The notes below the pieces were generated by a model, which saw nothing but the letters and a program-made list of their open reading frames with translations, searched no databases and was not told the origin of the DNA. A program made the translations under genes and the position numbers. A stretch of 37,856 bases of DNA from Candidatus Methylomirabilis sp. (GTDB taxonomy: Bacteria > Methylomirabilota > Methylomirabilia > Methylomirabilales > JACPAU01): contig DASYVA010000059.1 of the NCBI GenBank assembly GCA_036000645.1, forward strand, positions 1-37,856. Reading direction: 5' to 3'. Positions 1 through 37,856 of the stretch are shown here, piece by piece (within the stretch, counting starts at the first letter, position 1; every line of letters starts with the position of its first letter).

Positions 1-47
1 AGCCTGCGTGAGAATGGCGCGGAAAGGCTCGCAGGAGATGCGAGGGG

Positions 48-77
48 ATTCTCAGGGGAACAGGGGAAAGTTGTCAA
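48..77 (-). promoter_or_regulatory. Possible sigma70 promoter reading out of the left edge
   Basis: On the minus strand there is a perfect TTGACA (72-77) and, 17-18 nt further, TGAGAA or GAGAAT (48-54). It lies downstream of the stop codon at 139 and points away from it, so it would serve a gene beyond the left edge. The -10 match is modest. I see nothing else in bases 1-138. Confidence 0.35.
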
Positions 78-138
78 GGCATTTTTGGGCAGACACTGCG
101 CCTCCGGTAACGGCCGAACGGAGCTCACTCTGCCTGCC

Positions 139-1557
139 TCACGGGCTCCAGCGGGCGGCGGTGGCGGCAGTGGCCAGAGGGCGGGCGGTGCCCCCATCGG
201 CGGGGACCACCCACACCCTCCCGCGCTCCGGCGCCCCGGCGGGGGCGCGGCGGAAGGCGATCCACGTGTCATCCGGGGCCCAGCGCGGCCCCTCGTCGCT
301 CTCGCCTGCCGGTGGATGGGTCAGACGCCGCCGGATCCCGGTCGCCAGGTCCACCACATCGAGGGCGTACCGGCGCTCGCCAGGGGGGCCGATGGGCTCG
401 CCCGTCGCGTACACGACGCGATCGGTCCGGTGGGCGAAGCGGGCCGAGTGGCTGTCGCGGTCGGGTGGGGAGAGCGAGCGGAGGCGACCGGTCCGCTCGT
501 ACGCGACGACCAGGCGTTTCAGCGCCGGGTCGGCCGGGTCGACGTCCATGAAGGCGACGAAGTCGCCGCGCGGCGACACGTTGCCGACCGCGAGGAACGC
601 GCCGAAGGCGCCGCGCCGCGACCCGTCGAACCCGAAGACCACGTAGTCCCAGTTCTGGTCCCGAACGATGAGGCCGCGGCCGTCCGGTGTGAAGGCGAAC
701 GCCTCGCGCCGGTAGACGATTTCGACGAGCGATTTCTTGAGCGCCTCCACCACGAGGGGGGAGCCGCCGGGGATCGGTCGGGGCGGCGGCCCGAATGGCT
801 CGACCGTCGGGATCGCCTCCGTGAGATGGACAAGGTAGGGGAGGACCACGCCGTCACGGCGCGGGGCGAGGAAGCCCAGCACCGCGCCGCCCGGCGCCCA
901 GGTCAGGTCGTGTATCTCGACGGCACGCGTGGCGGCCCCGTACACCCCGGACTCTAACCCCCCGGCCTTCGGGAGGGCGATCCGCCGGATGCCCCCCGGC
1001 CCGGCCGGCTTGATGACGAGCACCCCTTCGGCCGGCAGGACGTACGCCAGGTCCCCCGCGGCGCTGGCGGCGAACTCCCCGATGCCGGGACCGGCGAGTG
1101 GCTCGGTCGCGCCGTCGAGCGTCGCCCGGAGGAGGCGGCCGTCGGCTGTCCGCACCACGAGCGCTTGGCCGCGGGTCCGGAACCGGAGGGTGATCGGCCG
1201 CGGGAGCGACCGCCCGGCGCGGTCCCGCACACCGATGCCCAGCGTCACCGTGTACTCGGTGTCGGCCGTCAAGCCGGTCCGGGGCGTGAACGCGGCGCGC
1301 CGGCCAGCCGCGCTGACGAAACCCTCCGTTTGCGGCTCGACCGAGAGCGCCGCGCGGACGGACGCCTCGTCGACCGGGCGGCTGAAGACGACCATGATCT
1401 GGGTCGTGATCGACACCCCGGCGGTGCCGTCGGTCGGGCGGGCGTCGACGATGGCGAGCGGCCTCGGCTCCCCGAAGACGATGACCAGGCCGATCACCGC
1501 CGCCAGGGCGAGGACGACGAGCGCGGCGAGGGCCTCGAAGCGGTGGGTCGGGCTCAC
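139..1557 (-). CDS. Membrane-anchored Ig-like (SbsA type) plus beta-propeller protein
   Basis: Predicted 472-residue protein with one N-terminal hydrophobic anchor (about residues 6-30), then a bacterial Ig-like domain (PRPVDEAS and RPITLRFRTRG lie in it, about 38-135), then a TolB/PD40-like beta-propeller ending in the repeat with GPRWAPDDTWIAF. It is therefore likely an extracytoplasmic binding or scaffolding protein; no catalytic motif is visible. The GTG at 1557 is chosen because the anchor begins just after it and it clears the upstream gene, which ends at 1575, by 17 bp; an in-frame extension upstream would run through that gene and is low-complexity Arg/Gly. It is the last gene of the minus-strand run that includes the permease pair, so a role with that transporter is possible but unproven. 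Confidence 0.75.
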   Translation of the reverse strand: MSPTHRFEALAALVVLALAAVIGLVIVFGEPRPLAIVDARPTDGTAGVSITTQIMVVFSRPVDEASVRAALSVEPQTEGFVSAAGRRAAFTPRTGLTADTEYTVTLGIGVRDRAGRSLPRPITLRFRTRGQALVVRTADGRLLRATLDGATEPLAGPGIGEFAASAAGDLAYVLPAEGVLVIKPAGPGGIRRIALPKAGGLESGVYGAATRAVEIHDLTWAPGGAVLGFLAPRRDGVVLPYLVHLTEAIPTVEPFGPPPRPIPGGSPLVVEALKKSLVEIVYRREAFAFTPDGRGLIVRDQNWDYVVFGFDGSRRGAFGAFLAVGNVSPRGDFVAFMDVDPADPALKRLVVAYERTGRLRSLSPPDRDSHSARFAHRTDRVVYATGEPIGPPGERRYALDVVDLATGIRRRLTHPPAGESDEGPRWAPDDTWIAFRRAPAGAPERGRVWVVPADGGTARPLATAATAARWSP

Positions 1558-1574
1558 GGACGCTCGGTCCGGTG

Positions 1575-2267
1575 TCAGTAGAGGTAGGGCTGCTCGGGAC
1601 GCTCGGTCGGCGTGACGGTGGCCGGGGCGATCACCGCCTTCCGCTCCTCCCGGACCTCGGCGACCTCCCACGTCCCCTCGACGGAGACCCAGCTCCCCGC
1701 TTCCGGCACCTTGCCCTCGGGCGCGCGGACGGGGAGGCCGATCGGCGTCGCGTCGATGGCGCAGCACTGGACGACGAAGCGCGCCACGAGGAACCAGTCG
1801 CCCGGCAACCGGTCATTCCGATAGACGAAGCCGATCACCCGCACCGGCTTCCCCGCGTGCCGGCCCGGCTCGGGATCGGCCTGCATCGCCTTCACCCAGT
1901 CCTTGATGGTGTACGTCTCCGGCCGCTGCTCGACGCGGAACTCGGGGGGGTCGTCGAGCCGCCCGAGCGGCAAGGCATCGACGCCGCGCTGGGCCGCGGT
2001 CGCGAGGCCGAGCGGCTTCGGCGGCAGGAGGAACCCGAGGGCGAGGGGGAGGACGAGGACGGCGATCGCCAGGGGCGGCGGGCTGCCGTGCCCGCCGGGC
2101 TCACCCCCCTGCCGCCCGGCCGCGGCGAGGGCGAGGAGGAGGACGCCGGTCGCCACGGCCGGGAGGAGGTAGATCGGGTGGATGTAGAAGTAGAGGGTGC
2201 CGGTCCAGAAGGCGTAGAGGAGGTACGCTCCGTAGCCGAGGGCAATGAGCGGCGCCGCGCGGTTCAT
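1575..2267 (-). CDS. TIGR03943/YcgQ-type putative permease subunit
   Basis: A 230-residue protein matching the YcgQ (DUF1980, TIGR03943) pattern: two or three N-terminal hydrophobic segments (LIALGYGAYLLYAFWTG, then YLLPAVATGVLLLALAA, then the LAIAVLVLPLALGFLL stretch), followed by a soluble C-terminal domain with RVIGFVYRN and the characteristic QCCAIDATPIGLPV, whose paired cysteines are conserved in the family. It is encoded with its usual partner, the permease upstream, and overlaps it by 4 bp (ATGA at 2264-2267), so translation is coupled. The family is known as a partner of YcgR/YraQ permeases; the transported substrate is not established. The adjacent cysteines suggest metal or metalloid handling, which is inference only. 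Confidence 0.88.
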   Translation of the reverse strand: MNRAAPLIALGYGAYLLYAFWTGTLYFYIHPIYLLPAVATGVLLLALAAAGRQGGEPGGHGSPPPLAIAVLVLPLALGFLLPPKPLGLATAAQRGVDALPLGRLDDPPEFRVEQRPETYTIKDWVKAMQADPEPGRHAGKPVRVIGFVYRNDRLPGDWFLVARFVVQCCAIDATPIGLPVRAPEGKVPEAGSWVSVEGTWEVAEVREERKAVIAPATVTPTERPEQPYLY

Positions 2268-3169
2268 GTGACCCAGTAGTTCAGGCCGAGGCCGATCAGG
2301 AAGACCGCCTCGGCAACCACGACGGTAACGAGCGCCACCGCCTTCCAGTTGAAGGCGGTGAGCATGAGCAGCACCGCCTTGATGTCGATCATCGGGCCGA
2401 AGACGAGGAAGGCGACGAGGGAGCCGTCCGTGAAGGTGCCAGCGTAGGCGAGTGCCACGAACGCATCCACCGTCGAGCAGACCGACAGGAGGGCGGCGAG
2501 CCCCATCATCGCCACGACCGAAAGGACAGGCCCCTGCCCGACCTGGAGGAGGAGGCCGCGCGGCACGAACATCTGGGTCAGTGCCGCGAGCCCCGCCCCC
2601 ACGACCAGGACCGCGCCCATCTCGGCGAACTCGCCGAGGACGCCCCGCGCGAAACGCCCCGCCCGCCCGACCCAGGACGTGGGAACTGGCCCCTCCACCT
2701 GGTGGCCCGCGCCGGGGGCCGGGCGCCGCAGGAGGTCAGCCGGGCGGGGATGGAGGCTCAGGAGGAGCCCGACCCCGAGCGCGACAGCGAAGGTGAGGCC
2801 GAGCCGGTAGACGACGATGACGGGTTGCTGGCGGAAGGCCGCAAAGGTCGAAAGGGCCACGACCGGGTTCAACGCGGGCGCGGCAAGGAGAAAAACCATC
2901 GCGCCCGCGGCGGGGACTCCGCGCGCGGCCAGCCGCCGCGCGACCGGCACGTTGCCACACTCGCACACCGGGAAGAGCGCGCCTAGCCCGGCGAGGGCGG
3001 CAAGGGACGCGAACCGGCCGCGCGGCAGCCACTTGAGCACCCGGTCGCCCTTGAGGGCAAGGGCGAGTCCCTGCGAGACCAGCACCCCGAGGAGCAGAAA
3101 CGGGATCGCCTCGATGAGGACCCCCAGGAAGATCGTGACCCCCTCCTGTCCCCGGCCGACCCAATCCAC
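2264..3169 (-). CDS. Permease of the YraQ/YcgR (PF03773, ArsP-like) family
   Basis: A 301-residue integral membrane protein with about eight hydrophobic segments. The family signature CECGNVPVARRL followed by AAPALNPVV is intact (around residues 70-110), and a second family block reads LLSVCSTVDAFVALAY near 230. PF03773 members include ArsP, an exporter of organoarsenicals, but most are uncharacterised, so only 'permease' is safe. The start is a GTG at 3169 preceded by AAGGAG with a 6-nt gap. It forms the standard pair with the next gene, overlapping by 4 bp. The gap to the preceding cyclase gene is 51 bp and contains a small CGGTAG/CTACCG inverted repeat, so read-through from the cyclase genes is possible. 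Confidence 0.88.
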   Translation of the reverse strand: MDWVGRGQEGVTIFLGVLIEAIPFLLLGVLVSQGLALALKGDRVLKWLPRGRFASLAALAGLGALFPVCECGNVPVARRLAARGVPAAGAMVFLLAAPALNPVVALSTFAAFRQQPVIVVYRLGLTFAVALGVGLLLSLHPRPADLLRRPAPGAGHQVEGPVPTSWVGRAGRFARGVLGEFAEMGAVLVVGAGLAALTQMFVPRGLLLQVGQGPVLSVVAMMGLAALLSVCSTVDAFVALAYAGTFTDGSLVAFLVFGPMIDIKAVLLMLTAFNWKAVALVTVVVAEAVFLIGLGLNYWVT

Positions 3170-3220
3170 CCGCGACTCCTTGGGGATCCCGGACAGCCTG
3201 CGTGCGGTAGTGCTACCGGG

Positions 3221-4300
3221 CTACCACAGGGCGACCGGGTTGCCTGGCGAGCCGGTCCCGCCGACGATCTTCAGCGGGGCCCAGACGAACAGGAACTCGT
3301 AGGCCTTCTCCTTCAGCAGCGGGGTGAAGTCGAGGTTTTCGATGTTCCAGATCCCGCGCCGCGTCTGCATCTCGGTGTGGCAGGGCACCGCGAAGTCCTC
3401 CTCCTCCCCCACCGGCTGGGCGTCGTTGGCCGAGGTGTCGCCGCCGGTCAGGATGATCTTCCGATCCGCCATGTACTGGCAGGCGCTGATGCCGAATCCC
3501 GGCTCGCCCGAGGTGAACTCGGCGCGGCGCTTCGCCTTCTCCTCGGCGGAGAGCGACTTCCACTCCGCATTTGCCCAGAGGTCGCCGTGGCCGGTGTAGA
3601 GGAAGACGCAGTCCCCCTCGCCGATCTCCGAGAGGCCCTGGCGCTTGACCATCGCCTGGACGTCGGCGGCGGTGATGATCCCCGGGCTCTTGGTGTCCTT
3701 CGGGATCGGCAGCCGTCTCATGCCCCGGTACGCCGGCGCGTCGAGGAGCAGGCCGCGGCAGATGAACCCCTTCTCGGCCACGTGCTCGACGCCGAGGTCG
3801 CCGAGCCCGACGACCCGGCCGCCCGCGCCGCGCTGGTAGGTGTCCTTGACGAACCGGCCGTTGTAGAAGACGTCGCCCTTCGAAGTGCGAACGCCGATGT
3901 GGCCCGGGCCGTCGAACTGGGTGCCGATCTGGCCGAGCTCGGTGGCGACGAACTCATCGTGGTAGACCAGCGCGTTCTTGCCGAACGGGCCCCCGGTGGG
4001 CGTGCCGGGGATGCTCATGGTCCACGAGCGGGCGCCGAAGACCGGGATGTCGGACATGTACAGCTTGCCGAGCGCCGCGGTCTTCCCCTGCTTGACCAGC
4101 CTCACAGCCTTCAGCACGAGGGCAGGCGTGGTCCGGTTGACGGCGCCGGCCTTGTCGCCGGGCCCGAACTCGGTGGGCGCCCACCTTTCCTGGAACGGCT
4201 TGTCGCTGACCGGTTCCTGCTGGGACTTCGCGGCCGTCGCGCCGAGCATACAGATCGCTCCCACCAGCGTGAGCGCGGAGATCCTCGACACGGCTCTCAT
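3221..4300 (-). CDS. Exported cyclase-family hydrolase (PF04199), long form
   Basis: A 359-residue protein with an N-terminal signal peptide (hydrophobic stretch about residues 8-24, probable cleavage after ATAAKS), so it acts outside the cytoplasm. It belongs to the cyclase/kynurenine formamidase family of metal-dependent amide or lactone hydrolases. The metal-site motif, usually HxGTHxDxPxH, reads QIGTQFDGPGH at 124-134: the first and second histidines are replaced by Gln while Asp130 and His134 remain. I recognise this variant from long cyclase-family proteins, so it may be a subfamily trait. Further motifs are FLYTGHGDLW and GDTSANDAQP. The ATG at 4300 is chosen over an upstream ATG at 4330 because GGAGG lies 6 nt before it. 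The substrate cannot be told; an aromatic or cyclic amide is plausible given the IclR regulator next door. Confidence 0.85.
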   Translation of the reverse strand: MRAVSRISALTLVGAICMLGATAAKSQQEPVSDKPFQERWAPTEFGPGDKAGAVNRTTPALVLKAVRLVKQGKTAALGKLYMSDIPVFGARSWTMSIPGTPTGGPFGKNALVYHDEFVATELGQIGTQFDGPGHIGVRTSKGDVFYNGRFVKDTYQRGAGGRVVGLGDLGVEHVAEKGFICRGLLLDAPAYRGMRRLPIPKDTKSPGIITAADVQAMVKRQGLSEIGEGDCVFLYTGHGDLWANAEWKSLSAEEKAKRRAEFTSGEPGFGISACQYMADRKIILTGGDTSANDAQPVGEEEDFAVPCHTEMQTRRGIWNIENLDFTPLLKEKAYEFLFVWAPLKIVGGTGSPGNPVALW

Positions 4301-4338
4301 CTGGCCCTCCACAGGGGAAAGCAGATCCACGCCAACGC

Positions 4339-5295
4339 CTACTCCCCGACCCCCTTCTGTCCGCGGGCCTTGATGCCAATGCCCCGGGTATTCGCGCCGC
4401 TGCCGTCAATGATCTTGACCGGGAGCGAGATGTAGAAGGCCCCACGCGCCGGGAGCTTGCCGAGGTTCGTCAGCAGCTCGTCCCACGACATGCCGTACTT
4501 CAAGCCGGCCACATGGGTGCTCTGGCCTCCCTCGACGAAGCCCATGCTGGGGCCGTCGGTTCCGACGTGCATGATGCCCTTCGAGTGGAGGTACTCCATC
4601 GCCTCCGGGCTGGGGGCCGGCCAGCCGGGCTTGTTCTGGAGGATCAGGGGCTCGAAGGCCAGCCGGTTCCCCTCGGGGAAGGGCTTGTAGTAGCGGTCCG
4701 AGTAGCTGGAGTAGAAGAGGACGATGTCCCCCTTCTTGAGCGAGCCGTGCTTCGCCTCCCAGTCCTGCACGATCTTCGGCGTGATCTGCGGGCTCTTGCC
4801 GTTCGGAGCCTTGTCGAGGATGTCCCGGACGTCAATCACGACGGCCGGCCCGATCCACTGCGTGATCGGCATCTTCTCGCAGGTCATCTTTCCCATCGGG
4901 CCGGCGAACGGCATGCCGCTCCCCTCCGGCGGGATGAAGTGCGCCGGGCAGTCAAGCTGCGTGCCGGTGTGCTCGTCGATCACGTACCGCTGGCCGTAGT
5001 AGGGGAAGACGCTTTGCGCCAGGTTGTCGGTGTACGCCCCCTTGACCGGCTTGAACCAGTTGAAGGTCCACCGCTGAAACGGGGCGTGCGTCGGCCAGTG
5101 GGCCGGTAACTGCTCCGAGATGAGGACCGTCAGGTCAATCACCTCCGCGTCCCGAAATGCGGCGGCCAACCGCTCCGCGACATCCTGCGCTTCGGCCTGA
5201 GGCGGGCTGCTGAACGCCGCCCCCATCGCCACAATGGCGATCGTGAGCGCCACCGAGGACCGCACGAGGAGTCCACGCCACCCATGCCGCTTCAT
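4339..5295 (-). CDS. Exported cyclase-family hydrolase (PF04199)
   Basis: A 318-residue secreted protein: signal peptide in residues 1-37 (ALTIAIVAMGAAF then PPQAEAQ), then the cyclase fold. The metal motif is HTGTQLDCPAH at 109-119, with His109, Asp115 and His119 present and Gln113 in place of the second histidine; variation at this site is known in the isatin-hydrolase-like part of the family. GTDGPSMGF and HVAGLKYGMSWDELLTNL lie near the C terminus. The start at 5295 has AGGAGG about 7 nt upstream. It is the first gene of the minus-strand run and lies 38 bp ahead of its paralogue. The two share fold but only limited sequence, so they probably act on different substrates or in successive steps. 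Confidence 0.87.
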   Translation of the reverse strand: MKRHGWRGLLVRSSVALTIAIVAMGAAFSSPPQAEAQDVAERLAAAFRDAEVIDLTVLISEQLPAHWPTHAPFQRWTFNWFKPVKGAYTDNLAQSVFPYYGQRYVIDEHTGTQLDCPAHFIPPEGSGMPFAGPMGKMTCEKMPITQWIGPAVVIDVRDILDKAPNGKSPQITPKIVQDWEAKHGSLKKGDIVLFYSSYSDRYYKPFPEGNRLAFEPLILQNKPGWPAPSPEAMEYLHSKGIMHVGTDGPSMGFVEGGQSTHVAGLKYGMSWDELLTNLGKLPARGAFYISLPVKIIDGSGANTRGIGIKARGQKGVGE

Positions 5296-5506
5296 CGGCG
5301 CCCTCCTGTGAAATGTCACCGCACCCGTTGCGGTGAGTGCCGAACGTAAGGCACGGACCCCCATCCCTATTGCCTGGGGGCCCGCGGTTTCTTCGCGCGC
5401 GGGAGAACAATGGGCTTCGATGGAGACCTCGAGCCTCGGCAGGGATGGGGATCCCGTTCGCATCGGAGTCCGCGCGGAGAGTTGAGGGGCAGGGTCGTTG
5501 AAGGTC
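5296..5506 (-). promoter_or_regulatory. Long structured 5' leader of the cyclase genes
   Basis: If transcription starts about 7 nt after the promoter at 5513-5541, the leader before the first cyclase gene is about 210 nt. It contains three neighbouring inverted repeats: CCCCCA/TGGGGG (5358-5363 with 5375-5380), GTGCC/GGCAC (5337-5341 with 5350-5354) and a perfect TCACCGCA/TGCGGTGA (5316-5323 with 5329-5336). The last ends 20 bp from the start codon. They could be RNA hairpins controlling expression or DNA operators. No known riboswitch class is recognised. Confidence 0.45.
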
Positions 5507-5512
5507 GCCGCC

Positions 5513-5541
5513 ATCCTAGGGGCGAAGGGGAGCGTTGTCAA
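5513..5541 (-). promoter_or_regulatory. Sigma70-like promoter for the cyclase-permease run
   Basis: Minus strand: perfect TTGACA (5536-5541), 17-nt spacer, then TAGGAT (5513-5518, 4 of 6 matches to TATAAT). It drives the genes from 5295 leftward and is back to back with the iclR promoter, the two -35 boxes being 86 bp apart. Confidence 0.6.
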
Positions 5542-5627
5542 GTGATCCAGTCCCCGCGCCAGGGCGTCGGTAGCGAGGGGCAGGGCCCACCGCATCCTCC
5601 AGCGGTGCCGCTTGGCGAGGAATTGCT

Positions 5628-5657
5628 TTGACATACATCTCACCTCGCTCCTAGAAT
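5628..5657 (+). promoter_or_regulatory. Sigma70-like promoter for the IclR-family regulator
   Basis: Perfect TTGACA (5628-5633), 18-nt spacer, TAGAAT (5652-5657, 5 of 6). The transcript would start near 5664 and give a leader of about 48 nt before the GTG at 5712. The start region is covered by inverted repeats (next entry), which suggests repression at the transcription start. Confidence 0.65.
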
Positions 5658-5683
5658 GAAATCACTTTCTACGATCCGAAAGT
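5658..5683. promoter_or_regulatory. Operator-like inverted repeats at the iclR start site
   Basis: Two overlapping inverted repeats lie immediately after the -10 box: GAAA-N4-TTTC (5658-5669) and ACTTTC-N8-GAAAGT (5664-5683). IclR-family proteins bind short palindromes of this size and often repress their own gene, so this is the natural candidate for the binding site of the regulator encoded at 5712. The assignment is inferred from position and symmetry only. Confidence 0.45.
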
Positions 5684-5711
5684 ATGGCGACCGGGGGGAG
5701 TGGAGCCGGCG

Positions 5712-6527
5712 GTGCGGCGACAGCGGGGCGGCAACGCCAACGTGGTCTCCTCGGTGGTCCGGGCCCTCTCCCTCCTGGACGCACTGGCCGCTCAGGGCCG
5801 CGCGATCGGGATCGCCGAGCTCAGCAAGCGGGTGCGCCTGCACGTCAGCACGGTCCACCGCCTGCTGGCGACCCTGATCACCCGGGGGTACGTGAGGCAG
5901 GACCCGGAGACCGGCAAGTACGCCCTGGGCCTCAGGACCTTCGTCCTGGGGCAGGCGTACCTCGAGCACATGGACCTCAGACGGGCCGCCCAGCCCGCCC
6001 TGCAACGCCTGGCCCAGCGGACGGGGGAGACGGCGAACCTGGTGGCGATGGACCGGGAGGAAGCCGTCTACCTGGACAAGGCCGAGAGCACCCAGAGCGT
6101 CCGGTTCTTCTCCCGGATCGGGCACCGCGCCCCCCTCTACTGCACGGCCGTGGGGAAGGTGCTCGTGGCGGACCTGCCACCGGAGGAGCGGGAGGAGCTC
6201 CTGGGCCGCCTCACCCTCACCCCTCTCACCCGGAACACCATCACCGACCTCGGCGCCTTGCGCCAGGAGCTGGACCGGGTGGCGGCCCAGGGCTACGCGC
6301 TGGACCGGGAGGAGTGCGAGGAGGGGGCCTCCTGCCTGGCAGCCCCGCTGCGGGACCACACCGGTCGGGTGGTGGCGGCGCTGGGGATCTCCGCGCCCAC
6401 GGTCCGCTTGACGGCGGCGAAACGGGAGCAGCTCATCCCCCTCCTCGTAGAGGAGGGGAGAGGCCTCTCGCAGGAGCTCGGCTACCAGGGGGCGGCGGCG
6501 GCCGCCCCGGCTGCCGCCCGCCGCTAG
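5712..6527 (+). CDS. IclR-family transcriptional regulator
   Basis: A 271-residue protein with the IclR layout: N-terminal winged helix-turn-helix (VVRALSLLDAL, IGIAELSKRVRLHVSTVHRLLATL, GYVRQDPETGKYALGLR, about residues 11-75) and a C-terminal effector domain with LYCTAVGKVLVADLP, GYALDREECEEGASCLAAPL and ALGISAPTVRL. These regulators usually respond to aromatic or small organic acids. The GTG at 5712 is preferred because GGAG lies 6 nt upstream; a GTG at 5700 in the same frame has only a G-run touching it. It is divergent from the cyclase genes and precedes the isomerase gene by 40 bp, so it probably controls one or both. Confidence 0.92.
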   Translation: MRRQRGGNANVVSSVVRALSLLDALAAQGRAIGIAELSKRVRLHVSTVHRLLATLITRGYVRQDPETGKYALGLRTFVLGQAYLEHMDLRRAAQPALQRLAQRTGETANLVAMDREEAVYLDKAESTQSVRFFSRIGHRAPLYCTAVGKVLVADLPPEEREELLGRLTLTPLTRNTITDLGALRQELDRVAAQGYALDREECEEGASCLAAPLRDHTGRVVAALGISAPTVRLTAAKREQLIPLLVEEGRGLSQELGYQGAAAAAPAAARR

Positions 6528-6567
6528 GGCCGAGCGGCCCGGCGAAGGGCGGCGGATGGAGGGGATC

Positions 6568-7473
6568 ATGCGGGATTCGCTGCACGCCGCGATGCGGGTC
6601 GGCATCGTCCATTTTATGGCCTACCCCGAATGCCTGAAGGGGGAGGGACCGGTGGTGGAGACCGTCCGCCGGATCCTGGAGGATGAGTTTTTCGGGGCGA
6701 TCGAGGTGACCCAGGTGAAGGACCCCGCTGCCCGGCAGACGGTCGCCCGGCTGTCTGCCCAGAGCCACGTCGAGGTGGGCTACGGGGCCCAGCCGGTCCT
6801 GCTCACGGAGAAGCTCAACCTGAACAGCCTCGATCCGGCCGAGCGGAAGCGGGGGGTGGAGCGGATGAAGGCCTGCGTGGACGAGGCTGCGGCGCTCGGG
6901 GCGACCGCCTTCGCGGTCCTGTCGGGGCCCAACGTCACGGCCCGGCGGGGGGAGGCGATGCAGCGCCTCACGGACTCTCTCCTGGAGATCGGGGATGCCT
7001 GCGCCGCCAAGGGCCTCCGGCTCCTCCTGGAGACCTTCGATTACGATATTGACAAGAAGTGCCTCATCGGTCCAAACCGGGACGGGGCAACCATCTCCCG
7101 CGCGGTCCGGAAGCGGCACAAGGAGTTCGGGCTCATGCTCGACCTCAGCCACCTCCCGCTCCAGCACGAGACCCCGAAGCAGGCCTTCGCCGCGGCGAAG
7201 GGGCAGATCGGCCACATCCACATCGGCAACTGCGTGCTCCAGGCCGGCCACCCGGCCTACGGGGACCAGCATCCCCGCTTCGGGCTGCCGGGCGGGGAGA
7301 ACGACGTCCCCCAGCTCCTCGCCTTCCTGAAGGAATTGTTCGCCATCGGCTACCTGGGGAAGGGCAAGCGGCCGATCGTGGCCTTCGAGGTCAAGCCCCA
7401 GCCGGGGGAGTCCTCGGAGGCGGTCATCGCCGGGGCCAAGCGCACGCTGCTTGACGCCTGGGCCCGCCTCTAG
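6568..7473 (+). CDS. Sugar phosphate isomerase/epimerase-like TIM-barrel protein
   Basis: A 301-residue protein of the xylose isomerase-like/AP endonuclease 2 TIM-barrel family. Metal-ligand-type positions of the fold are visible: Glu in LLLETFDYD, Asp in GLMLDLSHLPLQ, His in IGHIHIGNC, and a final Glu in IVAFEVKP. Proteins of this family isomerise or epimerise sugars or hydroxy-acids using a divalent metal; the exact substrate is not evident. The ATG at 6568 is chosen over the ATG at 6556 because GGAGG (6558-6562) sits 5 nt before it and overlaps the earlier candidate. It lies downstream of the IclR regulator in the same direction, suggesting a small catabolic unit. Confidence 0.83.
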   Translation: MRDSLHAAMRVGIVHFMAYPECLKGEGPVVETVRRILEDEFFGAIEVTQVKDPAARQTVARLSAQSHVEVGYGAQPVLLTEKLNLNSLDPAERKRGVERMKACVDEAAALGATAFAVLSGPNVTARRGEAMQRLTDSLLEIGDACAAKGLRLLLETFDYDIDKKCLIGPNRDGATISRAVRKRHKEFGLMLDLSHLPLQHETPKQAFAAAKGQIGHIHIGNCVLQAGHPAYGDQHPRFGLPGGENDVPQLLAFLKELFAIGYLGKGKRPIVAFEVKPQPGESSEAVIAGAKRTLLDAWARL

Positions 7474-7517
7474 GGCCCGAAAGCACGACCCCTGCCGCCC
7501 GGCGCGCGAGGGACAGC

Positions 7518-7925
7518 CTAGGGCCTCCGGCGCCTCTCGGCCCGGAGGCGCAGAAGCGCCCGGAGCCCCCGGAGGAGCGTGAGCGCGCCCCCGGGCATCA
7601 CGGCGCCCTCGAAGGCGTCCAGCATCTCGGCCTCCGTCGCCCCAAGCGCCCGGGCGCGGCGCAGGTGCAGGATCAGGGAGCGCTCCTCGCCCCGGTAGGC
7701 GAGGACGGCGCTCGCCACCAGCTCCCGATACTTCAGGGGGAGCGCGTGGCTCATCCCGAGCGAGCGCCGGTAGAGCCCGTTGTAGGCCTCCATGAAGGCG
7801 GGGTCAAGCCGGCTGGCCAGCTCCCACTCCGGGTACGTGTAGCCGCGGTCGCGCCGGATCTGGGCCGCCAACGCTTTGGCCCGGCCCGGGCGCCGCCGCG
7901 CGGCGCGCTTCTTCCGGGTCGCCAT
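7518..7925 (-). CDS. Carboxymuconolactone decarboxylase (AhpD-like) fold protein without CxxC
   Basis: A 135-residue protein with the CMD fold pattern: YNGLYRRSLG, LPLKYRELVASAVLA, then an alpha segment with HLRRARALGATEAEMLDA. In AhpD-type enzymes a CxxC lies before the conserved His; here those positions read Glu and Ser (in EERSLILH), so a thiol peroxidase reaction is unlikely and a decarboxylase-like or purely structural role is more probable. The N terminus is very basic. The start at 7925 has GGAGGT just upstream. It is convergent with the isomerase gene (44 bp apart) and divergent from the dehydrogenase gene. Confidence 0.8.
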   Translation of the reverse strand: MATRKKRAARRRPGRAKALAAQIRRDRGYTYPEWELASRLDPAFMEAYNGLYRRSLGMSHALPLKYRELVASAVLAYRGEERSLILHLRRARALGATEAEMLDAFEGAVMPGGALTLLRGLRALLRLRAERRRRP

Positions 7926-7972
7926 GGCACCTCCTCGCGGTTGGAATCGGGGGGGGAACGCGCGAAGTCCTT

Positions 7973-8001
7973 CCTCTACCACGGCGGCCGGAGCGGGTCA
8001 A
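7973..8001 (-). promoter_or_regulatory. Possible promoter for the CMD-fold gene
   Basis: Minus strand TTGACC (7996-8001), 17-nt spacer, TAGAGG (7973-7978). The -35 is strong and the -10 weak (3 of 6). It would give a leader of about 40 nt before the start at 7925. Confidence 0.4.
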
Positions 8002-8016
8002 GCCGGCGAGGATTCC

Positions 8017-9279
8017 GTGGAGTCCCTCACGGGGAGCCCGAACACCCTCTACCAGAGCGCGCTCATCCTCCTGGATGAGGCCGCTGCCGCGTTGCGCCTG
8101 GACCCCGGCATCCATGAGCGTCTCCGCTACCCGAAGCGGGCGCTGATGGTATCCATCCCCACCCGGATGGATGACGGCCGCACCCGGGTCTTCCTCGGCT
8201 ACCGCGTCCAGCACAACGTCACCCTTGGGCCCGGCAAGGGGGGCATCCGCTACCACCCCGACACCACGCTCGAGGAGGTCACCGCCCTCGCGATGCTCAT
8301 GACCTGGAAGTGCGCCCTGATGGGCCTCCCCTACGGCGGGGCCAAGGGCGGCGTGCGGTGCGACCCCGAGACGATGTCGGCCGGCGAGCTGGAGCGGATG
8401 ACCCGCCGCTACACGTCCGAGATCGTCCTGGCGATCGGCCCCGACCGGGACGTCCCGGCCCCCGACCTGTACACGAACGACCAGACCATGGCCTGGATCA
8501 TGGACACCTACAGCATGCAGAAGGGGGGGACGGTACCCGGGGTGGTGACGGGGAAGCCGGTCCTCCTCGGCGGGACGCTGGGGCGACTCGAGGCGACGGG
8601 ACGGGGGGTGGCGATCATGGCGGAGGAGGCGTGCCGGGCCACGGGCCGCCCCCTCGCCGGGGCGGCCGTGGCCGTGCAGGGGTTCGGGAACGTGGGCGGC
8701 GTGGCCGCCCGCCTCCTGCACGAGGCCGGCTGCCGCATCGTCGCGGTGAGCGACGTCCGGGGGGGGATCACCAGCGGGGCCGGGCTCGATGTTCCGCGCC
8801 TGCTGGAGCACGTCCGGGAGAACAAGTACGTGGAGAGGTTCCCGGGAGCGGAGCGGATCGCGAACGCGGAGCTGCTCACCTGCCCCTGCGACATCCTGAT
8901 CCCCGCCGCCCTGCAGGGACAGATCACGCCTGCCAACGCGGAGCAGATCCGGGCCCGGATCATCGTGGAGGGCGCCAACGGTCCCACCCTCCCGGAGGCG
9001 GACGCGATGCTCGCGCGGCGCGGGATCTTCGTGGTCCCGGACATCTTGGCCAACGCCGGCGGGGTCACCGTCTCCTACTTCGAGTGGGTCCAGGACCTGC
9101 AGATGTACTTCTGGACGGAGGAGCAGATCACCCAGCGCCTCCGTTCCCTCATGACGGGGGCCTTCGCCGAGGTCCGGGGTCTCGCCACGGCCCGGGGCGT
9201 GGACCTGCGCCGCGCCGCCACCATGCTGGGGGTGCAGCGCGTGGCGGAGGCGAAGCGCCTCCGGGGCCTGTACCCATGA
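8017..9279 (+). CDS. Glutamate/leucine-type amino acid dehydrogenase
   Basis: A 420-residue NAD(P)-dependent dehydrogenase of the Glu/Leu/Phe/Val family, which oxidatively deaminates an amino acid (or aminates the 2-oxoacid). Substrate-side motifs are intact: GPGKGGIRYHP with Lys74, and GLPYGGAKGGV with the catalytic Lys110. The nucleotide-binding loop is GFGNVG at 222-227. The length is typical of hexameric GDHs. The GTG at 8017 is chosen because it has GCGAGGA before it and gives the family's usual N terminus; the open frame extends upstream but with low-complexity sequence. The stop overlaps the start of the TRAP permease (ATGA), so amino acid uptake and deamination are probably coupled. 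Glutamate is the best guess for the substrate. Confidence 0.92.
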   Translation: MESLTGSPNTLYQSALILLDEAAAALRLDPGIHERLRYPKRALMVSIPTRMDDGRTRVFLGYRVQHNVTLGPGKGGIRYHPDTTLEEVTALAMLMTWKCALMGLPYGGAKGGVRCDPETMSAGELERMTRRYTSEIVLAIGPDRDVPAPDLYTNDQTMAWIMDTYSMQKGGTVPGVVTGKPVLLGGTLGRLEATGRGVAIMAEEACRATGRPLAGAAVAVQGFGNVGGVAARLLHEAGCRIVAVSDVRGGITSGAGLDVPRLLEHVRENKYVERFPGAERIANAELLTCPCDILIPAALQGQITPANAEQIRARIIVEGANGPTLPEADAMLARRGIFVVPDILANAGGVTVSYFEWVQDLQMYFWTEEQITQRLRSLMTGAFAEVRGLATARGVDLRRAATMLGVQRVAEAKRLRGLYP

Positions 9280-11288
9280 GCGGTCCGGGACCTTCCCCGC
9301 CGGCCCCGCTCGCCGCCGACCGCGCGACCTCGGCGCAGGCCGAGCGCCTGGTCGAGCAGGCCGAGTTCGGCGCCCGCCGCCTCACCGGTCTCCCCCTCTA
9401 CTTCGCGGGCGGTCTCGCCCTCGCCTTCTCGGGATTCCAGCTCTACACGGCGGCCTTCGGGACCCTCCCGGGGGTCCTCCAGCGGGCAGTCCACCTGGCC
9501 TTCGCCCTCGCCCTCTGCTTCCTCTTTTACCCGGGCTCGAAGAAGGCCCGCCGCGCCTCTCCCCCGTGGAGCGACTACCTGCTGGCGGCCTGCGCGTCCT
9601 GGGTCGCCCTCTACGTGGTGGTCCACTACCGGGCCCTGGTCACCCGGGTCGGCGACCCCACGCCCCTGGACATCCTCACCGGCGCCGCCGCCATGGTGTT
9701 CATCCTGGAGGCCTCCCGGCGCGCCGTCGGCATCTTCCTCCCGGCGATCGCGAGCGCCTTCGTCCTGTATGCCTTTGTCGGCCCTTACCTCCCCGACCTC
9801 GTAGCCCACCGGGGCTACACTCTCCGGCGGGTAGTGGACCACCTCTACTTCACCACGGAAGGCGTTTTCGGCATTCCCCTCTGGGTCTCCGCGACGTTCG
9901 TCTTCGGGTTCGTCCTCTTCGGGGCCGTCCTGGAGCGGACGGGGGCCGGCGAGTACCTCATTCAGCTCGCCTTTTCCCTCTTCGGCCACACACGGGGCGG
10001 GCCGGCCAAGGCGGCCGTGGTGGCGAGCGCCTTCATGGGGACCATCTCCGGCTCCTCCATCGCGAATACCGCCACCGTCGGCAGCATGACGATCCCGCTC
10101 ATGAAGCGAGTCGGGTTCAAGGCGGAGGTGGCGGGGGGGATCGAGACGGCAGCGGGCGGGAACGGCCAGATCATGCCCCCGGTGATGGGGGCCGCCGCCT
10201 TCGTCATGGCCGAGTGGCTGGGCATCCCCTACCTGGAGGTCGCGAAGGCCGCCGTGCTGCCCGCCGTCATTGACCAGTTGGCGCTGCTCGGCGCCGTGCA
10301 CCTCTTGGCGCTCAAGGAGGGCATCAGCGGGCTGCCGAAGAGCGACCTTCCCCCGTTCTGGCGGACGTTCCTCCGGGGTCTTCACTTCCTCTTCCCCGTC
10401 GCGGTCCTCCTCTACTACCTGATCTGGCAGCGGTCCACCCCCCTCACCGCCGCCTTCATGGGGACGATGTCCGCCCTCGGGATCTTCGCCGCCTCGGGCC
10501 TCCTGCGGTCGCTCCAGGCAGCCCACGCCGGGTCGGGGGCGGGGGCGGAACTCGCCGACACGGCGCAGCGGCTGGTGACCGCGCTCTTCCTGGGGGCCAG
10601 GACGATGGCCGGCGTGGGGGCGACCTGCGCCTGCGCCGGGATCATCGTGGGGGTAGTGACGCTGACCGGCCTCGGTCTGAACATGGCGGACATCCTCCTC
10701 CGGCTCTCGGGAGGCTACCTGCTCCCGAGCCTCTTCCTCACCATGCTGGCCTGCCTGATCCTGGGAATGGGGGTCCCCACGACCGCCACGTACATCATCA
10801 TGGCGACGATCACGGCGCCGGCCCTGCAGGCGGTGGCCCCCACCATCCCGATCATCGCCATCCACCTCTTCGTCTTCTACTTCGGGATCCTGGCTGACGA
10901 CACGCCGCCCGTGGGCCTCGCCGCCTACGCCGCGGCCGGGATCGCCGGATCCGACCCGGTCCGGACCGGCTGGCAGGCCTTTAAGTTAGACATGCGGACG
11001 TTCCTTCTCCCCTTCATGTTCATCAACGCGCCCCAGATGCTCCTCATCAACACGACGGTGCTGGAGGCGGCCTGGATCTTCGTCACCGCCTCGGTGGGGA
11101 TGTACGCGCTCGCGGCCGGGATGCAGGGCTACTTCCTGATCCCGGCACGCCTGACGGAGCGGGTGATCCTCTGCGTGTCGGCCGTGGGGCTGGTCTGGGC
11201 GGGGTGGGTGACGGACGTCCTCGGGATGCTCGGCGTGGCGGTCGTGGTCGTCCTGCAGCGCCGGCGGCAGCGAGCGGGAGAGGCGTGA
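9276..11288 (+). CDS. TRAP transporter fused permease (DctQ-DctM, TAXI type)
   Basis: A 670-residue polytopic membrane protein. Residues about 40-190 carry the four-helix DctQ-like part; the rest is the large DctM subunit with family blocks SGSSIANTATVGSMTIPLMKR, GIETAAGGNGQIMPPVMGAAA, GMGVPTTATYI and ADDTPPVGLAAYAAA. This 4TM/12TM fusion is the form that works with TAXI-class binding proteins, and one is encoded just downstream on the other strand. TRAP systems are secondary transporters driven by ion gradients. Its start overlaps the dehydrogenase stop, and its 3' end is 3 bp from the convergent DUF1850 gene, so the two halves of the transporter are transcribed toward each other. Confidence 0.93.
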   Translation: MSGPGPSPPAPLAADRATSAQAERLVEQAEFGARRLTGLPLYFAGGLALAFSGFQLYTAAFGTLPGVLQRAVHLAFALALCFLFYPGSKKARRASPPWSDYLLAACASWVALYVVVHYRALVTRVGDPTPLDILTGAAAMVFILEASRRAVGIFLPAIASAFVLYAFVGPYLPDLVAHRGYTLRRVVDHLYFTTEGVFGIPLWVSATFVFGFVLFGAVLERTGAGEYLIQLAFSLFGHTRGGPAKAAVVASAFMGTISGSSIANTATVGSMTIPLMKRVGFKAEVAGGIETAAGGNGQIMPPVMGAAAFVMAEWLGIPYLEVAKAAVLPAVIDQLALLGAVHLLALKEGISGLPKSDLPPFWRTFLRGLHFLFPVAVLLYYLIWQRSTPLTAAFMGTMSALGIFAASGLLRSLQAAHAGSGAGAELADTAQRLVTALFLGARTMAGVGATCACAGIIVGVVTLTGLGLNMADILLRLSGGYLLPSLFLTMLACLILGMGVPTTATYIIMATITAPALQAVAPTIPIIAIHLFVFYFGILADDTPPVGLAAYAAAGIAGSDPVRTGWQAFKLDMRTFLLPFMFINAPQMLLINTTVLEAAWIFVTASVGMYALAAGMQGYFLIPARLTERVILCVSAVGLVWAGWVTDVLGMLGVAVVVVLQRRRQRAGEA

Positions 11289-11291
11289 GGC

Positions 11292-11780
11292 TCAGGAGGC
11301 GAGCAGCAGCCGCAGCGCCGGGAGGCGCTCCACCCGCACCCGCACGCGAGCCGGGGCGCCCGGCAGGGCGGCGAGGGGGACCTCGCGCCCCCGGAGGGAG
11401 AGCTGCATCCGGGCCACCGGGTGGACGAGAAGGGGCAGCTCCGTGAGGCGCACGCTCTCGGGCGACCGGAGCAGGCCGCCGGTGAGCCGGTAGGGCTCCC
11501 CGGGGCCGAGGCGCGGGAGGCCGGCGCCGAAGGCGGGCGCTACCGTCTCCTCCAGGGTGAGCGCGCCATCCGCGGCCACCCGGAAGCGGCCGGTCACCGG
11601 GACGCGGTCCACCGAGTGCATGTACTCGAGGGACACGGCCTCCCCGGCCTGTACGCGGGCGGCGTACAGCAGCTGCCCGCTCCCGGCCTCCCGGACGGTC
11701 AAAGCCCGGACCGGGACCAGGGTGAGGAGGAGGGCCGCCCCCGCGGCCAGGGGGGCGGCCCTCCGCACGATGCGGGCCAC
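11292..11780 (-). CDS. DUF1850 protein of TAXI-TRAP loci
   Basis: A 162-residue protein with an N-terminal signal or anchor segment and the DUF1850 signature SLEYMHSVDRVPVTGRF (about residues 50-66), followed by ETVAPAFGAGLP. DUF1850 proteins are known mainly from genes next to TAXI-TRAP transporters; their function is not established, and a periplasmic accessory role is likely. The GTG at 11780 is preceded by GGAGG with a 4-nt gap. It lies 8 bp after the TAXI gene on the same strand and is surely cotranscribed with it. Confidence 0.85.
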   Translation of the reverse strand: MARIVRRAAPLAAGAALLLTLVPVRALTVREAGSGQLLYAARVQAGEAVSLEYMHSVDRVPVTGRFRVAADGALTLEETVAPAFGAGLPRLGPGEPYRLTGGLLRSPESVRLTELPLLVHPVARMQLSLRGREVPLAALPGAPARVRVRVERLPALRLLLAS

Positions 11781-11788
11781 GCGCCCTC

Positions 11789-12760
11789 CTACGCGCCCTT
11801 CTCGCGGTAGAAGCGCTGCGCCCCCGGGTGCAGCGGGATCGGCATGCCTTCCCGCGCGCTCTTCAGGGTCAGGTTCTTGGCGGCGGCGTGGGCGCTGTGG
11901 AAGGTCTCCAGGTTCTCGAAGACGGCCTTGGTCAGGTCGTAGACCAGGTCCTCGGACAGGTCGGAGCGGGCGACCATCATGGCCATGACCGCGACGGTCG
12001 TCACGTCTGCGTCCTGGCCCCGGTAGGTCCCGGCCGGGATCCGGGTCACCGTATAAAACGGGTACTTCTTCTTCAGGGCCTCGGCCTCCCGTCCGGCGAC
12101 CGGCACCATCGCCACCTTCTCGCTGATGAAGGTGTCCAGGATGACGGCAGCGCCGAGGCCGGTGGTGTAGAAGCCGGCGTCAATGCGGCCGTCCTTCAGC
12201 TGGTCGGAGGCCTCGGCGGGGCCGATCCGCTCGACTTTCCCCAGGGCGTCCAGGGTCATCCCGTAGGCCTCGAGGATCTGGACCGTGTTGGCCTCGGTCC
12301 CGCTCCCGAGGGGGCCGATGGCGACGCGCTTGCCCTTCAGGTCCCGGATGCTCTTGACCCCCGAGGCCTTGGTAGCGACCACCTGGATCAGCTCGGGGTA
12401 GAGGGTGAAGACGCCGCCCATGTTCTTGACCGGCTGGCCGGCGAACATCAGCGTGCCGTTTACGGCGTAGAAGGCGATATCATTCTGGAGGAGCGCGAAG
12501 TCGGCGTCCCCACTCGCGATGAGCTTCGCGTTGGCCACCGAGGCCCCGGAGGACTCCACCGTCGCCCGGACGCCCGGCAGCTTCGTGTGGACGATCCGGG
12601 AGATGGCCCCGGCCAGCGGGTAGTAGACGCCCACCACCCAGCCGGAGGCGATGGTGACGAGGCGCTTCTGCTGGGCCTGAAGCGGCGGGGCCGCGGCGAG
12701 GGCCAGCAGGACGAGACCCGCGAGCAGCCCCCGGAAAAGACGCCAGGACCGATCCTTCAT
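11789..12760 (-). CDS. TAXI-family TRAP transporter substrate-binding protein
   Basis: A 323-residue periplasmic protein with a clear signal peptide (GLLAGLVLLALAAAPPLQAQ) and the TAXI pattern: TIASGWVVGVYYPLAGAISR, VESSGASVANAKLIASGDADFALLQND, and SIRDLKGKRVAIGPLGSGTE. It captures the substrate and delivers it to the fused permease encoded at 9276. A Thermus TAXI protein is known to bind glutamate/glutamine, and with a glutamate-type dehydrogenase coupled to the permease here, an acidic amino acid is a fair hypothesis. The ATG at 12760 has GGAGG 7 nt upstream, and a promoter lies at 12819-12847. Confidence 0.93.
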   Translation of the reverse strand: MKDRSWRLFRGLLAGLVLLALAAAPPLQAQQKRLVTIASGWVVGVYYPLAGAISRIVHTKLPGVRATVESSGASVANAKLIASGDADFALLQNDIAFYAVNGTLMFAGQPVKNMGGVFTLYPELIQVVATKASGVKSIRDLKGKRVAIGPLGSGTEANTVQILEAYGMTLDALGKVERIGPAEASDQLKDGRIDAGFYTTGLGAAVILDTFISEKVAMVPVAGREAEALKKKYPFYTVTRIPAGTYRGQDADVTTVAVMAMMVARSDLSEDLVYDLTKAVFENLETFHSAHAAAKNLTLKSAREGMPIPLHPGAQRFYREKGA

Positions 12761-12818
12761 GGTCGTCCTCCTTCTCGTGGCGATGGGAAGGGCGCGAGCA
12801 CTGTGGTGGGGCAGCGTC

Positions 12819-12847
12819 ACGCTAGGGCAGGGGCCCGGCAAAGTCAA
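12819..12847 (-). promoter_or_regulatory. Promoter for the TAXI-DUF1850 pair
   Basis: Minus strand TTGACT (12842-12847, 5 of 6), 17-nt spacer, TAGCGT (12819-12824, 3 of 6 including the first T, the A and the last T). It predicts a leader of about 52 nt. It sits in the 114-bp gap after the leuB stop, so leuB read-through is not the only source of transcription. Confidence 0.5.
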
Positions 12848-12874
12848 GAGCCGCGCCGGACTGCCCGTCCCGGC

Positions 12875-13951
12875 TCAGGGGCGCGCCACCGCCTCGGCGA
12901 GGCGACGGCCCATCTCGGTCGTGCCGATGGTCGCCTCTCCGGGCCGGGCCAGGTCGGCCGTCCGCCAGCCGGCGGCGAGGATCGCTTCCACGGCCCGCTC
13001 GATGGCGGCCGCGACGTCCTCGCGGCGGAGCGAGTACCGGCACAGGAGCGCGCCGGAGAGGACGGCCGCGATGGGATTCGCCACGTCCTTCCCGACCAGG
13101 TCCGGCGCGGTCCCGTGGATCGGTTCGTACAGCCCGATCTCCGCCCCGAGGCTCGCCGAGGGGAGCATCCCGATGGATCCGGTCAGCATCGCCGCCTCGT
13201 CGCTCAGGATGTCGCCGAACATGTTCTCGGTCAGGATCACGTCGAAGGCCCGCGGGCTCCGGATGAGCTGCATGGCGCAGGAGTCCACGTACATGTGCTC
13301 GAGCGTGACCCCCGGGAAGTCGCGGTGGACCGCCTCCACGACTTGCCGCCACAGCTCCGAGGAGGCGAGGACGTTGGCCTTGTCCACGGAGGTGACCTTC
13401 TTCCGGCGGCCCGCTGCCGCCTCGAAGGCGACCCGCGCGATCCGGGTGATCTCCGCCGTCGTGTAGGCGAGGGTGTCCACGGCCCGCTCCCCGTCCGGAA
13501 CCCGTTCGATCCCCCGGGGCGTGCCGAAGTAGAGCCCGCCGGTCAGCTCCCGGACGACCAGGAGGTCCGTTCCCTCGACCACCTCGCGCTTCAGGCTGGA
13601 GGCCTCGACGAGCGCGGGAGAGAGGCGGGCGGGCCGGAGGTTGGCGTACAGGCCCAGGGCGGCCCGGAGGCGCAGGATGCCCCGCTCGGGTCGCTGCTCC
13701 GTGGGCAGCCTGTCCCACTTCGGCCCGCCGACGGCGCCGAGGAGGATCGCGCGGCTCTCCCGGCAGCGGGCGAGCGTCTCCTCCGGGAGCGGGTCCCCGG
13801 TCGCGTCCACGGCCGCCCCGCCGAGCAGGGCCTCGCGGAAGGTGAGCGCGAGGCCGAATCGGGTGGCGGCCGCCTGCAGCACCAGGAGGGCCTGGTCCAC
13901 CACCTCGGGCCCGATGCCGTCGCCCTTCAGGACCGCGATCTGTGTCGCCAT
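12875..13951 (-). CDS. leuB: 3-isopropylmalate dehydrogenase
   Basis: A 358-residue protein of the isocitrate/isopropylmalate dehydrogenase family that oxidatively decarboxylates 3-isopropylmalate in leucine biosynthesis. Diagnostic blocks are AVLKGDGIGPEVV at the N terminus, LLGAVGGPKWD, LYANLRPARL, the substrate-site LTGGLYFGTPRGI, VTSVDKANVLASS, and the metal-binding region ILTENMFGDILSDEAAMLTGS, with GSAPDL-like HGTAPDLVGKDVANP. The length is normal for LeuB. The start at 13951 has GGAGG 7 nt upstream. It stands alone here, without leuCD, and is divergent from engB; other leu genes must be elsewhere. Confidence 0.96.
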   Translation of the reverse strand: MATQIAVLKGDGIGPEVVDQALLVLQAAATRFGLALTFREALLGGAAVDATGDPLPEETLARCRESRAILLGAVGGPKWDRLPTEQRPERGILRLRAALGLYANLRPARLSPALVEASSLKREVVEGTDLLVVRELTGGLYFGTPRGIERVPDGERAVDTLAYTTAEITRIARVAFEAAAGRRKKVTSVDKANVLASSELWRQVVEAVHRDFPGVTLEHMYVDSCAMQLIRSPRAFDVILTENMFGDILSDEAAMLTGSIGMLPSASLGAEIGLYEPIHGTAPDLVGKDVANPIAAVLSGALLCRYSLRREDVAAAIERAVEAILAAGWRTADLARPGEATIGTTEMGRRLAEAVARP

Positions 13952-13992
13952 GGTCTCGCCTCCGGACGCCGGGCCGCGCGCCGGCAGCCCGT

Positions 13993-14021
13993 AGTATTGT
14001 TGTCCCGAGGCAACGGGTCAA
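13993..14021 (-). promoter_or_regulatory. Promoter for leuB
   Basis: Minus strand TTGACC (14016-14021, 5 of 6), 17-nt spacer, AATACT (13993-13998, 4 of 6). It lies in the 83 bp between the divergent leuB and engB starts. A loose GTTG-N8-CAAC symmetry fills the spacer. Confidence 0.55.
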
Positions 14022-14034
14022 GCGGGATGTGCCC

Positions 14035-14625
14035 ATGCGCGTAACCTCCGTGACCTTCGCCGGGAGCGCCACCTCCCCCGACCAGTACCCGAAGCGGGCG
14101 TTACCGGAGGTGGCCTTCGCCGGGCGCTCCAACGTGGGGAAGTCTTCCCTCATCAACCGGCTGCTTCACCGGCGGAATGTCGCCCGGGTGAGTCGGACGC
14201 CCGGCCGCACCCGGGTCCTGAACTTCTTCCTGGTGAATGACCGGTTCTACCTCGTCGACCTGCCGGGCTACGGGTATGCGGCGGTCCCGAGCCGGATCCG
14301 GGAGACCTGGGGGCCGATGATCGAGGGCTATGTGAAGACGCGGCCGACGCTCCGCGGCGTGGTCCTCCTGATGGATGGGCGCCACCCCCCCCAGCCCTCG
14401 GACGTGACCATGCGCGCGTGGCTCGCCCGGGAGGGAATCGCCCACCTCCTGGTCCTCACGAAGATCGACAAGGTGCCCCGGGGGCGTCGGGCCGCCCGTC
14501 TCGGAGAGGCCGCAGCAGCCCTCGACCTGTCGGACCCCGGGCTCCTCCTCCCCTGCTCTGCGCTGACGGGGGAGGGGGAGGCGGCCCTCTGGGAGGCGCT
14601 CGAGGCGGCACTGGGCCCGGCTTGA
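14035..14625 (+). CDS. engB: Ribosome biogenesis GTPase EngB/YsxC
   Basis: A 196-residue small GTPase needed for assembly of the large ribosomal subunit. All G motifs are visible: G1 GRSNVGKS at 30-37, the switch region with RTPGRTRVLNFF, G3 DLPGYGYA, G4 TKID, and G5 SALTGEG. The length matches EngB. The ATG at 14035 gives the usual N terminus; a GTG at 14029 is an alternative, and neither has a strong ribosome-binding site. It is divergent from leuB, with the leuB promoter occupying the gap. Confidence 0.95.
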   Translation: MRVTSVTFAGSATSPDQYPKRALPEVAFAGRSNVGKSSLINRLLHRRNVARVSRTPGRTRVLNFFLVNDRFYLVDLPGYGYAAVPSRIRETWGPMIEGYVKTRPTLRGVVLLMDGRHPPQPSDVTMRAWLAREGIAHLLVLTKIDKVPRGRRAARLGEAAAALDLSDPGLLLPCSALTGEGEAALWEALEAALGPA

Positions 14626-14691
14626 GAAAGCCGTCTCGCTCCTCCCCGAAAATGTCCGCCGCCTAGGTATCAGCCCGTTAGGAGGGTCGGG

Positions 14692-15156
14692 ATGAGAGCC
14701 TGGCTGGAAGACTATTATCTTATGGCTCAGATGGCCCTCCTGGCGCCCCTGCTCCCCTATTCCGCCTGGGTCCTCTTGTTTCTTGGGACAACTTTGTTGG
14801 GGGTAGGGATCTGGTTTCGACGACAGATCCGGGACTGGCTGACCGGCCTTCCACGATTCGTTCGGAAGGCAGTCGTCGTGGTCCTCGTGCTGGAAGCGAT
14901 CCCGGCGCTAGCCGTTGGACTCGGGCTGACGCTTTTCCTCGGGGCAGCGTATGGAAGCCGCATCGGACAATTCGTGATGTCTCTTGGGGGACTTCTCCGC
15001 GCAACAGCGATGGAAAAGATCGGATATACCATTGGCTGGATCGCAGGAGGAGCATGGGGATTCGTTACCGGAACCCTTACCATGGAGGTCTTGGCAGGGC
15101 TGATGGTTGGAATTCTGGCCTACCTTTTCACGAAGGCAACAGGATTTCCCAGGTAG
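14692..15156 (+). CDS. Hypothetical integral membrane protein with atypical composition
   Basis: A 154-residue protein I do not recognise. It has hydrophobic stretches at about residues 12-42, 60-88 and 110-147, suggesting three to five membrane helices joined by basic loops (RRQIRDWLTGLPRFVRK), and no catalytic motif. It is probably real: AGGAGG lies about 7 nt before the ATG, and the protein reads as a coherent membrane protein. Its codon use is different from the neighbours, with many A/T-ending codons (TAT, CTT, ATA, ACT), which suggests acquisition from elsewhere. It lies 66 bp after engB on the same strand and is followed by a long non-coding stretch. Confidence 0.65.
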   Translation: MRAWLEDYYLMAQMALLAPLLPYSAWVLLFLGTTLLGVGIWFRRQIRDWLTGLPRFVRKAVVVVLVLEAIPALAVGLGLTLFLGAAYGSRIGQFVMSLGGLLRATAMEKIGYTIGWIAGGAWGFVTGTLTMEVLAGLMVGILAYLFTKATGFPR

Positions 15157-15768
15157 GAGCGCGGGAGAGGGGGCTGGCGGCAGCCCGCCGGGGAAAGATG
15201 GCTATGCGGTTCGGCTCGCCATGAAAATTCCTTCCTCATTATTGTGTTACGCATCAGTGTCCGGATTTCTTTCGGGAAGCTAATGGGCCGACTTCAATGA
15301 CAAAACGAAGGGCTGTGTTCATCTAGTCGCACATGCCAATTGGTGAGCGGATGTACGGTGTATCTCGCTGCTCCTGCATCAGTAGCGGAGGGGATGGCCG
15401 AGTGGCAGCGAAGTCATCGACTGCGATGTGAACGGCTCGTTGGGCGCTAGATGGACGGCACGAGACGCCACGTCCTGCGCTGGCGCCACGAGGTCGCCAG
15501 GCGGCAAATCCCCGAGCTACCGGCCAGGGGCAGGAACAGCTCGTGGCGTCCACTGCGATCCCCAAGGGGAGAGACCCCAGACACCGCTTAGGGGTCCGCC
15601 CGCTTCCAGACTTCCAGCCCCCCCCAATTGACCACCGCTTCTTCCTATGCTCGGGAGCCGGGCCCCCCCAGCGCGCCGGGGGGGGGCGGCTCCACGGCGA
15701 CCTACATCACTACCTCCAGCCTAAGGATGTGCCGGCGGCGCGGGTCGCCCCCCGGCTCCAGAAGGGCG
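15157..15768. other. Non-coding stretch of about 610 bp
   Basis: No convincing gene on either strand; the short open frames have no ribosome-binding site and no family resemblance. The first 250 bp are relatively AT-rich, like the gene before it. Small inverted repeats occur at 15573-15596 (GACCCC/GGGGTC, 12-nt loop), and a GCATCAGT octamer occurs twice (near 15251 and 15377). It may be the remains of an inserted segment. The promoter of the next operon begins at its right end. Confidence 0.5.
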
Positions 15769-15797
15769 TTGACTCCTCCCGCAAAACCCGGCAAGAT
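15769..15797 (+). promoter_or_regulatory. Promoter of the TPR-lolB-ispE operon
   Basis: TTGACT (15769-15774, 5 of 6), 17-nt spacer, CAAGAT (15792-15797, with the conserved A2, A5 and T6). Transcription would begin near 15804, about 31 nt before the GTG at 15835, which supports that start codon for the TPR lipoprotein over the ATGs at 15796 and 15805. Confidence 0.5.
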
Positions 15798-15834
15798 GAC
15801 GAGGATGTTCCCTCGGATAAGGAGAGACAGGACC

Positions 15835-17592
15835 GTGGCGCGTTGGCTGGCATTGCTCCTGGCGTTCGCGGGCCTCACGCTGACGGCCTGCGGGAGCGGC
15901 ATCCTGGCGCGGGCCCCCCGGCCGGTGGTGCCGGCGACGGATGTCTGGGCGCAGGCCGAGCTGGTCCGGTTCGGCGACCGTATCGCTGACCCCCGGGCCT
16001 ACTACCACTTCAGCCTGAGCGCCCTCGCCGAGCAGCAGGGGGACCTGGGGACCGCCCTCGCCGAGATCCAGGCGGCGCTCCGCTACGATCCCGCCTCGAC
16101 CTATCTCCGCCTGAGCCTGGGAGGCCTGCAGATCAAGCGCGGCGCCTTTGCGGAGGCCATCCAGCAGGCGGAGGAGGTGCTCCGGGGGGACCCCGGGAAC
16201 GTGCAGGCCCATCTCCTCCTGGCCAGCGCCTACCTCAGCCTGCGCAACACGAAACAGGCCGAGCACCACTTCCAGGAGGTCCTGCGCCTGGAGCCGGGAC
16301 GGGCCGAGATCTACCAGCAGCTCGGGAACCTGTACGCCGAGACCAAGGACTTCCCCCAGGCCGTGCAGGCGTACCGGGAGGCGATCCGGCTGGACCCGGC
16401 CTCCACCGTCGCCCGCTACAGTCTGGGCCGGGTCTACCTCGAGATGCGCCAGCCGCGGGAGGCCATCCCCGTCCTGCGCGACGCCTTGCGGCTCGAGCCG
16501 GGGTTCGACCCCGCCGCCGCCGCCCTGGGCTTTGCGCACGAGACGCTGGGGGAATGGGAGCAGGCCAAGGCGGTCTACCGGCGGGCCCTGGAGGATGATC
16601 CCAAGAACCGGGAGTTCGTGGAGCGGCTGGCCCAGGCCGAGGTCCGCAGCGGCAACACGCCGCGGGCCCTCGAGCTGTACCGGGGCCTGCTCGCGGAGCA
16701 CCCCCGGGACCTGAACATCCGAGCCCGGGTGGGGCTCCTCCTCTTCGAGCAGAAGCTCTTCGCCGAGGCGGTGGAGGTCCTCCTGGAGGCGCTGCGGCAG
16801 GACGGGAGCCACGCGGATGCCCGCTTCTACCTGGCCGTCACGTACGAGGAGATGAAGCTGTACGACCAGGCGCTGCGCGAGCTCCAGCAGATTCCGGAGT
16901 CGGCCCGGAACTACGCCGAGGTCTTGATCCACAGCGGCTACGTCCTGGGTCAGCTCGACCGGCTGGAGGAGGCCGCCGGCGCCTTCGCCAAGGCCCTCAC
17001 CGTGAAGCCCGAGGATCCCCAGATCCTCTACCTCCTGGGCGTGACCCAGATGCGCCGGAAGGACTTCCCCCAGGCGATCCGCCACCTGAAGGGCGCGGTG
17101 GCCTTGCGCCCGGACAATGCGGGCTACAACTACCAGCTGGGGGCCGCCTATGAGCGGAGCCGGCAGCTCAAGGAGGCGGAGACGGCCTTCCGCCAGGCCC
17201 TCCACCTGGACCCGAAGCACGCCGACGCCTACAACTACCTGGGCTACATGTTCGCCGAGGAAGGGATCAACCTGGAGGAATCGGTCCGGCTGATTCAGGA
17301 GGCGCTCACCCTGGAGCCGGACAACAGCGCCTTCCTGGATTCCCTCGGCTGGGCCTATTACAAACTCGGGCGCCTCGACGAGGCGCTGCGCGAGCTCCTG
17401 AAGGCGGTTCAGGGCGGCGAGCAGGACGACGCGACCATCCTGGACCACCTGGGCCAGGTGTACTTCGACAAGGGGATGGTCCGAGAGGCCATCGAGCAGT
17501 GGGAGCGGGCCCTCACCCTCGATAGCGGCAACGAAGCGGTCCGGAAGCGCCTGGAGCGTGCCCGCGCCCTCGTCAGCCGCGGCGGCTCATGA
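15835..17592 (+). CDS. TPR-repeat lipoprotein
   Basis: A 585-residue lipoprotein: short signal peptide ending in the lipobox LTAC (Cys at about residue 19), then an almost unbroken array of roughly a dozen or more tetratricopeptide repeats. Examples are AEIYQQLGNLYAETKDFPQAVQAYREAIRLDP and, near the end, SAFLDSLGWAYYKLGRLDEALRELLKA; the late part resembles the TPR proteins seen next to lolB and ispE in other Gram-negatives. TPR arrays bind partner proteins, so this is probably a periplasmic or outer-membrane-attached scaffold in envelope assembly. The GTG start at 15835 fits both the lipoprotein signal and an AAGGAG 10 nt upstream. It overlaps the next gene by 4 bp. Confidence 0.88.
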   Translation: MARWLALLLAFAGLTLTACGSGILARAPRPVVPATDVWAQAELVRFGDRIADPRAYYHFSLSALAEQQGDLGTALAEIQAALRYDPASTYLRLSLGGLQIKRGAFAEAIQQAEEVLRGDPGNVQAHLLLASAYLSLRNTKQAEHHFQEVLRLEPGRAEIYQQLGNLYAETKDFPQAVQAYREAIRLDPASTVARYSLGRVYLEMRQPREAIPVLRDALRLEPGFDPAAAALGFAHETLGEWEQAKAVYRRALEDDPKNREFVERLAQAEVRSGNTPRALELYRGLLAEHPRDLNIRARVGLLLFEQKLFAEAVEVLLEALRQDGSHADARFYLAVTYEEMKLYDQALRELQQIPESARNYAEVLIHSGYVLGQLDRLEEAAGAFAKALTVKPEDPQILYLLGVTQMRRKDFPQAIRHLKGAVALRPDNAGYNYQLGAAYERSRQLKEAETAFRQALHLDPKHADAYNYLGYMFAEEGINLEESVRLIQEALTLEPDNSAFLDSLGWAYYKLGRLDEALRELLKAVQGGEQDDATILDHLGQVYFDKGMVREAIEQWERALTLDSGNEAVRKRLERARALVSRGGS

Positions 17593-18410
17593 GCCGCCGC
17601 AGAGGCGGCCTCCCCCCTGCCGTGGCGTTCGCCGCTCTCCTCGCCTCCGGCTGCGCCGTCCCCACGCTCCCCGGCGTCGAGGGTCCCCCCGCCCCCGCCC
17701 CCCTGCGCGAGGCACTCCTCCAGAGTCTGGCCGAGCGCGAGGTCGCGCTCCGCGCCCTGCGCGGGACGGCGACGGTCACCGTCAGCGTCCCTGGGCACCG
17801 GCGGCGCCTTCGGGAGGCCTTCGCCCTGGAGGCGGGCGGCCGGCTGCGCCTGGAGCAGTACGAATGGACCGGCCTGCCCACCATGATCCTCGCCACGGAT
17901 GGGGAGACGGTGGCGGTCCACCTGCCGTTCGCCCGCCAGTTCCTCCGGGGACGGGCGACCGGGGAAAATCTGGGCCGGCTGGCGGGTCTGCCCGTTGCGC
18001 CGGCCACGCTCACTCGCCTGCTCCTGGGCCTCCCCCCGCTCCCCGTCGATCCCGGGCGCGTCGCCGTCCTCGGGACTCCCGGGACGGCCGCCCTGGCGCT
18101 CATCAGCGAGGGGGAGGGAGCGGCCCAGGCCCTCCGGTTTGCCCCGGACACCCATCTCCTTCAAGAGGGGGAGCTGCACGAGGGGGGGCAGCCCCTGCTC
18201 CGCTTCCGGTTCGGGCCGGCCGAGGCGCTGGAGGGGGTTCCGGTGGCGCGGGACCTCACCCTCTGGCACCTGCCGGACGGGGTCGAAGTGGCGGTCACCT
18301 TCCAGGTCTTGGAGCTGAACCCTTCATTTCCTCCCGACTTCTTCTCGCTGGCCCCCCCTGCCGACGCCGGGGTGAGCATCGTGGACGTGGACCGGACCGA
18401 GCGCCCCTAG
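17589..18410 (+). CDS. LolB-like/DUF4292 outer-membrane lipoprotein
   Basis: A 273-residue lipoprotein with a signal peptide ending in LLASGC. After it comes VALRALRGTATVTVSVPGHRRRLREAFALE, resembling the first strands of LolA/LolB-type folds, and the stretch LRLEQYEWTGLPTMILATDGETV. LolB receives lipoproteins from LolA and inserts them in the outer membrane; the gene's place between a TPR lipoprotein and ispE is the classical lolB position. Sequence similarity to true LolB is weak, so 'LolB-like' is the safe name. It is translationally coupled to the TPR gene (ATGA) and ends 3 bp before ispE. Confidence 0.72.
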   Translation: MSRRRGGLPPAVAFAALLASGCAVPTLPGVEGPPAPAPLREALLQSLAEREVALRALRGTATVTVSVPGHRRRLREAFALEAGGRLRLEQYEWTGLPTMILATDGETVAVHLPFARQFLRGRATGENLGRLAGLPVAPATLTRLLLGLPPLPVDPGRVAVLGTPGTAALALISEGEGAAQALRFAPDTHLLQEGELHEGGQPLLRFRFGPAEALEGVPVARDLTLWHLPDGVEVAVTFQVLELNPSFPPDFFSLAPPADAGVSIVDVDRTERP

Positions 18411-18413
18411 GTC

Positions 18414-19292
18414 ATGCAGGCCCGTACTGTCCACGCTCCCGCCAAGCTCAACGTCATCCTCGAGGTTCTCGGGCGGCGTCCCGACGGCTACCACGATCTC
18501 TGGAGCGTCCTGGTCCTGGTGGACCTGTGCGATACGGTGACGGTCGCCTCCCGCAGGCGGGGGATCCACCTCACGGTCCGTCCCCCCGTCGTGCCCGCAG
18601 GACCCGAGAACCTGGCCTTCCGGGCGGCCGAGACCTTTTTCGAGACCTGGGCTCGCCCCGGGGGGGCCGCCATCACCCTCCGGAAGCGGATCCCGGTCGG
18701 AGCAGGCCTGGGGGGCGGCTCGAGCGATGCCGCGGCCGTCCTGGCCGCGCTCAACGCGATGGCGGGGCGGCCGCTCACCCGGGAGCGGTTGCTCGATCTC
18801 GCCGCCGGCCTGGGCTCGGACGTCCCCTTCTTCTTCTCCGGGGGGGCGGCCCTCGTCACCGGCCGCGGGGAGAAGGTGGCTGACCTTCCCCCCCCGCCCC
18901 CCCGCTGGCTGGTCCTGGCACTCACGGGCGGGCCGGTCTCCACCGCCTGGGCCTACGGGCGGCTCGCGCCCGGGGAGCGACGGGTCCCGGATCCGACCTG
19001 GACGGCCGCCGCTTCGGCCGGGCAGACGGAGGCCCTGCTCGGCATGGCCATCAACAGGCTTGAAGAGGTGGTGTTCGCGGCCCGGCCCGACCTGGCCGCG
19101 CTGAAGGTGCGTCTTCAGACGCTGGGGGCCGCCCCGGTCGGCCTGACCGGCACCGGCGCCGCGCTCTTCGGCTTTGCGCCGAGACGGGACGCGGCCCGGG
19201 CCTGGAGGGACACCTTGAAGGACGAGGGCCATGAGGCCTGGCTCTGCCGCACCCTCCCCGAGAACCCCATCCGCGCCACCGCCCTCGCCTGA
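18414..19292 (+). CDS. ispE: 4-diphosphocytidyl-2-C-methyl-D-erythritol kinase
   Basis: A 292-residue GHMP-family kinase that phosphorylates CDP-methylerythritol in the MEP isoprenoid pathway. The N-terminal AKLNVILEVLGRRPDGYHDLWSV and the ATP loop PVGAGLGGGSSDAAA (Ser104, Asp105 in its second half) are intact, as are GSDVPFFFSGGAA and the C-terminal LTGTGAALFGF. The length is normal. From Ser104 to the stop it has a second, 5'-truncated copy at 20705-21274. In many related genomes tRNA-Gln and prs follow ispE directly; here about 15.5 kb intervenes. Being the only full-length copy, it must be the functional one. Confidence 0.95.
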   Translation: MQARTVHAPAKLNVILEVLGRRPDGYHDLWSVLVLVDLCDTVTVASRRRGIHLTVRPPVVPAGPENLAFRAAETFFETWARPGGAAITLRKRIPVGAGLGGGSSDAAAVLAALNAMAGRPLTRERLLDLAAGLGSDVPFFFSGGAALVTGRGEKVADLPPPPPRWLVLALTGGPVSTAWAYGRLAPGERRVPDPTWTAAASAGQTEALLGMAINRLEEVVFAARPDLAALKVRLQTLGAAPVGLTGTGAALFGFAPRRDAARAWRDTLKDEGHEAWLCRTLPENPIRATALA

Positions 19293-19683
19293 GCCCCACC
19301 AGGTCCCCCTCGGCGTACCGGCTGAGGTGCCGCGGCACGCCGGCGCTGTTTCCGGCGAGGACCTCACCGGTGAGGTTGCTCCAGCGCGCCGGCTGGTTCC
19401 GGGGGTCCCTACATTGCCTGGCCATGGAATCCTCCGAACGCCCGCCGGCACCAGAAAGCCCGAAGACGAGGAGGAGTCTGGAGGGGCATCTCGGGATGGC
19501 GACCGCCGGCTTTAGCGATGGCGCGGTTGCGGAGATCATCGCCGGCGTGGTACAGAAGATCTCCACGGATTATTTCACCCGTGTCGCGCAGACTGAGGTG
19601 GATTTCCCGGCGGCTGTCCTCACCTCCAAGAGGGTTGCCTGACACACCGGCTCGACACTGGCCCGTGCCGCGACGGAGGGAGC
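19293..19683. other. Gene-poor stretch between ispE and msrBA
   Basis: About 390 bp with no gene I can support. Short open frames exist on both strands (for example the plus-strand stretch ending in AVLTSKRVA near 19642, and a minus-strand stretch containing ARWSNLTGEVLAGN), and they read as possible fragments of decayed genes, but none has a start, a ribosome-binding site and a recognisable family together. It contains two perfect palindromes (next entry). It marks the left junction of the accessory block. Confidence 0.5.
19327..19376. repeat. Two perfect palindromes downstream of ispE
   Basis: GTGCCGCGGCAC (19327-19338, 12 bp) and ACCTCACCGGTGAGGT (19361-19376, 16 bp) are perfect palindromes without spacer, their centres about 36 bp apart, starting 35 bp after the ispE stop. 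They could be protein-binding or recombination sites at the edge of the inserted block, or relics of an operator. Short palindromes are common in GC-rich DNA, but a 16-bp perfect one is not. Confidence 0.45.
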
Positions 19684-20676
19684 ATGAAAGCGTTCGTCAA
19701 GCCATCCGACGAGGAGCTCAAGAAGCGGCTGACACCGCTGCAGTACTGGGTGACCCAGGGCGAAGGGACCGAGCCGCCCTTCCAGAACGAGTCCTGGGAC
19801 AACAAGAAGCACGGCCTCTACGTGGACGTGGTCTCCGGCGAGCCGCTCTTCTCGTCACTCGAGAAGTACGACTCCGGCACCGGCTGGCCGAGCTTCACCC
19901 GGCCGCTCGAGCCCGACACCCTCACCACCCGCGAGGACCGCACGCTCTGGATGGCGCGCACCGAGGTGCGATCCAAGCACACCGCCTCGCACCTGGGCCA
20001 CGTCTTCCCCGACGGGCCCAAGCCGACCGGGCTGCGCTACTGCATCAACTCGGCGGCCCTGCGCTTCGTCCCGCTCGAGGAGCTTGCCGAAGCGGGGTAC
20101 GGGGAGTACCTGGCCCGCTTTGAGAAGGCCGGCGTCTTCGGGCAGTCTGGCTCGTCCGAAGAGGGTGGCGCGTCTGGCAGGGACTCGGGGAGGCGCCAGG
20201 TCGCGCTCTTCGCCGGGGGGTGCTTCTGGGGGATGGAGGACATCCTGCGCGGCCTGCCCGGCGTGCTGGACACCGAGGTCGGCTACACCGGCGGGAGCAC
20301 GCCCCGTGCGACCTACGCGCAGGTGAAGGGGGGAACGACCGGCCATGCCGAGGCGATCCGGGTCGTCTTTGATCCGGAGCGGCTGCCGTACGAGCGACTC
20401 CTGGAGACCTTCTTCCGCTTGCACGACCCGACGACCCGGAACCGGCAGGGCAACGACGTCGGCACCCAGTACCGCTCCGCCATCTTCACCCTCGACGAGG
20501 AGCAGCGGCGGATCGCCCAAGAGGTGAAGGCGCGGGTTGAAGCGTCGGGGAAGTGGAAGCGGCCCATCGTCACCGAGATCGTGGCGGCCTCGGACTTCTG
20601 GCCGGCCGAGGAGTACCACCAGGACTATCTCAGGAAAAATCCGGGAGGCTACACCTGCCACTATCTGCGCGACTGA
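19684..20676 (+). CDS. msrBA: Fused peptide methionine sulfoxide reductase MsrB-MsrA
   Basis: A 330-residue two-domain repair enzyme. Residues 1-145 are MsrB (reduces the R-sulfoxide): [19 protein letters not shown], and [11 protein letters not shown] with the catalytic Cys120. Residues about 170-330 are MsrA (S-sulfoxide): [11 protein letters not shown] with Cys180, [24 protein letters not shown], and a C-terminal Cys325 as likely resolving residue. The MsrB part lacks the CxxC zinc pairs (the first would lie at [11 protein letters not shown]) and has Thr instead of Cys in SGTGWPSF. No signal peptide is present, so it is probably cytoplasmic. GGAGG lies just before the ATG. It is flanked by the two ispE copies, so it may have arrived with the event that duplicated ispE. 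Confidence 0.95.
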
Positions 20677-20704
20677 ACCCGGGGCACGGGGGGGAAGGGC
20701 CCCG

Positions 20705-21274
20705 AGCGATGCGGCGGCTGTCATCGGGACGCTCAACGCGATGGCGGGGCGCCCGCTCACCCGGGAGCGGTTGCTCGATCTCGCCGCCGGCCTGGGCTCG
20801 GACGTCCCCTTCTTCTTCTCCGGGGGGGCGGCCCTCGTCACCGGCCGCGGGGAGCAGGTGGCCGACCTCCCCCCCCCGCCCCCCCGCTGGGTGGTCCTGG
20901 CGCGGACGGGCGGGCCGGTCTCCACCGCCTGGGCCTACGCGCAGTTCGCGCCCGGGCCGCGCCGCTCGCCCGACCCGGCCTGGCAGGCGGCGGCCGCCGC
21001 CGGGCAGACGGAGGCCTTGCTCGGCATGGCCACCAATAGGCTTGAAGAGGTGGTGTTCGCGGCCCGGCCCGACCTGGCCGCGCTGAAGGTGCGTCTTCAG
21101 ACGCTGGGGGCCGCGCCGGTCGGCCTGACCGGCACCGGCGCCGCGCTCTTCGGCTTTGCGCCGGGACGGGACGCGGCCCGGGCCTGGAGGGACACCTTGA
21201 AGGACGAGGGCCATGAGGCCTGGCTCTGCCGCACCCTCCCCGAGAACCCCATCCGGACCGTCGCTCTCTCCTGA
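20705..21274 (+). pseudogene. 5'-truncated second copy of ispE
   Basis: From AGC at 20705 to the stop, this stretch aligns without a gap to codons 104-292 of ispE (18723-19292): 189 codons, with about 19 amino acid differences by eye. The similarity is uneven. The last part, 21038-21255 against 19056-19273, differs at only two of 218 bases, whereas the segment around residues 165-200 differs much more. The N-terminal 103 codons, including the first half of the ATP loop, are missing, and no start codon with a ribosome-binding site is seen, so it should be inactive. Its 3' end lies 6 bp from the convergent gene that follows. It looks like the scar of an integration or recombination at ispE, or possibly an assembly artefact. 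Confidence 0.88.
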
Positions 21275-21280
21275 ACCCCT

Positions 21281-23794
21281 TCAAACCCCCCGGCGCATCC
21301 CCCACCCGATGCCCGCGAATGCCACCAGGTACGCGGCTACCCCCGTCCAGTAGGCCGTGGAGATCCCCGATGCGAGCGCGATCGCCACGCCCACCACCGA
21401 CCCGCAGACCGAGGTCGCGCCGTTGATCCCCCAGAGCCAGGGGGTCACGGGCGGAAGCCGGCGCGCCGCCGCCTTCATCCCGGTCGGGAACGGGAACCCC
21501 ATGAACAGCCCGAGGGGGAAGAGGAAGCCCGCCGTGGCGAGGATGCGCCCCGGGGTGTCCATGCCCTGCAGCGCGGCCGTCAGTGGAGGGGTGAGCAGCC
21601 CGACCCCGAGGAGCATCCCGAACAGGCCCGCGCCCCAGCCCCTCCCGGGCCACCTCGCGCTCAGGGCGCTCCCGAGGCCGCTTCCGAGGAGGAGGGTGAA
21701 GAGGACGACGGAGAGGCTGTAGGTTGGGTGGCCAAGGAAGAGGATCAGCCGCTGCAGCAGAGCGATCTCGACGAGCATGAAGCCCGCCCCGATGCCCCCG
21801 AAGTAGAGGAACCAGGGCGCGGCCCCCCGCAACGTCTCCCGCCGGCTCGTCAGGGCGAGGGGGATGATGAGGCAGAGGGCCGTCAGGCCGACCACAGTCA
21901 GGAGCAGGGTCCCGAGGACGAAGACCGCCTGCAAGTTGAAGGACTGCAGCCCCTGCTCGAAGCGGTCGGGGCGGAAGATGTCGGTGAGCCGGAGTAGCTG
22001 GAAGAAGAACGGCCGGTCGTCCGTGGGGGGCGCGATATCGAGCGGGAAGGCCGCGACGAAGGCGTCCAGGTCCTCCCCGGAGGTCAGCGCCGCGAAGGTG
22101 GGCTCGGGCGCGACCGCCGGGCTCAGCACGACCTCGAAGCGGAGCCGCCCCGCGGCGGCGTCCAAGGTCGCCAAATCCTCCCGGGCGAGGGGGACCGGGC
22201 TCAGCAGGAGCGTCCCGATCCCATCCGGGGCCTCGCCCGCCTCCGACCGGGTCCGGTGCCGGACGACGGCGACGTGGTCCCGGAGGCGGGCGACGCCGCG
22301 CCGCAGGAGCGCGGCGCTCGCCAGGGCGGTGAGACGGTACATCTCACCCGGCCGGTCGCGGTAGTACCAGCGCGAGACACTGAGCAGCCCGGTCGGGGCG
22401 AGGCGGTCAAGGAACGTCTGCCAGGCCTCGATGGTGTAGAGAGCATTCTCGCTGAGGGCGAAGGCGCCGGCGGCGGTGGCGGCCCAGGTGTCGATGAGCG
22501 ATACCTGGATGAGGTCGAACCGCTCCGGACTTCGGGCGAGGTAGCTGCGGGCCTCGTCGTTGACGAAGCGGATGCGGGGATGCCGGTCGAGGTGTCCCGT
22601 GAAGGCCCCGAACCGCCCGTTCACCGTGCGGAGGATGTCCTCGTTCAGCTCCACACCCAGCACGGACCGCTGCCCGAAGGCGAGGGCCGCCAGGACGTCC
22701 CGTCCCCCGCCCGTGCCCACGACAAGGACGCGGGCATCCGGCCGGAGGTAGTGGGCGACGTTCGTGACGTCGTACTTGAGATGCTCGAGGGTTCCCAGGT
22801 CCCCGTCGAAGGCGGTGAGGATGCTCCCGGCCGAGCCGTCGATGCTCAGGTGCAGCTGGCGGAGGGTCCGCTCCCGCGGGTAGGCGGGGCTGAGGCCCCA
22901 GCCGAAGGCAGGGGTCGGGGCATCGGGGTCCCCGGTCACGAGGATCCGGGAGAACGCGTTCCACTTCTCGTAGAGGGGCGGGGGCTCGGGACTCCCCTTC
23001 ACCCACGTCAGGCGGAGGAGTGGGACGCCCCGGGCCACGAGGAGGCCATGGCCCGCGGCCGCGGCGGTGAGGAGGAGGGTCGCGAGCAGTGTGAGCCGTC
23101 GGAGGAGCGCCGGAGCGCCGGCGGCAAAGGCGGCCGCGCCGCAGGCGGCCAGCAGCGCGACCACGAGGACCGCGGTGGGACCGTCGGTGAAGTGCAGGGT
23201 CCCGATCAGCGCGAAGGCCCCGAGGGCGGAGCCGGTGAGGTCGGCGGCGTAAAGGCTCCCCACGCGCCGGGGGAAGCGCGTGAGGGCCAGGCAGACGGCG
23301 ATGCCGGCGAAGACAAAGGGAACGGAGAGGAGGACGTAGGTGAGCCCGAGCACCGCGAAGGCCGCCGGGGAGATACCCGGGGTGAAGGGGATCTGGAGGT
23401 GGAGGAGGAAGGTGAGGACGGAGGATCCGGCGAAGCCGAGGGCGCCGGAGGCGAGGTGAACCGGGGTCCGGTGGGGGGGGAACCGGGCGGGGGCGAGGTA
23501 GACGACGAGGGCCCCGACGGTCATCCCGAACATCGCCACGGAGATCGCCATGAAGGCGAAGTGGTACCACATGGTCACGCTCAGGATGCGTGTGAGGAGC
23601 ACCTCGTACATGAGCGTGGCAAGCGTCACGAGGAAGAGCCCGAGAGTGGTCCGCCAGCCGACGGGGGGTTCCCCCTGCACGGGAGGTGGGGGGGCGAGCC
23701 GGGGCTCCGAGGAGGGCGAGTCCCCCGGAGCGTATTCGGCAGGCCCGGTTCCCGGGCGGGGAGAGTCGTGGGCGTCCTGGCGCTTGCCTGGCAA
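21281..23794 (-). CDS. Membrane-bound spermidine-synthase-like protein
   Basis: An 837-residue protein with three parts. An N-terminal membrane region (from about residue 48, LGLFLVTLATLMYEVLLTRILS) has six or seven helices. A central SAM-binding Rossmann domain of the spermidine synthase fold has ARVLVVGTGGGRDVLAAL, then GVELNEDIL and RFDLIQVSLIDTW. A C-terminal membrane region is rich in helices (GAGFMLVEIALLQRLILFLGHP). Such fusions are widespread and uncharacterised; whether polyamines are made is unknown. The N terminus is Pro-rich and cytoplasmic. The start is a TTG at 23794 with GGAGG 8 nt upstream; no better codon precedes the first helix. It has its own promoter (23821-23849) and is convergent with the ispE remnant. 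Confidence 0.85.
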   Translation of the reverse strand: MPGKRQDAHDSPRPGTGPAEYAPGDSPSSEPRLAPPPPVQGEPPVGWRTTLGLFLVTLATLMYEVLLTRILSVTMWYHFAFMAISVAMFGMTVGALVVYLAPARFPPHRTPVHLASGALGFAGSSVLTFLLHLQIPFTPGISPAAFAVLGLTYVLLSVPFVFAGIAVCLALTRFPRRVGSLYAADLTGSALGAFALIGTLHFTDGPTAVLVVALLAACGAAAFAAGAPALLRRLTLLATLLLTAAAAGHGLLVARGVPLLRLTWVKGSPEPPPLYEKWNAFSRILVTGDPDAPTPAFGWGLSPAYPRERTLRQLHLSIDGSAGSILTAFDGDLGTLEHLKYDVTNVAHYLRPDARVLVVGTGGGRDVLAALAFGQRSVLGVELNEDILRTVNGRFGAFTGHLDRHPRIRFVNDEARSYLARSPERFDLIQVSLIDTWAATAAGAFALSENALYTIEAWQTFLDRLAPTGLLSVSRWYYRDRPGEMYRLTALASAALLRRGVARLRDHVAVVRHRTRSEAGEAPDGIGTLLLSPVPLAREDLATLDAAAGRLRFEVVLSPAVAPEPTFAALTSGEDLDAFVAAFPLDIAPPTDDRPFFFQLLRLTDIFRPDRFEQGLQSFNLQAVFVLGTLLLTVVGLTALCLIIPLALTSRRETLRGAAPWFLYFGGIGAGFMLVEIALLQRLILFLGHPTYSLSVVLFTLLLGSGLGSALSARWPGRGWGAGLFGMLLGVGLLTPPLTAALQGMDTPGRILATAGFLFPLGLFMGFPFPTGMKAAARRLPPVTPWLWGINGATSVCGSVVGVAIALASGISTAYWTGVAAYLVAFAGIGWGMRRGV

Positions 23795-23820
23795 TTCCGG
23801 ACCTCCGGGGAGGGGGGGGA

Positions 23821-23849
23821 AGGATTGCCCGGCCCGGCGCCGGTGTCAA
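23821..23849 (-). promoter_or_regulatory. Promoter of the spermidine-synthase-like gene
   Basis: Minus strand perfect TTGACA (23844-23849), 17-nt spacer, AATCCT (23821-23826, 3 of 6). The leader would be only about 20 nt and would include the GGAGG that precedes the TTG start. Confidence 0.5.
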
Positions 23850-23950
23850 GAGGCGGCAACCCCCCCCGGTGATCCAGGATGTTGCCTGGGGCCGTACCTC
23901 AAGGTGAGTTGGGGCGGAAGGCCCGCATCGGGGCCGAGGGCCGGCCCCCC

Positions 23951-23980
23951 TTGTTTTCAGGGGTCCTGCGCCACTATAAT
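23951..23980 (+). promoter_or_regulatory. Promoter of the glycosyltransferase/radical SAM cluster
   Basis: A perfect TATAAT (23975-23980) with TTGTTT 18 nt upstream (23951-23956) or TTTTCA 16 nt upstream (23953-23958). TATAAT is rare in such GC-rich DNA. The transcript would pass through the methyltransferase remnant before the first glycosyltransferase gene at 24211. Confidence 0.55.
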
Positions 23981-24076
23981 TCGGGCCTCATCACTCCGGG
24001 GCCTCCAGCGGGGAGCGCGGTTCGGGAGGCCCCGCCCCGGGAAATCCGATCCGCCCGCATTAGGGTCCGCCAGGTC

Positions 24077-24193
24077 ATGCTGACGGCCTTCGCAAAGGGT
24101 GCATCCGCCTACCGGGCCTATCTCGGCAGCCCGCACGGACGGCTACGCCTGGAGGTCATCTGGCACCAGCTCGCGGGGGGCCGGAGGCCCTGA
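24077..24193 (+). pseudogene. N-terminal remnant of a SAM-dependent methyltransferase (possible)
   Basis: A 38-codon open frame whose translation contains FAKGASAYRAYL, SPHGRLRLEV and IWHQLAG. This is very like the first 35 residues of SmtA/CmoM-type class I methyltransferases, which begin with an F..GA..Y/W..YL..S..GRLR...W..L pattern. The frame then stops before any SAM-binding motif, so what remains cannot be an enzyme. It lies in the leader of the glycosyltransferase gene, 17 bp before its ATG. The call rests on pattern memory only. Confidence 0.45.
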
Positions 24194-24210
24194 GGGCCGA
24201 CGGGACACGG

Positions 24211-24891
24211 ATGCGGATCGCGGTGGTCATTCCTGCCCTCGATGAGGAGGCGGCCATCGGCGAGGTCGTCCGCGAGGTGCCCCGGAACCTGGTCCGGGAG
24301 ATCATCGTGGTGGACAACGGCAGCGTGGACCGGACAGCGGCGGCGGCGCGAGCCGCCGGGGCCCGTGTCGTCTCGGAGGCGGTGCGGGGCTACGGCGCGG
24401 CCTGCCTGGCCGGGGCCCTGGCGGCCCGGGAAGCCGACGTGCTCGTCTTCCTCGACGGCGACCGGAGCGATGATCCGGCCGACATGGCGCGCGTCCTCAC
24501 GCCGCTGCTCGAGGGGCGAGCCGATCTGGTCCTCGGCTCGCGCCTCTCGGGCGACCTGGAGGCGGGCGCGCTGAGCCCGCACCAGCGCCTCGGCAATCGA
24601 CTGGTCACCTTCCTCCTGCGGCTGCTGTACGGCCTCCGGCTCACCGACATCGGCCCGTTCCGGGCCATCCGGGCGGAAGTCCTGCGGGGCCTGGGGATGG
24701 AGCAGAAGACCCACGGCTGGCCCGTGGAGATGATCGTGAAGGCGGCCCGGCGGGGCTACCGGGTCGTGGAGGTCCCCGTCCGGTGTCGCCGGCGGATCGG
24801 CCGGTCGAAGGTGGGTGGCACACTGCGCGGGAGCCTGCTGGCGGGCTATCGCCTGCTCTCGACCACCCTGCGGTATGCCTGGAGGAGGTAG
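24211..24891 (+). CDS. Family 2 glycosyltransferase (DPM1-like)
   Basis: A 226-residue GT-A fold transferase. AVVIPALDEEAAIGEVV at the N terminus, IIVVDNGSVDRT, and DGDRSDDP with the metal-binding DxD-type aspartates (about 82-88) are intact, then LGSRLSGDLE and the acceptor part with DIGPFRAIR. There are no C-terminal membrane helices, as in short dolichol/polyprenyl-phosphate sugar transferases; the likely product is a polyprenyl-phosphate sugar or a surface glycan. The ATG at 24211 has no strong ribosome-binding site. It opens an operon-like run of ten genes and ends 4 bp before the first radical SAM gene. Confidence 0.9.
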   Translation: MRIAVVIPALDEEAAIGEVVREVPRNLVREIIVVDNGSVDRTAAAARAAGARVVSEAVRGYGAACLAGALAAREADVLVFLDGDRSDDPADMARVLTPLLEGRADLVLGSRLSGDLEAGALSPHQRLGNRLVTFLLRLLYGLRLTDIGPFRAIRAEVLRGLGMEQKTHGWPVEMIVKAARRGYRVVEVPVRCRRRIGRSKVGGTLRGSLLAGYRLLSTTLRYAWRR

Positions 24892-24895
24892 CGCG

Positions 24896-25888
24896 ATGGC
24901 ATTCTCCGTCGGCCTCGGCCTGACCAACGAGTGCAACCTCCGCTGCCCCCACTGCTACCGCCCGGACATGCTGGTCGAGCGCCTCTCCCTCCGGGACGTG
25001 CGGCAGGTGTGCGAGAGCATCCCCGTCCGCTCCCTCAACCTTGGGGTCGGAGAGAACGGCCTGCACCCCGAGTACCACGCCATCCTGGACTACGCGGCCG
25101 CGCGGGGGATCACGGCCAGCATCACCTCCAACGGCCTGAGCATCGACGTCCTCCCGGACGATGCCGTCCGGCGGTTCCACAGCGTGGAGTTCTCCCTGGA
25201 TTTCCCCACCGAACGCGAGCACGATGCCTTTCGGGGACGGGGGAACTGGCGGACCGTGATGGCTGCCCTGGAGCGGTGCGCCACGCTGGGGGTGCGGGTC
25301 ACCGTGACCGCCGTGATGATGAGCATCAACTTCGAGCAGCTGCCGGCCGTCGCCCGGGTCGCCGCCGCACGGGGCGCCAGGCTGCGGGTGAACGTCTATC
25401 AGCCGGCGAAGACGGACCGATTCACCCTGACCTACGCGCAGTTCTGGGACGGGTTCCGGCGGCTCCTCGGCGCCACCCGGCTGGTGGCGACGACCGAGCC
25501 GGTCCTGGCGGCGGTTCTCGGCATCGAGGGGTTCGCGGGGCCGGGGTGCGGCCGCTCCACGGTCCGCGTCGCCCCGGACGGCCGGATCCTCCCGTGCACC
25601 TACTGGCCGCACAGCCGCCTGACCCTCGCCGATCTGTGCGCGCTGGGGGAGCGGATCGTCGAGGCGCCCGAGTTCCTGGCGGCTCGCCGGATCCCCGCCG
25701 CCTGCGACGGGTGTCCCTGCCGGGGGGGCTGCGCGGGTCGGCGGGCGCTGGTCGGCAGCCTGGACGCCCCCGATCCCTACTGTCCCTTCGCCCGGAAGGA
25801 CCGGATCGCGCTCTCCTGCGAGCGGGCGGTCGGGGAGGACCTGCCCAAGGTGGGCAGCGCCTGCACGACCGTGGTCTCCGCGGGCTAA
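24896..25888 (+). CDS. Radical SAM protein with C-terminal SPASM-like cysteines
   Basis: A 330-residue radical SAM enzyme. The [4Fe-4S] cluster motif CNLRCPHC (Cys13, Cys17, Cys20) lies in GLTNECNLRCPHCYRPD, followed by the strand NLGVGENGLHPEY in place of the usual GGEP loop. The C-terminal third has CGRSTVRVAPDGRILPC and then a dense cysteine cluster (CDGCPCRGGC ... YCPF), typical of SPASM-type auxiliary clusters. Such proteins modify peptides, sugars or alcohols. The ATG at 24896 has GGAGGAGG just before it, favoured over an upstream in-frame start inside the previous gene. Its stop codon lies inside the left arm of the inverted-repeat block at 25883. The substrate is unknown; a sugar or peptide linked to the surface glycan is a guess. 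Confidence 0.9.
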   Translation: MAFSVGLGLTNECNLRCPHCYRPDMLVERLSLRDVRQVCESIPVRSLNLGVGENGLHPEYHAILDYAAARGITASITSNGLSIDVLPDDAVRRFHSVEFSLDFPTEREHDAFRGRGNWRTVMAALERCATLGVRVTVTAVMMSINFEQLPAVARVAAARGARLRVNVYQPAKTDRFTLTYAQFWDGFRRLLGATRLVATTEPVLAAVLGIEGFAGPGCGRSTVRVAPDGRILPCTYWPHSRLTLADLCALGERIVEAPEFLAARRIPAACDGCPCRGGCAGRRALVGSLDAPDPYCPFARKDRIALSCERAVGEDLPKVGSACTTVVSAG

Positions 25889-26089
25889 TGCAAAAGACAT
25901 GAATGGTGTGACACACGGTCCGGGTGGCGCCGGATGCCGCCCGAAGGCCCCCGGTGCGGAGGGGGGGCCCATCGGCTCTGGGCCGATGGGGGGAACCACG
26001 GGAGGGTTCCCCAGGGGGGCCGGGGGCCGGGGCGGCGCCGGCGACAGGACCCGGACGGTGTCATTTTCATTCTATCGTTTGTATTAGCC
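25883..26089. repeat. 207-bp block with long inverted arms and internal hairpins
   Basis: The left arm (25883-25925) and right arm (26049-26089) are reverse complements at about 33 positions with a few short gaps; matched blocks are GGCTAAT, CAAA, GAATG, TGACAC and GTCCGGGT. The interior is extremely GC-rich and holds two adjacent perfect hairpins: CCCATCGGC/GCCGATGGG (25968-25990, 5-nt loop) and GGGGAACC/GGTTCCCC (25990-26012, 7-nt loop), plus GGCGCC pairing across (25926-25931 with 26034-26039). The arms are less GC-rich than anything nearby. It fills the space between two radical SAM genes, starting at the stop codon of the first and ending 9 bp before the ribosome-binding site of the second. 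It could be a MITE-type element, a large structured RNA, or a terminator/attenuator. Confidence 0.7.
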
Positions 26090-26108
26090 TGCTGCCCGGA
26101 GGAACGAG

Positions 26109-27116
26109 ATGGGCGAGCCGAAGCGTCCCCCCGTCGCCGCGACCCTGCCCCGGACGCTGTACCTCGAGACGACCAACCGCTGCGACTCGAAGTGCCAGAC
26201 CTGCATCCGCACGTTCCTCACCCTGGAGCCGCCGAAGGACCTCACCCTGGCGGAACTCACGAGGATCGTGGAGCAGTTCCCCGCCCTAGACCGGGTCGTC
26301 CTGCACGGCATCGGCGAGCCGCTCCTCAACCGCGAGCTCTTCGCCATGATCGCCTACCTCAAGGGTCGGGGCGCGGCGGTCCTCTTCAACTCCGACACCA
26401 TCGGCCTGACCCCGAAGCGGGCCGTCCGGCTCGTCGAGAGCGGGCTGGACGAGTTCCGGGTTTCCCTCGACGCGGCCAGCCGGGAGTTGTATGCGCGGGT
26501 CCGGGGGGTGGATCGGTTCGACCGGGTCGTGGAAAACGTGCGAGACCTGGTGGACCTCAAGCGGCGGATGGAGCGCCAGTCCCCCCGGGTCTCCCTCTGG
26601 TTCACGGCGATGAAGGTGAACCTGCACGAATTGCCCGCCCTGGTCCGGCTCGCCGCCGCGATCGCCGTCCCGGAGGTCTATGTTCAGCGCCTCGTCTTCA
26701 CCGGCCACGGGCTGGCCGTCCAGGAGCAGTCGCTGCACGGGGGGCTTTACGAGCGGCAGGAGGCCCTGATCGTCGAGGCAGAGGGTCTCGGCCGGACACT
26801 CGGGGTCGCGCTCAAGGCGTCGGGGCTCACCACCCCGCTGGAGAGCCTCCGGGGGACGGAGGCGGGCAGGCGCCCCTGGTCCGGCTGCCAGCGCCCCTGG
26901 ACCGTGAGCTACGTGACCGCCAACGGCAACGTCCTGCCCTGCTGCATCGCCCCCTGGAGCGCGAAGAACTACCGGGGGGCCGTCCTGGGGAACGTCCTCG
27001 AGCAGGAGTTCGCGGCGGTCTGGAACGGCGAGCGCTACCAGCAGTTCCGGACCGATTTCGAGAGCGATGTCCCGCCCGATCCGTGCCGGGGGTGCGGGCT
27101 GCGCTGGAGTATCTGA
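26109..27116 (+). CDS. Radical SAM/SPASM domain protein
   Basis: A 335-residue radical SAM enzyme. The cluster motif is CDSKCQTC (Cys25, Cys29, Cys32), followed by VVLHGIGEPLLNRELF, the GEP loop that contacts SAM. The C terminus is a clear SPASM domain: CQRPWTVSYVTANGNVLPCC, the GNVLEQEFAAVWNGERYQQFR block, and CRGCGLRW. SPASM enzymes use extra Fe-S clusters and act on peptides or small alcohols and sugars. GGAGG lies 6 nt before the ATG. It is not closely similar to the radical SAM protein encoded before it, so the two probably catalyse different steps. It is followed 18 bp later by the DoxX gene. Confidence 0.93.
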   Translation: MGEPKRPPVAATLPRTLYLETTNRCDSKCQTCIRTFLTLEPPKDLTLAELTRIVEQFPALDRVVLHGIGEPLLNRELFAMIAYLKGRGAAVLFNSDTIGLTPKRAVRLVESGLDEFRVSLDAASRELYARVRGVDRFDRVVENVRDLVDLKRRMERQSPRVSLWFTAMKVNLHELPALVRLAAAIAVPEVYVQRLVFTGHGLAVQEQSLHGGLYERQEALIVEAEGLGRTLGVALKASGLTTPLESLRGTEAGRRPWSGCQRPWTVSYVTANGNVLPCCIAPWSAKNYRGAVLGNVLEQEFAAVWNGERYQQFRTDFESDVPPDPCRGCGLRWSI

Positions 27117-27134
27117 GGGGAAGGAGGCGTGAGG

Positions 27135-27665
27135 ATGCAGAGCGACCGAGTCGGCATTGCGACCCGCGGCCCCCTCTGGCCGCTTGCCCTCTTCCGGATC
27201 GCTTTCGGGCTCCTGTACCTGGACATGGCCTGGCAGAAGGCCCCCTGGGTCATCACGGACGGGCACCGGTTCGGCTGGCTGCACGGGTTCATCGAGAAGG
27301 AGATCGCCCACCCCACTTTCGGATGGTACACGGCGTTCCTCCAGGGGGTGGTGCTCCCCAACTTCACGCTCTTCGGGATGCTCACGTTCCTCACCGAGCT
27401 CGGCCTGGGGGTGCTCCTGCTGTTCGGGCTCCTGACCCGCCTGGCCGGCCTCGGGGGCTTCCTCTGGCAGGTGAACATCGCGCTGGGGGCGTTCAACGTC
27501 CCCGGGGAGTGGGGCTGGATCTGGGTCCTCCTCACCCTCCCCCAGTTCTGCTTCGCCCTCTGCGGGGCCGGGCGGGTCCTGGGGCTCGACCGGGTCCTCG
27601 AGCCGGCGCTGCGCCAGCGGGCGGCGGACGCGGCCTGGGCGCGCCTCCTGCTGCGTGCCGTTTGA
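27135..27665 (+). CDS. DoxX/DoxD-like membrane protein
   Basis: A 176-residue protein with about four hydrophobic segments and the DoxX-type beginning LALFRIAFGLLYLDMAWQKAPW, then LTELGLGVLLLFGLLTRLAGLGGFLWQVNIALG and FALCGAGRVLGLDRVL. DoxX-family proteins sit in the membrane and are linked to quinone or thiosulfate redox chemistry in a few cases; most are uncharacterised. The ATG at 27135 is preferred because AAGGAGG ends 7 nt before it; the GTG at 27129 nearly touches that site. Within the glycan cluster it might serve membrane redox balance for the radical SAM steps, which is speculation. Confidence 0.82.
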   Translation: MQSDRVGIATRGPLWPLALFRIAFGLLYLDMAWQKAPWVITDGHRFGWLHGFIEKEIAHPTFGWYTAFLQGVVLPNFTLFGMLTFLTELGLGVLLLFGLLTRLAGLGGFLWQVNIALGAFNVPGEWGWIWVLLTLPQFCFALCGAGRVLGLDRVLEPALRQRAADAAWARLLLRAV

Positions 27666-27679
27666 GCGGAGAGGAGGGG

Positions 27680-29068
27680 ATGGGCGACGTCTGGCGGGTC
27701 CGGATGCTCGTCGGGGGGCTCGGGGCTCTCAGCCTGCTCGGCTACGCGCTCGGCTTCCCCTGGGTGCCCGGCGCCGGGCCGGAACCCCTCGTCGCCTTCG
27801 TCGCCCTCTCCCTGGGTCTCTTCCTTCTCTATCTGCTGACAGCGTGGGTGGTGGTGCGTCGCCGGTCCGCGGACCGGGTCCTGCTCGGCCTGATCCTCGG
27901 GTTCGGTTTCCTTTTCCGGCTCGTCCTGCTCCCGAGTCCGGTGGTCCTGTCTTCGGACCTCTACCGCTACTTGTGGGACGGGCGGGTCCAGCGGGCCGGG
28001 ATCAATCCCTACCAGTATCCGCCCGCCGCTGAGGCGCTCGCCCCCCTCCGCGATCCGGCCGTTTTCCCCCACATCAACCGGCCGGACAAGCCAACCATCT
28101 ATCCGCCAGGAGCGCAGGTGCTGTTCGCCGCCCTCACGGCCATCGCCTCGGACAGCATCCTGGGGTGGAGGCTCTTCTTGCTCGGATGTGAGGTCGTCAC
28201 GGCGGTGCTCCTCCTTGGGCTGCTCCGCCGGATGGGGGTCCCCCCGAGCGGGGTCCTTCTGTACGCGTGGGCGCCGCTGGCCGTCTTCGAGGGGGTGCAG
28301 GCGGGGCACCTGGACGCGGCCCTTCTGCCGGCGCTCCTCCTCGCGCTCCGGTGGCGGCAGGAGGGACGGGGGGTGCCGGCCGGTGCGGCCCTGGGGGTGG
28401 CCGTCCTGCTGAAGTTGTACCCGGCGGTCCTGCTTCTCGCCTGGTGGCGGCGCGGCGAGTGGCGGTTCCCGGCCGCCTGCGCAGGCGTGGTGGCGGCGGG
28501 CTACTTCCCGTACCTGGCGGGGGCGGGGAGCGGTGTCACCGGCTTCCTCCCGGAGTACTTCGGGAGCGCCGAGGACTTCAACGTGGGCCTCCGCTTCTTC
28601 CTCAGCCAGGGCATCGGCCTCGGCGGCGAGGTGGCGCGGGGCGTGGTCATGCTGCTGCTCTTCGGGCTGCTGGCCGTCGTCCTGCTGCTGATCGCCTGGC
28701 GGCGCACCGAGGATTTCGCCGGGATCTTCGGGGCCGCGATGGGGGCTGCGGCCGCCTACCTCCTCTTCGTGCCGACGGCCATGCATCCGTGGTACGTGCT
28801 GTGGATCCTCCCGTTTGTTGCGGTCCAGCCCTCCGCGGCGTGGCTCTACTTCAGCGGGGCCGTCGTCCTCTCGTACCTCAAGTACGCCTGGGAGCCGGCG
28901 GGGCTCCCCCTCTGGGTCCGGGCGGTGGAGTTTCTCCCCCTCTACGGCCTCCTCGCCTGGGAGTGGGGCAGGGGCCGCACCGGGCTCTTGCCCGGAGCCG
29001 CCGGCCCGGAGCCCCGGACGCTCGGCCTGCGCGGGCACAGGCCGGTGGGACAGCCGCCATGCCCGTGA
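27680..29068 (+). CDS. GT87/DUF2029-like polyprenol-phosphate-dependent mannosyltransferase
   Basis: A 462-residue polytopic membrane protein with about ten or more helices. DLYRYLWDGRVQRAGINPYQYPP followed by HINRPDKPTIYPPGAQ (residues about 93-150) is the signature of DUF2029/GT87-like GT-C transferases, with the Asp of SSDLYRYLWDG as the likely catalytic or donor-site acid on the outer face. HPWYVLWILPF lies near the C terminus. These enzymes add hexoses from lipid-linked donors to glycans or lipids outside the membrane. GGAGGGG precedes the ATG. It overlaps the next gene by 10 bp. The donor could be made by the DPM1-like transferase at 24211. Confidence 0.87.
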   Translation: MGDVWRVRMLVGGLGALSLLGYALGFPWVPGAGPEPLVAFVALSLGLFLLYLLTAWVVVRRRSADRVLLGLILGFGFLFRLVLLPSPVVLSSDLYRYLWDGRVQRAGINPYQYPPAAEALAPLRDPAVFPHINRPDKPTIYPPGAQVLFAALTAIASDSILGWRLFLLGCEVVTAVLLLGLLRRMGVPPSGVLLYAWAPLAVFEGVQAGHLDAALLPALLLALRWRQEGRGVPAGAALGVAVLLKLYPAVLLLAWWRRGEWRFPAACAGVVAAGYFPYLAGAGSGVTGFLPEYFGSAEDFNVGLRFFLSQGIGLGGEVARGVVMLLLFGLLAVVLLLIAWRRTEDFAGIFGAAMGAAAAYLLFVPTAMHPWYVLWILPFVAVQPSAAWLYFSGAVVLSYLKYAWEPAGLPLWVRAVEFLPLYGLLAWEWGRGRTGLLPGAAGPEPRTLGLRGHRPVGQPPCP

Positions 29069-30582
29069 TCCTCCAGGCCCTCGTGGGCCTGCTGTACCTG
29101 GTGACCCTCGTCGGCCTCTTCCTGTACGGCCTCAACGCCTACGTGATGCTGGCGGTGCACTGGTGGCACCGGCGCCGGGCCGAGGCGGCGCCGCCACCGC
29201 CGGCTCCCGCGGTCTGGCCCGTGGTCACGGTCCAGCTCCCGCTCTACAACGAGCGGTACGTGGCCCGCCGCCTGCTCGAGGCTGTTGCGCGGTTGGATTA
29301 TCCGGCGGACCGGCTCGAGATCCAGGTACTGGACGACTCCACCGACGAGACCAGCGGGGTCGTCGCGGAGTGCGCCGGCCGGCTCCGGGCGCAGGGGCTC
29401 CGGGTCGCCCATCTCCGCCGCGCCGTGCGGACCGGCTTCAAGGCCGGCGCCCTCGCGGCCGGGTGCGCGGAGGCGCGGGGGGAGTTCCTCGCGATCTTCG
29501 ACGCCGACTTCGTCCCCCCGCCCGACTTTCTCGAGCGGACCATCCCGCACTTCGCCGAGCCGGGCGTGGCCGTCGTCCAGACGCGCTGGGGGCACCTCAA
29601 CCGGGACTACTCCCTCCTGACCGTGGCCCAGGCCCTGGGGATTGACGGCCACTTCGGCGTCGAGCAGGCGGCCCGCTGCTGGGGGAGGCTCCTCCTGAAC
29701 TTCAATGGCACCGCCGGGGTCTGGCGCAAGGCGGCCATCCTGGACGCGGGGGGGTGGGCCCACGACACCCTGACCGAAGATCTGGACCTCTCCTACCGGG
29801 CCCAGCTCAAGGGGTGGCGCATCCTGTACCGGCCCGACCTCACCTGCCCGGCGGAGCTGCCGGTCCTGGTGACGGGGTTCAAGTCCCAGCAGCGGCGGTG
29901 GGCGAAGGGCTCCATCCAGACGGCGATGAAGCTCCTCCCCGCCGTCCTCCGGGCGCCGCTCCCCGCCTGGACCAAGTACCAGGCCTTCATTCACCTGACC
30001 TACTACATGATCCATCCCCTGATGCTGACCGGGGTCCTCCTCTCGGCACCGCTCCTTGGCCTCCGGGACGTGACCCCCCCGCCGTCAGTCCTGCTGGGGC
30101 TGAGCCTTGCCTTCGGCCTTGGCATCTTCGGCCCGGGTTGCATGCTGGGTTACGCCCAGCGCGTCCTGGAGCCGGCCGGGGGGCGGCGCCTCTGGCAGTT
30201 GCCGACGATCATGGTGATCGGGGTGGGGGTGGCGTGGAGCACCAGTCTGGCCGTCCTGGGGGCCTTTCGGGGGAGGGCGCGGGAGTTCGTCCGGACGCCC
30301 AAGTTCGGGATCGGCGCGGGCGGCGGGTCCTGGCGGGGGAAGGCCTACGGGGGCGGGCGCCCGTGGGGCGGCCTGGTGGAGATCGGGCTCGGGCTCTACT
30401 GCGCGGCCACCGCAGCCTCCTTCTGGCAGCAGGGGCACTACGGGGCCCTGCCGTTCCTCGGCCTCTACGCGGCCGGGTTCCTGACGGTGGGCGCCCTCAC
30501 TGTCCTCCAGACGGTGGCCGGAAACCGGGTCCCGCTCGCGGCCGCGGAGGGGGGCCGGATCAGCGCGGGGAAGGCGGCCTGA
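29059..30582 (+). CDS. Cellulose-synthase-like family 2 glycosyltransferase
   Basis: A 507-residue membrane GT2. Helices lie at the N terminus (about 3-35) and a cluster of four or more at the C terminus (from about 310). The processive or glucosylceramide-synthase-like catalytic set is complete: VTVQLPLYNE, DDSTDET (about 92), DADFVPP (about 148), TEDLDLSYR (about 240) and QQRRWAKG (about 277), that is the D, D, D, QxxRW pattern. Products in this family include beta-glucans and glycolipids. The start ATG overlaps the previous gene by 10 bp, so coupling is likely. Confidence 0.92.
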   Translation: MPVILQALVGLLYLVTLVGLFLYGLNAYVMLAVHWWHRRRAEAAPPPPAPAVWPVVTVQLPLYNERYVARRLLEAVARLDYPADRLEIQVLDDSTDETSGVVAECAGRLRAQGLRVAHLRRAVRTGFKAGALAAGCAEARGEFLAIFDADFVPPPDFLERTIPHFAEPGVAVVQTRWGHLNRDYSLLTVAQALGIDGHFGVEQAARCWGRLLLNFNGTAGVWRKAAILDAGGWAHDTLTEDLDLSYRAQLKGWRILYRPDLTCPAELPVLVTGFKSQQRRWAKGSIQTAMKLLPAVLRAPLPAWTKYQAFIHLTYYMIHPLMLTGVLLSAPLLGLRDVTPPPSVLLGLSLAFGLGIFGPGCMLGYAQRVLEPAGGRRLWQLPTIMVIGVGVAWSTSLAVLGAFRGRAREFVRTPKFGIGAGGGSWRGKAYGGGRPWGGLVEIGLGLYCAATAASFWQQGHYGALPFLGLYAAGFLTVGALTVLQTVAGNRVPLAAAEGGRISAGKAA

Positions 30583-30628
30583 GGGTCGCGCGGGCCGACG
30601 CGGGAGTCACGGAATGAGGAGCGGACGG

Positions 30629-32245
30629 ATGCGAAGACGCGGTACGGGGGTGGCCCTCGTCGTGGTGGCCCTGCTGGCCGGGGGGGCCGTCGGGGCCGTC
30701 CTGGCGCAGACGGCGCCGGTCCCCCCGGCCGCCCTCGCCCCCCTGGCCCAAAGCCACTGGCCCAAGTACCGGCACGACCTCTGGAACACCGGCCGGAGCG
30801 CCGTGAGCGGCCCCCGGACGGGGGCGCTGAAGTGGACCTTCTCCACGGGGCGCGCCGAGCAGAACGGCGGCATCGAGACCGACCCGGTGATCGGTCCCGA
30901 CGGGACGGTCTACCTCGGGGCCAACAACGGGATCCTCTACGGCCTCGACCCGGAGAGCGGCGAGATCCGCTGGGCCTTCCCGACCGGGTTTGACACCTTC
31001 GGCATCTACTCGACCCCGGCCATCCTGCGGGACGGGACGGTCGTGTTCGGGGCGAAGGACGGAAAGGTGTACGGCGTCCGGCCGCCGCCGGCCGGCATCC
31101 TCGGGGAGGTGGGGTGGAGCGTGGACCTGGGCACCGGGGTCCAGACGTCCCCGGGGGTCGGCCTCGACGGCACGATCTACCTCGGGGCGGACGACTGGCG
31201 GCTCTACGCGATTGCGCCCCCCGCGGGGACCGGGCCGGCCCGGATCAAATGGCACTTCCAGACGGGGGGGGACATGCTCTCGTCGCCGGCCGTCGGCCCA
31301 GACGGGACCGTCTACTTCGGCTCGATGGACGGGACGGTGTACGCCCTCCAGGAACCGGCCGCCGGCCAGCGGGAGCCGACCGTCCGCTGGACCTTCACCA
31401 GCGGCAGCCGGGGGAAGACGGGAGGGTTCGAGAACGCCCCGGCGCTGGACGGGACAGGGCGCCTCGTCATCGGCGGCAATGACGGCCTCGTCTATGTCCT
31501 GAACTCCGCCACCGGCGAGCGGCTCTGGACGTTCAAGACCCAGTTCACCGAATACGCGATCTTCTCCTCCGCCGCGCTGGGCCCCGACGGGACCATCTAC
31601 CTCGGCCCGAAGGACGGGTACCTCTACGCCCTCCGGGAGGGGCGGGGCTTCTTCGGCGCGCGGGGGCGGGTCACCTGGCGGTACCGGATCGGGACGACCA
31701 TCGAGACCTCGCCCGTCCTGGCGCCGGATGGGACGGTGTACCTCGGCGCCGACAACGGGAAGATCTACGCGATCGCGCCCCCGGCGTCCGGGGAGACCGG
31801 CCGGCTGCTGTGGGAGTTCCAGACCCGAGGGACCCTGATCTCCTCGCCGGTGATCGGCCCGGACGGCTCCCTCTACAGCGGGTCCATGGATGGGAAGGTG
31901 TACGCCTTCCACGACAGCAAGCGGGGCCGGCCGGCGCAGGGTCCACTCAGCGGGACCTGGTACGGCACCATGACCTCGGGCGGGGAGGTGCAGCGGCTCG
32001 CGCTGGTGCTGGCCCAGCGCGGGAGCACCCTGGACGGGATCCTGCGCCTGCAGTCCACCCTGGCGGGCGGCTTCCGGGGGACGCTCGATGGGGAGCGGCT
32101 CCGCTACACGGCTTCCCTGCTCGGGGACTGCCGGGCCGAGTACCGCGGGGAGGCGTCGGCGACGGCCCAGGAGATCCGAGGCACCTTCGCGGTGACCGAT
32201 TGCGCCGGCCGGGCCGTCCGGGGGGCCTTCCGCGTGACCCGGTGA
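30629..32245 (+). CDS. Exported PQQ-like beta-propeller protein with extra C-terminal domain
   Basis: A 538-residue secreted protein: basic N terminus plus hydrophobic stretch (GVALVVVALLAGGAVGAVLAQ), the WPKYRHDLWNTGRS lead-in usual for BamB/PQQ-type propellers, then repeated blades of the form DGTVYLGANNGILYGLD and DGTIYLGPKDGYLYAL. From about residue 440 a separate domain begins with SGTWYGTMTSGG; it has alternating beta pattern and two cysteines (GDC and TDC) that may form a disulfide. No PQQ-dehydrogenase active-site motif is seen, so it is more likely a binding or assembly protein. The ATG at 30629 has GAGGAG 6 nt before it, favoured over the ATG at 30614. It is 46 bp after the GT2 gene. 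Confidence 0.87.
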   Translation: MRRRGTGVALVVVALLAGGAVGAVLAQTAPVPPAALAPLAQSHWPKYRHDLWNTGRSAVSGPRTGALKWTFSTGRAEQNGGIETDPVIGPDGTVYLGANNGILYGLDPESGEIRWAFPTGFDTFGIYSTPAILRDGTVVFGAKDGKVYGVRPPPAGILGEVGWSVDLGTGVQTSPGVGLDGTIYLGADDWRLYAIAPPAGTGPARIKWHFQTGGDMLSSPAVGPDGTVYFGSMDGTVYALQEPAAGQREPTVRWTFTSGSRGKTGGFENAPALDGTGRLVIGGNDGLVYVLNSATGERLWTFKTQFTEYAIFSSAALGPDGTIYLGPKDGYLYALREGRGFFGARGRVTWRYRIGTTIETSPVLAPDGTVYLGADNGKIYAIAPPASGETGRLLWEFQTRGTLISSPVIGPDGSLYSGSMDGKVYAFHDSKRGRPAQGPLSGTWYGTMTSGGEVQRLALVLAQRGSTLDGILRLQSTLAGGFRGTLDGERLRYTASLLGDCRAEYRGEASATAQEIRGTFAVTDCAGRAVRGAFRVTR

Positions 32246-32259
32246 TCCGGGAGGGGGGC

Positions 32260-33237
32260 GTGCGCGGCGGCGTGGAGGGCGGGAGGCGGGGGGCGCTCCG
32301 GTGTCTCCTCGCGCTCACGCTCGCGCTGGCCGGTTGTCCGCTGGCCCGAGAGGTCCCCCGGGTGGCGACGGTCCCGGTCGGGCAGTGGCCGGAGGACGTC
32401 GTCTTTGACCCCGGGTCGGGCCTCCTGTTCGTGGCCGACGAAGGGAGCGCGACCGTCACTGTCCTGCGCTCCGGAGGGGAGCGGGTCGGGACCGTCCGGC
32501 TCGAGACCCGGGCGCGCCACCTGGCGGTGGATGAGGGGATCGGGCTCCTCTACGCCCCCAACGAGGGGAGCGGGTTCGTGGCGGCTTTCGGCACGCGGGA
32601 CCTCGCGGAGCGGTTCCGCGTCCCGGTGGGGAGGCACCCCCACGGGATCGCCGCCGACCCGGCCTCGCATCGGGTCTTCGTCGGCAACGAGGCGGAGGGA
32701 ACCCTCACAGCCTTTGACGGCCGGACTGGCCGGGTCCTCTTCACGGTGGCGCTGGGGCCGGGCCCCGGCGGGGTGGCCGTGGACCCCGGGACGGGGCGGG
32801 TGTTCGTGGTGAGCGTGAAGGAGGATCGGGTGGCTGTGCTGGACGGGGCGCGCGGGACGGTCCTCGCGCAGCTTCCCGTCGGGCGGGGCCCGACGCACCT
32901 CAAGGTCAATCCCCGGACGGGGCTCGTGTACGTGCTCAATACCGAGGCGGGCAGCGTGAGCGTTCTGGACGGCCGCGCCGGGCGGGTGCTGGCCACCCTC
33001 GCGGTCGGCGCCTACCCGATCGGGATCGCGCTGGACGGGACCGCGGGCCGGGCCTACGTGGTGAACAACCGGGGGAACACCCTCGCCATCCTCGCGGAGG
33101 CGTCGCTCGCGGTCGTCGCGACGCGGCGGATCCCCCGCAACGTCTCGAGCGCGGCGCTGGACCCGGAGGCCGGCCTGCTCTACCTCGCCCTCAAGAGCGA
33201 GGACCGGGTCGCCGTGGTCCGCCTCCGCGACCTCTGA
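32260..33237 (+). CDS. YVTN-type beta-propeller lipoprotein
   Basis: A 325-residue protein with a lipoprotein signal (LTLALAGC) and a seven-bladed YVTN-family propeller. Each blade carries a variant of VAVDPGTGRVFVVS or IALDGTAGRAYVVNN, with the loop naming the next blade as RVLATLAVGAYPIGI. These proteins are usually surface- or periplasm-exposed binding modules. The GTG at 32260 is chosen because GGGAGG lies 5 nt upstream; GTGs at 32242 (overlapping the previous stop) and 32272 are alternatives. It follows the PQQ-like propeller, so the cluster exports two different propellers. Confidence 0.85.
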   Translation: MRGGVEGGRRGALRCLLALTLALAGCPLAREVPRVATVPVGQWPEDVVFDPGSGLLFVADEGSATVTVLRSGGERVGTVRLETRARHLAVDEGIGLLYAPNEGSGFVAAFGTRDLAERFRVPVGRHPHGIAADPASHRVFVGNEAEGTLTAFDGRTGRVLFTVALGPGPGGVAVDPGTGRVFVVSVKEDRVAVLDGARGTVLAQLPVGRGPTHLKVNPRTGLVYVLNTEAGSVSVLDGRAGRVLATLAVGAYPIGIALDGTAGRAYVVNNRGNTLAILAEASLAVVATRRIPRNVSSAALDPEAGLLYLALKSEDRVAVVRLRDL

Positions 33238-33251
33238 GGGAGCGCGGCAGC

Positions 33252-33920
33252 ATGGGGCCGCTTGCGGTCGCGATCATGGCGAAGGCGCCGCGGGCCGGGG
33301 AAGTGAAGACCCGGCTCTGCCCTCCCCTCTCCGGCGCGGAGGCGGCGGAGCTGTACCGCTGCTTCCTCCTCGACAAGATCGAGCAGGTGCGCTCGCTCCA
33401 GGGGGCCCGCCCGGCCATCGCCTACACTCCGGAGGAGGGGCGCGCGTTCTTCGAGGCCGTCGCCCCGGACTTCCGACTGCTCCCGCAGCGGGGCGAGGAC
33501 CTCGGCGCCAGGCTGGCGGGCACCTTCGCCGCCCTCTTTGCGCAGGGATACGCCGGGGCCCTGGCGATCGACAGCGACACGCCCACCCTGCCCCCCGGGC
33601 TGCTCCAGCAGGCGGTGGACCTGATCGCCGGCCCGGCGGCGGACGTGGTCCTGGGGCCCTGCGAGGACGGCGGCTACTACCTCGTCGGGCTGCGCCGGCT
33701 CCACCGGCAGCTCTTCGAGGGCATCGCCTGGAGCACGGATCGGGTCCTCCCCGAGACCCTCCGCCGGGCGGAGGGGCTGGGGCTCACGGTCGCGTCCCTC
33801 CCCACCTGGCTGGACATCGACACCCCCGAGGACCTGGAGCGGCTCCAGGTGTCCCTCGCGCGCACGGAGACGGACCTTCCCCGCCACACGCGGGACTTCT
33901 TCAGGGAGCGGCCGAGATGA
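33252..33920 (+). CDS. DUF2064/TIGR04282-family nucleotidyl- or glycosyltransferase
   Basis: A 222-residue cytoplasmic GT-A-like protein. The N-terminal AIMAKAPRAGEVKTRLCPPLS and the later IDSDTPTLPP and LGPCEDGGYYLVGL are the signature blocks of TIGR04282, named after its occurrence in arsenosugar gene clusters. No arsM or arsS gene is seen nearby, and the radical SAM proteins here do not carry an ArsS-like layout that I can recognise, so the arsenosugar role should not be assumed. It overlaps the Nudix gene by 4 bp (ATGA at 33917), and the two probably work on activated sugars. Confidence 0.9.
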   Translation: MGPLAVAIMAKAPRAGEVKTRLCPPLSGAEAAELYRCFLLDKIEQVRSLQGARPAIAYTPEEGRAFFEAVAPDFRLLPQRGEDLGARLAGTFAALFAQGYAGALAIDSDTPTLPPGLLQQAVDLIAGPAADVVLGPCEDGGYYLVGLRRLHRQLFEGIAWSTDRVLPETLRRAEGLGLTVASLPTWLDIDTPEDLERLQVSLARTETDLPRHTRDFFRERPR

Positions 33921-34471
33921 CGAGGCTGTCCGAGCGGCCCTGGAACACCCTCTCGAGCACCCCCATTTACCACAACCGGTGGCTCGCCCTCCGGGAGGAC
34001 CTGGTGGAGCTTCCCGACGGGCGGACCACCATCTACGGCGTGGTCACCTGCGGGGAGTGCGTGGGCATCCTTCCCTTCCTCGACCCCGACACGGTCCTCC
34101 TGGTCCGGCAGTACCGCTACGTGGCCGGCCGGATGACCTGGGAGATGCCGACGGGAGGGGTGCACGCCGGCGAGTCGGTCGAGGAGGCAGCCCGGCGCGA
34201 GTTGGCGGAGGAGATCGGCTACCGGCCCGGGCGGCTCACCCCCCTCTGCACCTACCACACCAGCAAGAGCGTCCTGGACGAGACGGCCCACCTGTTCCTC
34301 GGGGAGGGCATGGAGCGCCTGGCGCTCCCGCCGGATGAGACCGAGTTCATCGAGGTCCGCCCCTTTCCCTTCGCCGAGGTCCTCCGCATGGTCCTGGCGG
34401 GTGAGATCCTGGACGGCATGACGATCGTCGCCGTCCTCCTCGCCGCCCGCGGGCGCGCCGGCCGCCCCTGA
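33917..34471 (+). CDS. Nudix hydrolase, ADP-ribose/sugar-nucleotide pyrophosphatase-like
   Basis: A 184-residue Nudix protein. The full Nudix box occupies residues about 80-102, starting GGVHAGES and ending with the catalytic RELAEEIGY helix, and it is preceded by VLLVRQYRY and WEMPTGG, as in ADP-ribose pyrophosphatases. It hydrolyses nucleoside diphosphate-linked substrates to a nucleoside monophosphate and a phosphorylated moiety. Its coupling to the DUF2064 gene suggests a housekeeping or activated-sugar role. It is the last gene of the cluster; about 320 bp separate it from tRNA-Gln. Confidence 0.92.
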   Translation: MTRLSERPWNTLSSTPIYHNRWLALREDLVELPDGRTTIYGVVTCGECVGILPFLDPDTVLLVRQYRYVAGRMTWEMPTGGVHAGESVEEAARRELAEEIGYRPGRLTPLCTYHTSKSVLDETAHLFLGEGMERLALPPDETEFIEVRPFPFAEVLRMVLAGEILDGMTIVAVLLAARGRAGRP

Positions 34472-34485
34472 GGCGGCCCGGTGCA

Positions 34486-34499
34486 CCCCCGACCGGGGG
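34486..34499. terminator. GC hairpin after the Nudix gene, weak terminator candidate
   Basis: CCCCC/GGGGG with a 4-nt loop begins 15 bp after the Nudix stop, followed 11 bp later by the perfect palindrome GGCCCGCGGGCC (34511-34522). No run of T follows, so intrinsic termination would be poor; it may instead slow polymerase for Rho. Confidence 0.3.
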
Positions 34500-34618
34500 C
34501 CGGGTCAGTCGGCCCGCGGGCCCGGGTTGCCTTGTCCGGGCGGGGAATGGTAAGGTACCTCTGGCCTTGCCTCCTCTGCTGGCCCGCGGGGCGCATCGCC
34601 TTCCCCCGCGTAATTCGC

Positions 34619-34646
34619 TTGTCTTTAGCCCATCGGAGACTATAAT
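34619..34646 (+). promoter_or_regulatory. Promoter for tRNA-Gln and the prs operon
   Basis: Perfect TATAAT (34641-34646) with TTGTCT (34619-34624, 4 of 6) and a 16-nt spacer. It is the best match in the 320-bp gap 34472-34791. The leader to the tRNA would be about 140 nt and contains a GCGGGC/GCCCGC inverted repeat (34705-34710 with 34719-34724) followed by TGATTTCATT, a weak attenuator-like structure. Confidence 0.6.
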
Positions 34647-34791
34647 GAGGGCGCTCAGCTCATGTGGGGCGGACAGGATCGGGGGGCGAGGACCGTTGGG
34701 GACGGCGGGCGGTTGGCGGCCCGCTGATTTCATTATGACGTCCGAGAGGGGCCCCGGGGGGTTTCCACCGGCTTCCCTTCCTGGGGCGCGG

Positions 34792-34866
34792 TGGGGCGTG
34801 GCCAAACGGTAAGGCGCGGGACTTTGGATCCCGTATCTGGAGGTTCGAATCCTCCCGCCCCAGCCA
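34792..34866 (+). tRNA. tRNA-Gln (anticodon UUG)
   Basis: The acceptor stem pairs TGGGGCG (34792-34798) with CGCCCCA (34856-34862), with discriminator G and an encoded CCA (34864-34866). The D arm contains GCCAAACGGTAAGGC, the anticodon stem is CGGGA/TCCCG with loop CTTTGGA giving UUG, and the T arm has GGAGG/CCTCC around TTCGAAT. A full cloverleaf forms without mismatches in the main stems. It precedes prs by 43 bp and is probably processed from the same transcript. Confidence 0.97.
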
Positions 34867-34909
34867 GGGGCCGCGGGCGGGGGGGAACGCCCGGCGGGGG
34901 CGCGGGGGG

Positions 34910-35851
34910 GTGACGGTGAGCCGACTGATCCTCTTCACGGGGAACGCCAATCCCCAGCTCGCCCAGGAGATCGCCGACTACCTGGGGATGCGCCTGGGGC
35001 AGGCGGAGGTTTCCCAGTTTTCCGACGGGGAGATCTTCGTCCAGATCGAGGAGAACGTCCGGGGGGCCGACGTCTTCGTGATCCAGCCGACCTGCCCGCC
35101 GGTGAATCAGAGCCTCATGGAACTCCTCGTCATGCTGGATGCCCTGAAGCGGGCGTCGGCCCAGCGGATCACCGCCGTCCTCCCCTACTACGGCTACGGC
35201 CGCCAGGACCGGAAGGTGCAGCCCCGGGTCCCCATCTCGGCCAAGCTGGTCGCGGACCTCGTCACGGTGGCGGGGGCGCACCGGCTCCTGACCATGGACC
35301 TGCACGCCGGCCAGATCCAGGGGTTCTTCAACATCCCGGTGGACCACCTCTTCGCCGCCCCGGTGTTCCTGCGGTACTTCCAGGACCGGCAGTGGAAGGA
35401 CGCGGTGGTGGTCTCCCCCGACGCCGGGGGGGTGGAGCGGGCCCGGGCCTTCGCCAAGCGGCTCGGAACCTCTCTGGCCTTCATCGACAAGCGCCGGACC
35501 GGAGTCAACGAGGCCAAGGTGATGCACATCGTGGGGGATGTGGCCGGCAAGGATGCGATCCTGGTGGACGACATGGTGGACACCGCCGGGACCCTGACCC
35601 AGGCCGGCGCCGCCCTGAAGGAGCAGGGGGCTCGCCGCATCTACGCCTCCTGCACCCACCCGGTCCTCTCGGGGCCGGCCGTGGAGCGGATCGATACCTC
35701 CGGGATCGAGGAGGTGGTGGTGACCAACACCATCCCCCTGGACGAGCGCCGCTCCTCGAAGAAGATCACGGTCCTCTCGGTGGCCGCCCTGCTCGGGGAG
35801 GCCATTGACCGGATCCACAAGGAAGCGTCGGTCAGCAGCCTCTTCGTGTAG
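34910..35851 (+). CDS. prs: Ribose-phosphate pyrophosphokinase
   Basis: A 313-residue enzyme that makes PRPP from ribose 5-phosphate and ATP for nucleotide, His and Trp synthesis. [19 protein letters not shown], the metal and ATP region [18 protein letters not shown], the flexible KRR-type loop ([12 protein letters not shown]), and the PRPP loop [13 protein letters not shown] are intact; length is standard. The start is a GTG at 34910 or the in-frame GTG at 34916, both behind a run of G that serves as a weak ribosome-binding site. It is followed 11 bp later by rplY. Confidence 0.96.
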
Positions 35852-35862
35852 GGGGAGGGAGT

Positions 35863-36651
35863 ATGGAGTTCGTGGACCTGATCGCCGAGCAGCGGACGGA
35901 GCGGAGGAAGGGGGCGGCCAAGCGGCTGCGCCGCACGGGCCGCATCCCCGCCGTCCTGTACGGGGAGGGGGAGCCCCTGTTGCTGAGCGTCAGTCCCAAG
36001 GCGCTGCAGGGGGCGTTAGAGGCAGGGGAGAACGTCATCATTAATTTGCAGGTGAAGACGGACGGGGGGGTGGAGAGCCGGAAGGTTCTCGTCAAGGAGC
36101 TCCAGACCGACCCGGTGCAGGGGGTCCCGCTGCACGCCGACTTCCTGGGCATCTCGATGACGCGGGCGATCGCAGTGAAGGTCCCGGTGGAACTGACGGG
36201 GACGCCCGTGGGGGTCACCGGCAAGGGGGGGATCCTGGAGCACGCGCTCTGGGAGCTAGAGGTCAGGTGCCTCCCGGCCGCGATCCCGGAGCGGATCACC
36301 CTGGACGTGAGCGCCCTCGATCTCGGCGACGCCCTCCACGTAAAGGATCTGCAGGTTCCCGAGGGAGTCGTGGTCGAGGCCGACCCCGGGCAGGTGGTGG
36401 CCATGGTCTCGGCGCCGCGGGTGGAGGCGGAGGAGCCGGTGGCGCCGGAGGTGCCCGCAGAGCCGGAGCTGGTGGGGCGCAAGGCGGAGGCCGAGGAGCC
36501 CGAGGGCGAAGAAGGGGCGAAGGAGCCCGCGAAGAAGGGCGCCGCTCCCCCGAAGGCGGAGGCGGCGAAGAAGCCCGAGGCGGCGAAGAAGCCCGAGCCG
36601 GGCAAGAAGGCGGAGGCGCCCCGGAGAGAGAAAGAGAAGGAAGGGAAATAG
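35863..36651 (+). CDS. rplY: 50S ribosomal protein L25/Ctc, long form
   Basis: A 262-residue L25 of the general-stress (CTC/TL5) type. The N-terminal RNA-binding part (GAAKRLRRTGRIPAVLYGEGEPLLLSV and VLVKELQTDPVQGVPLHADFL) contacts 5S rRNA, and the second beta domain ends near residue 190. The last 70 residues are a disordered, charged tail rich in Lys, Glu, Ala and Pro with repeated KPEAA units (see repeat entry), which varies in length between species. The gene follows prs as usual. AGGGAGGGAG precedes the ATG. Confidence 0.95.
   Translation: MEFVDLIAEQRTERRKGAAKRLRRTGRIPAVLYGEGEPLLLSVSPKALQGALEAGENVIINLQVKTDGGVESRKVLVKELQTDPVQGVPLHADFLGISMTRAIAVKVPVELTGTPVGVTGKGGILEHALWELEVRCLPAAIPERITLDVSALDLGDALHVKDLQVPEGVVVEADPGQVVAMVSAPRVEAEEPVAPEVPAEPELVGRKAEAEEPEGEEGAKEPAKKGAAPPKAEAAKKPEAAKKPEPGKKAEAPRREKEKEGK
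36559..36594 (+). repeat. Tandem 18-bp repeat in the rplY tail
   Basis: GAGGCGGCGAAGAAGCCC occurs twice head to tail (36559-36576 and 36577-36594), encoding two copies of EAAKKP. It is a low-complexity tail repeat that could change copy number by slippage without breaking the frame. Confidence 0.85.
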
Positions 36652-36663
36652 GCGGGCCCGCGG

Positions 36664-37278
36664 GTGTGGCTGGTGGTGGGCCTGGGGAACCCGGGGCGAG
36701 AGTACAGGGCGAGCCGCCACAATGTCGGGTTCCGGGTCCTCCAGGCGGTGGCGGCGGCCGCCGGGGTTTCTTGTCGGCGGCGGCGCTTCGACAGCGGCTT
36801 CGGGACGGCCACGCTGGCCGGCGTACCGGTCACCCTCGTTCTGCCCCAGACGTACATGAACCGCAGCGGGGAGCCGGTTCGGGCCTGGATGGAGTATCTT
36901 CAGCTCCCACCGGAACGCCTCCTGGTCATCCACGACGACATCGACCTGCCGCTCGGCCGGCTGCGGGTCATCCGAGAGGGGGGACACGCCGGCCACAAGG
37001 GGGTCCGCGCCATCCAGGAGGCGCTGGGCACGGAGGCCTTCCCCCGCCTGCGGTTGGGCGTGGGGCGGCCCCCGGGCAAGCTGGAGACCCCGGAGTACGT
37101 CCTGGGGACCTTCGCCCCCGACGAGAGGCAGGTCGCCGAGGAGATGATCGCGCGGGCCGCCGAGGGGGTCCTCCTCATCCTGGGGGAGGGCCTGGCGGTC
37201 GCCATGAACCGGCTCAACGTCCGACCGCCGAGCGGGCCCCCCGGGGCGGTCGAGGGCGAGGGTCAGGAGGGAAGGTGA
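36664..37278 (+). CDS. pth: Peptidyl-tRNA hydrolase
   Basis: A 204-residue enzyme that frees tRNA from peptidyl-tRNAs dropped from ribosomes. The catalytic and substrate residues are in WLVVGLGNPGREYRASRHNVGF (Asn at GLGNPG, His in SRHNVGF), TYMNRSGEPV, and HDDIDLPLGRLRVI; the lid block GHKGVRAIQEALGTEAFPRLRLGVGRP is normal. The start is a GTG at 36664 with a poor ribosome-binding site, 12 bp after rplY. Its stop overlaps a GTG that could start rpsF, so the two are close-coupled. Confidence 0.96.
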   Translation: MWLVVGLGNPGREYRASRHNVGFRVLQAVAAAAGVSCRRRRFDSGFGTATLAGVPVTLVLPQTYMNRSGEPVRAWMEYLQLPPERLLVIHDDIDLPLGRLRVIREGGHAGHKGVRAIQEALGTEAFPRLRLGVGRPPGKLETPEYVLGTFAPDERQVAEEMIARAAEGVLLILGEGLAVAMNRLNVRPPSGPPGAVEGEGQEGR

Positions 37279-37283
37279 GCGGG

Positions 37284-37637
37284 ATGCGGAACTACGAGGT
37301 GATCGTGGTCTACGACCCCGCCCTATCGGAGGAGGCGGTCGAGGGGGAGATCGAGCGCCTGAAGGGACTGATCGGGAGGGAGGGCGGTCAGGTCCAGGAT
37401 CTGCAGAAGTGGGGAAAGAAGCGGCTGGCCTACGAGATGAAGAAGAAGCGGGAGGGCGTATACGTCCTCTGCCGCTTCACGGCGGCCCCGGCCGCTCTCG
37501 TGGAGCTGGAGCGGAACCTGAAGATCAGCGAGCCCGTGCTGCGCTATCTCTCCGTCCGGGTGGAGGAGCCGAGGGCGCGGCGGGCAGCGGCACCGGAGAA
37601 GGCCCCGGCGGCCCCCATCGCCGAGGAGGCGTCCTAG
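37284..37637 (+). CDS. rpsF: 30S ribosomal protein S6
   Basis: A 117-residue protein of the small subunit platform, partner of S18. MRNYEVIVVYDPALSEEAVE at the N terminus and the WGKKRLAYEMKKKREGVYVLCRF block are diagnostic. The C-terminal 25 residues are an Ala/Pro/Glu-rich tail. The ATG at 37284 gives the usual N terminus; a GTG at 37275, overlapping the pth stop and nearer to AGGAGG, would add three residues. Its stop is immediately followed by the ssb ATG. Confidence 0.95.
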   Translation: MRNYEVIVVYDPALSEEAVEGEIERLKGLIGREGGQVQDLQKWGKKRLAYEMKKKREGVYVLCRFTAAPAALVELERNLKISEPVLRYLSVRVEEPRARRAAAPEKAPAAPIAEEAS

Positions 37638-37856
37638 ATGGCCAACTTCAACAAAGTGATCCTCATGGGCAACCTCACCCGGGACCCCGAGCTCCGCTAC
37701 ACCCCCAGCGGCGCCCCGGTCTGTTCCTTCGACCTGGCGGTGAACCGCTCCTACACCACCCAGGCGGGGGAGCGGCGCGACGAGGTCTGCTACGTCACCA
37801 TCGTCGTGTGGGGGAAGCAGGCCGAGACCTGCGCCGAGTACCTGAAGAAGGGCCGG
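37638..37856 (+). CDS. ssb: Single-stranded DNA-binding protein, N-terminal part
   Basis: The 73 codons visible before the window ends encode MANFNKVILMGNLTRDPELR, then YTPSGAPVCSFDLAVNR and CYVTIVVWGKQAE, the OB fold of bacterial SSB, which coats single-stranded DNA in replication and repair. The position between rpsF and (outside the window, presumably) rpsR is the common arrangement. The C-terminal tail that contacts partners is not seen. It starts directly after the rpsF stop. Confidence 0.95.
   Translation, partial: MANFNKVILMGNLTRDPELRYTPSGAPVCSFDLAVNRSYTTQAGERRDEVCYVTIVVWGKQAETCAEYLKKGR

Follow-up and report, generated by a model that had tools for sequence, protein, structure and literature searches.

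Bacterial MITEs have, to our knowledge, usually been regarded as empty transposon ends. Structured RNA has been repeatedly tied to mobile DNA, as with HEARO and other transposon-borne RNAs in Rfam. Several described families come close to the element reported here. RUP of Streptococcus pneumoniae is a MITE mobilised by IS630-Spn1 that targets TA and is reported to lack other signatures of structure or function (PMC2229807). The Correia/NEMIS and ERIC elements are MITEs bounded by TA, transcribed into long stem-loops that can influence adjacent mRNA; the same source lists them for Neisseria and enterobacteria only, and describes no three-way-junction core in common with elements that have other termini (PMC2229807). 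MITEPsy1 is an IS5-type MITE that inserts at CTAG or YTAA and generates a 4-bp target duplication (PMC3189936), and the BOX elements of S. pneumoniae are MITEs with a suggested T-box-like RNA motif inside (PMC10969869).

The present element lies between two radical SAM genes in a 37,856-nt stretch of DNA from Candidatus Methylomirabilis sp. (contig DASYVA010000059.1; hereafter the window). It resembles RUP in its size class (~100-200 bp), its intergenic, multi-copy occurrence, its TA target and, for its sister elements, IS630-related ends (PMC2229807), but it occupies CTAG and stop-codon sites in a GC-rich genome and carries a structured core that recurs across phyla and end types. With Correia/NEMIS and ERIC it shares the TA borders and a predicted long stem-loop, and with MITEPsy1 the preference for CTAG (PMC3189936), although it duplicates only TA (2 bp) and MITEPsy1 has no reported shared structured core. 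Like BOX it is a MITE with a putative interior RNA motif, but its core matches neither the T-box nor any other Rfam family and spans phyla and end types. Like HEARO it places a putative structured RNA on mobile DNA; unlike HEARO-type RNAs, it has no meaningful Rfam score, and the elements have inverted-repeat ends and target duplications. No description of the element was found in the searchable open-access literature. What is known is a MITE akin to RUP, Correia and ERIC, and what is distinctive is a covarying fold carried on unrelated ends in three phyla.

The insertion between two radical SAM genes

Both genes lie on the + strand. The upstream one (PF04055; 24896-25888) encodes a protein ending ...VVSAG*, and its stop codon was the insertion target; the downstream radical SAM/SPASM gene (PF04055, PF13186; 26109-27116) has a start region unaltered by the insertion. 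The inserted DNA, with the ends C-TAATGC...GTATTA-G, spans 25885-26087, that is, 203 bp including its CTA and TAG edges, an extent set by empty sites and by copies from the genus that measure 195-207 bp, most of them 203 bp long with CTA...TAG edges. The target TA is present twice, at 25886-25887 and 26085-26086, and the element proper occupies 25888-26084 (no strand is assigned to the insertion or to the TA duplicates). The upstream gene stops at TAA (25886-25888, +), which is composed of the target TA and the first base of the element, in agreement with the initial annotation, which had the left arm supply this stop.

Joined flanks of the window copy and of other copies were matched against relatives. 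The radical SAM gene pair was recovered without the element in seven of them, and the empty sites at loci L225-L231 and L235 have a single TA in this place. In the closest relative (G002), whose downstream protein is 80% identical, the orthologous upstream gene ends ...aggTAG, 21 nt before the downstream ATG (L225), and the same 21-nt spacing separates the right-hand TAG from the downstream ATG in the window. Because this closest empty site reads TAG, the insertion point lies at the TA of the TAG that terminated the upstream gene; TA was duplicated, the stop became TAA and neither protein was altered. Empty counterparts of other copies likewise have TA where the flanks join (L043/L069; L060/L018, at CTAG; L132/L078), so that the search for empty sites that had been proposed at the outset yielded precise ones, with TA duplication in the filled state, at several independent loci. 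A copy in a related genome (G001, L051) has its matching empty site inside the window itself, at ~19590 (19376-19703), and the window therefore shows one filled and one empty site of the same element family.

The left terminal inverted repeat or outer arm, ATGCAAAAGACATGAATGGTGTGACACACG, lies at 25888-25917 (+), and the right one, ATACAAACGATAGAATGAAAATGACACC in the letters of the minus strand, at 26057-26084 (-). Both were delimited from conserved ends and arm alignment, and the terminal ends CTAATRCAAACGA are conserved in four genomes. Inside the arms, GTCCGGGT (25918-25925, +) pairs with ACCCGGAC (26049-26056, +) to form P0a, as given by the fold and by the alifold consensus of 48 copies. 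An internal loop follows, with GG on its left side (25926-25927, +) and ACAGG on its right side (26044-26048, +); both sides recur in Elusimicrobiota copies and in a second repeat family of the same genome (family B, below). The reverse-complementary arms of 43 and 41 nt first noticed at 25883-25925 and 26049-26089 align as described, with few mismatches or gaps. Their GC contents are 0.51 and 0.44, whereas the core reaches 0.83 and the window as a whole 0.71 (the host genome, a Candidatus Methylomirabilota, is at ~71%); the claim that they are AT-richer than all surrounding DNA holds locally, but window stretches near 5.6, 7.0 and 15.2 kb equal them. The self-complementarity score of the locus is 46, as against a mean of 16.6 and a maximum of 31 in ~500 random 207-bp stretches of the window. 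A promoter scan of the arms for outward promoters (TTGTCA...TATTAG) gave none. Short, non-coding and bounded by inverted ends, the 203-bp insertion is smaller than a transposase gene.

Copies, target sites and transposase partners

The source genome (2.67 Mb in 239 contigs) carries ~12 further near-complete copies at 86-93% identity (85-93% over its copies in general) and, counted by the core, 19 copies, plus partial and core-less ones. Partial copies are many and often stand at contig ends, the places where repeats interrupt assemblies. The element is present in all four genomes of the genus examined, with 19, 48, 4 and 25 core copies detected by the core covariance model, which found no match in 91 other genomes of the phylum, and the named records that contain it are Candidatus Methylomirabilota MAGs. 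The search of the genome and its relatives recommended by the initial annotation thus returned the many dispersed copies per genome typical of a MITE. Core-less copies of ~100 bp retain the ends and the GG/ACAGG internal loop; since that loop belongs to the conserved fold, these short copies look like deletion derivatives.

The target across the genus is CTAG, mostly at stop codons. Among 53 copies with both ends assigned, 40 start with CTA and 43 end with TAG. A gene ends in stop-codon phase at 36 of 49 copies, against 66 of the 169 CTAG sites that carry no copy (odds ratio 4.3, p 3.5e-5), counts that are approximate in that genes were called by a simple codon-usage score. Stop-phase genes abut copies from either side, either end of the element supplies a TAA to genes running into it, and the element faces either way with respect to its neighbouring genes, in balanced numbers. 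A CTAG target combined with selection against intragenic insertions is the simplest reading of this pattern. At three loci (L055, L127 and L110) the CTAG target sits at the exact centre of a palindrome, for example ccggggggcggcca-CTAG-tggccgccccccgg, a setting that resembles insertion into hairpins of the terminator type.

The same genome (G000) also contains the family B repeats (C190:1522-1663, C146:8601-8742 and C4:10264-10405; L144, L145 and L139). They have the CGGGTGGCGCCGG...CCGGCGACAGGACCCG internal-loop stem in common with the element and differ at the tip, which consists of CGGAGTGGGACC, a long hairpin and CGGGTGACGGAGCCCG; family B probably belongs to this fold as a distant member. 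Class-level BLAST outside the genus returned mostly chance GC-rich matches, although one match in another family of the class (L134, genome G073) may be a distant relative.

The fragmentary assemblies of the genus yielded no autonomous partner bearing the ends of the window element. The only DDE_3 match in its own genome is a truncated IS630-type transposase at a contig edge (G000 C23:12-323, L240), which lacks the MITE's ends, and the assignment of the window element to IS630 therefore rests on its CTAG-type target and TA duplication. Sister elements do have an IS630 partner. The Elusimicrobia genome G095 contains a gene for an IS630 transposase (NF033545 above cut-off) that lies between ends TAGTATACGCGGCGATAAATTCG, inserted in C-TA-G, and core-bearing MITEs of this genome have ends near-identical to those of the resident IS630 (TAGTATACGCGGCGATAAATTCG versus TAGTATATGCGGCGATAAATTCG). 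The same genome holds a second type of core-bearing MITE, with GTAACCGTTCA ends (GTAAC) and 8-bp duplications (AAACGGAG, GGCAATTC), as well as a core-less copy of this type with the duplication AAAATAAA; these are not TA elements. Their GTAA ends and 8-bp duplications would fit IS66, but no PF03050 transposase was found in G095 and IS66 was set aside as their mobiliser. Arms and target duplications hence differ between lineages and even within this one genome, the core being carried on at least two end types in G095 and, in the genus of the window element, on ends of a third kind.

The folded core in three phyla

The conserved 83-nt core lies at 25946-26028 (+), where it is matched by covariance model R1 (cmsearch, E 1.7e-18), and is RNA-like, with covariation across phyla. 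It forms a three-way junction with conserved unpaired bases, to which the outer internal loop is added. On the + strand, P1 (25946-25953/26021-26028) encloses the single-stranded GTGCGGAGGGGGGG (25954-25967), P2 (25968-25976/25982-25990), P3 (25991-25997/26005-26011) and a second single-stranded stretch (26012-26020). The two adjacent hairpins reported in the initial annotation are both there, that at 25968-25990 having 9 bp and that at 25991-26011 having 7 bp, or 8 with a flanking G-C pair. The latter, the P3 hairpin GGGAACC-ACGGGAG-GGTTCCC (+), comprises the most conserved 21 nt. Folded as RNA, 25886-26086 reaches -128.4 kcal/mol (z = -8.3), a value equalled by none of 200 shuffles.

The 21-nt hairpin GGGAACCACGGGAGGGTTCCC is found exactly in genomes of Methylomirabilota, Elusimicrobia and Omnitrophica, within a common arrangement of CCCC-GTAGCGGAxxGGxGG, a variable hairpin, the 21-nt hairpin and GGGG, set between differing arms. 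Because the 21-mer served as bait, part of the invariance that it shows in the first set stems from that choice; this does not apply to the remaining positions. The core occurs in Elusimicrobiota (41 of 295 genomes, with at least 10 copies in many of them) and in Omnitrophota (3 of 384 genomes), a patchy distribution which suggests that it has spread horizontally and that Elusimicrobiota are its main home. The unpaired GCGGA, the loop ACGGGAG and the ACAGG are kept across all three phyla, on differing ends. Rfam 15, searched with the window copy and 12 diverse loci, gave only chance matches far below the cut-offs, none at or near a gathering score, which bears out the earlier impression that no known RNA class is matched. 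The core was not matched in phage and plasmid collections, and three pattern matches in viral contigs all lacked the surrounding fold. Two further arrangements were observed. At L119:1032-1278 (Elusimicrobia JACQPF01), two inverted cores stand ~90 bp apart, with stems that differ from each other while each matches internally. In the Elusimicrobiota genome G312, whose flanks are AT-rich, copies L244-L251 also agree over long flanking sequence outside the arms, as though the core belonged to a larger repeat.

Compensatory change goes beyond controls. In R1, 13 of 24 pairs show two-sided changes, and among 60 model-found copies 92.4% of cells are paired, compared with 71.9% after shuffling, with a covariation score of 0.457 against 0.126; the fold and covariance-model analyses suggested initially thus gave a fold that beats shuffles and covaries across phyla. 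The outer stem, which lies outside the search model, adds information on the strand. In Elusimicrobiota and Omnitrophota copies its + strand wobbles comprise 74 G.U and 20 A.C (p 2e-8), or 21 and 3 when counted by genome (p 3e-4), an excess of G.U over A.C as expected under selection on one strand; copies of the window's genus are too alike to reveal such a bias. Within each of genomes G348 and G321, moreover, the outer stems of separate copies differ by compensated changes. Neutral drift or palindrome correction would produce equal numbers of G.U and A.C, and the excess therefore points to one strand that folds when single-stranded, most simply the + strand acting as an RNA. The G.U excess could also be mimicked by a mutation process biased towards one strand, but copies face either way with respect to genes. 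Between lineages the TAGCGG strand and the P3 loop co-vary (TTGCGG with ACGCAAG, TAGCGG with ACGGGAG); a pseudoknot between them was considered, but the pair counts are not above those of shuffles and it stands as a lead only.

Competing readings and the proposed role of the core

We consider it probable that the locus is a TA-duplicating, IS630-like MITE inserted in a TAG stop and carrying a conserved structured module with a putative RNA role at the level of the element. The mobility of the element is well supported; an RNA function of the core is putative, and we infer it from the fold. Of the options raised by the initial annotation, two hold in part, the MITE through its dispersed copies, inverted ends, TA empty sites and the IS630 partner of its sister elements, and the new structured RNA through an interior that is a cross-phylum covarying fold missing from Rfam; a dedicated cis-acting RNA that governs the ratio between the two radical SAM enzymes is not supported.

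The best-surviving rival is that of an ordinary MITE, in which the core would be a passenger inherited from a master copy and its hairpins would be kept by quasi-palindrome correction, that is, template switching between the arms during replication. Mobile core-less copies, the near-identity of copies in the window's genus and the random orientation relative to genes all fit such an element. Correction of this kind would, however, erase conserved internal loops and give no bias of G.U over A.C, and a passenger would not be expected to keep GCGGA, the ACGGGAG loop and ACAGG in three phyla despite differing ends; we regard this explanation as unlikely. Still less probable is a core that serves as a single-stranded DNA hairpin for a replication- or recombination-linked enzyme. 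Single-stranded recombination sites are typically imperfect hairpins with conserved extrahelical bases, which the core resembles, and recognition of single-stranded DNA would favour one strand just as an RNA would; against this, the insertion pattern is TA-duplicating and of the double-strand type, the same core sits on two differing end types, and no partner enzyme was found near the copies. Least probable is a tuning of the radical SAM operon by a cis-acting RNA: the element would be in the transcript of its two co-directional neighbours, and its hairpin could affect mRNA decay as reported for ERIC and Correia copies (PMC2229807), but orthologous pairs lack the element in seven relatives and it stands at dozens of unrelated places, so that a dedicated radical SAM regulator is largely refuted, the empty sites contradicting such a role.

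In the reading that we favour, the MITE entered CTAG, composed of the last sense base C and the TAG with which the upstream radical SAM gene stopped, duplicating TA and converting TAG to TAA with neither protein changed. Its + strand would act as an RNA, made mostly when transcription of neighbouring genes reads through the element; this RNA would fold and probably bind a conserved host or transposition factor, so favouring persistence of the element or softening its impact on host transcripts. Such partner binding upon transcription, to the benefit of the element, is suggested by the conserved unpaired bases; the function would lie at the element level and would not be tuned to the radical SAM operon. 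Since copies lie in both orientations, about half of them would lack any cis-acting RNA function, and the existence of core-less copies means that the core is not needed for mobility. Balanced orientation and mobile core-less copies together show neither a required cis effect nor a need in transposition.

A wider possibility, which we put forward tentatively and at somewhat less than even weight, is that the core is a portable structured-RNA module of a new class, which MITEs in three phyla, with at least two end types unrelated to each other, have taken up for the advantage that the RNA gives them. Any such advantage could come from binding a host factor in read-through transcripts, or from acting with the transposition machinery. 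The mode of insertion is itself harmless, as CTAG falls mostly on TAG stops in this GC-rich genome and the ends of the element restore TAA on either side. The evidence for a selected RNA fold is strong, extending over tens of Elusimicrobiota genomes, a few of Omnitrophota and one genus of Methylomirabilota. With ends that vary by lineage around a constant interior, the question of whether some MITEs act as vehicles for selfish or useful RNA becomes a testable one.
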